From a virus: a stretch of 55,116 nt of DNA. Below, piece after piece: positions 1 to 55,116 of the stretch (its first letter is position 1; each line of letters starts with the position of its first letter). The translations under genes were made by a program, and so were the position numbers. The stretch lies in the IMG/VR virus record IMGVR_UViG_3300042388_000279, positions 1 through 55,116 of that record. One strand, 5' to 3'. The notes under the pieces are model-generated. The model saw nothing but the letters and a program-made list of their open reading frames with translations, did not search any database and was not told where the DNA came from.

Positions 1-79
1 GAATTTGCACAGCTAAGGTCTTTGTGTAATAGATCTTAGTTAAATACCATGTAATGGCTATGGCTAGTATAGTTATCAT
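1..79 (-). CDS. Partial small membrane protein, runs off the left edge
   Basis: The ATG at 79 opens a frame that continues past position 1, so only 26 residues are visible. They begin MITILAIAITWYLTKIYY, a hydrophobic N-terminal segment that would be a membrane anchor or an uncleaved signal. The start is chosen because a TATAAT box ends exactly six bases upstream. Function is unknown. Confidence 0.5.
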   Translation of the reverse strand, partial: MITILAIAITWYLTKIYYTKTLAVQI

Positions 80-85
80 ATCTCT

Positions 86-114
86 ATTATACCTTTTTTA
101 AGCCACAATGTCTA
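86..114 (-). promoter_or_regulatory. Leaderless promoter for the gene starting at 79
   Basis: On the minus strand TAGACA (114-109) and TATAAT (91-86) are separated by 17 bp. Six bases then precede the ATG at 79, so transcription should begin at the A of the start codon. The boxes overlap the 3' end of the DUF1232 gene. Confidence 0.6.
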
Positions 115-452
115 CATACATTATCTATAAATAAATGTGCTGCTAAGGAAGTAGGCTCTTGTTTCTTATCTACTCTCTTGAATATATCTCTTAGTAGGTC
201 TATAGGGGAAGTCTTATCTTCTTCTGGTAGCCCGCCGTGTTTGTGCAATATCTTGAGTAGGATGCCTGCTATGAATAGATCATCTGTAAATGCCGCCCAT
301 GGAAATAGTATATCAAATGGGTCAATTGGGACAGATAGGTACATAACGCACAAAACGGCTATGATCTTGATATGCAGGGGACATCTGTCAAATTGAGCTT
401 TATAGGGCTTAAATACCTGGTTTAGGTTTTTAATTAGTATCCACCCATACAT
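87..452 (-). CDS. DUF1232 (YkvA-like) membrane-associated protein
   Basis: A 121-residue protein. Residues about 28-70 carry the DUF1232 signature: a hydrophobic helix, then a P-I-D-P segment (VPIDPFDILFP) and an acidic DDLF turn before a second hydrophobic helix. DUF1232 proteins are small bacterial membrane-associated proteins without a settled function. The C-terminus ends in CRHCGLKKV, an extra Cys-x2-Cys tail of the kind seen on many small proteins here. The start overlaps the upstream gene by 19 nt. The family call is reasonably safe; the role in the phage is unknown. Confidence 0.65.
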   Translation of the reverse strand: MYGWILIKNLNQVFKPYKAQFDRCPLHIKIIAVLCVMYLSVPIDPFDILFPWAAFTDDLFIAGILLKILHKHGGLPEEDKTSPIDLLRDIFKRVDKKQEPTSLAAHLFIDNVCRHCGLKKV

Positions 453-643
453 TCATTTCTAGTGTGATATAGCCTGATCTTAGTCAATATCTTTTTAGTT
501 GGAGCATTCAATGGCTCTTCGCATGCACCGCATGCCATATCCCATTCACCGCTAAAGAAGTCATATTTAGCTCCCTTAAAGTTGGCATATTTATGTGCCA
601 CAAAAGTAGCAAAGGGATCAGGTATTTCTAAGTTCTGAAGCAT
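434..643 (-). CDS. Hypothetical protein, 69 aa
   Basis: No family recognised. The protein carries a C-G-A-C motif around residue 38-41 and is rich in aromatic and charged residues. The start at 643 is supported by a strong promoter whose -10 box ends six bases upstream, implying leaderless expression. It overlaps the DUF1232 gene downstream and is probably its operon partner. Confidence 0.6.
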   Translation of the reverse strand: MLQNLEIPDPFATFVAHKYANFKGAKYDFFSGEWDMACGACEEPLNAPTKKILTKIRLYHTRNECMGGY

Positions 644-649
644 GTATTT

Positions 650-678
650 ATTATAACATTTATGTCAGGTACTGACAA
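650..678 (-). promoter_or_regulatory. Leaderless promoter, TTGTCA-N17-TATAAT
   Basis: Minus strand: TTGTCA (678-673), 17-bp spacer, TATAAT (655-650), six bases, then ATG at 643. Both boxes are close to the housekeeping sigma consensus and the predicted start site coincides with the start codon. Confidence 0.75.
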
Positions 679-716
679 GGGGTCTCTACTTTTCGACTTC
701 ACTTTTTCGATCTATA

Positions 717-881
717 TTATGAAACTAATCCTTTATATGCATGACATGCACATACACCTACTATTTGATAGGTTCTATCTACTTCTGCTAGGTCGTTATA
801 TGTAGCTATGGCTTGGCAGTAATGACACTTTTCTGCCTCTTCCGCCTCTAGGGCTGCTTCAAGGTTATCTAGTATACCCAT
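717..881 (-). CDS. Small Cys/His protein, 54 aa
   Basis: Found by translating the gap between neighbours. It starts MGILDNLEAALEAEEAEK and has a CHYC motif near residue 19 and a CACH motif near residue 44, a plausible four-ligand zinc site. An AAGGA sequence lies upstream of the ATG. The start is one base from the end of the upstream gene, consistent with translational coupling. Function is unknown. Confidence 0.6.
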   Translation of the reverse strand: MGILDNLEAALEAEEAEKCHYCQAIATYNDLAEVDRTYQIVGVCACHAYKGLVS

Positions 882-882
882 A

Positions 883-1581
883 TTACTTATTCCTTGGTAT
901 GAGCTTCTGAGGGCCTTCTGTGCCGAATAGAGACTTCTTTATTGGTACGCAGTTGGGCACTTGCTTTCCACCCTTATCCTTCATTCCTACCTGCTTGTAT
1001 CCGCTCCAGCAAGCTTTTTGGATATTGTCCCAGTTGTCCTCATCCTCATTATCTGAGACATAAGACTTAGTTAAACACTCTGGGCACTCTTCGCAATCAA
1101 GATCTTCCTCTTCACAATTATCGCAATCGCAATCCTCTTCATCCTCGTAATATTCATCATCTTCCATCTCAATTACCTTAGTAAATGGGTTGACGACATC
1201 ATCTAGGATATCTTTAATCTCTTCTAATTCTTCAGGCAAATCAAAGGATTTCTTCATATTTTTTTCTCTTTCAACGATCTTACGAGACCAAGAATATCCT
1301 GCATCACCGCCCCAAGCAAGCCACATAATCTTTCCATTTGAAGGGTTCTCTGAGTTGCCCCAATCCTTACCCTTCTTGTCTACCTCATGGCGTGAGAAGT
1401 ATGAGTACATACGCTTAACTGTAGATAAGCTTAGAGTCTCTCCTCTTGCTAGTTGTCCAGCTCTAGTCCAGCCTACTGCAGTTCCTGCACCCTTGGCCTT
1501 GCCTTGCTCTTTTAATCTAATAGCACGTTTTGCAGCAGATTTCATCCCTGCAGTTGGCTTATATCCTGTTTTTTCACTCAT
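883..1581 (-). CDS. Conserved phage protein with RHEVDK/WGGDAG domain and acidic Cys-rich linker
   Basis: A 232-residue protein in three parts. Residues 1-105 hold a domain with the landmarks GTAVGW, RMYSYFSRHEVDK and WLAWGGDAGYSW; from memory this domain accompanies phage head-maturation (prohead protease-type) proteins, but its own function is unknown. Residues about 135-172 are strongly acidic and hold about eight cysteines (for example CDCDNC and CEECPEC), a possible metal-binding segment. The C-terminus has a short module, YKQVGMKDKGG followed by VPNCVP, also common in phage head proteins. No protease motif is visible. An extended -10 box ends six bases before the ATG. A link to head assembly is inference. 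Confidence 0.6.
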   Translation of the reverse strand: MSEKTGYKPTAGMKSAAKRAIRLKEQGKAKGAGTAVGWTRAGQLARGETLSLSTVKRMYSYFSRHEVDKKGKDWGNSENPSNGKIMWLAWGGDAGYSWSRKIVEREKNMKKSFDLPEELEEIKDILDDVVNPFTKVIEMEDDEYYEDEEDCDCDNCEEEDLDCEECPECLTKSYVSDNEDEDNWDNIQKACWSGYKQVGMKDKGGKQVPNCVPIKKSLFGTEGPQKLIPRNK

Positions 1582-1832
1582 ACTCTTATTTTACCATATC
1601 TTTCTGGATCATCTAGGATCTCGGCTAATAGCCCTATTGGTACATCGTGCCCTGCTTTAATATGCTCTCTTACATGAGTAATTAAATGTCCATCATCATG
1701 TATTTCTTCTGACATTGAGAATAAGGAGTATTCATCTGAACGTTCATTTAACCAACATGCAGCACATTCTATCCATCCGCCTACATGAGCGTATATATAA
1801 ATGTCGCTGTCTGTAAATCTAGAGTATGCCAT
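1578..1832 (-). CDS. Hypothetical protein with C2H2-like metal site, 84 aa
   Basis: No family recognised. ECAACW (about residues 18-23) and HVREHIKAGH (about 53-62) give a Cys-x2-Cys and spaced histidines, compatible with a zinc site. A GGGGGA SD lies four bases before the ATG. It overlaps the start of the downstream gene by 4 nt. Confidence 0.6.
   Translation of the reverse strand: MAYSRFTDSDIYIYAHVGGWIECAACWLNERSDEYSLFSMSEEIHDDGHLITHVREHIKAGHDVPIGLLAEILDDPERYGKIRV
1588..1596 (-). promoter_or_regulatory. Extended -10 promoter, TGG-TAAAAT, leaderless
   Basis: Minus-strand TGGTAAAAT ends six bases before the ATG at 1581, the same spacing as the other leaderless promoters here. No good -35 box is seen; the TGn extension may compensate. 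Confidence 0.5.
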
Positions 1833-1844
1833 TGGTTCCCCCTA

Positions 1845-2090
1845 TTAATGTATCTTGTTTATTCCCTTTTTAGACCAGTGTAAATAAGATTTAACACCTA
1901 CTATCCCATAAAGGATAGCGCCAAGAATAAAACCGTACTGCTTTGTTATCAAAGCATATGCAGTCCACATAAATTCATTAAATATGAACCAGAGCCAACC
2001 AAATCTTTTCTTCCTGCCAATTACAAACATTGCAGCCGCACCGCTTAGAACAAGCACGTATGAGGCGTAGCTATTTACCCAGTGTTCCAT
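1845..2090 (-). CDS. Small membrane protein, about three helices
   Basis: An 81-residue protein with hydrophobic stretches at about 8-24, 30-46 and 50-67, separated by short basic loops (RKKR). The last segment and Trp-rich middle resemble the small PnuC-like or holin-like membrane proteins found in phages, but no diagnostic motif is present. An AAGGG sequence precedes the ATG. Confidence 0.55.
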   Translation of the reverse strand: MEHWVNSYASYVLVLSGAAAMFVIGRKKRFGWLWFIFNEFMWTAYALITKQYGFILGAILYGIVGVKSYLHWSKKGINKIH

Positions 2091-2109
2091 ATTTAATATA
2101 CCCTTATCG

Positions 2110-2301
2110 TTAGATATCTATTATACCATCAGTTGTGTCAACGTAGTTGACTGGGATCTCTCTATTTTCGCCGACCTCACTAATTGCGATCAAATTTTCA
2201 TGATATTGAATATGATAATCTCTTAATTGATGAGTTACTGCACAATAACAAATAGGGCAATTTGTTATCCATTGAGACTTATCTTCCCAATGTTTAGGCA
2301 T
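2110..2301 (-). CDS. Small C2H2 zinc-finger-like protein, 63 aa
   Basis: CPICYC near residue 15-20 and HIQYH near residue 30-34 form a compact Cys-x2-Cys / His-x3-His pattern, a likely single zinc finger. The only visible SD, GGAG at 2309-2306, lies within the 3' end of the upstream tRNA gene, four bases before the ATG. Function is unknown; it may bind nucleic acid. Confidence 0.6.
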   Translation of the reverse strand: MPKHWEDKSQWITNCPICYCAVTHQLRDYHIQYHENLIAISEVGENREIPVNYVDTTDGIIDI

Positions 2302-2305
2302 TAAG

Positions 2306-2376
2306 CTCCAGGTGAAGGAATCGGACCTTCATTATCGGTTTCGGAAACCGCTCTACGACCATTATAGGAACCTGAA
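2306..2376 (-). tRNA. tRNA-Arg (anticodon CCG)
   Basis: Folds as a cloverleaf on the minus strand: a 7-bp acceptor (TTCAGGT with ACCTGGA, one G-T), a short D stem (CTAT/GTAG), an anticodon stem CGGT/ACCG with loop TTCCGAA giving anticodon CCG, and a T stem GAAGG/CCTTC with loop TCCGATT. CCA is not encoded. The T loop deviates slightly from consensus. It would read CGG. The 3' end overlaps the SD of the next gene. Confidence 0.75.
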
Positions 2377-2379
2377 ATG

Positions 2380-2643
2380 CTAGTCTGCCTTGCTTAGGAA
2401 TTGATCTTCCCATAAACCGATAAGGGATTTGTTGCCAATATCGTCAAAGTAGTAACGCTTTGCGTTACTATCATGTGTCCAGCCATACCATGTATCTCCT
2501 TCACACCAGCTCAATGATGCTGTCTCCATGGATTCTGGATCACTCATAATGCTATCTAAATGATCATACAGATGAACTTCATCAAAGATAGCCTGTCTTA
2601 AAGAGGTGAATCTAAATATGCGATTAACTAACCAATCAATCAT
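2380..2643 (-). CDS. Hypothetical protein, 87 aa
   Basis: No family recognised. It begins MIDWLVNRIFRF and contains WCEGDTWYGWTHD in the middle. The start at 2643 (rather than an in-frame ATG 30 nt upstream) is chosen because it overlaps the stop of the preceding mini-gene as TAATG. The tRNA-Arg lies immediately downstream, suggesting co-transcription. Confidence 0.6.
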   Translation of the reverse strand: MIDWLVNRIFRFTSLRQAIFDEVHLYDHLDSIMSDPESMETASLSWCEGDTWYGWTHDSNAKRYYFDDIGNKSLIGLWEDQFLSKAD

Positions 2644-2729
2644 TATCCAACCATTCTTTGCTGTTGTAACCAAGCCATGTAATTAAGAAATAGAAATAAG
2701 CCTAACATTAATATCAAAAAAGCTTTCAT
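2643..2729 (-). CDS. Mini-gene: 28-aa single-pass membrane peptide
   Basis: Starts MKAFLILMLGLFLFLNY and ends LQQQRMVG: one hydrophobic helix with a short polar tail. Its ATG overlaps the upstream stop as ATGA and its stop overlaps the next start as TAATG. The double overlap is the main reason to believe it is translated. Confidence 0.5.
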   Translation of the reverse strand: MKAFLILMLGLFLFLNYMAWLQQQRMVG

Positions 2730-2818
2730 TTGGCACACCATACATTGTTATCTGACATAGTCTGGTGGTTATCCCAATACTCTATGCTTTCTCTGTACAT
2801 ACCGCACTTATTGCACAT
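2726..2818 (-). CDS. Mini-gene: 30-aa Cys-containing peptide
   Basis: Starts MCNKCGMYRESIEYWDNHQ and ends NVWCAK. CNKC plus a late Cys and a His give a possible zinc knuckle. It overlaps the upstream gene by 11 nt and the downstream one as ATGA. Confidence 0.5.
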   Translation of the reverse strand: MCNKCGMYRESIEYWDNHQTMSDNNVWCAK

Positions 2819-2918
2819 CTTCTTCAGGATCCTTTTCCCATGTAAGTTTTCCATCTTTATATACTGGCCAATATCCTAATGAACGCCAATCCATTTTCAT
2901 GATTTTAGGCTCTCTCAT
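2808..2918 (-). CDS. Mini-gene: 36-aa hypothetical protein
   Basis: Starts MREPKIMKMDWRSLGYWP and ends with the acidic tail EKDPEEDVQ. The ATG overlaps the upstream stop (ATGA) and the 3' end overlaps the next mini-gene. No family recognised. Confidence 0.5.
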   Translation of the reverse strand: MREPKIMKMDWRSLGYWPVYKDGKLTWEKDPEEDVQ

Positions 2919-3046
2919 ACTGCCACCTGAATTGGAATCATTGCCGTACATCTTTCACAATACTGATATGTTGAGCCAGTATATGGACATGTTCCTGCTT
3001 CTACAAGGGTGTGTCCCTTAATCCTACATACAATTTTATTTATCAT
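2915..3046 (-). CDS. Mini-gene: 43-aa zinc-knuckle-like protein
   Basis: Starts MINKIVCRIKGHTLVEAG; Cys7, His12 and a later CPYTG...YCERC pattern resemble a small zinc ribbon of the type common in actinophages. First gene of a five-gene overlapping chain driven by the promoter at 3055-3083. Confidence 0.55.
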   Translation of the reverse strand: MINKIVCRIKGHTLVEAGTCPYTGSTYQYCERCTAMIPIQVAV

Positions 3047-3054
3047 TATGGTTA

Positions 3055-3083
3055 AGTATATAATATGTATAGGGTGTTGTCAA
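3055..3083 (-). promoter_or_regulatory. Promoter, TTGACA-N17-TATACT
   Basis: Minus strand: perfect -35 TTGACA (3083-3078), 17-bp spacer, TATACT (3060-3055), then eight bases to the ATG at 3046. Predicts leaderless or nearly leaderless mRNA for the mini-gene chain. Confidence 0.7.
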
Positions 3084-3088
3084 TAGAT

Positions 3089-3274
3089 TTACAGAACAGC
3101 AGAATCATCATTATATTTTATAACTGGATCTAATCTGTCCCAATGTCCATTTTCGCTACCTTGATAAACTTGTCCAGTTTCTCTGTCAACAAGCAGCCAT
3201 TTTTCTGGAGACTTTGTTTTTACCTGTAGTAAAACTGAATCTGGCAATACCTTAAATCTAAATGTATTTCTCAA
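3089..3274 (-). CDS. Hypothetical protein, 61 aa
   Basis: No family recognised. Starts at a TTG codon behind an AAGGA sequence and begins only two bases after the groES-like stop, so it is probably translated from the same message. The middle holds WLLVDRETGQVYQG. No membrane or metal motif. Confidence 0.55.
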   Translation of the reverse strand: MRNTFRFKVLPDSVLLQVKTKSPEKWLLVDRETGQVYQGSENGHWDRLDPVIKYNDDSAVL

Positions 3275-3276
3275 TT

Positions 3277-3573
3277 TTATTCCTTAAGTGCTAGCACACT
3301 TTTTGTATTTAAAAGTAAATACTTCTCTCCGCCTTGATCTTCAATATCAATTCCACTATTCTGGTTATAATACACTATGTCACCAACTGATAATCCGTTA
3401 ATAGGTATAAGCTCACCCTTATAGTTATGCTCCCCATCACCCATATCTATTACCTTGCCAGTTCTAAGAGAAGAATCGTTAAGGGAAGCCATCAAAACTA
3501 TACCAGAAGAAGTTGTTTTATCCTCAACCTTATCTTCTTTTACTAACAATAAGTTGCCATATGGCTTAATCAT
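3277..3573 (-). CDS. groES: GroES-like co-chaperonin
   Basis: A 98-residue protein with the Cpn10 fold signature: N-terminal P-x-G-N-x-L-L-V-K, the mobile-loop region (about residues 15-30, TTSSGIVL), the G-x-V...GDG turn, the VGDIVYYN strand and a C-terminal strand ending in VLALKE. Cpn10 forms a heptameric lid for GroEL, and phage versions (T4 gp31 type) help host GroEL fold the capsid protein. No GroEL is seen, so the host chaperonin is the presumed partner. Length is typical of the family. Confidence 0.9.
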   Translation of the reverse strand: MIKPYGNLLLVKEDKVEDKTTSSGIVLMASLNDSSLRTGKVIDMGDGEHNYKGELIPINGLSVGDIVYYNQNSGIDIEDQGGEKYLLLNTKSVLALKE

Positions 3574-3582
3574 AAAATCTAC

Positions 3583-3744
3583 CTACTCTTCAAACGATTG
3601 TTGACTTGCCCAAAAACGATCTTGCATCATTTTTTCGTGTATTCTTTTTGCTTCCATGACTGTAGAAAGCTCTTGATAAAGTCTATATCCAAAATAACCG
3701 CACACAGCTAAAGATAAGATAAAAATAATAGTAAGTGTTTCCAT
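3583..3744 (-). CDS. Single-pass membrane protein, 53 aa
   Basis: Starts METLTIIFILSLAVCGYFGY, one N-terminal transmembrane helix, followed by a basic, probably cytoplasmic tail (EAKRIHEKMMQ). Found by translating the gap. A near-perfect promoter ends six bases before the ATG. It lies just upstream of groES and may share its message. Function is unknown. Confidence 0.65.
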   Translation of the reverse strand: METLTIIFILSLAVCGYFGYRLYQELSTVMEAKRIHEKMMQDRFWASQQSFEE

Positions 3745-3750
3745 ATATTA

Positions 3751-3779
3751 ATTATACTATAATGAATATGTATAGTCAA
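3751..3779 (-). promoter_or_regulatory. Leaderless promoter, TTGACT-N17-TATAAT
   Basis: Minus strand: TTGACT (3779-3774), 17-bp spacer, TATAAT (3756-3751), six bases, ATG at 3744. It fills the short gap after the oxygenase gene and should drive the membrane protein and groES. Confidence 0.8.
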
Positions 3780-3782
3780 TAG

Positions 3783-4550
3783 CTAGCAAGTTTCTCCGTT
3801 AGAAATTTCTCTATCATTTAAATCTTTAAAGCATGTTCCGTAAAGAGTATGCCTTTCTCCATTTTTTACTGGAGTTACACGATGAGTAAATTCTTTTGTC
3901 ATTGGAATTGATATTAGCATTCCAGCTTTAGGTTTAATTACATACGGCTTATTCGAAAACTCTAGTTGCCCGTCTTCAAAATCTTCATTTAGGTATATTG
4001 ACCATGCAGCAGTCATTCCAAAATCATTGAAGTCTGTGTCTCCAAGCTCTGCTGCCATGCTTTTCTCCCAGTGCCACTGATATGCACCGCTGTGATCTGA
4101 ATCATCTAAAGGCCAGAATGATTGTAAGGTTATATCTTCATTTAATCTATTTGGAAGTACTACTTTCATTCTATCGAATACTCCTTCAGACTTGTACCAC
4201 AACTCTGGGTGATATCGTGAATCTGTTTCATCTGGAAATATTGCGCTGTTGCTTAAATCTATACCACGTGTTGGGCATATAGTTCCTTCTGGGTGCATTC
4301 TATAGTTAACCCCAATAAATTTATTTCTAATGGAGCTAGATCTTGATGTTAGATACCATCCAGTTTTATCATCGCAAAATGGCTTTATGTAATCGAGTTC
4401 TTCTTTTGTAAGAAAATCTGGAATATACCATAGCTCTTTATCTATTATAACTTTTCTATCTTCTAGAATTTGCTTATTCTTAATAAAATAATCTTTAAAG
4501 TTTTCTTCTCGCTCAGAACCAACAGAATCTGCTATTTCATTAAACTCCAT
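3783..4550 (-). CDS. 2OG-Fe(II) oxygenase-like protein (HxE variant)
   Basis: A 255-residue protein whose C-terminal half has the double-stranded beta-helix layout of prolyl-4-hydroxylase-type dioxygenases: H160-W-E162 in the first metal position, the G-Q-L-E-F strand near 194-198, then H223 and R233 (FTHRVTP...GERHTL) as distal His and 2-oxoglutarate-binding Arg. The usual metal pair is H-x-D; here it is H-x-E, a tolerated but less common change. Expected chemistry is Fe(II)/2OG-dependent hydroxylation of an unknown target. It is paired with a second oxygenase at 4842-5732. Confidence 0.75.
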   Translation of the reverse strand: MEFNEIADSVGSEREENFKDYFIKNKQILEDRKVIIDKELWYIPDFLTKEELDYIKPFCDDKTGWYLTSRSSSIRNKFIGVNYRMHPEGTICPTRGIDLSNSAIFPDETDSRYHPELWYKSEGVFDRMKVVLPNRLNEDITLQSFWPLDDSDHSGAYQWHWEKSMAAELGDTDFNDFGMTAAWSIYLNEDFEDGQLEFSNKPYVIKPKAGMLISIPMTKEFTHRVTPVKNGERHTLYGTCFKDLNDREISNGETC

Positions 4551-4552
4551 TT

Positions 4553-4849
4553 TTAGCTCTCCAATTCTATTTCTTCTATGTTTTCTTTAAAGTACTGGTT
4601 AGATAGATCATAAAACCATTTAGTAAGTTGATCCAAGCTAAGTACTCTTGTTTCAATCTTATCTGAGACTATGTTATTTATAGTAACCAAATACGATTCT
4701 TTATCCTTTTTTACGTAAGAAACTTTACCAGTCTCTGTCATAAAAGAATAATCATATGCATCGCCGTTTTTATCAATCCCCTCCGAATTTTCTGGAGAGC
4801 CAAAGATAAAGGTTCCGTGATGCTTTACGGCTGCTTCTAGATCAAACAT
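4553..4849 (-). CDS. Hypothetical protein between two oxygenases, 98 aa
   Basis: No family recognised. It looks like a small beta-rich protein with an acidic C-terminus (NIEEIELES). It overlaps the upstream oxygenase by 8 nt and ends two bases before the downstream one, so the three genes form one unit. A role linked to the oxygenases is inference. Confidence 0.6.
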   Translation of the reverse strand: MFDLEAAVKHHGTFIFGSPENSEGIDKNGDAYDYSFMTETGKVSYVKKDKESYLVTINNIVSDKIETRVLSLDQLTKWFYDLSNQYFKENIEEIELES

Positions 4850-5732
4850 CTTCCTCTGTAATTATCTGGTCAACAACTACTCCAGCTGGAACCTTACCAG
4901 CTTTAATTGCTGCCTCTTGATTTCTTCTAGCATTACACTTAATGTCTGCAGAAGTCAGGCTTTCCATTAGTCCTTCTGGTAATTCTTCTGGATTGTCTAC
5001 TCCAGCATATGGATTTTCTAGCAAAGGATGTGCTACCTTGTCTTTCCATTGCTGCTTCAATTGATATTGATGAATTCTTTCCTTAAAAATTAATCTTTCC
5101 CATTCTTGCAACTGTGCTTCAGAGTACCATGCATCTGCATAATCCCAGAATATTACTATCGTGTATCTTGTTCCAGCAGTAATCTCAGTAACGCTATGAA
5201 TATTTTCTACGCCTCCAGGGAATGATACAAAAGATCCAGTAGGTGGAACAACATCTAGGTTGTGATCTCTAAACTTTAAAACTCCACCTTCATAGTCTGG
5301 TTGGCTATTTAGATATATCCCAGAGTATTGTTTGTTATCAGCCCAGCCCATATCTTCGCCATCAAGGTCTGTGTTGTCTGAGTGATCGTTTGCATAAGCA
5401 CCAATCTCCCACTTCTGTGCATGCATACTATTAATCTTCATAGGTCTTCCAGCAGCATCAGAACAGTACTGAATCATTCTTTCTCTTAGGTTAGCCATAT
5501 ATTCTTCAGTTATTGAAGTACCATGCTCTTTAGTAAATGGAGAAACAACATGCATACCGTAAGATCCATAAAAGCAAATAAATCTCCACTCCTCTTCATT
5601 TGCGTTAAAGAATTTAATTAGTTCTTCGCACTCTTCTTTAGAAATAAAGTTTTCGTACTGCCAAATCCCAGTTCCCCCTCCTCCTAGGAGTTTTCCTCCA
5701 AGTTGACTTGTGGTCTGTGATAATGCTTCCAT
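4842..5732 (-). CDS. 2OG-Fe(II) oxygenase (prolyl-4-hydroxylase-like)
   Basis: A 296-residue protein with a full set of dioxygenase landmarks: H117-S-D119 (metal ligands), Y-E-G-G-x-L-K-F near 147-154, a PPTGSFVSFPG strand, H179 (third metal ligand) and R189 in GTRYTIVIFW (2OG carboxylate). The C-terminal 90 residues are helical and charged. Members hydroxylate proteins or small molecules using O2, Fe(II) and 2-oxoglutarate. Such genes are common in aquatic phages, but substrates are mostly unknown. A GAAGG SD precedes the ATG. Confidence 0.85.
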   Translation of the reverse strand: MEALSQTTSQLGGKLLGGGGTGIWQYENFISKEECEELIKFFNANEEEWRFICFYGSYGMHVVSPFTKEHGTSITEEYMANLRERMIQYCSDAAGRPMKINSMHAQKWEIGAYANDHSDNTDLDGEDMGWADNKQYSGIYLNSQPDYEGGVLKFRDHNLDVVPPTGSFVSFPGGVENIHSVTEITAGTRYTIVIFWDYADAWYSEAQLQEWERLIFKERIHQYQLKQQWKDKVAHPLLENPYAGVDNPEELPEGLMESLTSADIKCNARRNQEAAIKAGKVPAGVVVDQIITEEDV

Positions 5733-5734
5733 AA

Positions 5735-5911
5735 TTAAACCTTCTTTCTACCAAATTTTTTAGGTGGAACTGCTGGTGTTTCTCTTCTAATTCCATGCTT
5801 ATTGACATCAATTTTCATTGGTGGTCTTTTTTCCTGTATACCAGATTTAAATTTACCCTGAGAAGGATTCTTTTTTGTTGCCTCTCCAGAGTTTACAACA
5901 TTTTCTGACAC
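5735..5911 (-). CDS. Basic small protein, 58 aa, GTG start
   Basis: Found in the gap upstream of the oxygenase gene. A GTG start is supported by AAGGGAG four bases upstream and by the TAGTG overlap with the previous stop. The protein is Lys/Pro-rich with a basic end (PPKKFGRKKV) and looks disordered. Function is unknown. Confidence 0.55.
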   Translation of the reverse strand: MSENVVNSGEATKKNPSQGKFKSGIQEKRPPMKIDVNKHGIRRETPAVPPKKFGRKKV

Positions 5912-6021
5912 TATGCTCCCTTAATTTGTGAGATGGTCACAACGTTATTATTCATAGACGGCTCGACAGAAGACTCATATTGAATATCTTCTTTTTTACC
6001 GCAAGTGCAATCTTTACACAT
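5911..6021 (-). CDS. Mini-gene: 36-aa Cys-rich N-terminus
   Basis: Starts MCKDCTCGKKEDIQYESS. Three cysteines in the first seven residues could bind metal. It overlaps the upstream stop as TAATG and the downstream start as TAGTG. Confidence 0.5.
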   Translation of the reverse strand: MCKDCTCGKKEDIQYESSVEPSMNNNVVTISQIKGA

Positions 6022-6113
6022 TATCTGTTGCCTTGATCTGAAACATCCTGGATACTAACTTCTTTAATACCAGTTTCACTGCCTAAGCTTTCGCAACCGC
6101 ATTCAACGCACAT
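6021..6113 (-). CDS. Mini-gene: 30-aa Cys-rich peptide
   Basis: Starts MCVECGCESLGSETG, with the same C-x2-C-x-C opening as its downstream neighbour (CKDCTC versus CVECGC), suggesting a duplicated metal-binding peptide. A longer frame exists upstream, but its first 36 codons coincide with the well-supported gene at 6115-6267 in another frame, so the short start is preferred. The ATG follows the previous TAA by one base. Confidence 0.5.
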   Translation of the reverse strand: MCVECGCESLGSETGIKEVSIQDVSDQGNR

Positions 6114-6114
6114 A

Positions 6115-6267
6115 TTACTTAGGGCCCTGAGCCTGTGCTTGGTTTGAAACGTCTGTTGATGGGAATGCTGCCTTTGGATCAGCTGCGTACTGCTCGTTGT
6201 TGCCCCATACTGTTGAATCATTTACCTTTGGTGATGTAAATCCGTTTAAGTCTTTTCCGTCTGACAT
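6115..6267 (-). CDS. Small polar protein, 50 aa
   Basis: Starts MSDGKDLNGFTSPKVND and ends QAQAQGPK. It has an AGGAG SD seven bases from the ATG and its own promoter with a stem-loop leader (6294-6333), suggesting strong expression. Polar, Asn/Gln/Ser-rich, no Cys; it could be a minor virion or scaffold-type protein, but nothing diagnostic is seen. Confidence 0.65.
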   Translation of the reverse strand: MSDGKDLNGFTSPKVNDSTVWGNNEQYAADPKAAFPSTDVSNQAQAQGPK

Positions 6268-6293
6268 GTTATTACTCCTATAGGTTATTTATT

Positions 6294-6317
6294 TAAGCGG
6301 GACTAGTATTCCGCTTA
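6294..6317 (-). promoter_or_regulatory. Stem-loop at the predicted 5' end of the mRNA
   Basis: TAAGCGG and CCGCTTA form a 7-bp stem around a 10-base loop. The -10 box at 6325-6330 places the start site at about 6318, so the hairpin would be at the very 5' end, followed by AU-rich leader and the SD of the 50-aa gene. It lacks a T run and is more likely a stabilising leader than a terminator. Confidence 0.5.
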
Positions 6318-6324
6318 TCCCTCT

Positions 6325-6333
6325 ATTATAGCA
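6325..6333 (-). promoter_or_regulatory. Extended -10 promoter, TGC-TATAAT
   Basis: Minus-strand TGCTATAAT with perfect -10 hexamer; no convincing -35 at 16-18 bp. It would drive the 50-aa gene at 6115-6267 and the chain below it. Confidence 0.6.
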
Positions 6334-6342
6334 TTTAGTTGA

Positions 6343-6465
6343 TTAGGACTTATACTGCTCATGCCAGCAGTCATCGCATATATCAATAATTGGGCCTGAC
6401 TGACTTCCTGAAATCCTAGTTGCTTTTTTCCCACAACCCTTTATTTCGCAAAATCCACTAAACAT
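6343..6465 (-). CDS. Small four-Cys zinc protein, 40 aa
   Basis: Starts MFSGFCEIKGCGKKATR; Cys6 and Cys11 plus CDDCWH near the C-terminus give a treble-clef-like zinc ribbon. It overlaps the preceding stop as TAATG. Likely a nucleic-acid or protein-binding accessory peptide; function unknown. Confidence 0.6.
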   Translation of the reverse strand: MFSGFCEIKGCGKKATRISGSQSGPIIDICDDCWHEQYKS

Positions 6466-6605
6466 TACTTAGAGCCTTTAGCCTTCTGTCCTCTGTATCC
6501 AGTCTTTTTTATATTCATAGATCCTGGCTTTTTTTGTCCGCTAGCATATGTTCCTGATTGTCTTTGTGCTAATGCTCTCTGCATTTTATCTAGGTGTTTG
6601 CCCAT
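6465..6605 (-). CDS. Basic small protein, 46 aa
   Basis: Starts [18 protein letters not shown] and ends KKTGYRGQKAKGSK. Highly basic and Gly/Ser-rich, so likely to bind nucleic acid or to be disordered. TAATG overlaps join it to genes on both sides. Confidence 0.55.
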   Translation of the reverse strand: MGKHLDKMQRALAQRQSGTYASGQKKPGSMNIKKTGYRGQKAKGSK

Positions 6606-6826
6606 TACTTAACTTTCCCGCCGAACGTTGCCCATAGTCTTTCATGAATAAAGAAAAATGACATCTCTAACGCTAAATATGATAGACCATAAAGACCAAC
6701 ATATTCCCACTCTGCTTCTCCAGTAAAGTATTTAAGAGTAAAGTAAATTATTCCAGAAACAAAAGTAAAGTGTACAAATGGCCAGCTAATAGTCTTTAGC
6801 AACGACCTTCTCTTAGAGTCCATCAC
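6605..6826 (-). CDS. DUF2061-like membrane protein
   Basis: A 73-residue protein matching the DUF2061 pattern from memory: an N-terminal [10 protein letters not shown] stretch, two transmembrane helices (about 15-33 and 43-60) and a conserved H-E-R-L-W near the end. DUF2061 members are small inner-membrane proteins of unknown function. It overlaps the upstream KKAPA-repeat gene as ATGA. Confidence 0.7.
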
Positions 6827-7032
6827 TTCACTGCCTTCTTGGCTGGTGCCTTCTTGGCTGGTGCCTTCTTGGCTGGTGCCTTCTTGGCTGGTGCCTTCTT
6901 GGCTGGTGCCTTCTTGGCTGGTGCCTTCTTGGCTGGTGCCTTCTTTGGTGAAGTCTTTATCTCTTCTAACATAGCCTCAACTTGAGATTCAACTGAGTTA
7001 AAGCCTAACCAATTTTTTAAATTTTTTAGCAT
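6823..7032 (-). CDS. Histone-H1-like Lys/Ala/Pro repeat protein
   Basis: A 69-residue protein. The first 28 residues form an amphipathic helix region ([10 protein letters not shown]...EAMLEEIK). The rest is tandem K-K-A-P-A, a strongly basic, disordered tail like those of histone H1 and of actinobacterial nucleoid proteins. This suggests DNA or RNA binding or charge neutralisation of packaged DNA; the role is inference. The repeat is encoded by identical 15-bp units, so length may vary between relatives. Confidence 0.7.
6841..6945 (-). repeat. Seven perfect 15-bp tandem repeats
   Basis: Plus-strand unit GGCTGGTGCCTTCTT repeated seven times without a mismatch, encoding KKAPA on the minus strand. 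Perfect identity, including third positions, indicates recent expansion. Confidence 0.95.
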
Positions 7033-7178
7033 GATTCCTCTTTTTCTTTTAATTTTCTAATTACTAAGCCTAAAACGTCTTTAGGTCTCCAGTCTGGCGG
7101 AAATTCTAAGTTTTCTATTTCATTAATTAATTCATTTAAAACTTTTTTCTTGACTGTGTGAAAGTGATCCCATTCCAT
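7026..7178 (-). CDS. Hypothetical protein, 50 aa
   Basis: Starts MEWDHFHTVKKKVLNELI and ends [12 protein letters not shown]; mostly helical and charged. It overlaps the KKAPA gene by 7 nt. A TGATAAAAT extended -10 lies seven bases upstream of the ATG, so it may start a new transcript after the terminator at 7203-7232. Confidence 0.6.
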   Translation of the reverse strand: MEWDHFHTVKKKVLNELINEIENLEFPPDWRPKDVLGLVIRKLKEKEESC

Positions 7179-7202
7179 ATTTTATATTTTATCATAATAG
7201 TA

Positions 7203-7232
7203 AATATGGGGCAGGTTGCCCTGCCCCATATT
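7203..7232 (-). terminator. Transcription terminator hairpin, 13-bp stem
   Basis: AATATGGGGCAGG and CCTGCCCCATATT form a perfect 13-bp stem with a 4-base loop, seven bases after the stop of the secreted Ala-rich protein. The following minus-strand sequence is AT-rich, not a pure T run. It likely ends that gene's transcript. Confidence 0.75.
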
Positions 7233-7239
7233 AAACTAA

Positions 7240-8676
7240 TTACTTAAGCAAGTTAACCTTAGCTTTTGGATTCTTCTTGTTCCACTGAGTAGCCAACTTG
7301 TTAAATGCAGCCTTCATAGACTTAATCGCTGCAGCATTATCTGCAGTCAACTTAGCAATCTGTGCATCCTTAGCGAGTAGGGCAGCATCTGATGCAGTCT
7401 TTGCATCTGCAAGTGCCTTTGATCCTGCTGCCTTTTCTGTTGCTACAGCATCTGAAACTGCCTTATCTGAAGCAGCCTTTGCATCTGCAAGTGCCTTATC
7501 TGATGTAGCCTTTAGATCAGCAAGTGCCTTGGCATGTGAAGCCTTTAGTTCTGCAAGTTCTGCAGTAAGTGTTGCAAGTGAAGCATTCGCTGCTTCCAAG
7601 TCCAACTTGAACTGTGCAATAATCTTATCTGCAGCAACGCCTGCATCTGCGAGTGCCTTTAGAGCGCTTGCTTCTGCCTTCTTTGCATCAGTTGCTTCTG
7701 CGGTAGCCTTTAGTATGTCAGCATTAGCCTTTGCTAGGCTTGCTGCTAGATCTGACTTAGCCTTAACTTCTGCTTCAAGCTGAGCCTTTGTTGAAGCGTG
7801 TGCAGCCTTTTCAGCAGCAAGTGCAGCCTTTTCAGCAGCAAGTTCTGATACTAGATCACGAACTGAAATCTCTGCGAATGGAGCAAGTGTTGGGGCAGTC
7901 AAACCAACTACTGCTGCTGCAACTGCATCTGTTGATGTTGTTGGAGCAAATGTAATTAGTGAGCGTGTTCCTGTTGTTGGAAGAGTGGCCTTAAAGGTTG
8001 CTGTTCCAAAATCTGTTAGTGTAGCACCAGTTGTTACTGTTGCTGTATCCATAACTGCTGTTGAAGCAAATACAGTTGCTGTAATTGACTTACCAGATAC
8101 CTTGTTGCCAAATGCATCTGTTGCGGTTACAACGATGTCTTGCTTTGTACCAGCAGCACCTGTTGTAGGTGCAGAAACTGATAGATTATTGATTAGGCCA
8201 GCAGTACCCTGTACATAGTATGTTACCGTTACTGGACCATTTGTAACTACAACTGTTCCAATTGCTGTTGTCTTTGTGTAGACATAGAATGTTGCTGTTG
8301 TTCCTGTACCAGTTGCAACTGTCAAAGATGATGATCCTGATGTTGCTCCTACTGGTGCAGCAGTTGAGTGTAGTGCAGATACGATTGTTGCATTTGTTGA
8401 AGTTGCAGTAACTGATGTTCCTGCTACGACTGTTGCTACGATCTGAACAACGTCTGTATTGTCAACAGTGTTGTCTGCAGGTACTGGACGTACGATTGCA
8501 GTCGTTAGCGCTGTTCCAGCAGTTGCTGGCGTGTCATATCCTGCGCCACCTGTTTTTGCGGCATTCCATGTGGATGCTACAACTGACATGGTGTTAGCAC
8601 TTGCAGGTGTTGCTACCATTGTGCCCAAAGTCATGGCTGCAACCATGGCTAGTGCGATTTTCTTAAATGAGTTCAT
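7240..8676 (-). CDS. Secreted Ala-rich protein with Ig-like and coiled-coil regions
   Basis: A 478-residue protein. Residues 1-27 are a typical signal peptide ending ATPASA. Residues about 30-265 are Thr/Ala/Val-rich and beta-like; around 170-210 a segment with DIVVTATDAFGNKVSGKSI resembles bacterial Ig-like (invasin/Big) domains. Residues about 275-455 are an Ala/Lys/Glu/Asp-rich coiled coil with repeats such as KALADAKAASDKA. The end (KKNPKAKVNLLK) is basic. It reads like a cell-surface or S-layer-type protein of the host rather than a virion part. It has its own AAGGAG SD and terminator, and its base composition is richer in G+C than its neighbours, hinting at host origin. Confidence 0.7.
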   Translation of the reverse strand: MNSFKKIALAMVAAMTLGTMVATPASANTMSVVASTWNAAKTGGAGYDTPATAGTALTTAIVRPVPADNTVDNTDVVQIVATVVAGTSVTATSTNATIVSALHSTAAPVGATSGSSSLTVATGTGTTATFYVYTKTTAIGTVVVTNGPVTVTYYVQGTAGLINNLSVSAPTTGAAGTKQDIVVTATDAFGNKVSGKSITATVFASTAVMDTATVTTGATLTDFGTATFKATLPTTGTRSLITFAPTTSTDAVAAAVVGLTAPTLAPFAEISVRDLVSELAAEKAALAAEKAAHASTKAQLEAEVKAKSDLAASLAKANADILKATAEATDAKKAEASALKALADAGVAADKIIAQFKLDLEAANASLATLTAELAELKASHAKALADLKATSDKALADAKAASDKAVSDAVATEKAAGSKALADAKTASDAALLAKDAQIAKLTADNAAAIKSMKAAFNKLATQWNKKNPKAKVNLLK

Positions 8677-8724
8677 TTAATTTATTCTCCTTATTTCCTC
8701 TGTCATCTTTGCGATTACAGAAAT

Positions 8725-8919
8725 TTAGTGTAGTGCATTTACTTTTACATGGAAAGAGCAGGGATCTCCTCCTTCTTCCCATTCTTGCATTTCTTCATCT
8801 GTTAAAGGCGGACCATCGTGTGTATCGCAAAATACATCTGAGACCCAGCCCCTATCGTAACCATTTTTGAGCCATATCTCAAACTCTAAATGATTTGAAT
8901 CTATGTTTTCTAGATCCAT
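8725..8919 (-). CDS. Conserved small phage protein, 64 aa
   Basis: The second half, with SDVFCDTHDGPPLTDEE followed by EWEEGGDPC, resembles a short protein seen in many actinophages (from memory), possibly metal-binding through Cys and His. Function is not known. It overlaps the thioredoxin gene by 10 nt. Confidence 0.65.
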   Translation of the reverse strand: MDLENIDSNHLEFEIWLKNGYDRGWVSDVFCDTHDGPPLTDEEMQEWEEGGDPCSFHVKVNALH

Positions 8920-9212
8920 TCTGAAAGTTCTTCTAGCATTACATGCTTAGGTTTTGCTCCAGTAATAGTCTTTACTGGTTTCCCCGACTTAAATAGTACC
9001 ATATAAGGGATAGAAGTTACAGAGTATTCTGCTGATTTTACAGGATTTTCATCAACATTTAGCTTTCCTACCCAGAGCCCGCACTCATTTGATATCTCAT
9101 CTAGTATAGGAGATATCCTTTTGCAAGGACCGCACCATGGTGCCCAAAAGTCGATAAGGACTAAAGCGTGAGAATCTAAAACCCTATCAAAGCTTTCGTC
9201 TGTAACAATCAA
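8910..9212 (-). CDS. trxA: Thioredoxin
   Basis: A 100-residue protein of normal thioredoxin length. The active site W-C27-G-P-C30 sits after the first helix in FWAPWCGPC, and the cis-Pro loop T-S-I-P-Y is present near residue 70. It starts at TTG with an AAAGGAG SD six bases upstream. Thioredoxins reduce disulfides and supply electrons to ribonucleotide reductase and peroxiredoxins; phage versions can also act as polymerase factors (T7 uses the host's). Here it may feed the AhpC and GPx-like proteins encoded elsewhere in the window. Confidence 0.92.
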   Translation of the reverse strand: MIVTDESFDRVLDSHALVLIDFWAPWCGPCKRISPILDEISNECGLWVGKLNVDENPVKSAEYSVTSIPYMVLFKSGKPVKTITGAKPKHVMLEELSEWI

Positions 9213-9213
9213 T

Positions 9214-9423
9214 TTAGTCTCCTTTTAATTCATCCGCTGCATCATTGAACTTATTCATAAATGTTTGAATTACCCAAATTGCAGTCTCTCCTGCATTAGC
9301 AGCCATTGCCTTAGAGGCTTCTTCTGTTCTATCTTCAATTGCTAAGGCGTTGTACCATTTCTGGTACAACTCCTCACCAATGTCTTTAATAATTTCTTCT
9401 AGTACAGTTAGCTTATTATCCAT
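9214..9423 (-). CDS. Hypothetical helical protein, 69 aa
   Basis: No family recognised. Acidic and helix-rich, without Cys or membrane segments. It overlaps the protease gene upstream by 8 nt and ends one base before the thioredoxin start, so all three are probably one transcript. Confidence 0.6.
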   Translation of the reverse strand: MDNKLTVLEEIIKDIGEELYQKWYNALAIEDRTEEASKAMAANAGETAIWVIQTFMNKFNDAADELKGD

Positions 9424-10378
9424 TGATTACTTTACTCAAGTTAAACAAATAAACCTTTTGTCCATAACGGTTTTCTACTGGATCAGAAGCGGTCTTCATT
9501 AATGAAATCAGCTGTGCTGATGTTAATGTAGGCTTTGTAGTCTTAAGGTGTACGTACTTTGCAGCAATTACCTGAACGGAAACAGATGTTCCATAAGAAT
9601 ACCCGTTAACATTTCCAGGATAAATAGTTGGCTGCTGGATTTCACCCCATAGATCTACAAGGTTTACATCATAGTTACTTGTTAAAGAAACTTGAGGCTT
9701 ATCTAGATTTAGAGTTTCAACTCCACCAACTGCAATTGACTGGCTAATACATGCTGGCCATTCAATCTTGCCTGCCATATTTGGGTTTCCCGCGCTATTT
9801 CCAGAAGGGAAAAATACTGGTACACCAGAGTTATTTAAATTAGAAACTACTGTATCAACTGCTGTTGGTAAACAATAAGCAGATGTTGCGCTGCGCTTAA
9901 TAACTGGAGCATTAGTAGCATGAGATGATGCAACTGCTACAATATTATACTTTGCCTTGTTGTTATTAACCCATGTTAAAGCGTTTACAAGAGTGTTTAG
10001 ACCATAAGTTTGCTGTCCGCCTTTTGTTGTGTTACCAACAATTCTAATAAATACAATATTAATATTTGGGTTAGATGCAATTGCTGCGGAAGCCATTTGG
10101 GTTCCATGGTTAAAATTATTTGTTGATAACATACTAATTGGAAGAACTGATGCTCCTGCGCCCTCCATAAATTTAGTTTTATTTGGACATGATGGCCAAT
10201 CTAAAATGCATACCTCAGCAACTAGTCTTGACTTAATTGATGGGATTGATGTGTCTAGCGCTGTGTCTAAAATAGCCAATGTTGGGACAACTGTTTTTGG
10301 CTTTAGATTTGCCTGTGCAGGCATTGTGGTAATAGCGAGTGTGCTGGCGATAATTGCCATAGTTATTAGTTTTTTCAT
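9416..10378 (-). CDS. Secreted subtilisin-like (S8) serine protease
   Basis: A 320-residue protein from the ATG at 10378. A signal peptide (MKKLITMAIIASTLAITTM, cleavage after AQA) is followed by a compact S8 domain: Asp in LAILDTALD, His in FNHGTQMASA, oxyanion Asn in FFPSGNSAGN and Ser in SYGTSVSVQVIAA. All four catalytic landmarks are present, though the Ser motif lacks the usual GTSMA. An in-frame ATG 36 nt upstream is rejected because it falls inside the promoter (TTGACA-N17-TAGAAT) whose start site is at 10378. Expected to be exported by the infected cell; targets are unknown. Confidence 0.85.
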   Translation of the reverse strand: MKKLITMAIIASTLAITTMPAQANLKPKTVVPTLAILDTALDTSIPSIKSRLVAEVCILDWPSCPNKTKFMEGAGASVLPISMLSTNNFNHGTQMASAAIASNPNINIVFIRIVGNTTKGGQQTYGLNTLVNALTWVNNNKAKYNIVAVASSHATNAPVIKRSATSAYCLPTAVDTVVSNLNNSGVPVFFPSGNSAGNPNMAGKIEWPACISQSIAVGGVETLNLDKPQVSLTSNYDVNLVDLWGEIQQPTIYPGNVNGYSYGTSVSVQVIAAKYVHLKTTKPTLTSAQLISLMKTASDPVENRYGQKVYLFNLSKVING

Positions 10379-10385
10379 AAAGCTA

Positions 10386-10414
10386 ATTCTACTAAATGCA
10401 GCGATGGTTGTCAA
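10386..10414 (-). promoter_or_regulatory. Leaderless promoter of the secreted protease, TTGACA-N17-TAGAAT
   Basis: Minus strand: TTGACA (10414-10409), 17-bp spacer, TAGAAT (10391-10386), seven bases, ATG at 10378. It fixes the start codon of the signal peptide. Confidence 0.8.
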
Positions 10415-10421
10415 TAGGCTG

Positions 10422-10598
10422 TTAGCTCTGTGGTGGTCTTGTGCGTGGATACCATTTTCCAGAATCCATATTTTTGGCTTCCGCTGCCTGCACTTGAGTA
10501 TTTACAATGTTGCTCATAATTTCATGCATTATATCTAATTCAATTCTAAGTTTAAATAGCTCAAGTTCTAGTAAATCTATTCTTCTTTGCGCTCTCAT
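10422..10598 (-). CDS. Coiled-coil small protein, 58 aa
   Basis: Starts MRAQRRIDLLELELFKLR, an amphipathic heptad-like helix over about 40 residues, then a basic Pro-rich tail (KWYPRTRPPQS). It overlaps the upstream stop as TAATG. Function is unknown. Confidence 0.6.
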   Translation of the reverse strand: MRAQRRIDLLELELFKLRIELDIMHEIMSNIVNTQVQAAEAKNMDSGKWYPRTRPPQS

Positions 10599-10807
10599 TA
10601 TTCTTCATCTCTATCAAGTGGCGTTGGTGCAGTTGCCAGTGTGCCACAATTAGCACACTCCATGTCTAAAAAATAAGTTGCAATCTCGCAACTATCAAAA
10701 ATGACTTTAAGATTCCAAACTTCACAACCGCATGGACATACATGTGTTGGAACGCCTCTTATGTCCATTGAATGTGAATAGTCTGGTCTTAGGTCATTGA
10801 TGTCCAT
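10598..10807 (-). CDS. Zinc-ribbon protein, 69 aa
   Basis: CPCGCE near residue 24 and CANCG near residue 51 form a four-Cys zinc ribbon. Acidic C-terminus. Expressed from a leaderless promoter. Zinc ribbons of this size often bind nucleic acid or RNA polymerase; no specific role can be assigned. Confidence 0.65.
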   Translation of the reverse strand: MDINDLRPDYSHSMDIRGVPTHVCPCGCEVWNLKVIFDSCEIATYFLDMECANCGTLATAPTPLDRDEE

Positions 10808-10813
10808 TGTTCA

Positions 10814-10842
10814 ATTATACACTAAACTTGAATATATGTATA
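10814..10842 (-). promoter_or_regulatory. Leaderless promoter, TATACA-N17-TATAAT
   Basis: TATAAT (10819-10814) lies six bases before the ATG at 10807; a weaker -35 TATACA sits 17 bp upstream, inside the end of the Ntn-hydrolase gene. Confidence 0.65.
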
Positions 10843-11379
10843 GGGGGCAGCTACGCTCATATTAAACTCAGTTGCTGCTTCTAATGCTGCCTTAAGCCTC
10901 AGTCTAGGATTTTTTTGATTCTTTGTAGCATGAAGTGCACCTAGCGCAATCATTCCACCGCTACCTTCTGCCATATAGTTTACAACATTTTCTCCAACAT
11001 GGAAGTCTTCATCTATAGTAAAGATTCTACCTTCAAGCCCAACTATAAAAATTCCACCTGTATCCTCTTCTGAAGAGGATCCAATGCTTCCATATCCATG
11101 CTCTTTAAATGCAGCCTTAACTGAATCAACAAACTTGGTTCTCATAAACTTATCTAAACCAGAATTTGTTTTAGTTGGAGTATATTTTGGTGGTGTCCAC
11201 ATATACTGAAGAATTTGACCCATGCGAAATGAATCTGTAAATGCAATAGCATACTGACCAACTTTAAAACACTTTGGTTCTTTTCTTGCTAGGATCCAAC
11301 CAGTTTTATCATCTGAGGCAGCATGATCTGATGCCATATAAACGACACCACCTTGAGCAATTGCAACAATACAAGTCAT
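10822..11379 (-). CDS. Ntn-hydrolase, proteasome-beta/HslV-like
   Basis: A 185-residue protein beginning M-T-C-I-V-A-I, where removal of Met1 would expose Thr2 as the N-terminal nucleophile. It follows the HslV/proteasome-beta layout: a V-Y-M-A-S-D strand near 13-18 (Asp equivalent), the K-x-F-x-V-G...IAFTDS strand-turn, and a C-terminal helix over NPRLRLKAALEAA. Related sequences occur in many phages; whether they digest proteins or process virion parts is unknown. No unfoldase partner (HslU) is visible. The start is supported by a leaderless promoter. Confidence 0.7.
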   Translation of the reverse strand: MTCIVAIAQGGVVYMASDHAASDDKTGWILARKEPKCFKVGQYAIAFTDSFRMGQILQYMWTPPKYTPTKTNSGLDKFMRTKFVDSVKAAFKEHGYGSIGSSSEEDTGGIFIVGLEGRIFTIDEDFHVGENVVNYMAEGSGGMIALGALHATKNQKNPRLRLKAALEAATEFNMSVAAPYTYIQV

Positions 11380-11385
11380 ACCTTT

Positions 11386-11414
11386 ATTGTACTATTTTAA
11401 TTATTCTGTGTCCA
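11386..11414 (-). promoter_or_regulatory. Leaderless promoter, TGGACA-N17-TACAAT
   Basis: Minus strand: TGGACA (11414-11409), 17-bp spacer, TACAAT (11391-11386), six bases, ATG at 11379. Confidence 0.75.
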
Positions 11415-11715
11415 GCATCTCATGATATTCTATATGATTTAATTGTGATAATACGCTTTCCAGCTCAGATTTCATTTCAATTAGGTCTTGAATGGCTTTA
11501 TAATATTTATCTTTCCACTCATTTAATTCTTTTTCAAGTTGGTATAACTCTATCTTTAGATCTTTTATATCTAATTTAAGGTGGTCTTTTTCACGCTCTT
11601 CCCGCCTGATTTTTTCCTTTTTAGAGTCTCTAAATCCATTAACCAACGCAGTAGCAAATCCGCTAAGCGTTGCAGCTAATATTGATGCTACAACCGTTAT
11701 ATAAATTGTTTCCAT
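11401..11715 (-). CDS. Membrane-anchored coiled-coil protein, 104 aa
   Basis: An N-terminal transmembrane helix (about residues 5-27, IYITVVASILAATLSGFA) is followed by a basic stretch and a long charged coiled coil (about 38-98). The topology suggests a cytoplasmic coiled coil on a membrane anchor, as in some spanin- or holin-associated proteins, but the gene is not beside the lysis cassette. A palindrome covers its start and -10 region. Confidence 0.65.
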   Translation of the reverse strand: METIYITVVASILAATLSGFATALVNGFRDSKKEKIRREEREKDHLKLDIKDLKIELYQLEKELNEWKDKYYKAIQDLIEMKSELESVLSQLNHIEYHEMLDTE

Positions 11716-11739
11716 TATAAGGTAATTATACCTTATAAT
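11714..11739 (-). promoter_or_regulatory. 26-bp perfect palindrome over the -10 box and start codon
   Basis: ATTATAAGGTA and TACCTTATAAT are 11-bp perfect inverted arms around ATTA. The palindrome contains a TATAAT box and overlaps the first bases of the ATG at 11715. It could be a repressor operator or, as RNA, a stem-loop over the start; it also lies just after the upstream gene's stop and could act as a weak terminator. Confidence 0.5.
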
Positions 11740-11743
11740 TAGT

Positions 11744-11983
11744 CTAAATTAATAACTCAGATGCTGTAATATCCGCGCCAATATATCTCTTTTTTTGTAT
11801 AAAATCTTTAACTAATTCGTGCCCATTTTGTCTTCCAGCAATAAGGATTACCCACCTTGGCTCAAACTTATTGTCTATGCATGTTTGGCAAAGAAATAAG
11901 TTTATTGTAAGCAATGATGACTTCTTTAAGTTTAGCTTATTCTTTGTTTTGTTACATGAATAACAAAATATCTTTTCACTCAT
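11744..11983 (-). CDS. Two-CxxC zinc protein, 79 aa
   Basis: C-Y-S-C at 7-10 and C-Q-T-C at about 32-35, separated by a basic stretch, form a treble-clef-like zinc site; the C-terminal half is helical (HELVKDFIQKKRYIG). Overlaps the upstream gene as ATGA. It is likely a DNA- or RNA-binding accessory protein; the exact role is unknown. Confidence 0.6.
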   Translation of the reverse strand: MSEKIFCYSCNKTKNKLNLKKSSLLTINLFLCQTCIDNKFEPRWVILIAGRQNGHELVKDFIQKKRYIGADITASELLI

Positions 11984-12444
11984 TCAAAAACCTCTTCGCA
12001 TTCTGTTTCTTTAAAAAAACGACTAACATTAAATCTAATGTTGTCTCTTGAAAAAAGCCCAGCAAAATCTTTTACTAGGCTTGTGTATACATCTTTTGTC
12101 ATATCATTTTTATAGCTTAGAATTATTTTTTCTGCTTTTATGTAATCTTCTCTGACAAAAGTGCAGTCTCCCTGGGTTCCGCCCGACGATCTGCGATTAA
12201 CTTTTTGGGCTAGTTGTCCACCTGGTCCGTACATTGTTACTGTTAGGTAATCTTTTGCAAATCCCCAGTCAGTATACTTATTGTATGCATCAGTGACATC
12301 TATTGGGCTGTTGTAGTGGTAGATAGATCTAGCGGGACTTTCTCCATCTCTTGCAATAGTTAACATATAGTGGGTGCTGCCGTTTAAGTTTTCTTTAAGA
12401 AAATTATCAACTACGGAAATATGTTCTGATTTTAATTCACTCAT
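11980..12444 (-). CDS. Hypothetical protein, 154 aa
   Basis: No family recognised. A mixed alpha/beta protein with a central segment VTMYGPGGQLAQKVNRRSS, no signal peptide, no membrane helix. It overlaps its neighbours by 4 nt on both sides, so it belongs to one operon with the WhiB-like gene upstream. Confidence 0.6.
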   Translation of the reverse strand: MSELKSEHISVVDNFLKENLNGSTHYMLTIARDGESPARSIYHYNSPIDVTDAYNKYTDWGFAKDYLTVTMYGPGGQLAQKVNRRSSGGTQGDCTFVREDYIKAEKIILSYKNDMTKDVYTSLVKDFAGLFSRDNIRFNVSRFFKETECEEVFE

Positions 12445-12746
12445 GCCATTGGCCTTCCTTCTAGTTCTACTCGAACACCATACGACTCAAGTAGTTTTTT
12501 AGCTTTAGACACATAATCTATAACCTTTTCTTTTTCAATTCCATCAAACTGTATAAAATTATCCTCATATAACCTTAAAGCAAGAAACTCTGGATACTGA
12601 ACAACATCCATTAACAAAAACATTGGTTTATTTAATTCTCTTAGCTTTTTCTTCATATCTTCATTATAAAAAACTGGCTTGTTTGGTTCACCAGTCCACT
12701 GATTCATTCCATATTTAAAATGATGGTTGTCATACACATTAGACAT
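12441..12746 (-). CDS. Hypothetical protein, 101 aa
   Basis: No family recognised. The middle contains a hydrophobic strand FLLMDVVQYPEFLALRLYED, and the rest is charged and helical. Overlaps of 4 and 8 nt join it to the neighbours. Being directly behind the WhiB-like gene it may be co-regulated with it. Confidence 0.6.
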   Translation of the reverse strand: MSNVYDNHHFKYGMNQWTGEPNKPVFYNEDMKKKLRELNKPMFLLMDVVQYPEFLALRLYEDNFIQFDGIEKEKVIDYVSKAKKLLESYGVRVELEGRPMA

Positions 12747-13050
12747 TTTTATTAGCCTTTAGATGCTTCCAAACTTCTTTTGTTTTGTGAGCATTTTTCA
12801 TTTTATCAACCAAACCAGATGAAAGAAAAACTCCACCCCAAACACCATACTCGCTGTTTTTTACTCCAGACTCATAGCAAATGGATCTGACTGGGCAGGA
12901 TAAACAACACTGATCTATAGCTTTAGCCATATTAACATCTGACTCGTATTGATCAAAGAATAGATTAGTATCCATTCCACTGCATGCAGCTAAATGCCAC
13001 CATCTTACTGACTGTTCATCTGAATCTAATTCATTTAAAATATTTGACAT
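12739..13050 (-). CDS. whiB: WhiB-family transcription regulator
   Basis: A 103-residue protein with the Wbl signature: Cys23 in AACSG, then C49-x2-C52-x5-C58 as the 4Fe-4S ligands, followed by the G-V-W-G-G turn near 69-73 and a basic C-terminal tail (KTKEVWKHLKANK). WhiB-like proteins are iron-sulfur proteins that bind the primary sigma factor and are found in actinobacteria and their phages. A phage copy may redirect or block host transcription or respond to redox state. It is the strongest host-range clue in the window. Confidence 0.93.
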   Translation of the reverse strand: MSNILNELDSDEQSVRWWHLAACSGMDTNLFFDQYESDVNMAKAIDQCCLSCPVRSICYESGVKNSEYGVWGGVFLSSGLVDKMKNAHKTKEVWKHLKANKNV

Positions 13051-13264
13051 ACTTTAGCGGAAGAGTCCATGCCCCTTTTGAATTAACTGGAAATTCATTT
13101 GCGATTCCCCAGGAATTGTTTTTATAAATACCTTTGGTGTCAAAATATCCGCTATTATTTTTCTCCCAAACAATTAAGTTATAATTGTTCCAGTATAAAT
13201 CAAACTTATTACTAGGAATTCTATTCCTTAGAATTTCTACTCCGTTTTCATATAAGTGTAGCAT
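13031..13264 (-). CDS. Hypothetical protein, 77 aa
   Basis: No family recognised. Rich in aromatic residues and Asn (FDLYWNNYNLIVWEKNN), suggesting a small beta protein. It is the first gene of the WhiB operon and overlaps whiB by 20 nt. The promoter at 13298-13327 leaves a leader of about 27 nt with a GGA before the ATG. Confidence 0.55.
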   Translation of the reverse strand: MLHLYENGVEILRNRIPSNKFDLYWNNYNLIVWEKNNSGYFDTKGIYKNNSWGIANEFPVNSKGAWTLPLKYVKYFK

Positions 13265-13297
13265 TTGTCCAATTTGTCTTATTTATACCTATATATT

Positions 13298-13327
13298 ATT
13301 ATACAGGAGCAAAACAGTAGTTGTCAA
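13298..13327 (-). promoter_or_regulatory. Promoter of the WhiB operon, TTGACA-N18-TATAAT
   Basis: Both hexamers match consensus perfectly, with 18 bp between TTGACA (13327-13322) and TATAAT (13303-13298). This is one of the strongest promoters in the window and is not leaderless: the first ATG is 33 bases beyond the -10 box. Confidence 0.85.
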
Positions 13328-13336
13328 CTGTTTTTG

Positions 13337-14224
13337 TTATTTATTTGGGTTAATCATTGAAACTTCACCATTTAGCAATTCTTCAATGTGTGAGCATACA
13401 ACATCCCACTCTTCTTCAAATAGCTTGTAAGATCTTCCGTGCCCTGGTCCTGGTGCAATTTGTTGTCTATGAGAGACCATTAATATATGGTCGGCAGCAA
13501 GCTCTACTCTGCCACCTTCCCCTATAGAAAGATTAGGTTCGTGATTTATTCTAGATAGCTCTGATCCAAAATCTCCGTAGTCTAGACCTAAATCTTTTAT
13601 TAGGTTCTCCTTTAATGTTTTTTCAACATCAAGGTTGAGAACTGAAGGTGAATAGTGCTTAACTACAAAGCCATCTTTGTCTACTAAGTACTTTTCAAAA
13701 TTTGCGGCCTGGATTGCTCCAGCATAAAAGCCTTGGCATAGCCACCATGAGTAATACTGGTCGAATGGGAATTGTATTCCTAGCTCTAGGGCCTTACCCC
13801 ATAAATTATTTGCGTGATCTGAAATTACATTAAAAACTTCGCTTGGCTCTCCAAATGGCTGGTCTATTCCATTTAGATCTCCGACTATCTCTCTGTTTGG
13901 AATTGAGTTTACTTTTTCAGAGAATCCAAATGTAGTCCCGTATACATCGCAACCATAGTTTTGTGAATCCATTCCTTCAACTAATCCTTGTGACCATGCT
14001 CCCTTTGTAACTCCTGGACCGCAGTAATCATTTGTTGGAAGAGCTACAATCTCAAAGCCTCTGTCCTTGTATTTCTGCTGAAGCCACTCTAAGACCTCCA
14101 TTTGGTTTGCATTTCCACAACCTACTGTAGTGTTTACAAACATTGTAACCTTACCCTTATACTTTTTCAAAAAGTCTGGTGTGCCGTCTGCTGCATTTAG
14201 TTCTAGGTCATATAGTGATTTCAT
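13337..14224 (-). CDS. Glutathione-peroxidase-like thioredoxin-fold protein
   Basis: A 295-residue protein. The N-terminal 70 residues follow the GPx pattern G-K-V-x-M-F-V-N-x-x-x-x-C36-G, then a helix with YKDRGFEIVALPTND. A second GPx block, N-F-E-K-Y-L-V-D-K-D-G-F-V-V-K-x-Y-S-P, lies near 205-223. Between them is a long insert (about residues 70-190), and a C-terminal extension of about 60 residues makes it much longer than the usual 160-180 aa. The peroxidatic position is Cys, not selenocysteine. It may reduce peroxides using thioredoxin. It follows the endolysin gene in the same operon, an odd place for such an enzyme. Confidence 0.75.
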   Translation of the reverse strand: MKSLYDLELNAADGTPDFLKKYKGKVTMFVNTTVGCGNANQMEVLEWLQQKYKDRGFEIVALPTNDYCGPGVTKGAWSQGLVEGMDSQNYGCDVYGTTFGFSEKVNSIPNREIVGDLNGIDQPFGEPSEVFNVISDHANNLWGKALELGIQFPFDQYYSWWLCQGFYAGAIQAANFEKYLVDKDGFVVKHYSPSVLNLDVEKTLKENLIKDLGLDYGDFGSELSRINHEPNLSIGEGGRVELAADHILMVSHRQQIAPGPGHGRSYKLFEEEWDVVCSHIEELLNGEVSMINPNK

Positions 14225-14376
14225 TTTTTGTCCCCTTTTATTTTTATTGATGCAATTTTTACAGACTTTACTTCATCGTCTGTGCCAAATACATCCGAAA
14301 TGTATTCCTTTGCATCATTTTCATCAAAAGCTTCTACCTCTGCTGAAATTTCTAGCTTAATCAAATATTTATTCAT
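14221..14376 (-). CDS. Small hypothetical protein, 51 aa
   Basis: Starts MNKYLIKLEISAEVEAFDE; a beta-alpha-beta-like pattern with DENDAKEYISDVF resembles small phage proteins that keep a single ferredoxin-like fold. It starts one base after the endolysin stop region and overlaps the GPx-like start as ATGA. Confidence 0.6.
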   Translation of the reverse strand: MNKYLIKLEISAEVEAFDENDAKEYISDVFGTDDEVKSVKIASIKIKGDKK

Positions 14377-15006
14377 TTACTTTGATACAGTATATCCGTT
14401 TTTAGTTAATAAATCAATTGCTGCTTTTACTTTAGGATCCACTTTTGCTGGTATCTTTTGTGCAGTATCTTTTGTTGCCGCCGCCTTTTTTGCTGTAGTT
14501 GCTGAAGCACCAAACTTTGGTCTTCCAAATCCTACGATTGAAATAAGAACACCAGCTTTATTTTTCTTGTAAGCACGAAGTTGTTTGCAAACTTCTCCGC
14601 CATTTCTTTGGCTTCCAGACTTTTTTGAAGATGTGTTTCCTTCTATACACCAAACAGTTCCATCCTCATTGTCTTTAACAACAATACCTACGTGAGAAAT
14701 TCTATCGACGCCATCTGAAGGGAAATCAAAATACGCTATATCTCCTGGCTCTGGATCTGCAACATCTACATCAATCCAAGCACCAGCTTTTTTAAATGCT
14801 GCTGCACCTCCTGGTGTGTAAACAGTATTAGGAATCTTTACGCCAGATTCTGACCCGCACCAGTTTACGAAACTTCCGCACCATGGTTGGAAGTTTGCTT
14901 TCATAAAAGCACCGTATTTAGTTTCGTTGTCTTTAGGACCTTCAATAGTTCCTAGCTCTGCTGTAGCAACTTCTATTAGACGAGCTGCTGTACCTTGTTC
15001 TGACAT
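14377..15006 (-). CDS. CHAP-domain endolysin
   Basis: A 209-residue protein. Residues about 5-150 form a CHAP amidase/endopeptidase domain: W-C43-G-S-F-V-N-W-C with the nucleophile Cys43, PEPGDIAYFDFP, and the catalytic His in ISHVGIV, followed by CIEGNTSS. A short Ala/Lys-rich linker leads to a C-terminal helical tail (AAIDLLTKNGYTVSK) that may bind the wall. No signal peptide, so export should depend on a holin; two candidate membrane proteins are encoded directly upstream. Expected to cut peptidoglycan peptides at lysis. Confidence 0.9.
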   Translation of the reverse strand: MSEQGTAARLIEVATAELGTIEGPKDNETKYGAFMKANFQPWCGSFVNWCGSESGVKIPNTVYTPGGAAAFKKAGAWIDVDVADPEPGDIAYFDFPSDGVDRISHVGIVVKDNEDGTVWCIEGNTSSKKSGSQRNGGEVCKQLRAYKKNKAGVLISIVGFGRPKFGASATTAKKAAATKDTAQKIPAKVDPKVKAAIDLLTKNGYTVSK

Positions 15007-15416
15007 TAGTCTTTATCCCAATCTAGATCAACTGGTTGCTCTTCTGGCATTGCTCCATCTGGCTTTGCTGCCAAACGAGCTGCAGTTGCATCAATTTCTG
15101 CTTCTAATTTTTTATCTGCCTGTGTATTTTTTGCATCTACTTCTTTATTTTGTATCTGTGCCGCCATAATATCTTTAGCGCCTGAGTTACCAATTAGAAT
15201 TCCTGCAAGTGTTCCTGTAATAAATGTTGCAATGCTACCTAGAACATTGAAGAACATTTTGTCATTTTCTGACTGAGCTCCAATAGGTTGTGTTACAAAC
15301 AACAGCCCATAGATAATTCCAAGAGCTGTCATAAAAAGAATACTTCCAAGAGTTATTCCTAGAATAAACTTTAATCGAGCATCTAAATCTGCGGGCGTTA
15401 GTTTTTGTTTAGCCAT
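15006..15416 (-). CDS. Putative holin, two transmembrane helices
   Basis: A 136-residue protein with hydrophobic helices at about 18-41 and 55-77, a basic N-terminus and a long charged helical C-terminal tail (about 80-136). Its stop overlaps the endolysin start by one base, the classic holin-endolysin arrangement. The charged tail is long for a holin, and a role as a membrane regulator is also possible. Confidence 0.6.
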   Translation of the reverse strand: MAKQKLTPADLDARLKFILGITLGSILFMTALGIIYGLLFVTQPIGAQSENDKMFFNVLGSIATFITGTLAGILIGNSGAKDIMAAQIQNKEVDAKNTQADKKLEAEIDATAARLAAKPDGAMPEEQPVDLDWDKD

Positions 15417-15630
15417 TTGTTATTTCCTGTTCTGGTGTGTTAGGTGTAATTTTTATTACATCTTTTGTGCAAGTCTGCGTAGCTTCGCATTCTGGAGGAT
15501 TACATTCTGCAATTTCCCAATTTTTAGGATCTTGGCATGGATATCGGTATCTATTTAAAGATTCTGGTGAACATGCACTTAATGATATCATTAGTAAGCC
15601 TGCTAAAGCAATAGAAAATATTTTTCTCAT
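15409..15630 (-). CDS. Small lipoprotein, possible outer-spanin-like role
   Basis: A 73-residue protein from the ATG at 15630: MRKIFSIALAGLLMISLSAC is a lipoprotein signal with lipobox L-S-A-C. The mature part has Y-R-Y-P-C-Q-D-P and N-P-P-E-C motifs; a similar short Cys/Pro-rich protein occurs in other phages (from memory). The ATG 15 nt further upstream is rejected because a TATAAT box ends six bases before 15630. Being in the lysis cassette suggests a lysis or superinfection role; this is inference. Confidence 0.7.
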   Translation of the reverse strand: MRKIFSIALAGLLMISLSACSPESLNRYRYPCQDPKNWEIAECNPPECEATQTCTKDVIKITPNTPEQEITNG

Positions 15631-15636
15631 AGTACA

Positions 15637-15642
15637 ATTATA
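15637..15642 (-). promoter_or_regulatory. -10 box of a leaderless promoter within the lysis cassette
   Basis: Minus-strand TATAAT followed by six bases and ATG at 15630. No good -35 at 17 bp. It sits at the end of the upstream membrane-protein gene. Confidence 0.5.
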
Positions 15643-15644
15643 CA

Positions 15645-15875
15645 CTATTTATCGTCTTTTCTAAGTGGTATAGTTATTAGCCAAATTACAGTAGTTATTA
15701 ATACTGCAATTCCAACAATATCTCTAGCTGAGCCAGTCAAAGTTAACCATGCGATAAAGAATCCAAGGAGGGTGAATGCCTGGGCAATTAGCTCCATTCC
15801 TGCATCTTTAAACCACTTAGCCAAGCCCTTAATAGCCTTGCCTATAAGATTAAATGCCTTTTTCATTATTTTCAT
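15645..15875 (-). CDS. Second small membrane protein of the lysis cassette
   Basis: A 76-residue protein with a basic amphipathic N-terminus (KKAFNLIGKAIKGLAKW) and two hydrophobic helices at about 27-45 and 49-68. The size and topology suit a holin or holin-like pore protein. A GGAG SD precedes the ATG, which overlaps the upstream stop as ATGA. Confidence 0.6.
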   Translation of the reverse strand: MKIMKKAFNLIGKAIKGLAKWFKDAGMELIAQAFTLLGFFIAWLTLTGSARDIVGIAVLITTVIWLITIPLRKDDK

Positions 15876-18073
15876 TTATTCCTCCTTATCATTGCCCCTG
15901 CAATTTGTGATACAATGACCACTGGGACAATTACTTCCTGTGCTTTTTCTCTCTGATCATCTGTCATGTCCATACCTAATTCAGAGAAATTAGATAGTAG
16001 TTCTACTGGGTCCACCGCAAATACCGCTCCAAGTGGGTCTGCTAAGAATTCTTCTGTTTGTACTTCTGTTACTGCATCTGCTAATGTAAATGGCATTGGA
16101 GTTTCTCCTGCCTCCGCCTCTCTATCTGTAAACTCAACGAATGCTTCTGCCAGTGCTGGGTTAGACTTCATCTGCTCAGCAATTTGTGCAACCTCTGAAG
16201 GCTTAATCCCAAGGTCTTCTGCAACCTCAGCCTTTGCTTCTTGCGTCAAGGCTCTAAGTGTTTGGCTAACTGCTGTTACTTGTTCAGGGGAAAGAGTAAC
16301 TAACTTATTATCCTTGCTTGTAAGGTTAGCAATAACTCCAGATAAGTCTTCTGCTGTTCCTGTACCCTTTTCAGGAATAAGTTCTGCTAAAACCTCATCT
16401 TTAACTTCTACATCTGGCTCAGTCCATGGGTTTTCTTCAGGCTCAGGATCTGGTCCTGGTTCTGGCGAGGGTTCAGGCGTAGGCTCTTCTGTGGGTTCCT
16501 CAGTAGGCTCTGTAGTTGGTTCTGTAGTTGGTTCTGGGTCTGGTGTAGGTTCTACTGTAGGTTCAGGAGTTGGTTCCTCTGTAGGCTCTGCTGTAGGCTC
16601 AGTAGATGGCTTTGGCGTAGGAGTGGGCTTTGGCGTAGGAGTGGGCTTTGGTTCCTCAGTAGGCTCTTCTGTAGGCTCAGGACTTGGCTCCTCTGTTGGC
16701 TCACCTGTAGGTTCCTCTGTAGGCTTTGGAGATGGATCATCTGTAGGTTCATCTGTAGGTTCAGTACTTGGTTCTGGGGTAGGTTCTGGAGTTGTTTCTG
16801 GAGTTGGTTCTGGAGTAGGCTGATTGGCTGCAGCGTTAGCTGCTGCCTGAGCAATAGCAGACTGAATTTCTCTTTGTAATTGTTCTTCATAGTAACGCCA
16901 TGCGTTATCAATCGCACTATTAAGATTATTTATTGACTGCTCGTATGCATCTTCAGCATTATTTTTATTTTGCAATGCAGTGGCAACATTTAAAACTGCG
17001 TTGTTATATTCGTTTGTTTTATTAATTAATGTTTGATTATAATTATTTAATGTTGAAACTGCTTGATTATAAATATTTAGTTTGTCATTATATACATCTT
17101 GTGCTAAGTTCTTTGTGGCAAGTGCTTGGTTATAATCATCTATCTGCTCCTGTGTTGCACCTGGTCCAGAAGAAAATGTATTAAGGTTACAGCTAAAATT
17201 TTGTCCCCAGACTCTTGGATTTCCAGCATAGTCACATCCTGCTCCAGTCCATCCTCCAGGAATTGCCCATCCAAGATGATATGAACCTGGGCCTCCGCCG
17301 TTATACCACCATATTTCTACATCTAAAGTCTTGTCTTCACTAACATCATATGCTGGAGAATAGTCGCTCCATGTAGCACCTTGCTCTACCCAGTTATCAA
17401 CGGCAAGTTGCCCATCAACATACATTCTAAACCCATCATCTGTATATCCTGCAAAGTAGGTTGATGTGAACCAAGACGGTACTGTTATTTGACCAGTGAA
17501 CTTAACTATAAAGTTTTCGTATCTGTTACCACAAACTGGTAGTTGCATGTGGCTTGAGTTCCAAGTACCAGAACAAAGAACAGATCCTGGGGTAGCAACA
17601 TTACCCTGTCTAACAAGAGTATAAACAGTGTATGCCAAACCTGTTCCTCCAGCAGACTGCATGTTAGATTGTGCTGTTTGTAGATTAATGTTGGCTACTT
17701 CAAGTGCATCTAGTGCATTATTCTTATTAGTTAGGGCAGTGGCTACTGTGGCTGTTTGTCCATCTACTGCTGATTGGGCTAAATCTTTTTCTTCAAGTGC
17801 CGTGGTTTCTGCGTCAAGGGAGTCATCATATAGGACAGAGGTTTGTGTCTTGGCTTCTTCTGCAGATACGGCAAGATCATATTTGTCTTCTGCTTCTTGG
17901 ATTAAGGATATAAATTTATCCTTGTAACCAAGGTCGTCAACGCTATTGTTTAGGTCTTCAATTTCTTGAGCTGCTAAGCTTAGTGGATCATCAGAATAAG
18001 CGGGTGACATAAAGAGCCAACCAAATGCAAGCATTGTGGCTGCTGTTATTCTAAATAATTTATTCCTTGTCAA
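15872..18073 (-). CDS. Secreted PA14-domain protein with Thr/Pro/Glu repeats
   Basis: A 733-residue protein. A signal peptide covers residues 1-27 (ends SPAYS). Coiled coils flank a PA14-like domain (about 150-275: GYTDDGFRMYVDGQLAVDNW, later DVEIWWYNGGGPGSYHLGW), a carbohydrate-binding beta-barrel fold. Residues about 425-555 are a Pro/Thr/Glu repeat (T-P-E-P and E-P-T-E), and residues about 560-720 are helical. It ends in a hydrophobic stretch VIVPVVIVSQIAGAM then RR, a likely membrane anchor. The start is TTG with AGGGG six bases upstream. It reads like a wall-spanning surface adhesin and heads the lysis operon. Confidence 0.75.
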   Translation of the reverse strand: MTRNKLFRITAATMLAFGWLFMSPAYSDDPLSLAAQEIEDLNNSVDDLGYKDKFISLIQEAEDKYDLAVSAEEAKTQTSVLYDDSLDAETTALEEKDLAQSAVDGQTATVATALTNKNNALDALEVANINLQTAQSNMQSAGGTGLAYTVYTLVRQGNVATPGSVLCSGTWNSSHMQLPVCGNRYENFIVKFTGQITVPSWFTSTYFAGYTDDGFRMYVDGQLAVDNWVEQGATWSDYSPAYDVSEDKTLDVEIWWYNGGGPGSYHLGWAIPGGWTGAGCDYAGNPRVWGQNFSCNLNTFSSGPGATQEQIDDYNQALATKNLAQDVYNDKLNIYNQAVSTLNNYNQTLINKTNEYNNAVLNVATALQNKNNAEDAYEQSINNLNSAIDNAWRYYEEQLQREIQSAIAQAAANAAANQPTPEPTPETTPEPTPEPSTEPTDEPTDDPSPKPTEEPTGEPTEEPSPEPTEEPTEEPKPTPTPKPTPTPKPSTEPTAEPTEEPTPEPTVEPTPDPEPTTEPTTEPTEEPTEEPTPEPSPEPGPDPEPEENPWTEPDVEVKDEVLAELIPEKGTGTAEDLSGVIANLTSKDNKLVTLSPEQVTAVSQTLRALTQEAKAEVAEDLGIKPSEVAQIAEQMKSNPALAEAFVEFTDREAEAGETPMPFTLADAVTEVQTEEFLADPLGAVFAVDPVELLSNFSELGMDMTDDQREKAQEVIVPVVIVSQIAGAMIRRNK

Positions 18074-18109
18074 GTAGGGCCCCTAAGTAAACAATATGTC
18101 TACCTAGTA

Positions 18110-18118
18110 ATTATACCA
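18110..18118 (-). promoter_or_regulatory. Extended -10 promoter, TGG-TATAAT, for the PA14/lysis operon
   Basis: TGGTATAAT on the minus strand, 36 bases before the TTG start at 18073. The leader contains CTAGGTA/TACTTAG, able to pair over seven positions with one G-U, then the AGGGG SD. Confidence 0.6.
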
Positions 18119-18124
18119 CTTTAA

Positions 18125-18313
18125 CTATTTAGGATTATCTGTTTTATAAAAGCCATTACCTTTAAATTGTATACCAAATGGGGTGAAATGTCTTATCATA
18201 CTTGAATCACATTCAACACATGTATAACCTGGATCACTATCTGTAATTGATCTATTTACTGACATCAATGCATGTGCTTCATCATATGAACATTTGTATT
18301 CGTATACTGGCAT
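18125..18313 (-). CDS. FmdB-like zinc ribbon protein
   Basis: A 62-residue protein starting M-P-V-Y-E-Y-K-C, the hallmark of the FmdB/CxxC-CxxC-SSSS family, with a second pair C-V-E-C-D-S-S near 33-39. Normally Cys-x2-Cys occurs twice; here the first pair is reduced to one Cys followed by a DEAH segment, so the zinc site may be altered. FmdB-like proteins are small putative regulators. It ends in a GNGFYKTD motif typical of the family. Confidence 0.75.
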   Translation of the reverse strand: MPVYEYKCSYDEAHALMSVNRSITDSDPGYTCVECDSSMIRHFTPFGIQFKGNGFYKTDNPK

Positions 18314-18365
18314 ACCTATTCCTTAATATTAGTAGGCAGTTTTTGGACTTACCCAGGTCGCAATA

Positions 18366-18782
18366 TTATTTGATCTTTAAAATTTTTGGTTGCTTTTCCT
18401 TTGGGATGTTTCTTACTACATTAATGTGTAGCATTCCATCCTTCAGCTCGACATTGGATACTTCCATGTATTCACTAAGCTCAAAGATTCTTGTAAACTT
18501 ACGTGCAGCTATTCCTTTATGAACAACTTCTGCGTCTATTACCTCTTTGATTTCACCTGTAATCCATAGACTTCCGTCTTCAATAGATACAGTTAGATTA
18601 TCTCTTGTGAATCCAGCCACTGCCAGCGAAAGCTGATAGTTATCTTCGTCTAGCTTTAACAAATCATACGGCGGGAAAGCTGTATTATTTACTTTACTTA
18701 GACTGTTAAAACGTTCCAACTCTCGGTTGAAACCAATAAAAAATGGATCCTTGAAAAGATCCATGGCGAAATTTGTTACCAT
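18366..18782 (-). CDS. Small heat-shock protein (Hsp20)
   Basis: A 138-residue alpha-crystallin-type chaperone: N-terminal FFIGFNRELERF resembles IbpA, the domain begins at YPPYDLLK-type FPPYDLLKLDED and continues L-A-V-A-G-F...L-T-V-S, ending in the conserved V-E-L-K-D-G-M-L-H-I-N-V strand; the I-L-K-I tail matches the C-terminal I-x-I anchor. sHsps hold unfolded proteins as oligomers. Phage versions are known from cyanophages. It has an AAAGGAG SD and its own promoter with a structured leader. Confidence 0.92.
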   Translation of the reverse strand: MVTNFAMDLFKDPFFIGFNRELERFNSLSKVNNTAFPPYDLLKLDEDNYQLSLAVAGFTRDNLTVSIEDGSLWITGEIKEVIDAEVVHKGIAARKFTRIFELSEYMEVSNVELKDGMLHINVVRNIPKEKQPKILKIK

Positions 18783-18807
18783 TTTTGCTCCTTTTAAGCG
18801 AGTTAAA

Positions 18808-18834
18808 TTAGTACCCCCATTTGGCAGGCACTAA
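18808..18834 (-). promoter_or_regulatory. Stem-loop near the 5' end of the hsp20 leader
   Basis: TTAGTGCC pairs with GGTACTAA over eight positions with one G-U. The predicted start site (about 18831) falls at the base of the stem. The SD lies beyond the stem, so direct sequestration is not obvious. Confidence 0.4.
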
Positions 18835-18837
18835 TAT

Positions 18838-18867
18838 ATTATATCATTTAAGCAAATAAAATTGCAA
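18838..18867 (-). promoter_or_regulatory. Promoter of hsp20, TTGCAA-N18-TATAAT with TGn
   Basis: Minus strand: TTGCAA (18867-18862), 18-bp spacer ending in TGA, then TATAAT (18843-18838), an extended -10. Confidence 0.7.
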
Positions 18868-19275
18868 CTATTTTTTTGATTTAGCCCTAGCTTTTGCTAG
18901 TGCATCAAAGTCTTTAATTTTTGTTTCTCCCATATAACCCCAAGCATGACCATCTTCAATCATCTTTTGATTAATAGATTTATCTGATCCGTCCAAGAAA
19001 ACCCAACCTAAAATGCGACCAAACTTTTCAGATGAGTTCATCTTTTCTGTTTTAATAACGACAGTTTTAGCTGAGTCGATTGCATTCTTAAGATAAGCCT
19101 TGGCTTCAAGACCCAGTGCCTTTTCCATCTTGTCTGTTGTACGGCTTTCTGGGGTGTCTATACCAGCCAGTCTTACCCTTGAAGTAAATGATATATCAAA
19201 TCCAAGATCGATATCTACATCAATAGTATCCCCATCTACAACCTTGCTTACTTTCTTTACATAATATTCAAACAT
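18868..19275 (-). CDS. Thermonuclease (SNase family)
   Basis: A 135-residue protein with the staphylococcal nuclease core: V-V-D-G-D-T-I-D-V-D near 9-18 (calcium Asp), R-V-R-L-A-G-I-D-T-P-E near 33-43 (catalytic Arg and Asp), and the later F-G-R-I-L-G-W-V (second Arg). It cleaves DNA and RNA with Ca2+. No signal peptide, so it acts in the infected cell, perhaps on host nucleic acid. AAGGAGG lies five bases before the ATG. Confidence 0.92.
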   Translation of the reverse strand: MFEYYVKKVSKVVDGDTIDVDIDLGFDISFTSRVRLAGIDTPESRTTDKMEKALGLEAKAYLKNAIDSAKTVVIKTEKMNSSEKFGRILGWVFLDGSDKSINQKMIEDGHAWGYMGETKIKDFDALAKARAKSKK

Positions 19276-19285
19276 ATAGTCCTCC

Positions 19286-19570
19286 TTAGACCCAATACTT
19301 AATTATAGCAGTTGTGGCGAGCAAAGACCATATTATATTAAACCAAATAATTGTTGGTAATGTTTTAACTGTTGATGACCAAATTAAAGATAAACTAGTT
19401 ATTAGTGCAAAGATGTATAGCCACCAAAACTGTACACCAAAAATAAGACCTGGAATAATAATTGCTGCCTTGGTCATAAAGGCAAAGAACTCTACGGTAT
19501 TTGGTAGGTCCCAATAAGACTTATGCCTCATTGTCTTTAGAGCATTAATCCACTCTGTTCTAAATTTCAT
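19286..19570 (-). CDS. Membrane protein, about three helices
   Basis: A 94-residue protein from ATG 19570, chosen because GGAGGG lies six bases upstream and because the longer frame runs deep into the halogenase gene. Hydrophobic helices at about 24-43, 45-62 and 66-88; Trp-rich. It overlaps the halogenase stop by 4 nt, so it is co-translated with it. Function unknown. Confidence 0.6.
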   Translation of the reverse strand: MKFRTEWINALKTMRHKSYWDLPNTVEFFAFMTKAAIIIPGLIFGVQFWWLYIFALITSLSLIWSSTVKTLPTIIWFNIIWSLLATTAIIKYWV

Positions 19571-21090
19571 TTTAATCCCTCCAAAAATTTCCTGTGATCT
19601 ACACATTCTGACACCTTGTGATTACGATATGTACTATAGTAGTCATACAGATCAATAGCTTTTTTGTACTCATTATAAATTTCTACGTATTCTTTGGCAA
19701 GTTCTTTATTTATTTTGTCTATAGCAGATCCTACCACAAACCAGCTCTTGGACTTCCAATACTCTCCATTGTCTAGTTTCCCTGGCATTCTGCTTTCCCA
19801 AATTTTTATCTTATTCCTTAGTTCTTCTGGGGCGTTTTCATAAGAAAATTTTTCCCAAAATGGTGTGTCTTTCCTTAAAGACATGTAGTGAAAGTATATA
19901 AAGTTAAGTATATCGTCATTCATTCTTACAATCTTTTTATTAAACTCATCTCTTATTTGCTGAGTGTTGCTAACAAATAGGCTTGGTGCGCCAAATATTT
20001 CTGTCAGCTGAACCATGCTGACCCAAAGAGAAGTTGCCTCTAGGGGCTCTACAAAGTTTGCTGCAAGCCCAACTGCAACACAGTTGTTTTGCCAAGGCTC
20101 TTCGAATGACCCTGGACTAAAACTAAATCCGCCTTTATCTTTTCTTGGATATGTTGGAACAAATCCTAGTAATTCTTCTATCTCTTCAATGGCAGATTGC
20201 TCTGATATTAAAGAAGAATCATACACATAGCCACAGCCAAATCTTGATTGTAATGGGATTTTCCACATCCAACCATATTTCATTGCAATTGCTTCTGTGT
20301 ATGGAGGAATCGCATCTGTCATTTCAATAAAAAATGGGACGGCAGAATTTGTTGGTAAAAATTCCTTATAGCTTTTCCATTTTGAGTTAAATGTTTTTCC
20401 AATAATAAGCCTATGAAATCCACTGCAATCAAAAACAAAATCGGAAGGAATGCTATTTCCGTTATCAAGATCCAAGCTTGTTACATTGCTTGACTCATCT
20501 AAAGACACTTTGATTATTGTATCTTCAAAAACTTTAATTCCTCTTTCTATTCCTATCTCTTTAAGCCTTGCTGCAAGTTTTGTAGCATTAAAATGAAAAG
20601 AAACAAGACCTATCTGTTTATAGTCTGATATAGATTTTCCATCTTTATTTTTTTCAATAATGAAGGGAACTTTGTTATTTTCTGAAACTGTTTCTGTAAA
20701 GTCTACATTTTTTAAGCTATTGTTTAGTGCAATACTTGAAACGAGGATGGGGCTTGAAGACAAAAACATAGAAGAAAGTCCTTCTGTTCCAACAGTTGGG
20801 TCTGTAAAGTCAAATCCGTGGTAGTAAAAATCATCTTGGTTGTTCCATCTAGTAAACTTAATTCCATTTTTTATAGTTAAATCACAATTTTTTACTAAAT
20901 CCTCTACCCCTATATCCAATGTTTTTAAGAATGCAGGAAGATACGGAGTAGATCCTTCTCCTGCACCAAGTATTCCAATATCTTTTGATTCTATTACAGT
21001 AACATTTAGTTTTGGATAATTCTTCTTTGCTGTTAAAGCAGTAAGCCATCCAGCACTACCTCCACCAACAACAACTATATTTTTATTCAT
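19567..21090 (-). CDS. Flavin-dependent (tryptophan-type) halogenase
   Basis: A 507-residue protein. The FAD-binding G-G-G-S-A-G-W is at 9-15, the second nucleotide motif GILGAGEGSTP at 39-49, a candidate catalytic lysine is K74 in LTIKNGIKF, and the family-specific W-x-W-x-I-P motif is W274-M-W-K-I-P279. FAD-binding GLAANFVEPLEATSLW lies at 341-356. The enzyme would oxidise halide with FADH2 and O2 through hypohalous acid at the lysine. Substrate cannot be predicted; it may not be tryptophan. No flavin reductase is seen nearby. A cyanophage halogenase of this family (VirX1) has been characterised, so phage-borne members are known. It overlaps the SDR gene as ATGA. Confidence 0.88.
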   Translation of the reverse strand: MNKNIVVVGGGSAGWLTALTAKKNYPKLNVTVIESKDIGILGAGEGSTPYLPAFLKTLDIGVEDLVKNCDLTIKNGIKFTRWNNQDDFYYHGFDFTDPTVGTEGLSSMFLSSSPILVSSIALNNSLKNVDFTETVSENNKVPFIIEKNKDGKSISDYKQIGLVSFHFNATKLAARLKEIGIERGIKVFEDTIIKVSLDESSNVTSLDLDNGNSIPSDFVFDCSGFHRLIIGKTFNSKWKSYKEFLPTNSAVPFFIEMTDAIPPYTEAIAMKYGWMWKIPLQSRFGCGYVYDSSLISEQSAIEEIEELLGFVPTYPRKDKGGFSFSPGSFEEPWQNNCVAVGLAANFVEPLEATSLWVSMVQLTEIFGAPSLFVSNTQQIRDEFNKKIVRMNDDILNFIYFHYMSLRKDTPFWEKFSYENAPEELRNKIKIWESRMPGKLDNGEYWKSKSWFVVGSAIDKINKELAKEYVEIYNEYKKAIDLYDYYSTYRNHKVSECVDHRKFLEGLK

Positions 21091-21755
21091 GCCTGTGCTC
21101 CAGTAGAAGGGGATATCTCAATAAGATCAATATTACATCTCTGAGGCAATTTACCTACCCACAATATAGCATTTGCTATATCTTCTGCTTCCAATGCCCC
21201 ATCATTATGCTGGTGGGTATTAATTGCTGCTGGACATACCTCTGTAACCTTTACCTTAAAATGAGATAGCTCTAGCCTAAATAATTTTGCAAGTCCAGAT
21301 ATTGATAGCTTTGAGGTAGCATAGTTTCCTCCGCCAGCATAGAAATGTTTTTTTGCAAATGAAGATATAAAAATAATGGTGGCATTGTCAGATTTTTTAA
21401 GGTTTGGTATAAAAAGTTTTGACAAATACATTGGGCCAGCAACATTAACCATATATGAATGCAAAAAGTTTTTAGGGGTTTCTGAAGATAACTGTTTAGC
21501 CCCATCAATCCCAGCGCATGAAGCATTATTTACAATTAGATCTATTGTTTCATCTTGATATTTTTTATAAAAATTACCAATACTTGTCTCATCTGACAAA
21601 TCTAAGTGTTCAATTTTTATATTATCAAAATTTAAATTCTTTACTCCCTCTGGATTTCTTGATGTTCCAATAACAAAGTAACCGCTATCAGACAAGCGCT
21701 CTGCCAATAGGTTACCTACTCCTCCACCAACTCCAGTAACAATTGCTTTCTTCAT
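21087..21755 (-). CDS. Short-chain dehydrogenase/reductase
   Basis: A 222-residue SDR: nucleotide motif T-G-V-G-G-G-V-G at 7-14, N-N-A near 91-93 (VNNASCAG), catalytic Ser in IFISSFAK, and Y-A-T-S-K as the Tyr/Lys pair. SDRs use NAD(P)H to interconvert alcohols and ketones. It overlaps the halogenase gene by 4 nt, so the two enzymes are likely made together and may act on one small molecule; that link is inference. Confidence 0.9.
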   Translation of the reverse strand: MKKAIVTGVGGGVGNLLAERLSDSGYFVIGTSRNPEGVKNLNFDNIKIEHLDLSDETSIGNFYKKYQDETIDLIVNNASCAGIDGAKQLSSETPKNFLHSYMVNVAGPMYLSKLFIPNLKKSDNATIIFISSFAKKHFYAGGGNYATSKLSISGLAKLFRLELSHFKVKVTEVCPAAINTHQHNDGALEAEDIANAILWVGKLPQRCNIDLIEISPSTGAQA

Positions 21756-21781
21756 AATATATCCATAACCTTACATTGGCA

Positions 21782-22294
21782 TTAAGCAGAAAGAATTTTT
21801 GCTAATGCATTAATTGTTGCTGCAATTCTTCCGATATCACGCAACTGCTCAACCGTATAGCCTTCCTCTTTCAATGTTTCATAGTGTGCTTTAACACAAA
21901 AATGACATTTGCCAATAATTGATGATGCTAAAGAATAAGCTTCAAACCTACCCTTTGTTGTTCCACCGTGAGAGGTGATTGCATTCATTCTTAGCTGGGC
22001 TGGCAACCCCTTAAGGTTTTGATCATCTGCCATTTCAATAAATGGATACCATACATTGTTTTGAGCCATAATAGCACCAGCCGTTAAGGCTGCATTTTTT
22101 TCAACTTCATCAGTAGCGCTTGCAGTAATAAATGCAAGCAACTTAGAATTTCCAGTTGCAAAGGCTGCAGCAATTGATAAATACGTGGCATGCTCTGGTT
22201 CAATTGTTGACCTATTAATTACTGCATCTAGATTTAGCTTTATATCTTTAGCATATTCTGGAAGAGAATCTTTAAGCTGATCCACCCAATTCAT
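21782..22294 (-). CDS. ahpD: AhpD-like alkylhydroperoxidase
   Basis: A 170-residue all-helical protein with the AhpD active site C130-H-F-C133-x3-H137 and the upstream Glu-containing helix. In mycobacteria AhpD reduces AhpC through its CxxC, fed by lipoamide. The gene overlaps ahpC by one base (TAATG), reproducing the actinobacterial ahpC-ahpD order, and the pair is probably host-derived. Confidence 0.9.
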   Translation of the reverse strand: MNWVDQLKDSLPEYAKDIKLNLDAVINRSTIEPEHATYLSIAAAFATGNSKLLAFITASATDEVEKNAALTAGAIMAQNNVWYPFIEMADDQNLKGLPAQLRMNAITSHGGTTKGRFEAYSLASSIIGKCHFCVKAHYETLKEEGYTVEQLRDIGRIAATINALAKILSA

Positions 22295-22830
22295 TACAGC
22301 GTTTCCCCGCCCAAAGATCTATTGCAAGCGCATAGCTCTCCTGTTTGAAGTGCATCTAGAATACGCAATGTCTCGTCTGGGTTTCTTCCAACATCCAAAT
22401 TGTTTACTGTTGCATGCTGAATAATATTGTCTGGATCAACAATAAAGGTGGCACGATAAGTTACTCCAGAAGAGTGGTGAACACCAAGGTCGGTTGCTAG
22501 TTGGTGTGCAGTATCTGCAAATGACCAAGAGTTTGTTTTCTTTAGGTCGTCATGAGCATTTCTCCATGCAATCTTGCAGAACTCATTGTCAACTGAACCA
22601 GTCATTAAAACTGCATCTCTATCGTTAAAGTCATTAACTAAAGCGTCATACGCAACAATTTCTGTTGGGCATACAAATGTGAAATCTTTTGGATAGAATA
22701 CAATAATCTTCCATTTTCCTGGGAAAGAATCTTGATTAACTATCTCAAAAGAAGATTCATCATACGACAAAGCCCCTGGCTTAACTCCAGTAACCGCAAA
22801 GTTACCTAATCTATCTCCTACTGTTTTCAT
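22294..22830 (-). CDS. ahpC: AhpC-type peroxiredoxin
   Basis: A 178-residue 2-Cys peroxiredoxin: peroxidatic Cys54 in FTFVCPTE, the conserved R near residue 126 (TYRATFI), W-R-N-A-H in the middle helix, and C-terminal C167-A-C169 as resolving cysteines. It reduces H2O2 and organic peroxides, then is recycled by AhpD. An AAGGAG SD lies six bases before the ATG. tRNA-Arg lies 32 bp upstream and may be cut from the same transcript. Confidence 0.95.
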   Translation of the reverse strand: MKTVGDRLGNFAVTGVKPGALSYDESSFEIVNQDSFPGKWKIIVFYPKDFTFVCPTEIVAYDALVNDFNDRDAVLMTGSVDNEFCKIAWRNAHDDLKKTNSWSFADTAHQLATDLGVHHSSGVTYRATFIVDPDNIIQHATVNNLDVGRNPDETLRILDALQTGELCACNRSLGGETL

Positions 22831-22862
22831 TTTTTCTCCTTATTTATAAGCGATACTTGTTG

Positions 22863-22937
22863 TGGTACCCCTGGCTGGAATCGAACCAGCGACCAACAGA
22901 TTAGAAGTCTGTTGCTCTTCCTCTGAGCTACAGAGGT
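22863..22937 (-). tRNA. tRNA-Arg (anticodon TCT)
   Basis: A complete 75-nt cloverleaf including encoded CCA: acceptor ACCTCTG/CAGGGGT (one G-U), D stem GCTC/GAGC, anticodon stem ACAGA/TCTGT with loop CTTCTAA (anticodon TCT), T stem GCTGG/CCAGC with loop TTCGATT. It reads AGA, a codon frequent in this AT-rich phage. Confidence 0.95.
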
Positions 22938-22954
22938 ATAATTAAATTATACTA

Positions 22955-23293
22955 TTAAAAATCAAAATCTTCAATAGCCTCTAATGGAATTATTCCCTTT
23001 TGCTTTGCTATATTATATCCTTCTTCTGTAAAGTTATATGTTACCCGAAGATTTTCATCATACTCAACCTGCATTAAATCACTATTTAATAGATCTATTA
23101 GTTCGGATTCTACATAATGCTCATGAGCTTCCCACAAATCTGGTGCAAGTAATGGAGTTACATTTTCATTTAACTCAAAAATTGCTTCTCCGTCTTTTGA
23201 GAATCCAACAATTTTAATTGCACCAATATCTAGATAATGCTGAATCTTAATCATTAGATCTTCTTCATCTTCTTCATCAAATGGTTTTGACAT
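22955..23293 (-). CDS. Hypothetical protein between two tRNAs, 112 aa
   Basis: No family recognised. Very acidic (begins MSKPFDEEDEEDLMIKI), with a C-terminal part resembling a winged-helix shape (LRVTYNFTEEGYNIAKQKG). Start at 23293 is preferred over an in-frame ATG 21 nt upstream, which would run into the tRNA-Met gene and lacks an SD; AAAGG precedes 23293. Confidence 0.6.
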   Translation of the reverse strand: MSKPFDEEDEEDLMIKIQHYLDIGAIKIVGFSKDGEAIFELNENVTPLLAPDLWEAHEHYVESELIDLLNSDLMQVEYDENLRVTYNFTEEGYNIAKQKGIIPLEAIEDFDF

Positions 23294-23306
23294 TGCTACC
23301 TTTCTG

Positions 23307-23380
23307 TGCAACAAGTAGGACTTGAACCTACGATTACCGAATTATGAGTTCGGGGCTTTAACCAACTAAGCTATTGTTGC
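23307..23380 (-). tRNA. tRNA with CAT anticodon (tRNA-Met, possibly Ile2)
   Basis: Cloverleaf of 74 nt without CCA: acceptor GCAACAA/TTGTTGC, D arm GCTT...AAGC, anticodon stem CCGAA/TTCGG with loop CTCATAA (CAT), T stem GTAGG/CCTAC with loop TTCAAGT. It lacks the three G-C pairs of initiator tRNA. Elongator Met versus lysidine-modified Ile cannot be settled by eye. Confidence 0.9.
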
Positions 23381-23398
23381 TTAGCCTAATTATATTAT

Positions 23399-23638
23399 TT
23401 AGTTACCGATTTTGTCAATAGACTGCTCTACTATTTGTTGAACATACTCTGAAAAATGTTTTCTTATGCTGCCAGGCGGTCTCTTGCCAATATCAGACCA
23501 CACTCTTTTATATTCATGAATGTTGTCAAATGTTGTTGGGCATACAAGTATGCCATCATAATCCTTTAGTCTTGTTGGCAAAGGAACATGCTTGCTGCAG
23601 CACTTGCACTCTTTAGCTTTTTCTTGATATATACTCAT
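23399..23638 (-). CDS. Small Cys protein downstream of terminase, 79 aa
   Basis: No family recognised. KECKCCSKH near residue 11-17 and LVCPTTFDN near 31-39 give three or four potential metal ligands; the second half is helical. Its start overlaps the terminase stop as ATGA, so it is translated with the terminase and may assist packaging; that is inference. Confidence 0.6.
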   Translation of the reverse strand: MSIYQEKAKECKCCSKHVPLPTRLKDYDGILVCPTTFDNIHEYKRVWSDIGKRPPGSIRKHFSEYVQQIVEQSIDKIGN

Positions 23639-25437
23639 AGTATTTCCATTCCACTTAATGCATCAGAAAGATCCCTAGGCATTGCTGAAGGTGCCTTAAT
23701 TAAATTCGGGCTTTCTTGTGTTAAACTTTCTCTATATTGTTTTTTTACAGAAGCATAGTCATGAACCTCAATGTCTCCAAAAGCTTCTCTTGTTAAACTA
23801 ATCGCATTATATATTGAACCACAAACAGCATCGGCTAAGTCTTTAGAGCCTTTTCTTGGGTGGTCAACTTTATCACGCATAATTCTTAACTCTAATAATT
23901 CATCTACAAGCAATGGTATATGAGGTCCATTTAATCTTTCTTCTAAAACTACCATAGCCATGTCATCGTAATGTTTTTTTGCAACAGATAAAGTTTGAGT
24001 ATTTATTCCATACTGCTTGAGCTGCTGCATCATGTCGTGAGAGTTCCATCTATCAAATGTGCATATCTTAATATTAAATCCCCTGGATCTAAGAGACAGA
24101 ATATAATCTCTTACTTCAGCAAAATCCACTGACTTGTCTGAAGTAGGTGTCCAGTACATAACAGCATCCACCTTAACAATTGGTGCTGGCTGAGAGTAAG
24201 TATCAGTAACTTTTACACTAACAAACTTTTCAATGTGGGCCATAGATACAGCACAATGGTCATGTTTTTGAGCTAAGTCAACGTGTATGTAGTAATCTTT
24301 ATCTTCTTCTGGCAAGAACCAATCTTCAAATCTTCCAAAGCCATCAACTGCTATAGATAGATCTTTAAATGCCATCTCAATCTTCTCACGAGATTTAAAG
24401 AAAGCATCAATTGCTTCTGGTGGCATACATGCAAATCTTCCCAGAGCATCTGTTACGTCTCTGTAGAATGCAATTTTAAAATCTTCTATACTTCTTGTTG
24501 GATTAACTTCCCAGGTGGGCCTACGTATTGCGTAGACTCTTGGATACTTGTAAGAAATAATTTGATCTTCATCCCAAAATATATCAAACTCATTACCTAC
24601 TGTATTTTCTGGAAGGTCTGGATCTAGTTTAAATCTATGTGATCTTGATATAACTTCTTTTTCTGAAATAATTTCGTCATATCTTTGCTGAATATAGTCA
24701 TTCTTAAAACGTGGAAATGAAAGAAGAATTACTTTGCCGTAATCTGGGAAACGAGAATCTACAGATGCCCTATACATATCATAGATGCCACTTGCTGTTT
24801 TTGCCTGATCATGTCCGCTTGTACTGTCTAAAGCAAAACCAGAAATTTCATCAAGCACTGCGACAAGAACGTTATAGCCTTCAAAAGCTTCTCTTTCTGA
24901 GTGTCCAGAGTAAACTGTAACATTCTTATCAAACTTTATCTCTGAAGCTTTTTCAAAATACTTACCTACAAACCAGGGTGAGTGTGTTACCCTATTCTTG
25001 AATCCTTTAAAGAATACATTGTTTGCTTGCTGGGCATTTATAGCAATATTGATAATATCAATTGAATCACCTGGTGGCTTACCATAATAGGATGCTGGAT
25101 CTTTAAGGCATAGTAGAAGATAAACAATATAAGCAACAGATATGGTAGAGCAATAATCTTTTCCACTACCCTTACCTAATTGAGCTACAACTTCATTGCA
25201 TGTCTGTTTATATCTTAAAGAACCTTCCTTTTCACCAAAAAGTTTAATTAGAGTTGACTCTTTATAAATCTGAGAAGATTTTTCAATTAAAGTATACTGA
25301 TTTTCTGACAACTCAGGAAGACCTAAATAATTTTTGTCTGTTACAAATGTTCTTAGATCGACAGGTCTTTCTTCAAACTCTTCTCCATCAAGTATATCAA
25401 TGAGGTCATCAAAATTAAATTCCACTGACTTCCTCAA
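23635..25437 (-). CDS. terL: Terminase large subunit
   Basis: A 600-residue protein. The ATPase half has a Walker A variant near 85-96 (AQLGKGSGKDY, with G-K-G-S-G-K-D) and Walker B with catalytic acid in NVLVAVLDEISGF. The C-terminal nuclease half has the RNase-H-like acidic residues in YYIHVDLAQKHDH, CTFDRWNS and KDLADAVCG. It packages DNA into proheads by ATP hydrolysis and cuts genome ends. It overlaps the small-subunit gene by 23 nt. Confidence 0.9.
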   Translation of the reverse strand: MRKSVEFNFDDLIDILDGEEFEERPVDLRTFVTDKNYLGLPELSENQYTLIEKSSQIYKESTLIKLFGEKEGSLRYKQTCNEVVAQLGKGSGKDYCSTISVAYIVYLLLCLKDPASYYGKPPGDSIDIINIAINAQQANNVFFKGFKNRVTHSPWFVGKYFEKASEIKFDKNVTVYSGHSEREAFEGYNVLVAVLDEISGFALDSTSGHDQAKTASGIYDMYRASVDSRFPDYGKVILLSFPRFKNDYIQQRYDEIISEKEVISRSHRFKLDPDLPENTVGNEFDIFWDEDQIISYKYPRVYAIRRPTWEVNPTRSIEDFKIAFYRDVTDALGRFACMPPEAIDAFFKSREKIEMAFKDLSIAVDGFGRFEDWFLPEEDKDYYIHVDLAQKHDHCAVSMAHIEKFVSVKVTDTYSQPAPIVKVDAVMYWTPTSDKSVDFAEVRDYILSLRSRGFNIKICTFDRWNSHDMMQQLKQYGINTQTLSVAKKHYDDMAMVVLEERLNGPHIPLLVDELLELRIMRDKVDHPRKGSKDLADAVCGSIYNAISLTREAFGDIEVHDYASVKKQYRESLTQESPNLIKAPSAMPRDLSDALSGMEIL

Positions 25438-25951
25438 TAATCTCTATCGGCTCAACAATTCCAGTAATTTGTGATAAACGTTTAGCCACTTCCATCTTAC
25501 ACTTAGGACATGTTGCAGTAACTTCTTTTAGAATCTTAACTAGAACTTCTTGTTTTCTTTCCGCCTCAGCTATCTGTCCTGCCATCTCTGCGTTGTCAAG
25601 CAAACCGACTTCTTGTAACATTCCAATTCTTTTGCCCTCAATGTCAGCGATTAGCTTAAGTGCACCAGATTTAACACTAAGCTGACCTGCTTGATCAGCG
25701 TCTTCAACTGTTTTCCATGCTTCTTTTATCAGCATTGCATAGTGTTGGTCAGCTCCAGAGATAGCCTCCTTAGCACGTTCACGGGCTGATGTATCGTTGT
25801 GGACAACACTCTTCCACTCATCTATTAGCTCAATGACTTCTGCCCTCTTAAGACCAGTAAGGGTAGCAATCTGTGTAGGGCTGTTGCCCCTAAGTAGTTC
25901 TTCAACTACTTTATTCATACGATCAAAATGATCAGCTAGTTCAATTTCCAT
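25415..25951 (-). CDS. terS: Probable terminase small subunit
   Basis: A 178-residue protein with an N-terminal helix-turn-helix (about 18-45: GNSPTQIATLTGLKRAEVIELI), a long central helical region suited to oligomerisation and a C-terminal part with CPKC near 144-147. Size, HTH and position directly before the large subunit support the call. The small subunit binds the packaging site. A short-leader promoter lies upstream. Confidence 0.75.
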   Translation of the reverse strand: MEIELADHFDRMNKVVEELLRGNSPTQIATLTGLKRAEVIELIDEWKSVVHNDTSARERAKEAISGADQHYAMLIKEAWKTVEDADQAGQLSVKSGALKLIADIEGKRIGMLQEVGLLDNAEMAGQIAEAERKQEVLVKILKEVTATCPKCKMEVAKRLSQITGIVEPIEIIEEVSGI

Positions 25952-25959
25952 ATAAATAC

Positions 25960-25988
25960 ATTATACTTCTAGTCGACTGAAATAGCAA
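25960..25988 (-). promoter_or_regulatory. Promoter of the terminase genes, TTGCTA-N17-TATAAT
   Basis: TATAAT (25965-25960) with a 17-bp spacer to TTGCTA (25988-25983); the ATG at 25951 is eight bases beyond the -10 box, so the leader would be about one base. Confidence 0.65.
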
Positions 25989-26310
25989 ATTCCTTAGCAA
26001 CTTTGAGTAATATTAAATATCCAATAAGGTCATCAATATCATTATCCCCTGGATATTCTTCTCCCTTAATTAATCTATTTAATTTATCATCAATTCTGAC
26101 GTATAGCTGCTCTCTTGGACCTGCCTTGGAAAATATACGAACTGGATCTAGGGCTGAATTTCCATATGAAATATTTTTCTTTATAAGCATATGAGCAATA
26201 TCAAGGCATGTTGATAGAATTTCTTTACCAGCTTCTGTCCCTACTGTAAGCAAATAAAGGTCATCGTATTTAAATACTTTTGAATCCTCAAAAACTGGTG
26301 AAGGTGTCAT
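25969..26310 (-). CDS. Conserved phage protein, nucleotide-modification-associated-domain-like
   Basis: A 113-residue helical protein with the pattern KKNISYGNSALDPVRIFSK in the middle and D-D-L-I-G-Y-L-I-L-L near the end. The K-N-x-x-Y-G-N and IDD...DDLIGYL motifs recall the DUF1599 / nucleotide modification associated domain family found in many phages, distantly like MazG-type helical folds. The activity is not established. Confidence 0.6.
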   Translation of the reverse strand: MTPSPVFEDSKVFKYDDLYLLTVGTEAGKEILSTCLDIAHMLIKKNISYGNSALDPVRIFSKAGPREQLYVRIDDKLNRLIKGEEYPGDNDIDDLIGYLILLKVAKEFAISVD

Positions 26311-26441
26311 TTAATTAAACCCTTTTCTTTTAATGCTCTATATATGGTCATAACTGTTACGCCACATTCCTGTGCAATTTCTTCCATACTTTTCCTTTGA
26401 ACAACGTATCTCCTATGTAGCCAATCTTTATTTTTATACAT
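26307..26441 (-). CDS. Small helix-turn-helix protein, 44 aa
   Basis: Found in the gap. Starts MYKNKDWLHRRYVVQRKS; S-M-E-E-I-A-Q-E-C-G-V-T-V-M-T-I-Y-R-A-L is a clear HTH, like the single HTH of sigma-region-4 or resolvase-type proteins. It overlaps the next gene as ATGA. A DNA-binding regulator or a recruiting module is likely. Confidence 0.7.
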   Translation of the reverse strand: MYKNKDWLHRRYVVQRKSMEEIAQECGVTVMTIYRALKEKGLIK

Positions 26442-26443
26442 TT

Positions 26444-27034
26444 TCACAGATGATCCCATCTAAAATGTTTTCTGTAAGATTCTAAATCAATGACAGTTGG
26501 ATCAACCCACCAGTCTTCTGATTCAGTTCTAGCAACAATTGAATACCCAAGTGAGTCTAGTATCTCTCTCTGAACATCTCTCATAGCAACATTACGCCAG
26601 TACATGTTTGCATCATGCTCAAATGTAATAACAGTAAACCTGTATGAATTTAATGGTACTGCTATTAGTCCATGCAAACTTGTGTAGGCATTTCCATCTG
26701 GCCTTCCGTTTAGATTGTAACCAGCATCAATGTCTACCTGAAGATAATCTATTTGTTTAGGAAATGAGTTTTCTTCAAAGTAGGATATATAGTTGAAATC
26801 TAGAGCATCTCCCATACATGGGTTAGATCTGTTCTCATTAAACTCTGCTCTTAGTTCTTCTTTAATTTCAAAAGACACACCCTTCCAATCAAACTCATTT
26901 TCTAGCCTATTGGTATTGCTTCCATTTTTTGAATGAAATGCTCCTAGCTCAACATAGTATCCTTCTTTTTTATTATCTAGAAGCTCTAAAACAAACTCTT
27001 CCTGTGCACTTCTATCGTTCCATACTTGTGTCAT
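26444..27034 (-). CDS. FkbM-like SAM-dependent methyltransferase
   Basis: A 196-residue protein with the FkbM layout: G-Y-Y-V-E-L-G-A-F near 25-33 as the SAM motif I, then S-N-T-N-R-L-E and W-K-G-V-S-F-E-I for motif II, GDALDF, and I-D-Y-L-Q-V-D-I-D-A-G for the motif-IV strand. FkbM enzymes methylate hydroxyls, often on sugars or small molecules. Phages carry them for unknown targets. It ends two bases before the HTH gene. Confidence 0.7.
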   Translation of the reverse strand: MTQVWNDRSAQEEFVLELLDNKKEGYYVELGAFHSKNGSNTNRLENEFDWKGVSFEIKEELRAEFNENRSNPCMGDALDFNYISYFEENSFPKQIDYLQVDIDAGYNLNGRPDGNAYTSLHGLIAVPLNSYRFTVITFEHDANMYWRNVAMRDVQREILDSLGYSIVARTESEDWWVDPTVIDLESYRKHFRWDHL

Positions 27035-27597
27035 TTATTTGTGAGAACCTCTCTAGCATAATAAGCGATGCCGAATGCATCAGCTACATCAAAATCTTCT
27101 ATCGATAAACCATGCTTTTTATTAAAGTAATCTGCCGTTCTTTGCTTACGCATATTTCGTAACTGGTTTTTGTACCACGAGTCTGCGTAACCTGGATTGG
27201 CTAAACGTATTGCCGCCTTCTCTTCTTTAGTAGGGTTCTTGTTCCCAATATACGATTGCCAAGAGCTAGGAGATATAGTAATAACTGAAGCACCCGTAGA
27301 CATAAGCTCAGCAATGACAACACCATAAACATATGATAATTTTATCACAGCATCTGGTGATCTGACAAGTATAGCTCCTTCTACTGCAATGTAATCGCTT
27401 TTTAGCTCATCTAGCATCATAGCAACTCTACTTTTAGCATTATAAATCTTTTCGTATATATCATTTCCAACTAAATTAATCTTACCCCATTTAATTGGTG
27501 TGCTACCTTCGATTAAACAAAAGGCAACAGATGATGTTGATGCATCTATTCCAAGGACTCTGCTTGCTTTTGTCCTAGATAATTTCGCCAGAGTCAC
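27031..27597 (-). CDS. RuvC-like Holliday-junction nuclease
   Basis: A 188-residue protein with RNase-H-fold catalytic acids: D18 in VLGIDAS, E73 in IAVEGA and the late D-V-A-D-A-F-G-I-A pair. It starts at GTG. RuvC-type resolvases cleave branched DNA so that replication intermediates can be packaged. Its position between a Cas4/RecB-like nuclease and the terminase fits that job. Confidence 0.85.
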   Translation of the reverse strand: MTLAKLSRTKASRVLGIDASTSSVAFCLIEGSTPIKWGKINLVGNDIYEKIYNAKSRVAMMLDELKSDYIAVEGAILVRSPDAVIKLSYVYGVVIAELMSTGASVITISPSSWQSYIGNKNPTKEEKAAIRLANPGYADSWYKNQLRNMRKQRTADYFNKKHGLSIEDFDVADAFGIAYYAREVLTNK

Positions 27598-27868
27598 GTA
27601 TCATCCTTAATATTTTACTCCTATCAGACTCAGAGTTATTTTTTTCACATCTAGAGCATATGTCTAAGCTGTTATACCTACTCAATCTTGAGCTGCATGA
27701 CTTGCATAGTCTTTTTTGCCCAGATCTAATTGCTTTTTTCTCATAGTATTTCTCCATAATCTTTTTATTTGTTGCTATTCTGCAGCAATCATCTGAACAA
27801 TATTTTTGATTATGTGTTTTTGGGGTAAACTCTTTTTCATTTGTGCAATCTGAATTAGCGCATATCAT
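27575..27868 (-). CDS. Double zinc-finger protein, 97 aa
   Basis: Two metal sites: an N-terminal C-A-N-S-D-C...Y-C-S-D-D-C (about 3-29), like the treble clef of HNH-associated or DUF2116-type proteins, and a second C-K-S-C...C-S-R-C (about 55-74). The basic linker and C-terminal helix suggest DNA binding. It overlaps the RuvC gene by 23 nt and starts on the last base of the nuclease gene upstream. Confidence 0.65.
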   Translation of the reverse strand: MICANSDCTNEKEFTPKTHNQKYCSDDCCRIATNKKIMEKYYEKKAIRSGQKRLCKSCSSRLSRYNSLDICSRCEKNNSESDRSKILRMIRDSGEII

Positions 27869-28656
27869 TACGAAGGCACCTTAAATCTTTCTATCTGTAC
27901 CGTTCCAACTGGTGTGTCTTTTGAATAACACTCTTTTTTAATTGGGCAATACGTGCAAGGCATCTTTGTTTTTGTTGCGCCCTCTGGCTTCATTGGTAGG
28001 TCACCTTCTTTAAAGTTATCCCAGACTTCCCTCATCCACAAGAATGTATCTTCGATAATCTTTTTATTCCTGTCGTTCATTGACACTGGAATAATTAGGA
28101 TCTCTTGAGTATTCTTATTCTCATAAAGAAAGAATCCTTCTTTGGCATCCTTAAGTTTCATGTATGTTAAAAGCTGAAGCAAATGGTTTGGTGATGGGCT
28201 CATCTCTGCTTGCCTTGTATCCCAGACCTCTTGCTTTGCAGTTTTAATTTCTCCAATTACGGTTTCATTATCATATTCCATAATAAGGTCAATAAAGCCG
28301 CGAATTGGTGGATACTCATTTATAATCTCTTCTTCTTCTGCAACCCATTGAGGCATAGTTTTAATTAAGTTCTGAAGTCTCTCGTGGGCCTGGGTACCCT
28401 GAGCCATGTTAGCGACTGCAACAGCATCATTATTGTCAATAAAGACTGCGCCAGAAAAAGCCATATACCAATACCTTGGGCATGTTCCATGACCATAACC
28501 CAAAGAGCTTGGACTAAAAGACTTCTTAGTCATTTCTCCATCTTCCCTTTTAGTATTCTTATATGACTCATCAAGCATTGATGCAAAAAGCTCTGGATCA
28601 AAGAACTTACCAGTATGCTTTTTAAACTTTAAATTTTTAACTATGTTTCTACCCAT
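27868..28656 (-). CDS. PD-(D/E)XK nuclease, Cas4/RecB-like with Fe-S cysteines
   Basis: A 262-residue protein: G-T-C-P-R-Y-W-Y supplies the first Cys of a Cas4/AddB-type iron-sulfur site, followed by AHERLQ, R-G-F-I-D-L-I-M for the catalytic Asp and V-I-G-E-I-K-T for the E-x-K pair; the C-terminus has C-T-Y-C-x5-C for the remaining ligands. It is likely a 5'-3' exonuclease acting in recombination with RecA and SSB. No CRISPR array or other cas genes are present. Confidence 0.85.
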   Translation of the reverse strand: MGRNIVKNLKFKKHTGKFFDPELFASMLDESYKNTKREDGEMTKKSFSPSSLGYGHGTCPRYWYMAFSGAVFIDNNDAVAVANMAQGTQAHERLQNLIKTMPQWVAEEEEIINEYPPIRGFIDLIMEYDNETVIGEIKTAKQEVWDTRQAEMSPSPNHLLQLLTYMKLKDAKEGFFLYENKNTQEILIIPVSMNDRNKKIIEDTFLWMREVWDNFKEGDLPMKPEGATKTKMPCTYCPIKKECYSKDTPVGTVQIERFKVPS

Positions 28657-28994
28657 TACAAATTATACCTAACGACATACTTAAGTGCATCTACAAGTTT
28701 GTCTATGGACTCCTTTGCTGAATAATATATATTTTTCTTATTATTGTTCATTGTTCCCGCTTTATCTTTTGCTATTGTTGAATAGTAAGATGCCATCATA
28801 GCAAACTTAGTTGACATAGCTTGAAGCTCAATAATAAGTTGAGGAGCTTTTGCAGCAGGTACATCTGGATTTAATAAAAGCTTTACTATAACAGCTAGTG
28901 CTCTGTCTAATTGAGCATCGTTCATATACTCATGTAGATCATTGAACTCTGTTATAGAATTAATTAACTCTAATGTATTCTTATCCTCTGTCAT
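28656..28994 (-). CDS. Hypothetical helical protein, 112 aa
   Basis: No family recognised. All-helical, with a segment FAMMASYYSTIAKDKAG followed by NNNKKNIYYSAKESI, a shape common in small phage recombination-associated proteins next to Cas4-like nucleases. It overlaps the nuclease start by one base. Confidence 0.6.
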   Translation of the reverse strand: MTEDKNTLELINSITEFNDLHEYMNDAQLDRALAVIVKLLLNPDVPAAKAPQLIIELQAMSTKFAMMASYYSTIAKDKAGTMNNNKKNIYYSAKESIDKLVDALKYVVRYNL

Positions 28995-29085
28995 TTTTAA
29001 TCTTTTTATCCCACTTATCCATTAATAGACCGACTCCATATCCAACAACAAAGCCAAACAGGGTTCCATAAACAAAGTATAGCAT
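28981..29085 (-). CDS. Mini-gene: 34-aa membrane peptide
   Basis: Starts MLYFVYGTLFGFVVGYGVGL, a Gly-rich transmembrane helix, then a basic tail (MDKWDKKIKNDRG). The ATG overlaps the SSB stop as TAATG and the end overlaps the next gene by 14 nt. Confidence 0.5.
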   Translation of the reverse strand: MLYFVYGTLFGFVVGYGVGLLMDKWDKKIKNDRG

Positions 29086-29477
29086 TAGAATGGAACCTCA
29101 GCATATGTCTTATATGAAGGAAAGTCGTTATTACTTGGAGACTTGTCCTTAGACAACGTGTATGCTGTTACTGAGATTGAGTCTGCGTTAATTTCATATG
29201 AGCTTCTCTTAACGCCATCCTTATCTGTCCAGTTTTCTTCATAAATCTTTCCAACGATAATAACTTCCATGCCCTTTTTAATCACAGACTTTGATTGATC
29301 TGCAAGTGTGCGCCAAGCCTTGACTGTCCACCATGAAGTATTCTTGTCTTCCCATTCACCAGTAGAATCATTCTTGACACGATCATTGGTTGCAACTCTG
29401 AATCTAAGGCCATTTGACCCAACAGACTCTGGTTCACTACCAACTCGTCCAACGATTGTAATAATCGGATTAGCCAT
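29085..29477 (-). CDS. ssb: Single-stranded DNA-binding protein
   Basis: A 130-residue OB-fold SSB: I-T-I-V-G-R-V-G, F-R-V-A-T-N-D, S-W-W-T-V-K-A-W and G-M-E-V-I-I-V-G-K-I mark the strands, as in bacterial SSB. The C-terminal tail is short and ends Y-A-E-V-P-F, keeping the final Pro-Phe that bacterial SSBs use to recruit partners. It protects ssDNA in replication and recombination. Confidence 0.93.
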   Translation of the reverse strand: MANPIITIVGRVGSEPESVGSNGLRFRVATNDRVKNDSTGEWEDKNTSWWTVKAWRTLADQSKSVIKKGMEVIIVGKIYEENWTDKDGVKRSSYEINADSISVTAYTLSKDKSPSNNDFPSYKTYAEVPF

Positions 29478-29778
29478 TTTTATTTTCCTCCCAAAATGTG
29501 ATCAGCTCTTCTAGTACTGACCACTCTATGATTCCAAGACGGACCTTGGAATCCCCACCAATAATAATTTTAAGGGCTGGATGCATGTCCCTGCTAACCT
29601 TAAAAGTATCCGTACAGATTTTAGCCCATACATCTTTATTTAAATTAAATGAAGCTTTGGATTCTTTGTAGTCTACTACAAAATTTTTCCACTTAGCATC
29701 ACCTTTTTGATATTCTCCACGGCCACTATTCTTTTGTGCCTTGGCGCCATCTCTTTTTACTTCTGCTCTTTCTGACAT
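29470..29778 (-). CDS. Hypothetical basic protein, 102 aa
   Basis: No family recognised. The N-terminus is Lys/Gly-rich (EVKRDGAKAQKNSGRGEYQK), the rest alpha/beta with VRLGIIEWSVLEELITFW. It overlaps ssb by 8 nt and may belong to the recombination group. Confidence 0.6.
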   Translation of the reverse strand: MSERAEVKRDGAKAQKNSGRGEYQKGDAKWKNFVVDYKESKASFNLNKDVWAKICTDTFKVSRDMHPALKIIIGGDSKVRLGIIEWSVLEELITFWEENKNG

Positions 29779-29969
29779 CAGTTAAGCTTGTGCTTTGTCT
29801 CATGACCAGATGGGCATTTCCAGTACATCTCTAAAGTAGCCTGGTTAAAGTTATAATATGGAGCATACAATTCACATTTACTGCATGGTCTTTGTTGCTC
29901 TATCTTTTCAACTCTGCTATCTACAGGCTCTTCAGTCTTTGAACCAAAAAACTCATTAATGCTTGGCAT
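29778..29969 (-). CDS. Zinc-ribbon protein, 63 aa
   Basis: C-S-K-C at about 33-36 and a later Cys/His pair (WKCPSGHETKH) give a probable zinc ribbon after a charged N-terminus (starts MPSINEFFG). It overlaps recA by 14 nt. Role unknown; nucleic-acid binding is plausible. Confidence 0.6.
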   Translation of the reverse strand: MPSINEFFGSKTEEPVDSRVEKIEQQRPCSKCELYAPYYNFNQATLEMYWKCPSGHETKHKLN

Positions 29970-30960
29970 TTATTTCTCCTATTAAGCTGTCTACAACATC
30001 TGGATTTTCCTTTAAATACGCTACAGCCTTTGCACGTCCTTGAAAACGTTCTCCATTTACTGTATACCATGCGCCACCCTTTTCAATAATGCCACACATT
30101 TCTGCAACATCTAATGTCTCTCCAACATAATCTATACCAAGAGCTTGCCCTTGGTAGTAAAAGTCATACTGTCCTGATAAATTTGGGGGGCCAACTTTGT
30201 TGTAATCAACAATCCAATTAACTGGTCGCCCAACTCTTTGTTCAATAATTTTGTCGCCAACTTTAATACCAGCTTTAATAGCATTAGCCTCAGCTTCTGA
30301 AGACCATAGCTTGATGACCGTGGAAGAAAAGAACTTGACTGCCATGCCACCTGTTGGGATGTGACTAGCATGCATAGATCCAAATTGATTTCGCTGTTGC
30401 GAGATGAGAACAAGTAGTGTGTTTTTGTTTGCATAATTTAACATCTTGACTGCGTGAGTCATATCCTTTGCTTCTGCGCCGATTTGCTTAGTGTCTTGCA
30501 AATCTTTCATTTCATTTCCATCTTTTTCAAAGTAGATTGCTGGTAGCAATGCTGAAATAGAATCAACTACTATTAAATCAACTCCTGCCTCCATAAGCTT
30601 TGTTGCAACATCTACCATGTCATTAACAGTTTTAGCTGGAGAATAAATTAGTTCTTTTGAATTAACTCCTAGTTTTTCTGCCCACTCTGGATCATAAGAA
30701 TGCTCAGCATCAATCCAAGCACAAGTCTTTCCTTCTTTTTGTGCAAGTGCTATCATTTGCAAACAAAATGAAGATTTTCCTGCTGACTTATTTCCCCAAA
30801 CCAATATCTGTCGTCCATAAGCAAATCCGCCATTCAAGGCAAAGTTTAAACCTATGCTTGGCGTTGGCTGCTTTTCGATTTGAATATCGACTGCAGACTG
30901 AACCCTTGCTCTAGTTTTAGGGTCCAGCTTTGCCAGAATATCATCTAGGTTAATGTCCAT
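29956..30960 (-). CDS. recA: RecA recombinase
   Basis: A 334-residue RecA: Walker A G-N-K-S-A-G-K-S-S at 56-64, the catalytic Glu in WIDAEHSYDP, Walker B in VDLIVVDSISALLP, the L1/L2 loop region with ISQQRNQFGSM, and T-G-G-M-A-V-K-F. It is about the length of the bacterial protein minus the acidic tail. It drives strand exchange and, with SSB and the Cas4/RecB-like nuclease, gives the phage its own recombination pathway. Confidence 0.95.
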   Translation of the reverse strand: MDINLDDILAKLDPKTRARVQSAVDIQIEKQPTPSIGLNFALNGGFAYGRQILVWGNKSAGKSSFCLQMIALAQKEGKTCAWIDAEHSYDPEWAEKLGVNSKELIYSPAKTVNDMVDVATKLMEAGVDLIVVDSISALLPAIYFEKDGNEMKDLQDTKQIGAEAKDMTHAVKMLNYANKNTLLVLISQQRNQFGSMHASHIPTGGMAVKFFSSTVIKLWSSEAEANAIKAGIKVGDKIIEQRVGRPVNWIVDYNKVGPPNLSGQYDFYYQGQALGIDYVGETLDVAEMCGIIEKGGAWYTVNGERFQGRAKAVAYLKENPDVVDSLIGEINAKH

Positions 30961-30964
30961 TTAA

Positions 30965-31189
30965 TTAATCGTTAGCCAATTCATAATCAGATTTAAATCC
31001 TAGTGGCTCTAGCTTAAACTCAAAAGATAGTGACTGATCATTGTATGTAACTGAAAGCTGCATGTCATCATTAGTACTCTTCATAAAATCTTCAGTTGAT
31101 ACCTCAACAGAACCCATCTTGCTTAATATAGCTACTAAAACTCTAGAGGCATTCATTGTCTTAAATACATCTTCTGCATTGTATGTCAT
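30965..31189 (-). CDS. Hypothetical protein, 74 aa
   Basis: No family recognised. Small alpha/beta protein with an acidic middle. It overlaps the DnaE stop as ATGA and ends four bases before recA, so it is in the replication operon. Confidence 0.6.
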   Translation of the reverse strand: MTYNAEDVFKTMNASRVLVAILSKMGSVEVSTEDFMKSTNDDMQLSVTYNDQSLSFEFKLEPLGFKSDYELAND

Positions 31190-34100
31190 TTTACTTCCTT
31201 AACCATAAGTGTTCCATCTTCTAAAGTTTTTAGAACTGGCTCGCATATCATTCCCTCTCGCATTTTTGCCAACGAAATCGGATACATACTTGAAAATACA
31301 ATTGCTCTATTTAAATTTTTATCTTTATCTGACATTACAAGGTGTGCCATGGTCTTGCCAGCTTTTGTTTTATATGGAGTATAGCTTATCACAAACCTTT
31401 GGTTTTCGTCAATAGGGTATGACTTTGCATACAAGTACTTTACAAATGCATCGTCTGAATCTTTAGTGATAGAGTCTACATCTATATACCTAGATATTCT
31501 ATTGTCTCCGACTAAAACAAAATACATTTTGTTTGTTTCTATTTTTGTCTGCTCAATATCGAACAATCCAACTGATCCACTTTCATCAACAAGTTCTATT
31601 CGTGACCAACCATTCCCACGCTTTATGCTTTTAGCCATACCAAACATAACAAACGATCCTAGCTCTTCAAACTCATCAATAGGTCTAGCCTGTGCTTTGA
31701 CCCTTGGCTCTAAGTTAGAAAGATTAAACGAAGGTATTCCTAAAAATTCGTAATAAGACTCTCCTTCTTTACCGCTTCTAGGATTATCATCAAAAGCAGC
31801 ACCCCCAATAGCATTGAGAGAATTAATGGCCCTAGAATTAATGCCGCTACCCTTTTTGGATGCTTTGTCAACAAAATCTTTATAGTTTTCATATGGTCTC
31901 TTTTCAATAATTTTATTTGCAATGCTGTCTGAAATAAATTTAACTTCAGCTAAACCAAATCTAATTGAATCCTTTTGTAATGAGAAATTTACATCTGATT
32001 CATTTACATGTGGAAGCTTAACTTTAATTCCAAGCCTCTTGGCTTCGATCAAATAACCTGTTCTTGCGTCTTTGTCTCCTTCATTTTTAAGGATCGAGAA
32101 TAAAAATTCCAAAGGATAATAGCACTTAAGCCAAGCGGTATAATAAGAAAGCATAGAATAAGCGACAGCGTGACTACGATTGAATGAGTATCCAGCGTGA
32201 GCTTCGAATGTTTTCCAGAGACTTTCTGCTTCATCGGCGCTGATATGCTTTTTAGCACCCTGAATAAATTTATCTTTGAATGGACCGAGTTCCTTTGCAT
32301 CTTGCTTCTTACCAATAACCTTTCTAACCTTGTCTGCTTCCGACCAAGTCATTCCGCCAAGGTGTACGCATGCTTGCATAACCTGCTCCTGATAAATAAT
32401 AACTCCGTATGTATTTTCTGTAAATGGCTTCATAATTGGATGGATATAATTAACCGCTTCATTTCCATGTTTACGCTTAATGTATGAAGCACCTACAGTA
32501 TTCATTGCACCTGGTCTAACCAAAGCGTTAGACGCTGCAAGGTCTTCGAACTTATCTACCTGCATTTTAATTAGCAGGTTTGTGTACGGTGTTGCTTCTG
32601 CTTGGAACACACCTTTTGTATAACCATCGTTAAACATCTTGTAAACTTTTTGGTCATCAAGCGGTATGGAGTATAGATTGATTTCTTTACCGTGTCTATC
32701 CTTAACTGATTTCAATGTATCTGAGATCACAGATAAAGTCTTAAGACCTAGGGCATCTAGCTTAATAAGACCTATATCTGCAACCGTATCCATATCGTAT
32801 GCCACGACTGGAATTCTTCCAGAAACATCATCATTTGCATCAGCTCTGGACTCTATTGGAGCATACTTTCTCAAATCATCTTTTGCAACAACTACACCTG
32901 CAGCATGGACTCCAACACTTCGAATCTTTCCACGAAGTCTTTCCGCAAGCCAAGTTACTTCTGGATATTTTGCTCTAAACTCTTTTGTATTTGGAGAATC
33001 CATAAAGTCCTCAAATGTATCGATAGACTTCATTGCACGATTAACATCTGAAAGAGGAACCATAAACACTCTTGCAGCATCTCGAATTACACCCTTATCT
33101 TTAAAATAAGTGAATGTAGAAATAGATGCAACGTGCTTAAACTTCTTCTTTAAATAATCTTTTACTTCTTTACGGCGGCGATCCTCAAAGTCTGTATCTA
33201 TATCTGGAAAGTCATTACGTTCTGGATTAATAAATCTAAAGAAAAGTAAATCATATTTAATTGGATCTACATCTGTAATGCCCAGAGCGTAGCAGACCAA
33301 AGAGCCAGCTGCAGAACCACGACCTGGACCAACCATAATATTATTTGACTTAGCCCATGTAATCATATCTGCTACAACTAGGAAATATGAAGCAAACGCC
33401 TTATCTTTAATTATAGATAACTCTTCTGCAATTCTATCCAAGTAGACCTGATCTTTGTCCAGAGATAGTCTTTTAAGGCCTTCTAAGGCCATATCAGCCA
33501 GTTTCTTATCAGCATTGGTCTTTGGGATAGGCAGCAGATCTAGACCCTCATAGAAGTCATACTCGCCAATCTTATTAGCAATTTCCATTGTATTATCATA
33601 TATATCTGTACGAGTAATTCCTGCCTTATTAAAGTCCGCCTCAATTTCAGACCTGCTTTGAATAAATAGATTATAATCTTGAAATGATATTCTACGGTCT
33701 GGGTATAAGTAATTAAATCTATCCATCATGTCTGGCATTTGTCTAGACATTTCAAAGTCTGCATCTTTATCCGACTTAGGAGATGTTGATAGAATAAGCA
33801 TTGCTTCTTCTAATACTCTATCTTCTTCTTTAGCAAAGTGAGCATCTCCTGTTGCCACCGCTTTTATCTTGAGTTGATCAGCCAGCTCCAAAAGCTTTGA
33901 GTTGATTTCTGTCGGGTTATGAGACTGCACCTCAACGTAAAAGTCTTCACCAAAAGTTTTCTTAAAGTCTTGAAGTACAAGTTTTGCTTCTGAGAATTCC
34001 TGGCGTTCAATAGCCTTACTAATAAGCCCGTTAAGGCATCCAGACAATACAATAATACCTTCTGCATACTCTTTCAATACCTCTCTATCAATACGTGGCT

Positions 34101-34455
34101 TATGATAAAAGCCTTCTGTCCATGCAAGCTCCTGAAGGGTGTTGATATTCTCTAGACCCTTTTTATTCTTAGCTAAAAGAATAATATGGTTATAGGCCTG
34201 AATTGATTTATCTGTCTTTGAAGATCTATCAAATCTATCTGTTGGAGAAATGTATGCTTCCACTCCAAGAATTGGCTTGATCCCTTGCTCTTTACATGCA
34301 ATTTGCATTTCACGGTGTGAAGATAGTGTTCCGTGGTCAGTAATAGCCAGAGAAGTCTGACCAGCTTCTTTTGCAGCTTTTACAAGTTCGGCAGGAGAAT
34401 TAAGCCCATCCATTAATGAATAGAAAGAATGCACATGCAAATGTGTGAAGTTCAA
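31186..34455 (-). CDS. dnaE: DNA polymerase III alpha subunit (DnaE type) with intact PHP site
   Basis: A 1089-residue polymerase. The PHP domain has H-L-H-V-H-S at 5-10, A-I-T-D-H-G-T, GVEAYI, the VLSGC turn, EVQSHN and T-G-D-A-H-F, so its metal ligands look intact; in actinobacteria the DnaE1 PHP domain is the proofreading exonuclease. The polymerase site has G-P-G-R-G-S-A-A-G-S and the acidic triad in FPDIDTDFED near 410-420. The tail is shorter than in cellular DnaE. It starts at TTG with GGAG seven bases upstream. It is the phage replicase; no clamp or clamp loader is seen. Confidence 0.93.
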   Translation of the reverse strand: MNFTHLHVHSFYSLMDGLNSPAELVKAAKEAGQTSLAITDHGTLSSHREMQIACKEQGIKPILGVEAYISPTDRFDRSSKTDKSIQAYNHIILLAKNKKGLENINTLQELAWTEGFYHKPRIDREVLKEYAEGIIVLSGCLNGLISKAIERQEFSEAKLVLQDFKKTFGEDFYVEVQSHNPTEINSKLLELADQLKIKAVATGDAHFAKEEDRVLEEAMLILSTSPKSDKDADFEMSRQMPDMMDRFNYLYPDRRISFQDYNLFIQSRSEIEADFNKAGITRTDIYDNTMEIANKIGEYDFYEGLDLLPIPKTNADKKLADMALEGLKRLSLDKDQVYLDRIAEELSIIKDKAFASYFLVVADMITWAKSNNIMVGPGRGSAAGSLVCYALGITDVDPIKYDLLFFRFINPERNDFPDIDTDFEDRRRKEVKDYLKKKFKHVASISTFTYFKDKGVIRDAARVFMVPLSDVNRAMKSIDTFEDFMDSPNTKEFRAKYPEVTWLAERLRGKIRSVGVHAAGVVVAKDDLRKYAPIESRADANDDVSGRIPVVAYDMDTVADIGLIKLDALGLKTLSVISDTLKSVKDRHGKEINLYSIPLDDQKVYKMFNDGYTKGVFQAEATPYTNLLIKMQVDKFEDLAASNALVRPGAMNTVGASYIKRKHGNEAVNYIHPIMKPFTENTYGVIIYQEQVMQACVHLGGMTWSEADKVRKVIGKKQDAKELGPFKDKFIQGAKKHISADEAESLWKTFEAHAGYSFNRSHAVAYSMLSYYTAWLKCYYPLEFLFSILKNEGDKDARTGYLIEAKRLGIKVKLPHVNESDVNFSLQKDSIRFGLAEVKFISDSIANKIIEKRPYENYKDFVDKASKKGSGINSRAINSLNAIGGAAFDDNPRSGKEGESYYEFLGIPSFNLSNLEPRVKAQARPIDEFEELGSFVMFGMAKSIKRGNGWSRIELVDESGSVGLFDIEQTKIETNKMYFVLVGDNRISRYIDVDSITKDSDDAFVKYLYAKSYPIDENQRFVISYTPYKTKAGKTMAHLVMSDKDKNLNRAIVFSSMYPISLAKMREGMICEPVLKTLEDGTLMVKEVK

Positions 34456-34480
34456 CTTAATTCTCCGCCTATACTCTCTC

Positions 34481-35155
34481 TTACCAGTCTACGCTGCTGC
34501 TTGTTGAAGATGACTCTCGTTCTTCTGGAGATGACTCACCAGTATAGAATGCTTCCTGCTCTGCGTATGGAACGCTACGCACTGCTGTTTTTTCTAAATC
34601 AAACAGCTCGACAGCGGAAAAGTCGAATGGCTTTTCATCTTTAGCCAACGGTATAATTGTGTAGCTTGTGTCTGTCTTAAGACCACTACGCTTTACACGC
34701 CACATTAGATTTGTGATGCTTCCCATTTCATTTGCATATTCAATCAGTGTTGGTGTAATTGTTTTACCGCTTACTCCTTGAGAAAGAATTGCTACATATG
34801 GCTCAGTCTTTCCATCATCGACTAGAACATTAATGTAAAGACGCTTTCTTGCGCCCCAACCAGCCTTTGGATCCTTGCGGTGCTGCTCTTGAGCCCAGTC
34901 ACGGCCTTCATCTTCCATTGTATCTAATGCCTTACGGCGATAATCTTTAGGATTTGTGTGTTCAATTGCAAAAAATCCGCAACCCATTTTTTCATTATAG
35001 TGTGGTGAATCTGGATCAAGCTCTTGCAAGAAGCGAATCTTTACTGCTTCACCATCTTCAATCTTTAACCACTTTGCCTTGCTATCTTCTGAACTAGTGT
35101 ATGTAACCTTGTCCATTGCCTTTGTCATTCCTGACAAACCTTTTACTATTCCCAT
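34481..35155 (-). CDS. Probable ssDNA-binding / replication protein
   Basis: A 224-residue protein with an N-terminal K-W-L-K-I-E-D-G-E-A-V-K-I-R-F-L-Q-E-L block, a central DPKAGWGARKRLYINVLVDD and an acidic, Ser-rich C-terminus ending SVDW. Similar proteins lie between dnaE and primase genes in actinophages and are annotated there as ssDNA-binding (from memory). The acidic aromatic tail is typical of phage SSBs. It would be a second SSB beside the OB-fold one. Confidence 0.6.
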   Translation of the reverse strand: MGIVKGLSGMTKAMDKVTYTSSEDSKAKWLKIEDGEAVKIRFLQELDPDSPHYNEKMGCGFFAIEHTNPKDYRRKALDTMEDEGRDWAQEQHRKDPKAGWGARKRLYINVLVDDGKTEPYVAILSQGVSGKTITPTLIEYANEMGSITNLMWRVKRSGLKTDTSYTIIPLAKDEKPFDFSAVELFDLEKTAVRSVPYAEQEAFYTGESSPEERESSSTSSSVDW

Positions 35156-35174
35156 TTTTTCTCCTTATGTATGT

Positions 35175-35191
35175 AACGGTATATATCCGTT
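35175..35191 (-). promoter_or_regulatory. Small hairpin in the leader of the ssDNA-binding gene
   Basis: AACGG and CCGTT pair around a 7-base AT loop, 15 bases upstream of the AAGGAG SD and 17 bases after the primase stop. It could be a leader structure or weak terminator; no T run. Confidence 0.35.
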
Positions 35192-35207
35192 TGTAACCAC
35201 GTATTTT

Positions 35208-36197
35208 TTAAGTTCTGTATTCGAAATTAGATATGGCATTTGTTATACAAGATTTAATATCTTCATCAGACATATCACCTGCATCTTTTACACCCTCTGG
35301 ATATATTCTACCATAAGAATGCGATGCCCACAAGATGTTTTTATTATTTAGTTTATATGCAATCGTTGAGCCTAAATCTCTTCCTGCCTTATCAGCATCC
35401 GTCATAATTATAACTGTATTAAAGTATCTATTTAATAGACTAAGGTTTTGCCCTGATATGTGTCCACCAAGAGTTGCTACCACATTTGGAAATCCAGCTT
35501 GGTGAACACGAATTGCATCAAAGCTAGACTCTACAACAATAACCCTATCTCCAATTTTTTTAGCACGGTGAATATTAAACATAGTTTTGCTTCTTGGAAG
35601 GTCTTTGCTATTCTTAAATCTCTTATCAGAAATAGATCTACCAACAACACCTACTGCTATACCGTCTGGGCTATGAACTGGAACAGTTATCATGTCCATA
35701 TTGTCTGAATATCCTAATGAAAAATGTTTAATTGAATCTAAATCAATACCACGAGACTTTAAGTATTCCTGAGCCTTGTCGCTATTGATTAATCCATTAT
35801 GTAAGTTAATCAATTTTTCTGCTGGGAATTCAATAAAGTCTGGCTTATCCTCTAAGATATCCTTTAATGATTCATCAAAGTTTTCTAGAGACTCTGACTG
35901 CTTTGATTCAATATACCTTAAAGACTGAAATTCATTTTTGTTTAAAATCTTTTTTACTAGATCGCTTAATGTTCCAGCTTCGCCACAGGATGGATTAAAA
36001 CATATGTAGGCACCTTTTGTTTTACTTATGCTAAAGCTTGATGTGTGTCTGTTTGAATGAAATGGACAGTATGCCAAAAAGTCGTTGGATGTTTCTCCAA
36101 CCATATCTATTCCTAGGCTTTGTACTATTGACCTTATGTGGGCATGGGAATATTCCGTTGTATCAACTTTCCTTGTGTCATACCCTCTAATTGCCAT
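35208..36197 (-). CDS. dnaG: DnaG-type primase
   Basis: A 329-residue protein from ATG 36197: an N-terminal CHC2-type zinc finger (Y-C-P-F-H and I-C-F-N-P-S-C), then a TOPRIM domain with V-V-E-S-S-F-D-A and M-T-D-A-D-K-A-G (metal acids). It synthesises RNA primers for DnaE together with the DnaB-like helicase. The longer frame opens at 36248, but AGGAAAG at a suitable distance from 36197 and the large overlap with the neighbour favour the shorter start. There is no C-terminal helicase-binding domain of cellular size. Confidence 0.88.
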   Translation of the reverse strand: MAIRGYDTRKVDTTEYSHAHIRSIVQSLGIDMVGETSNDFLAYCPFHSNRHTSSFSISKTKGAYICFNPSCGEAGTLSDLVKKILNKNEFQSLRYIESKQSESLENFDESLKDILEDKPDFIEFPAEKLINLHNGLINSDKAQEYLKSRGIDLDSIKHFSLGYSDNMDMITVPVHSPDGIAVGVVGRSISDKRFKNSKDLPRSKTMFNIHRAKKIGDRVIVVESSFDAIRVHQAGFPNVVATLGGHISGQNLSLLNRYFNTVIIMTDADKAGRDLGSTIAYKLNNKNILWASHSYGRIYPEGVKDAGDMSDEDIKSCITNAISNFEYRT

Positions 36198-36424
36198 GCC
36201 TTCTTCTTTCCTACATAAACTCCATGGAGAGTCATTAAGAACTTCCATGTCTGTCCGTCAAATTCTACCGAAAAAGCTGGGTCTATGTCAAGTACCCTGG
36301 CGTATCCAGAATCTTTCATTTGGCTTACAAGCAAATCTTCATATTGTTTTTTAATTCTGATCATGTCAGAATCATCTAAAAACTCAACTCTTATCTGAAA
36401 CCTTTTAATATTTTTATGAGTCAC
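36134..36424 (-). CDS. Hypothetical protein between helicase and primase, 96 aa
   Basis: No family recognised. Starts MTHKNIKRFQIRVEFLDDS; a helical middle and C-terminal beta strand VEFDGQTWKFLMTLHGVYVG. Overlaps the helicase stop by 4 nt and the primase start by about 60 nt. Position suggests a replication accessory role, but nothing diagnostic is seen. Confidence 0.6.
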   Translation of the reverse strand: MTHKNIKRFQIRVEFLDDSDMIRIKKQYEDLLVSQMKDSGYARVLDIDPAFSVEFDGQTWKFLMTLHGVYVGKKKAWQLEGMTQGKLIQRNIPMPT

Positions 36425-37656
36425 TTGCTCAGCTCTGGAAGGTCTTCATAGATTGGAGTAATTACTCCCCTATTTATATCCCAGTCAAGGAAGAACCTGA
36501 AGTCATGTCCATGTCTATTCTTTCTAGAGACAACCTCAATAAGATCTGTATTAGCATGCTTATGAATTGCAATAGCCATATCAGCATCATACTCAATGGC
36601 TTTTGACCATGCAACCTGACTCATCATTGGGGGTTCCTTTTGATCTGAGATATCATCTGCAGTTGCAGCAGTAATATCAATAATAGGAATTCCATTTGTT
36701 ACAGCAAGGAGCTTGAAGTCTCTTGAGATATTTCTATTTCTTTCAACTTCAGAATTACTTCTCTTATTATCATTGAACAGCTGATGGTAGTCAAGGATAA
36801 CTAGATCTGGTTTATGTTGATCGATCTTTCCTTGAATAGTTGCTGGTGTTACTTCTCCAGCACCTTCATTTGAGACAAGGATAAAACTATTCTTACCTTC
36901 GGTTTTTTTCTTTCCCCAAGTTTTAAAATCATCAATATTAATATCACCCTTAGAAAGATCGCTGGCTCTAAATAATCCAGATCCTAGCATTGTGTAAATT
37001 CGATCTCGCATATTTTCTGGAGCCATTTCAAGAGAAACAATCATTGGCTTAAACCCTTGCTCCCAAGCTTTGCATGCTAAGTAAGATGTGAACCATGTCT
37101 TTCCTCGGCCTGGCCATCCAATTGCAACAATGAGGTGGCCTGGAGCCATACCAGTTGGGTAGGCCTTATCTATAGCTTCAAAGCCAGTTAAAATTCCTGG
37201 GCTTCCTCCCATTGCTAGAGATCTAGTTTTAACTGACTCATAGTGTCTTTCAGCTGAGTCAAGGTCTGTGATATCTAAGTCTTTAACATTATTAGTGTAT
37301 CTACTTAAGTTTGCTAATTGAGACTGCATTGTTCCAAGCACTCTAGATGGTGCATCTTCTTTTAGAGATGAGCCAGCCTGCATAAGAATTGTCTTTAGCT
37401 TGTTGCCCACAAATTCATTTTTTAGTTTGTCTAAATAGTATCCAGTCTCCCCTTTTGTTTCAACTGGCTCAAAGTCTTTAAACTTATCCTGCAAAATTCC
37501 AGCCTCTGGAACTGCCCTAAACTTATAATAGTATGACTTGAGACCTTCCCAGATATCTTTATGAGATACAAATAGGTCGTCTGAATTATCTGCAAGAATG
37601 GTGCTTATGTCTTTGTTTTTACAAACTGCTGAAATTAGTTCTGCTTCTGTATTCAC
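36421..37656 (-). CDS. dnaB: DnaB-type replicative helicase
   Basis: A 411-residue RecA-fold helicase: Walker A I-G-W-P-G-R-G-K-T-W, EMAPENMRDRI after it, Walker B L-V-I-L-D-Y-H-Q-L, and the later DISDQKEPPMMSQVAWSKA with the glutamine/Arg-finger region. The N-terminal 130 residues are the helical collar. It unwinds the fork 5'-3' as a hexamer and interacts with the primase encoded directly downstream. Confidence 0.9.
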   Translation of the reverse strand: MNTEAELISAVCKNKDISTILADNSDDLFVSHKDIWEGLKSYYYKFRAVPEAGILQDKFKDFEPVETKGETGYYLDKLKNEFVGNKLKTILMQAGSSLKEDAPSRVLGTMQSQLANLSRYTNNVKDLDITDLDSAERHYESVKTRSLAMGGSPGILTGFEAIDKAYPTGMAPGHLIVAIGWPGRGKTWFTSYLACKAWEQGFKPMIVSLEMAPENMRDRIYTMLGSGLFRASDLSKGDINIDDFKTWGKKKTEGKNSFILVSNEGAGEVTPATIQGKIDQHKPDLVILDYHQLFNDNKRSNSEVERNRNISRDFKLLAVTNGIPIIDITAATADDISDQKEPPMMSQVAWSKAIEYDADMAIAIHKHANTDLIEVVSRKNRHGHDFRFFLDWDINRGVITPIYEDLPELSK

Positions 37657-37970
37657 TAATTATCCTCAACCATTCTTTTAGTTTCTTGCAACAGACGGCT
37701 TCTGTTAACTTTATCTTCTTTAATTTGAATCATCATGTCTTCTATTCTGTCAAAATTATTGTAAAAGAAATTAAGTGGGTGTCTATTCTTTCCAGTCTTA
37801 AAATAATATTCTAAAACATCTCTAGCTCTATCAAACCCTATGCTATCAATTACATCCTGCATAGCCCACTTCTCTTTATATCTATTAATTGTTGGCTTTG
37901 TATTGTACAGGCCTTCGTATAAGTTTGAATATAAAGATAAGAGGATGTAGGGTTCTTTATTTACTGCCAC
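37656..37970 (-). CDS. Possible helicase loader or replication accessory, 104 aa
   Basis: An all-helical protein with a conserved-looking core N-R-Y-K-E-K-W-A-M-Q-D-V-I and GKNRHPLNFFYNNFDRI. Proteins of this kind precede dnaB in other actinophages (from memory). The order suggests helicase loading, but no loader ATPase is present, so the call is inference. Its stop overlaps the dnaB start by one base. Confidence 0.55.
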   Translation of the reverse strand: MAVNKEPYILLSLYSNLYEGLYNTKPTINRYKEKWAMQDVIDSIGFDRARDVLEYYFKTGKNRHPLNFFYNNFDRIEDMMIQIKEDKVNRSRLLQETKRMVEDN

Positions 37971-38166
37971 GCAATTCCTCTTCTACTTCTTGTGTCTTTT
38001 GAATAAGCTTGTCTTCAACAAACTTATAGACTCTGTCTGCTGCAGCATCTACTGTCTCGCCGTCTCGAACAAAGTCGTCAACGCCAATACCAATCTTAAT
38101 GCTTTCAAAATTGCCTAGGTTGCGTGTAAAAGACAAATCAACTCTAACCTGAGTTCCTTTTTCCAT
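37957..38166 (-). CDS. Hypothetical protein, 69 aa
   Basis: Similar to small phage proteins with an N-terminal beta hairpin (QVRVDLSFTRNLGNF...IKIGIGV) and a helix (AADRVYKFVEDKLIQK). No known function. It overlaps its neighbours by 14 and 1 nt. Confidence 0.6.
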   Translation of the reverse strand: MEKGTQVRVDLSFTRNLGNFESIKIGIGVDDFVRDGETVDAAADRVYKFVEDKLIQKTQEVEEELRGSK

Positions 38167-38288
38167 TAGTGCTCCGCCTTTCTATGTCTGCTTAAAGTGT
38201 CATGAGCAAAAATGCCCCAACGCACTACTAATTCTTTCTTACATACTTCACATACTACAACTCTTGCTTGTGCTACTCCGCTTTCCAT
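38166..38288 (-). CDS. C2H2 zinc-finger mini-protein, 40 aa
   Basis: Found by translating the gap. C-E-V-C-K-K near 13-18 and F-A-H-D-T-L-S-R-H-R near 27-36 form a classic Cys-x2-Cys...His-x4-His finger. Its stop overlaps the next ATG as TAATGG and its start lies within the upstream gene's last codons. Likely DNA-binding. Confidence 0.6.
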   Translation of the reverse strand: MESGVAQARVVVCEVCKKELVVRWGIFAHDTLSRHRKAEH

Positions 38289-38755
38289 ACTGGTACAAAG
38301 TTCCCTTCTGTTGTCTTAGTATACAATATAGTGTTGTGTTTGAGAAGAGCCCTCATCTCATTTTTTGAAGGCATGTTATTAGAATATCCTGATTCTAATA
38401 TAAACTCATGAATGTCCATTATGTCCGATTCACTATACATAAACTTATACCATGTACTATCTGGATTACCTATTGGATATACTTTCTGAGGATATCTTAT
38501 CTTGCCGTCCAAAATATAATCTTCTATAGTAACCTTATGCTTACCAAGCAGTTGAGCTACCTGACTAGTTGAGTATGCATTCTCCATAGTTTTTAAAACT
38601 TGTGAATAAGAGTATAGCAATCTCTTTTTATCTGGATAGCACCAAGCAACCATCTGGTCTTTAGATCTTGAATGACTTAATACTTTATGTATCTTGTTAT
38701 TTAAGAAGAAATACCGAATGCTCTTAGCTGATTGTTTTCTCTTTTTTCTATCCAT
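38273..38755 (-). CDS. MerR/excisionase-like HTH protein, 160 aa
   Basis: Residues about 60-100 form a winged helix-turn-helix of the excisionase/MerR type: Y-S-T-S-Q-V-A-Q-L-L-G-K-H-K-V-T-I-E-D-Y followed by DGKIRYP. The N-terminus is basic. It probably regulates early genes or assists replication initiation. The N-terminal part overlaps the upstream zinc gene by 55 nt. Confidence 0.65.
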   Translation of the reverse strand: MDRKKRKQSAKSIRYFFLNNKIHKVLSHSRSKDQMVAWCYPDKKRLLYSYSQVLKTMENAYSTSQVAQLLGKHKVTIEDYILDGKIRYPQKVYPIGNPDSTWYKFMYSESDIMDIHEFILESGYSNNMPSKNEMRALLKHNTILYTKTTEGNFVPVWKAE

Positions 38756-38889
38756 TTACCTAGTGCACTCGTATCCTTATTAATCATCCATCTTTTACCG
38801 CACATCATGCAGAAAAGCTCTACGTGTAGTTTTTGTGAAAATACCCTATCTACAAAAACTCTCCCCTGACACTTATTGCATTTCATCAT
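38701..38889 (-). CDS. Zinc-ribbon protein, 62 aa
   Basis: M-K-C-N-K-C at 3-7 and C-M-M-C at about 27-30 make a small zinc ribbon followed by a basic helix. It overlaps the phosphoesterase gene as ATGA and the HTH gene by 55 nt. Confidence 0.6.
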   Translation of the reverse strand: MMKCNKCQGRVFVDRVFSQKLHVELFCMMCGKRWMINKDTSALGKWIEKRENNQLRAFGISS

Positions 38890-39686
38890 AGTGTAAATAG
38901 CTTCCCATCAACAACACATGAGTAATCTGGTGCCACATGGATCATTTGAATATGTGGGTAGTCATTTACAATATGTGCAATGGCAAAACCCTTTTGCCAA
39001 TCATGGTGCTGCATATATTTCATTCCATCTGATTTTTCATCACACATGTGGCCAAGCTCATAACCTCGAAGAGTTTCTCCCTGTCCACCGTTTCTTAACT
39101 CATAAGTAACTAAGTGTGATGCTATTCTATGAGAGTGGCCTCTCATCAAAGATATCTGAAGGTCTTCCATATCTTTTCTTACTGAACCAGTTGAAGCAAT
39201 TGAAAGTCCATGATGAACATGTATATCTCCAAAGCGGCGCTTAGGAAGTTCATTATAATAAATATACTCATAGCCTAGAGAATCTAGGCTCCACATTGAT
39301 TCTGGAGTTACTTCAGAAATGTACTCTGGCAACTTAGCATCTACATAATTAAATATTCTAATATCATGATTTCCTAATGCTGAAAAAAGCTGAGCATCTG
39401 GAAGCATCTCTCTTGTCTTTGCATAAAAGTCTCTTGCGCCCTTTGCTTCATGCCTCATCATCGGAACAATAAGATCTTTGCTATCATTCTTATGATAGTT
39501 TAAAAACTCTGCTGATTTGCCCTCAGTATACTTGCTATAGCAAGCCTGATCATCTGTGTCTCCGAGGTAATCAACGACATCTGGTTTAAACCACTTCATG
39601 ACTTTAAACCAAAGCGCAATCATCTTATCATCTTGATACGGAAATTGTTGATCGGATGATATCATCCACTTTAAATCGTTGCTCAT
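38886..39686 (-). CDS. Calcineurin-like metallophosphoesterase
   Basis: A 266-residue protein with the five motifs of the family: S-D-Q-Q-F-P-Y (D-x-Q in place of D-x-H), Y-L-G-D-T-D-D (GDxxD type), A-L-G-N-H-D-I-R, H-V-H-H-G and R-G-H-S-H-R. It hydrolyses phosphodiesters or monoesters with two metal ions; phage versions may act on DNA ends or nucleotides. First gene of the replication operon, with AAGGG five bases before the ATG. Confidence 0.87.
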   Translation of the reverse strand: MSNDLKWMISSDQQFPYQDDKMIALWFKVMKWFKPDVVDYLGDTDDQACYSKYTEGKSAEFLNYHKNDSKDLIVPMMRHEAKGARDFYAKTREMLPDAQLFSALGNHDIRIFNYVDAKLPEYISEVTPESMWSLDSLGYEYIYYNELPKRRFGDIHVHHGLSIASTGSVRKDMEDLQISLMRGHSHRIASHLVTYELRNGGQGETLRGYELGHMCDEKSDGMKYMQHHDWQKGFAIAHIVNDYPHIQMIHVAPDYSCVVDGKLFTL

Positions 39687-39707
39687 TAAAACCCTTAATA
39701 TATATAA

Positions 39708-39727
39708 AAGCCACGATATCGTGGCTT
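39708..39727 (-). terminator. Perfect 20-bp palindrome: terminator and/or 5' leader hairpin
   Basis: AAGCCACG-ATAT-CGTGGCTT, followed on the minus strand by TTTTATATATATT. It is 48 bp after the last tail-region stop, so it suits Rho-independent termination of the structural transcript; a promoter overlaps it just upstream, so it may also sit at the 5' end of the replication mRNA. Confidence 0.75.
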
Positions 39728-39730
39728 AAT

Positions 39731-39767
39731 GTTATAGCAATTGTAACATATTAAATCAATGTGTCAA
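39731..39767 (-). promoter_or_regulatory. Promoter(s) of the replication operon
   Basis: Minus strand: TTGACA (39767-39762), 16 bp, TACAAT (39745-39740). A second candidate, TTGATT (39759-39754), 17 bp, TGC-TATAAC (-10 at 39736-39731), overlaps it. Either would start a transcript within a few bases of the hairpin at 39727. Confidence 0.6.
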
Positions 39768-39775
39768 TAGATACT

Positions 39776-40201
39776 TTAAGGTTTGCTTATAACCTTTTTA
39801 CCTGCACTCAACCAGTGAAAATTAACTGGTCCAGATATAGTTTTTTCAGCATACACATTTAGTTTAGTTGATCCCGACCACTGTCCAGAAATAGACCATC
39901 TCATGTTATTAGTTTTAGGATCTTGGTTTCTTGGTGTTGCAACAACATAAGCAATTTCATATTCTGGTCCCCAACCTAAATCAATTTCGATTGAGCTAAC
40001 TTTTCCGCCAGGTAATCCAGTTTCAAATGTAACTACGCCAGCTTCTAAATGCATTCTAGTTGACTGTGTGATACTACCTGCAGTTGTTGTACTAAGCTTA
40101 TAAGTCTCATCAGACTGAAGCTTAATGCTATCTATTTGTGTTTGAAGATCCTGTAATTTTTTAGGATCTACTGGCTCTCCATCTTGGAATGTAACTGTCA
40201 A
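39776..40201 (-). CDS. Probable minor virion protein, 141 aa
   Basis: No family recognised. An N-terminal coiled coil (DPKKLQDLQTQIDSIKLQSDE) leads to a beta-rich part (VVTFETGLPGGKVSSIEIDLGW; SISGQWSGSTKLNVYAE) that looks like a trimeric fibre tip or tail appendage domain. Last gene of the structural block, followed by the hairpin. Confidence 0.6.
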   Translation of the reverse strand: MTVTFQDGEPVDPKKLQDLQTQIDSIKLQSDETYKLSTTTAGSITQSTRMHLEAGVVTFETGLPGGKVSSIEIDLGWGPEYEIAYVVATPRNQDPKTNNMRWSISGQWSGSTKLNVYAEKTISGPVNFHWLSAGKKVISKP

Positions 40202-40390
40202 CTAAATTTCCTCCACCTTTGACTCTATTTGATTAGAGTACTCAGAAATAGCTTTTTCTTTTTCTTGATTTTGATTTATAATTGTAGTAAGCTCTGCTCT
40301 TAGCATTGCAATCTGCAATTCATGATGAGCCGCCATCTGGCCAATTCTTTCTTGAAGAGCAGTTATAATTAATTCTTCTTTAGAAGACAT
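40202..40390 (-). CDS. Coiled-coil protein, 62 aa
   Basis: Almost entirely a heptad-like helix, with LQERIGQMAAHHELQIA near residues 12-28 and no Cys or membrane segment. It sits one base before the next gene. Possibly a structural partner of the downstream virion protein. Confidence 0.6.
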   Translation of the reverse strand: MSSKEELIITALQERIGQMAAHHELQIAMLRAELTTIINQNQEKEKAISEYSNQIESKVEEI

Positions 40391-40402
40391 TTTTTACCTA
40401 AC

Positions 40403-40624
40403 TTATTCTGATAGAGAAGTTAGCTCTTCGACAAGAGCCTCTATTTTTTTATTAACTGAAGCAATTTGCACATTAATAGATGCAATACCATCTGTAGATG
40501 GAGTTTCTGCTGCTTCCTCTTCCATTAAATTTACCTGTAAATTATACTTTGAGTATGCAAGCGTTCTCAGGTGAGACTCAATTATTGAGCTTTTTTCTTC
40601 ATTGGTTAATACGTATTCTGCCAT
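40403..40624 (-). CDS. Helical small protein, 73 aa
   Basis: No family recognised. Two predicted helices: an N-terminal one (EEKSSIIESHLRTLAYSKY) and a C-terminal one (INVQIASVNKKIEALVEEL). It has a strong AAGGAGG SD and its own extended -10 promoter at 40651-40659, so it is probably abundant. Confidence 0.6.
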   Translation of the reverse strand: MAEYVLTNEEKSSIIESHLRTLAYSKYNLQVNLMEEEAAETPSTDGIASINVQIASVNKKIEALVEELTSLSE

Positions 40625-40650
40625 TTTACTTCCTCCTTGTTTGTCATATT

Positions 40651-40659
40651 ATTATACCA
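40651..40659 (-). promoter_or_regulatory. Extended -10 promoter, TGG-TATAAT
   Basis: TGGTATAAT on the minus strand, 26 bases before the ATG at 40624, with AAGGAGG in the short leader. No clear -35. Confidence 0.55.
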
Positions 40660-40896
40660 TTACCATTTACCTATTGGGCAAACCGCTCCCTTTAATCTTG
40701 TTTTCGCTGGCATAAAGCAACCGCATTCTTGGCAGGTCTTTACCCCGTCATTAAATTTAGGGCAGGCTTTACATAAAGAATACCTGGCACTTGACTCTTC
40801 TTCTGAAGAATACTCTGTGTTTGGATTTAAAAAATCCCAGGGTTTTACTTCATTTGAAGAAACAAGCTTTTTTGCTTGCTCCCATTTACTAGCCAC
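40660..40896 (-). CDS. Cys-rich protein, 78 aa, GTG start
   Basis: Starts at GTG behind GAGGG. C-K-A-C near 42-45 and C-Q-E-C-G-C near 55-60, with a last Cys near 73, give a zinc-ribbon pair after an acidic N-terminal half (SSEEESSARY). Similar Cys-rich proteins occur among late genes of aquatic phages. It overlaps its upstream neighbour by 8 nt. Confidence 0.6.
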   Translation of the reverse strand: MASKWEQAKKLVSSNEVKPWDFLNPNTEYSSEEESSARYSLCKACPKFNDGVKTCQECGCFMPAKTRLKGAVCPIGKW

Positions 40897-41122
40897 TTAT
40901 TTCCCTCAATTCAAACGACTGGCCGTTCCAAAAATAATTAGCGCCAGCTTTTGGTAAATCTGGAATATCAATTGCAATGTCTTCCATATCTACTAAAATT
41001 GGTGTGCTAGAAAGACCAGCTCTTAATAGATCAGTTCCAGGGCCAGCGATATTAAACCACCCAGCATACTCACCATCAACAAGAACCATGTATGTACTTC
41101 CTTGCATGTCTGACTTATTCAT
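40889..41122 (-). CDS. Hypothetical protein, 77 aa
   Basis: No family recognised. A small beta-rich protein (STYMVLVDGEYAGWF near the start, ANYFWNGQSFELREI at the end). An AAGGAG SD precedes the ATG. Likely a small structural or assembly protein. Confidence 0.6.
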   Translation of the reverse strand: MNKSDMQGSTYMVLVDGEYAGWFNIAGPGTDLLRAGLSSTPILVDMEDIAIDIPDLPKAGANYFWNGQSFELREISG

Positions 41123-41181
41123 AATATCTCCTTAACACAATGAATCATATCATTTATTGCAATAGATGTCTAGTAAAAAAT

Positions 41182-41763
41182 TTATTTGCCAAAGGATATT
41201 ACCGAGTGCTTCACTCCGCTTACTACTGGCAAAACCCTGTGTATATAATCTGAGCTGGAAGGGAATATTATCAGGCTATTCTTTTGAGGCTTTATCGGTA
41301 TGCTGTATGCTTTATCTTTAAACTGAATTTCCCCTCCCTCATAATCATCATTTATATAGTAAACAAACGATATAGTAGACGGGTGGCTTTTTCCATCGTC
41401 ACTGTGCCATGTGAGCTTTTGAGACTGCTCATACTTTAATATCTCCCACGGCTCCCTTTCTTTTATCTTTATTCCAGTTGATCTTACAAAATGCAATATA
41501 CACTTAGATAATGCTAGATCTATTTTTTTATTAAGAACTCTTTTTGCATTATTGTAATCGGATTTGTCTTGCAAGTTTGTGTATAATGAAAAAACAGTGC
41601 ACGAACGCAAGGAGGGGTCATAGTCATGATTATTTATTGTTGCGGACTTATAGTCTTGATTATAATCAGAAAATATACTATTTAGCTCAGTAAGAATTTG
41701 CAAATCATTTTCTATTGCATTCTTATACATAAATATTTTATTTCCCAGGTCTTCTACCTTCAA
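41182..41763 (-). CDS. 2OG-Fe(II) oxygenase, third copy
   Basis: A 193-residue prolyl-hydroxylase-like protein: H120-S-D122 as metal pair, Y-E-G-G-E-I-Q-F near 141-148, IIFPSS and H175 as third ligand; the usual 2OG-binding Arg is replaced by K185 (VKHSVISF). It starts at TTG with GGGGGA upstream and is placed directly after the giant tail protein, so a virion protein is a possible substrate (inference). Confidence 0.8.
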   Translation of the reverse strand: MKVEDLGNKIFMYKNAIENDLQILTELNSIFSDYNQDYKSATINNHDYDPSLRSCTVFSLYTNLQDKSDYNNAKRVLNKKIDLALSKCILHFVRSTGIKIKEREPWEILKYEQSQKLTWHSDDGKSHPSTISFVYYINDDYEGGEIQFKDKAYSIPIKPQKNSLIIFPSSSDYIHRVLPVVSGVKHSVISFGK

Positions 41764-41777
41764 CTTGTTCCCCCATC

Positions 41778-44700
41778 TTATGTCTTTTCGCTGAAGTTGT
41801 GAGCCATTAAGCCCTCAACAAAGTATATGTCTTTATTTTCAATATTAATTGAAACTGTTTCGACTATTTCATCAACTAAAATTTTTGAGGTAACCGTAAC
41901 GTTATCTAAATTCTCATTCATAACTGTATCACCCACATTTAAGTCTTTAACCTCAATAAATTTCCAAACACCGTTTTGTCTTGCTGGAATAATATGCTCG
42001 TACGTTATCTTAATTGTATCATTTATTAAGTAGTACTGTCCATAAGATCTTATAATAACATTTGTTACATTTGCTACAGTCTTAGTTGTTCCAGAAATAT
42101 CTTCGGATGACCAGAGAGATAGATTGCTTATGTCAGCTTCGTTGTCGCCAACACCTGGAACGTCTGCTGCCATTACTTCATCTCCAATATAAAGGTCTTC
42201 AATATTTTTAAATGTGCCATCTGCCATCTGTATTTTAGTTCCTACAACGTGACATCCACCACCGCCTGTATCAATTGTGTCAATGGTATCAATTGTATCA
42301 ATTGTATCAATTGTGTTAATAGTATTAATTGTATCAATTGTGTTAATAGTATTAATTGTATCAATTGTATCAATTGTGTTAATAGTATTAATTGTGTTAA
42401 TAGTATTAATTGTGTTAATAGTATTAATTGTGTTAATAGTATTAATTGTGTTAATAGTATTAATTGTATTAATAGTGGTACAGTTTCTGTATTCTATTTC
42501 AAAACTACTAACTTCTCTGGTAGACAAAACATTGCAGCTTGAATTAATACATGTTTCTATAGCAGTCCAAGTTCTAATTCTAGCCTGTTCTCCTTGGCTA
42601 CATGACCCCCATGACCCCCATGCGCTATAACTTCTATCACCAGTTGTACATCCTGCCGTGCAGCATGGCGCATACTCAAACTCAGTTCCGCTAACCTCTT
42701 TTGTTGATGAAGTGCAATTAACTGTATTGCTTGTTTCAATTGCCGTCCAGGTTCTAGAGCGTGTTCTTTCTCCTTGGCTACAGTTTCCGTATGCAGACCA
42801 GGCACTATATGTCTTTGGACCAGTGGTAACGCTAGCAGTACAACAATCTATACACTCAATATCATTTCCAGAAATAGTAGTTACTTCATTTGTGCAGCTT
42901 GTTGTAAAACAAGATTGTTGAGCTGTCCAAGGTCTTGTTCTGCAAATCTGTGAGGTAAATAGATTACAGCTTCCATACGCACCCCAGGCCCCATAAGTCT
43001 TTTCACCAGTTGTACATACCTGAGTGCAACATGATGTGTACTCATACTCAACACTATTTAATTCATTTTGAGAAATTATATTACAGCTTGAATCGATACA
43101 CGTATTTATTGCAGTCCAAGATCTCTGTCTTCTTCTCTCGCCATTACTGCAACTTCCGTATGCAGACCAATCACCGTAGGTTTTAGTACCCAGAGTACAC
43201 CCAGCTGTGCAGCATGGCGCATACCCAAACTCAGTTCCGTTTACTTCTTTTGTTGATGATGTGCAGTTAATTGTATTGCTTGTTTCAATTGCCGTCCAGG
43301 TTCTATAGCGTGTTCTTTCTCCTTGGATACAGCTTCCGTATGCAGACCAGTCACTGTATGTCTTTGGGCCAGTGGTGACGCTGGAAGTACAGCAATCTTT
43401 ATAATCGACATCATTTCCAGATCCTGGACCAACCGTAGTAACACAGCTTGAGTTTATAGTAGTAGCTGTTGCTGTCCAGGGAATTAGTCTTCCTATTTGT
43501 CCAGTATTTAAATTACATGTACCCCATGGGCCAGGTGTTCCGTAAGTTTTTGGTCCATAAGTTGTAGAAGGTGTACAGCAGCTTGTGTCCTGTTGCTCTG
43601 TACCACTTATTTCTGTTGTTGTTTCAACACAGCTAGTATTTGTTGTTATTCTTAGTGCAGTCCAGGTTCTTGATCGAGTTCTTCTAGGATCAGCTCCATA
43701 ACACTCGCCGTATTCAGACCAGGCACTGTATGTCTTATCCCCGTCAACTGTGCTGGCAACACAACAATCTTTAAACTGCTGCTCATTCCCAGACTCTTGA
43801 GTTGTAGTGGTAATGCAGTCTCTGCTGTAATTAGTTCTAGTAGCAGTCCATGGTACTAGTCTAGTTATTCCTACGTTAGGAGTACACGTACCCCAAGGAC
43901 CAGGAGTTCCATAAGTCTTTTCGCCTAAAGTTGAGGTGGCAATACAACAATCTATGTATTCTGTTTCTGAGCCAGAAAGCTCAACAGTAGTAACTACGCA
44001 ATTTTGAGAAGTAGTTTTTTGTTGCTGTGTCCATTGTCTAGTTCTTGGTCTCTTAGGATCTGCAGGGAAAACTGTACACAATCCAATAACCCATTCTGTA
44101 TAAACCTTTGGCTCCAGCACGACCTTTTGACAACATATTTCTGTTTTAGAGCAGGTTATAGAGTATCCGCTAGCGCCTCCAGATTTATCCGATAACTCAA
44201 TTGTTGGCCCAGAACAAACTACTGGCTGAGTATTTCCATATGTTAAGCAGTACCATATGGAACCTATTTCTGTACATAGAGTGTCGGATGTAGCTTGCTC
44301 ATAAGAGACTGCAGTTAAATTGACATTATCTATTTTTTCAGTTGTAACAGTTAGGCAGGAATCTCCACTGCTTGTTATTCCAGATACTGAAATTACATCT
44401 GCAGATATGGATGCTGACCCTAAGCTTACATTTGCTGTTATAGTAAATCCAGATAAGCTGCTATAGTTTGCTATATATACCTTATAACTATTTTCTGTAA
44501 TATCATAAGGCTCTCCAAGAATTGCCTCTACGCCAGTAGAAATTGTTCTAAAGCTTTTAGAAACCTCGTCGCTTTTGTACTTATCTCCTTCTCCAGCAAG
44601 TGCCGTTACCAAAACGGTATACAGTCTGTTTTCCGTTAATCCAAAAGGGCTGGCAGAAGTACTTGTTGTTGAGGCTAATGGATAGCCAGGCAAAGAGTTA

Positions 44701-45854
44701 CCTGTAATAGAATCAATTAGATCAACCTTGTATCTTTCTGCATCTGGTGAATACCAAGAAATGTCTGCGGAGCTTTTTGTTCTATTTGATATTGTTATTT
44801 CTGGGTTTTCTATTTCCCTAGGAGGGGTAAATACATATGAAGCAACTTGTTGGGTTTCATTAAAATCTAGCAGGTGCTGCTCCAAAGAAAGGCTGGGATT
44901 ATAATAGTAATCTTTTGCAACTGCATAAACATTAATTATATAGTCTTCACCAGAATCAATCATTGCTTGTGTATACTGTACAAAACTAGAGTACTGGTGA
45001 TTTGGAAGTACGTCTTCGCTTTTCAGATCTCCTATCCTTGTACCATAAAAATCAGTAAACTCAACTATTTGCTTTCCAATAAACTCATCAGTCCGAGATG
45101 AAGAAAAATATTGTCCATTTGGATATGATGATGCAGATGATGTTAGGTACTGCCATTTAAATCCAAATATTTTAAATTCAGGCATGCTAAGTGTTTCATC
45201 TTCAATTATTTGATCTCCAGTGCTGTATGTGTGAAATCCAAATGTTAGTTTTGGGAATATTCCGTTTGCACTTGGATACCATGTAGTTGCCTCTAAGTAA
45301 TCCGACTCTTCTGGATTTTTATCTTCTGCAGCTTGAATCTTTGCTCTAAACCCAACTTTATTTTTAATGTCTTCTAAATTAATTACTGGGCGCAATGCAG
45401 TATTCGTTGGAACCTGATCTAGGTAGTCAGAGTCTTTATATTCTAGATACTCTAATTCTTGAGTTATTAAATCTGTTTGATCTGCCCACCCGCCAAGGGC
45501 AGCCTTTTGAATTTTTATTAAAAAGGATTTAGGGTCTTCGTACCACTTTCCTCTTCTGACATACATCTTGTCTTGCTGAGTGCACTGATACTCTGACTCT
45601 ATCGATGATGGAGATATAAATACAAGACCCACGTCTGATTTTGGATATGGGAACGCTGCTCCAAATATTCTTCTCCAGATGCCGCTTCCTTCGTATCTCC
45701 ATATGCTTTTAAGTTTTACCCAGCCACGATCAGCCACGTTGACTTCTCCACCGAAGTCATTTATTCTTCTAAAAATATTTTTTATTTTTACCCAGCCATT
45801 AGTGGCTACAGAAACCTCACCGCCTGAGTCGTTAATTCTTCTCCAGATTGTCAT
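41778..45854 (-). CDS. Giant tail/fibre protein: TSP1-like modules, I-N/D-T repeat and C-terminal HINT domain
   Basis: A 1358-residue protein. Residues 1-60 hold two copies of an R-R-I-N-D-x-G-G-E-V-x-V-A...G-W-V-K unit. A fibronectin-III-like domain lies at about 345-440. Residues about 580-1125 hold nine modules of about 60 residues with Y-x-x-W-S-x-Y-G-x-C, R-x-R-x-W-T-A and paired CC, a TSP1-like Trp/Arg ladder. Residues 1127-1196 are 23 I-(N/D)-T triplets, then GGGG. C1201 opens a HINT domain (VVGTKIQMADGTFKNIEDL; block-B T-Y-E-H; end H1352-N1353). The +1 residue is Phe, so splicing is unlikely but N-terminal cleavage possible. No signal peptide. Probably a virion adhesin that processes itself. 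Confidence 0.85.
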   Translation of the reverse strand: MTIWRRINDSGGEVSVATNGWVKIKNIFRRINDFGGEVNVADRGWVKLKSIWRYEGSGIWRRIFGAAFPYPKSDVGLVFISPSSIESEYQCTQQDKMYVRRGKWYEDPKSFLIKIQKAALGGWADQTDLITQELEYLEYKDSDYLDQVPTNTALRPVINLEDIKNKVGFRAKIQAAEDKNPEESDYLEATTWYPSANGIFPKLTFGFHTYSTGDQIIEDETLSMPEFKIFGFKWQYLTSSASSYPNGQYFSSSRTDEFIGKQIVEFTDFYGTRIGDLKSEDVLPNHQYSSFVQYTQAMIDSGEDYIINVYAVAKDYYYNPSLSLEQHLLDFNETQQVASYVFTPPREIENPEITISNRTKSSADISWYSPDAERYKVDLIDSITGNSLPGYPLASTTSTSASPFGLTENRLYTVLVTALAGEGDKYKSDEVSKSFRTISTGVEAILGEPYDITENSYKVYIANYSSLSGFTITANVSLGSASISADVISVSGITSSGDSCLTVTTEKIDNVNLTAVSYEQATSDTLCTEIGSIWYCLTYGNTQPVVCSGPTIELSDKSGGASGYSITCSKTEICCQKVVLEPKVYTEWVIGLCTVFPADPKRPRTRQWTQQQKTTSQNCVVTTVELSGSETEYIDCCIATSTLGEKTYGTPGPWGTCTPNVGITRLVPWTATRTNYSRDCITTTTQESGNEQQFKDCCVASTVDGDKTYSAWSEYGECYGADPRRTRSRTWTALRITTNTSCVETTTEISGTEQQDTSCCTPSTTYGPKTYGTPGPWGTCNLNTGQIGRLIPWTATATTINSSCVTTVGPGSGNDVDYKDCCTSSVTTGPKTYSDWSAYGSCIQGERTRYRTWTAIETSNTINCTSSTKEVNGTEFGYAPCCTAGCTLGTKTYGDWSAYGSCSNGERRRQRSWTAINTCIDSSCNIISQNELNSVEYEYTSCCTQVCTTGEKTYGAWGAYGSCNLFTSQICRTRPWTAQQSCFTTSCTNEVTTISGNDIECIDCCTASVTTGPKTYSAWSAYGNCSQGERTRSRTWTAIETSNTVNCTSSTKEVSGTEFEYAPCCTAGCTTGDRSYSAWGSWGSCSQGEQARIRTWTAIETCINSSCNVLSTREVSSFEIEYRNCTTINTINTINTINTINTINTINTINTINTINTINTIDTIDTINTINTIDTINTINTIDTIDTIDTIDTIDTGGGGCHVVGTKIQMADGTFKNIEDLYIGDEVMAADVPGVGDNEADISNLSLWSSEDISGTTKTVANVTNVIIRSYGQYYLINDTIKITYEHIIPARQNGVWKFIEVKDLNVGDTVMNENLDNVTVTSKILVDEIVETVSINIENKDIYFVEGLMAHNFSEKT
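42267..42476 (-). repeat. Tandem repeat encoding I-(N/D)-T
   Basis: 210 bp of 9-bp and 18-bp units (minus strand AATACTATTAACACAATT and variants), 70 codons. Two frames on the plus strand are also open but are shadows of the repeat. Such tracts are prone to slippage. Confidence 0.9.
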
Positions 45855-45866
45855 ATTTCTACACCA

Positions 45867-48800
45867 TTAAATTCTTGAAAGCCATATATCTCCAGGATTA
45901 AAGCTTACAGATGTACCGCCAACGTCTCTAGTTAAAGCACCGTTAGGAAGGTTTCCTCCTCCATAATGAAATGCTCTACCAGTAGTCAAGTATCCATCTT
46001 TATCCTGCACAACAGTTGTGTCTCCGCCATACCCATCATTATTTGATGTTACGCTTAATCTGATTTTAAAGGCAGCATAAGGTTTTTGATCTGGATTTAT
46101 TGAAAAAATTCCATTTTCGTAAACAACTGATCTGTTTCCTAAACTAAAGCTTCCAGCACCTTTTGTTACCCCGCCTGGTCCTGTTGCTGGTATAGTTGTA
46201 GATTTTCCTAGTAAATAATCATTTGAAAAACTTTCACCTGCTCCTAAAAATATATTTGATGCAACTAAATCTGTTTGAATATTAAATGTTCCATTAGGGT
46301 TTTCTTGGGTAGGAGTTGAATAGGTTATTTTTCCGCCAGCTAATCTAAATGCACCAGATGAAGATATGTAATCAATATTTCCTGGGTTGCCGCTTCCCGA
46401 TCCTGGATATACTGTATTCCATTCAGCAGGTGTTGTAAAGTAATGATTTGACCCAACAATGTTTCCGCCAATAATAGAGCCTTGTTCTCCATTAAGTGTT
46501 ACTTGAGATAATGTATTTGTAGACTTAATATTTGCAGAATCGATTGTCCAGCCGCTTGTAATCTTATATCCTGTAGTATTACCTGCAGCAATATCTGCGG
46601 CTGTTGTAGGAACAGCTGTTCCGAAACCTCCTTGACCTGCAAATAGTGCTCCTTTAATAACTGCATCTACTGCAGTCATTTTACCTGAGTAGGTAACAGA
46701 GAAATTAGGAGAGACCGTTCTAGATCCTCCAGCCCAAATCATTACTGTTGAATCTGATGATGTATTTGGAGCATATAGTCCAACATTTCCACCATAGTTA
46801 ATGGATGAGCCAGATGCATCCTTTGACAATGTCCATCCAGCTATTAATCCTTTTACTGCTTTAATTCCATTCACTGTATCCAAAGAAACAAATTGTCCGT
46901 CTGCTGTGCTTGTTACCTGAATACCAGTTCCAATTTTAGCACCGAGTTGATCTTTTAAAACTCCAAACTCTATCTTTCCTTGGTCTGTGTTCAAAAGTAT
47001 TTGGCCGTCGCCGAAGTTAGTAGGAGATGTGTCACCAGTTCTTGTAGCCGATCCACCTATTTGAATAGAACCTATCACTCCATTGTCTACATATATGCTT
47101 CCTCGTATATTAGCATCATTGGCTTTTAGTAATCCAGTAGTTGCTGCAACTTCAAACCCTGAGCCAACTTTTATCTTACCGCCAGTAATATCAATATTGT
47201 TTGCTTTAACATATCCATTAGGCTTAACGTAAAATTCTGCTGCATCAGATCCGCCTGCTGAAGGTGAGCCTGCCCAAAATGAATAGGTGCTTCCTGGAGA
47301 CATTCCCGCATATCTCATAGATGAAACAGCAGGGGTTCCTACAGAAACCGTGTTTCCCTTTTCTATCTTGTCTAAAGAAATTTCCCATCCGCCAATGCGT
47401 CCTTTATTTGTTATAATTCCATTTAATGTATCGAGCTGAAACAGCTGTCCACTTGCATCTGTCCCCTGAATTCCATACTCATTTATAAATGCACCAGATG
47501 AATTTTTTAATTGTCCTACTTCAAATTTATTGGCACCAGAATAAACTCTTAGTTGGCCAGGAACTGTAGCACTTCCAATATCAACTGATCCAGTAAAGTT
47601 TCCAGCATTTGCATTTACAGTTCCAGTTACTGATAAATCCATTCCGTCCCAAACCATTTTGTCTGTTGTTCCACCGACTGTAAAGTAAGCAGCACTCGAC
47701 TCATTAGTATTTCCTTGCACATACCAATAATTATTTGGCGCTACGTAAAGTCCTTTTTGAGAATTATCTCCGTCAATTCCATATCCAAGCTTCATGTCTC
47801 CAGCGGTTATTGCTACATCTGGAAGCAAGGAGTTGCTGACTGGAGATACTACAGGATCATAAGTTCTCCATGCGGTTTCATTTGTGTTTCCGTAAATATC
47901 AAATGTGCTAACAGCAATCTCATATGTCTTTCCGCCTTTTAGACCATAAAGATAAGAGGAAGTTTTGGTTCTTCCTGGTACAGACATGTATGTGTAAGGA
48001 CCTGTTGATCCCTGTATCCTAAATCTAATTCTATATCCAGCAGTGTCTGGATCTGTATTTTCTGTCCATGTAAATAAAACTTTTTTATCAAAAGAAAATA
48101 AGCCGTTAGAGTCATCGGATACTGTAGCTGATTGCAATTCAAAATCATTCTCTGGAGGGTTGTCATCAAATGCAATTGAATCTATTGGCTTTACTGTTTT
48201 CTCTAAAGAAAAATTAGAGTAGCAGCCAAATTTTCCAACGTATCTTATTTTTACTATCTTATCTGCAAAAGGGCTTGTGTCAAGCTCGGTGCCTTTTATT
48301 GCTGGGCTTGGGCCAGAATAAACTAAAGTTGATTGCTGGCTACCAGCATCTCTCGCATAAACTTCTGTTGCTACCGCCCACGATGGTGCTGTCCATATAA
48401 CAGTGTAACCAGCACTTATGCCAAATGCGTCATCAATGGTGGGAGTTAATCCAGTTCCTTGGCATCCAATTGTGGGAGTTGTGAATGATACTCCAGCAGT
48501 AAAGTTTCCAGCAATATCTCTAGACTGAAAAAGCCCAGTGTATGAGGGTGTTAAATTTAAATAACCAAAATTTAGAAGAAAATCAGAATATGGTATTTTT
48601 AAACTATGAGTTCCAGAAGCAGATGGAGGCTCGCCATAAAATATTGCTGATGTTGGAGGAGTTAAAGTATTTGTTAAAGTAATCTTAAATCTATCTGGAG
48701 GGTTTGTTAAAGGCATTGTGTATGGTATAACAAGGTCCTCTCCAGACCAGGTTACATTTCCTAGAACTACTTCGTTTGGAGGCTCTTTATCAAATGTTTG

Positions 48801-49586
48801 AGGATCAAATATCTTTGCTGTTTTTACAGAAGAGTCCAGACCCTGGCAATCGGAATATGATAAGTGATTAACTTTAACATAAACATCATTTATTGTATCT
48901 AGGCCTATATCGGCAGGGCCAATTCCAGTATACCTTTGAACCCAATTGTAAGGGTTATTGGTTAAAGATACAAAAACTCTTGTCTCTCTATACGTTAAAG
49001 CTTTTGATAGATCATCTTGCCAAGATACCATTATTCCATCTATAGTACTTGCCACTTTCCATTTATCGTCTGGTATAGAGTTTGCACATATTGGATCAAC
49101 ATACGGTGCTAGCGTTACTGGGCATTGGTCTGAGCTTCCATCACCATACACACTTTGAATAGTAAAAGATGTAAATTCTGTTCTAAATTTATTTCCAAAC
49201 TGAAAAATATTATTTTCTTTAGTAAGAACCCATGAATAATTTAATGATGAGCCAGATGCTGGAATAAGTTGAGATCTTGTATATCCACCAGCAGTTAGCG
49301 ACACTACATAATTTCTTACACGGTCATCATTTTTTGTCCATGTTAAATTTAATCCAGCCGTTGCATCCCATGTGGCGACTACGTTTATTGGGCAAACCCT
49401 TGAGGGTGCAGGTGTAGTAAAATTAAATCTGTCTGAAAATTCGCTTGTTCCCAAAGACTTATCGCTATATATCCAAGCAGCCTGCAATGCATAATCAGTA
49501 TTACAATCTAGATCTGGGATTACAACATCCCAGTAGTCTCCATCTTGACTCTGAGTTATTCCTAGATCTGGATATTGTTCTGACAC
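45867..49586 (-). CDS. Large tail fibre / tail-tip protein with FN3 domains
   Basis: About 1239 residues. The first half (to about residue 590) is a row of beta-sandwich, fibronectin-III-like domains (for example VTWSGEDLVIPYTMP; AGYRIRFRIQG). The second half has repeated fibre modules with LDTLNGIITNKGRIGGWEIS and LDTVNGIKAVKGLIAGWTLS, common in siphovirus central fibres. GTG at 49586 is preferred to the TTG at 49598: GGGG lies six bases before GTG and the GTG follows the previous TAA directly. Probably recognises the host surface together with its neighbour. Confidence 0.8.
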   Translation of the reverse strand: MSEQYPDLGITQSQDGDYWDVVIPDLDCNTDYALQAAWIYSDKSLGTSEFSDRFNFTTPAPSRVCPINVVATWDATAGLNLTWTKNDDRVRNYVVSLTAGGYTRSQLIPASGSSLNYSWVLTKENNIFQFGNKFRTEFTSFTIQSVYGDGSSDQCPVTLAPYVDPICANSIPDDKWKVASTIDGIMVSWQDDLSKALTYRETRVFVSLTNNPYNWVQRYTGIGPADIGLDTINDVYVKVNHLSYSDCQGLDSSVKTAKIFDPQTFDKEPPNEVVLGNVTWSGEDLVIPYTMPLTNPPDRFKITLTNTLTPPTSAIFYGEPPSASGTHSLKIPYSDFLLNFGYLNLTPSYTGLFQSRDIAGNFTAGVSFTTPTIGCQGTGLTPTIDDAFGISAGYTVIWTAPSWAVATEVYARDAGSQQSTLVYSGPSPAIKGTELDTSPFADKIVKIRYVGKFGCYSNFSLEKTVKPIDSIAFDDNPPENDFELQSATVSDDSNGLFSFDKKVLFTWTENTDPDTAGYRIRFRIQGSTGPYTYMSVPGRTKTSSYLYGLKGGKTYEIAVSTFDIYGNTNETAWRTYDPVVSPVSNSLLPDVAITAGDMKLGYGIDGDNSQKGLYVAPNNYWYVQGNTNESSAAYFTVGGTTDKMVWDGMDLSVTGTVNANAGNFTGSVDIGSATVPGQLRVYSGANKFEVGQLKNSSGAFINEYGIQGTDASGQLFQLDTLNGIITNKGRIGGWEISLDKIEKGNTVSVGTPAVSSMRYAGMSPGSTYSFWAGSPSAGGSDAAEFYVKPNGYVKANNIDITGGKIKVGSGFEVAATTGLLKANDANIRGSIYVDNGVIGSIQIGGSATRTGDTSPTNFGDGQILLNTDQGKIEFGVLKDQLGAKIGTGIQVTSTADGQFVSLDTVNGIKAVKGLIAGWTLSKDASGSSINYGGNVGLYAPNTSSDSTVMIWAGGSRTVSPNFSVTYSGKMTAVDAVIKGALFAGQGGFGTAVPTTAADIAAGNTTGYKITSGWTIDSANIKSTNTLSQVTLNGEQGSIIGGNIVGSNHYFTTPAEWNTVYPGSGSGNPGNIDYISSSGAFRLAGGKITYSTPTQENPNGTFNIQTDLVASNIFLGAGESFSNDYLLGKSTTIPATGPGGVTKGAGSFSLGNRSVVYENGIFSINPDQKPYAAFKIRLSVTSNNDGYGGDTTVVQDKDGYLTTGRAFHYGGGNLPNGALTRDVGGTSVSFNPGDIWLSRI

Positions 49587-49587
49587 A

Positions 49588-50448
49588 TTAAACCCCAAAC
49601 GAAAGGTCTAGTTTAAATTCTATTGATGCTTCTCTTCCAATTACTTTAATCATTGTTGAGTCTAGTATAGATCTGGCAATGAGACCGTATTCTGGATCAA
49701 AGGTGTCCTCGTCATTTATTCTAAGACCATCCATAGATACAGATGTTTGAGCAGTTGTTGGAGTAACAATAATTCCTAACTTAACAACACTTTGTGGATT
49801 AAATGTTCCTGTTGATACCCCAGTAGACATGTTTAAATTCTTTATATTGTTTCCAACTGAGTGTCCAGTAAATGTAAATTCTAAGTAATCGGTATTTGAG
49901 CTATAGAGCCTTACCTTCAATGAGGACAGGTTTGCATCATTTGCTTTGTATGAAAATGATAATGTATCTAATGGGTTGTACCCAGATATATCCATACTAT
50001 CAAGTATGTAAGTGTACTCTTTTGGGGCCGCCCCATTTGATGTAAATGTTAACGAACTATCTCCAACTCTAAAGTTTGTTTGATCTAGCTCTGGCTCTGG
50101 ACTCCACTGGTATGGCAATTCAAAGTTAGATATAAATTTGCTTTCATATAAATTTCTTGAATAAGACTGGCCAGAGTAGATTCCAATTTCATTAATCTTA
50201 CCTGCAATGTTTGTAGGAAGTGTAGCTGAATAGATTACTGTATATTTTATTGGTGATACAGAAGAGTCTATATCGATCCCTCCGACCCTAATTGGAACAC
50301 GATAGAACTCAAAACCAAGTCTTGAGTTTGTATCTGACAAAGCATATTCAGTTCCTGTTGCAATTCCAATAGCCATTTCTTTTGAAGAAAATGATGAGTT
50401 ACCAGCTACAAAATTAGTAAGAAATCTTTTACCAAATTTAGTTATCAT
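49588..50448 (-). CDS. Minor tail protein
   Basis: A 286-residue protein starting MITKFGKRFLTNFVAGN with K-E-M-A-I-G-I-A-T-G, and IAGKINEIGIYSGQS in the middle, a pattern common to minor tail proteins between the tail-tip and fibre genes. The C-terminal half is a jelly-roll-like beta domain (SLTFTSNGAAPKEYTYIL...). Likely part of the baseplate or fibre base. Confidence 0.7.
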   Translation of the reverse strand: MITKFGKRFLTNFVAGNSSFSSKEMAIGIATGTEYALSDTNSRLGFEFYRVPIRVGGIDIDSSVSPIKYTVIYSATLPTNIAGKINEIGIYSGQSYSRNLYESKFISNFELPYQWSPEPELDQTNFRVGDSSLTFTSNGAAPKEYTYILDSMDISGYNPLDTLSFSYKANDANLSSLKVRLYSSNTDYLEFTFTGHSVGNNIKNLNMSTGVSTGTFNPQSVVKLGIIVTPTTAQTSVSMDGLRINDEDTFDPEYGLIARSILDSTMIKVIGREASIEFKLDLSFGV

Positions 50449-50792
50449 GATCTTCCTCCCTGCTTATCTGATATTGTTATTGCGTATAAGAAACCATCTA
50501 TCTTCTCTTCGCTTGAATTGTAAATTCTAAACTTAGCTCTTGCTCTTTGCATTCCAGATGCATCCTCATACAGCTCAAATCCTTTTAAAACTATGTCTGA
50601 AAGCTGAGGCCTTTTACCGCCTTTGGGATCGTCGTCTCCATCTTCGTCCCCAGGAGATCCTACAGAACTGTTTGATCCAAATGGAAAGGATTGAGTAATG
50701 GACTTAGTCTCTCCAGACTTGCCCTTCCAAACTTCGGCTAAACGAGGGTCATCATCAAAGATGACTGGTATTTTTCCTACTTCAATTCCCAT
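50445..50792 (-). CDS. Small tail protein, 115 aa
   Basis: No family recognised. An acidic, Gly/Asp-rich middle (SPGDEDGDDDPKGGKR) is followed by a beta-strand C-terminus (RARAKFRIYNSSEEKIDGFLY). It overlaps the minor tail protein by 4 nt and is expressed from its own leaderless promoter. Tail assembly role is inferred from position. Confidence 0.6.
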   Translation of the reverse strand: MGIEVGKIPVIFDDDPRLAEVWKGKSGETKSITQSFPFGSNSSVGSPGDEDGDDDPKGGKRPQLSDIVLKGFELYEDASGMQRARAKFRIYNSSEEKIDGFLYAITISDKQGGRS

Positions 50793-50798
50793 TTATTT

Positions 50799-50807
50799 AT
50801 TATACCA
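50799..50807 (-). promoter_or_regulatory. Leaderless extended -10 promoter, TGG-TATAAT
   Basis: TGGTATAAT on the minus strand, six bases before the ATG at 50792. No -35 match at 17 bp. It would add transcription inside the tail operon. Confidence 0.6.
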
Positions 50808-50815
50808 TTACGCCA

Positions 50816-53800
50816 TTAGATTGCTCTACATGAAAGCGTAGTGGTTACCCCCTCACTATATTGCAAGGAGCATCTAACAACTAAATATTTAGTATCTGTT
50901 TCAGACATGCCCAAAACTGGGTATTTAATACTTATAATATCGCCAGCAGAAATTAAAGGGTTTCCAAAAACTTCTATGTCCACAAACCTTCCTTTATTTA
51001 ATACGCTTGACTTTATCCAATCTGCTAAAGTTTTTGCGTCCTCTTCAGACTGAATCCAAGAAGATTCAAAAACAACAAATTCTTTATTTGAGGAGTCCTC
51101 TGACTGATCTGTATCGTAGTCTATGGCGCCAGACCTTCTTATAGAATTTCCCAAAACATAAAAACTTGTATTATTACTATCATCTAAAACTACAGTAGTT
51201 GAAGTGTTATTTAAAACGTAAGATTCGGCACCGAAAGGCTGTAACCTTTGATCTAATATTTTAACATATTTATTTAATGCGGTTCTAAAAGTAATTGGTA
51301 CGGCTGGTCTAGACTCATCATCATAAGACTCTTTTACTTTTCTTATTTCTCTAGCGGTAGTTCCGAATTCAAAAAGGGCACCGTTTTCGTCGGCAGCGGT
51401 TTGGCCAGCATTGTAAATTAAATCTCCAAATAGCATAGAAAGAGTATCATCAGCATAAACACCATTGTATTCATAATTCCTGGTTAAAGATATATTTTTG
51501 TATACATCTTCATCAATACTTTTAGCATACAGATATTCAAAATAAGCAATTCCCTGACCACAGTGTAGTCCAACATTTTTTGTTATTGAAAGAGGTGGAA
51601 TAGTTAAATTAACAGAATCACTTCCAGAATCAATTGCTTCAATTTTAAATCCATTAATAAAGACAGTAATTATATTTTTTAAAGATTCTTTTTTTACCAG
51701 TACATCTATATTGTAAGAGCTGCCAGCGTAAATTCCAGCCAATGTTTTGGTAGATGTCTGCTGGCTATCTTTTAAAACTGTAAGCTTATTATTATTAACT
51801 CTAACAACCATAATATCTTTTTGAAGGCCAGAAAATGCAGTTGTGCGTACAAGCACGTAGTAACCATTTTTGCCAGTTGAGTCTAAGCAAAATCCAATGC
51901 CACCTACCTGCTCTGGTGTATTAAGCTGGCTATCAAAAAACATCCTTGTTCCAAATGAAACAAAAGGCTTTGTAGTATCTACTGAATTAAAATCTTTAAC
52001 TGCAATATCAAAAGTTTTTTTATCTTTATCTAGATTTGAAATTGCTAAAAAGCTTTTTGCAATTGTTTCTTCTTCGGTGTTTGCTGGAGTTGTAATACTT
52101 CCCACACCAGGCTTTAGCTTTGCTACATCTGGAGTAGCTAGGGTAATATTATATTTATTAAATCTATTTGAATCATTTTGCCCAGGCTCATTTATGTAAG
52201 AGTTTAAAGTTTTTTTGTGAGACATTTTAGAGGTGGACAAAGCTCCTCTGGTTTTTATATTATACTCTCCAGTAGGATAAAAATATTTATAACCTGGTTT
52301 AGCTAAAGCTGAATACTTCCATATGTCAGATTGATTTTTAATTAGCACTCTAACTGGAGGCTTATCACGTGGAGGAGTAAATGTTGTGTCTTTCTCTTCA
52401 GGTACATACTGATACCAGACTCCATCATACTCAATAACTTCTCCGTTTATTAAAACATAACCGTTAAACTGATCTAAGATTTTATCTACTCTTGCAGAAT
52501 TTATTGTATTTTGATTAAGCTGAAACTTTGTACTGTCGTCATTGATATCTGTTGCAAGGGAGCCAGCACCTAGAAATGAAGATTCAGATTTCCACAAAGG
52601 AGAGGATGATTCTGAATTGGTAGAAACAAATGCTGTTTTATATCTTACTCTAACATTATTAGCTGAAAAAAGCTCCTTGGTAGACAACCTAATTATGTTA
52701 GGCGCATATTCTACATTAGATCCAGACTTGATTTCCTCATTTGTAAATATCCATGAGGTAGGTAATTCTTTGTCGTATATAAAGTTTCTAGTATAAAAGT
52801 TTAATACATTGTATTCATCTACAAATGCATTCATCTGTATGTCTCTACATAGCTCTTGCAAAACTTCCCAGACTGTTTGTTCACCGTCCGACCACCAATA
52901 AACTAAAGATGGAATAGAGTCGTCATCAACCTTCCCATCTGTTTTTTTAATATTTATCTTGTAATTAGAAAATCCAACTGAGTCTAAAATTCTTTTAATT
53001 ACTGAAGTTACAGGTGAAGACTCTACTAAAAGCTGAGGACATATAGTATCTTGAAGTATTTTTGCAGCATCTGTTGCATCTATGGATGCTTCTCCAAACT
53101 CTGATAGTGACCAAGAGGCTACATAAAAAACTCCTTGAGGTACCTTTTGCACGGAAGATCCGTCTCCAATATTTATGTGTGGTCTTATAATTGCATTCTT
53201 AAACAAATATAGTTTTGAGTTATCTATTGGGCCAAACCTATCATATTCAACTATCTGCCTAGATGTAGTATTGTATTTTGTTATCAAAAGGCTGAGGTAG
53301 TTTGCCGTTATAACCCCAACTGGAACAATAGAGGTATCATCTGAAGTAGTTTCTTTATTTACTGTAAACGAAACAATGTCTGAATCTATTGACATAACCC
53401 ATCTTGGACTTAACTCAATTACTCCCAAAAACTTTCCTGTATTTGAATTAACTGCAGCTAAAGATATCTTTTTAAAGTATTGAGTTGTTGTATATGTAGT
53501 AGGTTCTGCAGTTGACCATGTAGTTCCATCATAATATATTATTGCTTCCCCGCCTTTATAATCTGGCGCTTCTTTTTGGGTGAGAGTTGTGCCAGATACC
53601 GTTATGGTTGTGTTATCTTGCTTAACTCCAGTTATTGTCCATGATGTGGGTGTGTCGTGGCTAGTTTCAAATCTGGCAACAATCTTATTGGCGGGAACTA
53701 ATTTTGCAGTAGTCTTTGCTTCATCTGAAAAATACTCTAAAGAAATATCTATATTAGTGTTTTTAGGCGCTAACCAATATTTATAAACCATATCTGGTCC

Positions 53801-54118
53801 AGGATAATAAAGCCTTGGCCTTGTTCCAATATCTAAATCCCTTGGTCTTTCAAAAGAATCAACGGGGGTGTCTGTGTTATTATTTGTATGAACTAGATAT
53901 TTAATTCCTGGAGATAGTGGTCTAAATGGCTTATAAATAGTATCTATTGGAAATAGCTTTTTAAAAGCAGGACCAAACGGGTTTGTTAAAGCAGATGATG
54001 TTGCTTTTATATATTCAACCATAGAGTTAAGATTGTATTCAATTGTAGCTCCAGCTGAAGTTGATAGCGAATATCCTTTTTTAATTAAATCTTTAGTTTC
54101 ATTTGATACAGTTATCAT
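50816..54118 (-). CDS. Tail-tip / tail-associated protein with LamG-like domain
   Basis: An 1100-residue protein in the position of the tail-tip hub of siphoviruses, two genes after the tape measure. N-terminal 600 residues are beta-rich with WEVLQELCRDIQMNAFVDEY, typical of baseplate-hub proteins that fold like gp27. About 715-870 is a LamG/concanavalin-like jelly roll (GFCLDSTGKNGYYVLV; LHCGQGIAYFEYLYA), likely sugar-binding. The C-terminal part resumes the hub fold (SIKYPVLGMSETDTKYLVVR). Confidence 0.75.
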   Translation of the reverse strand: MITVSNETKDLIKKGYSLSTSAGATIEYNLNSMVEYIKATSSALTNPFGPAFKKLFPIDTIYKPFRPLSPGIKYLVHTNNNTDTPVDSFERPRDLDIGTRPRLYYPGPDMVYKYWLAPKNTNIDISLEYFSDEAKTTAKLVPANKIVARFETSHDTPTSWTITGVKQDNTTITVSGTTLTQKEAPDYKGGEAIIYYDGTTWSTAEPTTYTTTQYFKKISLAAVNSNTGKFLGVIELSPRWVMSIDSDIVSFTVNKETTSDDTSIVPVGVITANYLSLLITKYNTTSRQIVEYDRFGPIDNSKLYLFKNAIIRPHINIGDGSSVQKVPQGVFYVASWSLSEFGEASIDATDAAKILQDTICPQLLVESSPVTSVIKRILDSVGFSNYKINIKKTDGKVDDDSIPSLVYWWSDGEQTVWEVLQELCRDIQMNAFVDEYNVLNFYTRNFIYDKELPTSWIFTNEEIKSGSNVEYAPNIIRLSTKELFSANNVRVRYKTAFVSTNSESSSPLWKSESSFLGAGSLATDINDDSTKFQLNQNTINSARVDKILDQFNGYVLINGEVIEYDGVWYQYVPEEKDTTFTPPRDKPPVRVLIKNQSDIWKYSALAKPGYKYFYPTGEYNIKTRGALSTSKMSHKKTLNSYINEPGQNDSNRFNKYNITLATPDVAKLKPGVGSITTPANTEEETIAKSFLAISNLDKDKKTFDIAVKDFNSVDTTKPFVSFGTRMFFDSQLNTPEQVGGIGFCLDSTGKNGYYVLVRTTAFSGLQKDIMVVRVNNNKLTVLKDSQQTSTKTLAGIYAGSSYNIDVLVKKESLKNIITVFINGFKIEAIDSGSDSVNLTIPPLSITKNVGLHCGQGIAYFEYLYAKSIDEDVYKNISLTRNYEYNGVYADDTLSMLFGDLIYNAGQTAADENGALFEFGTTAREIRKVKESYDDESRPAVPITFRTALNKYVKILDQRLQPFGAESYVLNNTSTTVVLDDSNNTSFYVLGNSIRRSGAIDYDTDQSEDSSNKEFVVFESSWIQSEEDAKTLADWIKSSVLNKGRFVDIEVFGNPLISAGDIISIKYPVLGMSETDTKYLVVRCSLQYSEGVTTTLSCRAI

Positions 54119-54705
54119 ACCTGCTCCAAAGATATGTCAACACTCCAAAATGTTTGTAGTCCTCTTTTAATAACTGAAAAACTGCAAGATGTAAACATTA
54201 CTGTGTAAGTATAGTCATCTGATAAGGCTCCATCAGATTGCTCAATTAAATCTGTACTAAAAACTGTTGGGTTTAATTTAATTCTAAAAGGTAGTCTACC
54301 AGCAGAACTTTCATAAAAGTTTTTTAAATCTTCTGCGCCCCAGGCACCGTCAACTGTTTCATTTCTAAAAGAAGGTAGCATTTCCCATGAAATATTTATG
54401 GTAAGTTTATCAGCAACAAAATATTTTCTGAGTGTGCCATTTGACATTCTAGACGATTGCTCAATTCTGTTTGTATCTATTGAGATTGGCTGTCTATTAT
54501 GCTCAGTAACTCTTCTAAATCTTAATTGATTTTTAGAGCTGTAGGACAAGTTGTTTCTAGTTGCTACAGATGATGTATATGAATTACCTGGTGCAACAAC
54601 AGACGCTCCTTTGTAATCAAATGAGTTGTTTGCTGTATCAATTGCAAATGGGTCTAGTGCCTCTATGTATAAAATTGAGCCTTTACTTAAATTTTGAAAA
54701 CTCAT
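54115..54705 (-). CDS. Distal-tail-like minor tail protein, 196 aa
   Basis: A beta-rich protein directly after the tape measure, the usual place of the distal tail protein. KLTINISWEMLP and FRIKLNPTVF strands and the final FWSVDISLEQV fit a tail-ring fold. No stronger motif is visible. It overlaps the next gene as ATGA and the tape measure by one base. Confidence 0.65.
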   Translation of the reverse strand: MSFQNLSKGSILYIEALDPFAIDTANNSFDYKGASVVAPGNSYTSSVATRNNLSYSSKNQLRFRRVTEHNRQPISIDTNRIEQSSRMSNGTLRKYFVADKLTINISWEMLPSFRNETVDGAWGAEDLKNFYESSAGRLPFRIKLNPTVFSTDLIEQSDGALSDDYTYTVMFTSCSFSVIKRGLQTFWSVDISLEQV

Positions 54706-55116
54706 TATGACCCAACCTTTCTATTTACTCCAGCTGCCATTTCTTTTAATCTCATCTCATTACGTATTTCTAGTGCAACATCTTTTGCTGTCACGTTTGT
54801 TCCATTTAATTCTACATTTATATTATATACTGATCCTGTTGCTGCCGCCGTAGCATTTGGATTAAATGGATTCATGTTAGCTGGGATAACTGCTTCATCT
54901 TTATGAAGCATCGCAAGCATATTTGCAGGAACCATATTAATTCCATTTTCAAACATCGGTACGCCAAGGTTTGAAAGAGATTTAGTAACAAAACCACCGT
55001 TGGCAAGGATTAGTCCGCTAGGTGGATCAATTGTTTGAGAAGATGTAGACTTTGGAATACCACCGAAAGGAACTTTTCCTAGTGAGGTTTTTAAACCAAA
55101 TCCTGGGGAACCAACT
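54705..55116 (-). CDS. Tape measure protein, C-terminal part (partial)
   Basis: The frame is open to the right edge (137 codons visible). It includes SGLILANGGFVTKSLSNLG, VPMFENGINMVPANMLAML and H-K-D-E-A-V-I-P-A-N-M-N-P-F-N-P-N-A, the typical end of siphovirus tape measures (a metal or lid-like HKNEAVIPxxxxPFNP motif). The ATG at 54956 is internal, not the start. It sets tail length and marks the long-tailed morphology. Confidence 0.85.
   Translation of the reverse strand, partial: VGSPGFGLKTSLGKVPFGGIPKSTSSQTIDPPSGLILANGGFVTKSLSNLGVPMFENGINMVPANMLAMLHKDEAVIPANMNPFNPNATAAATGSVYNINVELNGTNVTAKDVALEIRNEMRLKEMAAGVNRKVGS

Follow-up and report, generated by a model that had tools for sequence, protein, structure and literature searches.

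A type A BIL-like HINT domain caps the repeat-rich stalk of a phage tail protein and probably removes itself

What is a HINT domain doing at the very end of a phage tail protein? The question is raised by a viral DNA of 55,116 nucleotides (IMG/VR record IMGVR_UViG_3300042388_000279, positions 1 to 55,116; the whole stretch analysed is called the window here), in which a first-pass annotation read a giant tail protein as ending in a Hedgehog/intein-type domain. The tail-protein assignment was upheld and the predicted fold is that of a HINT. The reading that we consider probable is that a Hint of the type A bacterial intein-like (BIL) kind caps a repeat-rich stalk and removes itself. The features of the tail protein and of the genes upstream are as follows (rows are those of the 31-row alignment described below).

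45867..54118, minus strand: tail-module genes upstream (1243, 286, 115 and 1100 aa); ORFs, Pfam and PHROG
41778..45854, minus strand: whole tail protein, 1358 aa, stop codon included; ORF and translation
44559..44801, minus strand: fibronectin type III domain, residues 352-432; Pfam PF00041, 26.5 bits, cut-off 25
42490..44177, minus strand: Cys/Trp-rich repeats, limits approximate; read in the sequence
42268..42477, minus strand: (I-N/D-T)n stalk tract, an 18-bp tandem repeat; repeat analysis
42255..42266, minus strand: GGGG linker preceding Cys1, residues 1197-1200; Gly at -1 in 24/31 rows
41781..42254, minus strand: Hint (type A BIL-like) with its 5-residue tail, residues 1201-1358; model, profile and Pfam
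41781..41795, minus strand: C-terminal pentapeptide FSEKT, release predicted; +1 residue and length vary among relatives

The tail protein is encoded by the final large gene of the tail module and matches PHROG 38766 'virion structural protein' (E 1.9e-13); tail PHROGs are also matched by the upstream 286-aa and 1100-aa proteins. A tail region conserved in relatives is followed by fibronectin III (one domain in the 1358 aa by Pfam), the Cys/Trp-rich repeats, the (I-N/D-T)n tract, GGGG and the Hint. By eye, the repeats at 42490-44177 (minus strand; WSxYGxC...GERxRxRxW) recall thrombospondin type 1. This reading, made by eye only, was dropped; the repeats gave no thrombospondin-type Pfam match at E ≤ 1, and a PDB sequence search with them returned 0 matches at E ≤ 1. 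The 286-aa protein is matched by 132 phage records (127 named Streptomyces, 5 Rhodococcus), all at below 60% identity, and in gene order (minor tail genes first, then metallophosphoesterase-like, DnaB-like and primase-like ones; names outside the tail module were assigned by eye) the window resembles the Streptomyces phage Tomas (Stanwilliamsviridae). Because of these matches and this gene order, the host is probably an actinobacterium. The GC content is 35-40% per 5-kb block of the window. A tail ORF with an identical Hint (L002; locus numbers are prefixed L) ends at 6489 and is 24 codons longer than that of the window; the number of INT repeats perhaps differs.

Structure prediction and an HMM search against HINT families had both been proposed as checks on the domain. 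The AlphaFold model of GGGG, Hint and tail (mean pLDDT 91.6, pTM 0.86) shows the HINT fold, and on this model residues 1201-1358 form a HINT domain. Among PDB chains, BIL structures ranked first: 6y75 was the top chain (Z 19.9, rmsd 1.8 over 139 residues), 2lwy gave Z 18.4 (rmsd 1.7 over 131 residues) and Hedgehog 1at0 gave Z 16.7. Z was at least 8 for 84 of the 998 chains aligned to the model, and the 50 entries listed in the structure comparison were all inteins, BIL domains or Hedgehog. The BIL chains 6y75 and 2lwy were again top-ranked by Foldseek. The resemblance is no accident: searched on its own, the domain matched PT-HINT (PF07591) best in Pfam, at E 2.9e-6 and just above threshold (28.0 bits, cut-off 27.7); the families Hom_end_hint, Hint, Hint_2 and Vint stayed below theirs, and with the full-length tail protein every Hint family was below the Pfam cut-off. 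A profile of 29 phage Hint rows matched best 2lwy, 'bacterial intein-like domain' (E 1.5e-20). The top three BFVD matches are 1304, 153 and 506 residues long, the lengths of three phage NCTB Hint proteins, from which we infer that they are those proteins.

All the motifs named in the first-pass annotation were found: GGGG, C1201-HVVGT, IGDEV, TYEH (1284-1287), VGDTV and H1352-N1353, followed by FSEKT. The predicted active site is made up of three elements.

42252..42254, minus strand: Cys1201 (Cys1), predicted nucleophile of the N-S acyl shift; 9/9 clade rows, 29/31 wider rows
41994..42005, minus strand: block B, T1284-Y-E-H1287; T and H in 9/9 clade rows, T in 28/31 and H in 30/31 wider rows
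41796..41801, minus strand: H1352-N1353, predicted site of Asn cyclisation; 9/9 clade rows, H in 29/31 and N in 28/31 wider rows

Judged by motifs and model, the domain is type A BIL-like rather than Hedgehog-like, because Cys1, block-B T-x-x-H and a terminal His-Asn occur together and yet the +1 residue is Phe. Of the Hedgehog and bacterial intein-like layout first proposed, the intein-like half thus stands, with Gly before the Cys and possible thioester chemistry; the Hedgehog half does not, the type A BIL being closer.

Conservation was followed in two alignments. In that of the window clade (nine rows, the window and eight relatives), C1, T88, H91, H156 and N157 (alignment numbering) are invariant (9/9), seven kinds of residue occur at +1 (F, I, Y, N, L, I, I, S and A), and the trailing peptide is 5-9 residues long. 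The block-F position in this clade is Ser, not Asp, a point against self-removal. The wider alignment (31 rows) consists of 30 of 32 earlier rows and the window; of the two omitted, L003 is the same as the window and L033 differs little from L031. C1, H91, H156 and N157 are all kept in 28/31 rows, which are not independent because 13 are related Erwinia/Dickeya-type sequences; these 13 have Thr at +1. Purifying selection acts on the Hint: among 8 pairs with the window, the 6 with unsaturated dS gave a dN/dS of 0.09-0.26, values that are rough at a dS of 0.9-2.3.

A course of events can be proposed for the folded domain. Cys1201, aided by Thr1284 and His1287, would attack the Gly1200 carbonyl to form a thioester, and Asn1353 would cyclise with help from His1352, freeing FSEKT. 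Most of the thioester would then be hydrolysed, so that the tail protein ends ...IDTGGGG and a 153-residue Hint comes free. The cuts are predicted at the Gly1200-Cys1201 bond and after Asn1353, and the domain would be shed from the stalk. On its residues, self-cleavage of the window Hint is likely. By analogy with the unrelated chaperone domains of tailspikes, such trimming may mark or follow stalk assembly.

According to passages in PMC4031507 and PMC7664689, type A BILs have a terminal His-Asn, an N-terminal thioester and C-terminal Asn cyclisation; although they have no +1 nucleophile they can splice, the freed amine attacking the thioester, and cleavage dominates. The earlier argument that Phe at +1 makes splicing unlikely therefore fails for type A BILs (same passages). 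That the Gly1200 thioester is ligated, being taken by an amine so that the stalk is joined covalently, nevertheless seems unlikely to us, whether the acceptor were the amine of the freed FSEKT, which would be protein splicing, or a lysine on an adjacent protein of the virion or host surface. Type A BILs do ligate without a +1 nucleophile (a passage in PMC4031507), a BIL of the T. thermophila BUBL1 locus is the nearest among solved structures, the donor end is Gly-rich, and the neighbouring 2OG oxygenase, to which the Hint is linked, might prepare the acceptor. Characterised BILs, however, chiefly cleave (passages in PMC4031507 and PMC7664689), and no conserved acceptor was found among the Hints, in which +1 and the trailing peptide vary. 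Lysines of the C-terminal tail were not counted as evidence for an acceptor within the protein, Lys being present in the last five residues of 890 of 1585 other locus genes.

An IMG/VR scan with the window domain gave 8 loci, and 77 when the alignment was used. By tblastn, 94 cultured-phage records match (48 named Erwinia), with query coverage of 80% or more in 52; T4-like phages contribute matches in UvsX-type genes. One scan of cellular genome contigs gave 6 loci, L081 and L082 with most of the domain (29% and 25% identity) and four with matches limited to 28-34 residues. The short matches of L083-L086 lie on Psychroserpens and Bacteroidales contigs.

In the window clade, in cultured jumbo phages of Erwinia and Dickeya and in two NCTB proteins, the Hint comes at the very C-terminus, followed by 5-10 residues; in L061 35 residues trail it, and elsewhere the remainder is usually short. 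Stalk-type proteins examined have INT, IAT, PVGVS, VAQNTQ, FFPP, VTP or Pro-rich stretches before the Hint, and some have collagen-like Gly-X-Y with an intervening domain; the exception is the 1304-aa NCTB protein, which has no simple repeat. In these sequences the Hint caps stalks rich in repeats, and the phage tail proteins concerned are of many different kinds. Stand-alone Hint ORFs adjoin Hint-bearing proteins in L011:6492-6950 (NCTB; 153 aa) and L071:5959-6459 (166 aa); that of NCTB is without Cys1 and has the C-terminus HNKVD. Pairs of stalk-Hint matches occur about 9-12 kb apart on one contig (L262/L271, L276/L280, L287/L302, L293/L295, L310/L317, L311/L324 and L304/L314). In L066-L069, L047, L059 and L080 the Hint lies near the N-terminus of long proteins that by eye resemble tail-tip (J-like) proteins.

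For a census of catalytic residues, 93 unique single C-terminal Hints were grouped into 42 clusters at 60% identity, each with one representative. At least five clusters are by eye not phage tail proteins (L046, L053, L077, L083 and L084), some are stand-alone or tandem-family ORFs (the third protein of L011, L071, L112 and L113), and L057 was miscounted, its Cys being present at a shifted position. Subject to these limits, C1, block-B His and His-Asn are intact in 18/42 clusters, the class to which the window Hint belongs; Gln replaces the block-B His in 8/42 that keep C1 and His-Asn, His-Asn is missing beside C1 and Gln in 5/42 and beside C1 and His in 4/42, and 7/42 are of other kinds. As just 18 of 42 clusters keep all three, the fold can outlast full catalysis. 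Judging by these residues, activity has probably gone, partly or entirely, from a share of the family, and not every member should therefore be treated as self-processing.

The degenerate clusters count against self-removal and give some support to a reading about as improbable as ligation, in which the Hint serves as a folded tip or organises the trimer and is retained for shape or binding, with catalysis weak, lost or irrelevant. Members lacking one or more of C1, block-B His and His-Asn persist in 24/42 clusters (a few of them non-tail, and L057 a miscount), and in L034, which has none of C1, block-B His, penultimate His and Asn, both the ORF and the adjacent oxygenase are still present. 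Against it, five residues are invariant in the clade of the window itself (9/9 rows).

The neighbourhood of the gene was compared among relatives. The oxygenase gene is the next one downstream of the tail protein.

41182..41763, minus strand: 2OG-Fe(II) oxygenase; Pfam PF13640, 57.4 bits, cut-off 27
41123..42489, minus strand: cassette of repeat tract, Hint and 2OG gene, missing in L172; blastn (limits from L175, 41134-42525)
40889..41122, minus strand: 77-aa gene where homology to L172 and L175 resumes; ORF and blastn

The oxygenase domain begins 311-362 bp past the Hint ORF in 12 of the 20 records measured, six of which are of the window clade (window, L006, L008, L009, L012 and L015); the distance is 0.8-1.5 kb in three and 4.2 kb in one, and four, including two short contigs, have none near. 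In L071 the oxygenase adjoining the Hint is the sole PF13640 match in 73 kb. The records of L006, L009 and L015 (115-117 kb) have eleven PF13640 matches apiece. Over all gene calls, an oxygenase is the next gene for 73/156 Hint genes and 50/1352 other genes, a descriptive figure because the loci were chosen by Hint and many are near-copies, ordinary inteins count among the Hints, and neighbours of this kind served as seeds of the oxygenase profile. On a tree of 72 rows, the oxygenases adjoining single tail-type Hints form one clade (support 100/98) comprising L002 (a copy of that of the window), L006, L008, L009, L012, L017, L018 and L019, as well as L034 with its degenerate Hint. Those adjoining tandem Hints sit elsewhere; all 18 Hint-adjacent rows require 7 changes and so are not one clade.

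An obligate Hint-2OG pair was rejected: the oxygenase family is far larger, with at least 565 relatives, of which 80 loci were kept. In the reciprocal scan a Hint was directly upstream of 12/283 oxygenase genes and within two genes of 19/283, and the Dickeya/Erwinia jumbo records L021 and L022 have Hints and no PF13640 match (2/2). Action of the oxygenase on Asn/Asp of the INT tract was also weakened as a candidate by L017 and L020, in which the oxygenase adjoins the Hint gene or lies two genes away and the repeats are not INT. The oxygenase may modify the stalk, the linker or an acceptor.

Scanning with the N-terminal region of the tail protein found 12 loci, ten on contigs already known to bear Hints. 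In the other two, L172 and L175, the tail proteins end in FFPP repeats; both whole records, which are perhaps fragments, lack a Hint match. The corresponding site holds no oxygenase in either, and elsewhere there are six in the L172 record and none in that of L175. By blastn, homology to L172 ends at window position 42490 and restarts at 41122 (89.6% identity over 3.1 kb), and homology to L175 ends at 42526 and restarts at 41133. As these boundaries flank all three, repeat tract, Hint and oxygenase were swapped as one block. The Hint-less state of L172 and L175 may go back to a single event. Since two relatives do without it, a tail protein of this type does not in general require the Hint; these relatives, too, weigh against self-removal.

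Block exchange of the cassette would also fit a mobile module, and the homology of HINT to inteins, including the UvsX-gene matches, points the same way. That the Hint is a selfish element, such as a decaying intein, left behind at a gene end is nonetheless very improbable in our judgement: an endonuclease would not fit, a C-extein is missing, and the domain has identical C-terminal placement in many different tail proteins and evolves under purifying selection.

A separate family of phage proteins carries Hints in tandem. A scan with such proteins found relatives encoded on 165 stretches, of which 79 loci were kept; tandem-Hint loci are L031, L071, L079 and L088-L165 (e.g. L090:4202-6976 and L071:1236-3551). 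There are 82 tandem ORFs, 54 unique by C-terminal region, with three Hints in 36, four in 13 and two recognised in 5. His-Asn precedes the next Cys at 113 of the 116 Hint-Hint junctions of these 54 proteins, and the linkers have 0-12 residues (0-7 in 107). No Cys is found near the start of the first Hint in 51/54, and in one clade the last Hint is without His-Asn. A model of one tandem protein (mean pLDDT 74.8, pTM 0.48) gave Z 24.7 to 6y75 for the second Hint and Z 16.9 to a class 3 intein for the first; the fold matches listed for tandem models cover Hint regions. Pfam matches of two full tandem proteins were of Hint type only (2/2; one family AXH). An ATP-grasp reading of the N-terminal part, tentative and made by eye only, gained no support, with no PHROG match at E ≤ 0.01 in 3/3 such parts. 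Nothing in the tandem-Hint proteins examined marks them as tail proteins.

In engineered split-intein cyclisation, a Hint ending in His-Asn, a short linker and a Hint beginning with Cys follow one another in this order. Because the tandem proteins have this order, they could release very small cyclic peptides. A more sweeping scheme would make phage Hints transpeptidation devices, in which a Gly-thioester is handed to an acceptor amine, possibly made or tuned by a dedicated 2OG oxygenase, so that stalks are capped or linked covalently and the tandem proteins release cyclic peptides; we hold it to be a long shot.

Hint names were already in use in BFVD, and an NCTB protein is annotated as 'putative phage tail protein, contains intein domain', so the domain had been noticed before. 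No description of a Hint or BIL on a phage tail protein, or of tandem phage Hints, was found among the papers listed in searches of PMC open-access full text, and no cleavage data for any of these Hint proteins in the literature examined. To our knowledge, little is established about the natural role of BIL domains. A stalk-end Hint in many phages, some of them cultured, makes a role in virion assembly or attachment directly testable, and the natural presence or absence of the oxygenase-bearing cassette provides a built-in comparison.

Among known systems, the Hog domain of Hedgehog shares the fold (1at0, Z 16.7). Hedgehog has a Gly-Cys junction and Hog is C-terminal, as with the window Hint; Hog has a sterol-recognition region after the Hint and no terminal Asn step. 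The window Hint, in contrast, ends in His-Asn with five residues following, and because there are just these five it has no sterol-recognition region. The C-terminal chaperone domain of phage tailspikes has a fold other than HINT. The tail protein has the HINT fold and no Pfam match to the tailspike chaperone family at E ≤ 1; the two are alike in outline, as C-terminal self-removal, and the likeness is an analogy only. That chaperone domain cuts itself off the trimeric fibre with a Ser-Lys dyad (a passage in PMC3828593). In polymorphic toxins the HINT directly precedes a C-terminal toxin (a passage in PMC3482391), whereas nothing lies beyond FSEKT in the window protein. Class 1 phage inteins (TerL, UvsX, RNR) have the fold and catalytic residues in common with it and are followed by a C-extein starting with Cys, Ser or Thr; the window Hint is not inside a conserved enzyme, has no endonuclease and is followed by Phe and five trailing residues in all. 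Type B BILs are without similarity to intein block G according to a passage in PMC4031507; the window Hint, which has His-Asn, is not of that type.

Closest are the type A BILs, represented by 2lwy of C. thermocellum and 6y75/6tmm (BIL2, T. thermophila BUBL1), whose own type A status is our reading of their names and of a C1A-N143A mutant title. The fold is common (Z 18.4-19.9), as are Cys1 and block-B TxxH (C1201, T1284, H1287) and the terminal His-Asn (H1352-N1353; definition from a passage in PMC4031507), and a +1 nucleophile is not fixed in the window clade, Thr being the residue in Erwinia/Dickeya-type rows. The phage Hint differs from them in ending a tail stalk, with 5-10 trailing residues in the phage groups listed earlier and therefore hardly any C-terminal splice partner, and in travelling with a 2OG-Fe(II) oxygenase gene. 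It is thus a Hint of a known kind, type A BIL-like, in a setting that is new as far as we found, widespread and linked to an oxygenase.
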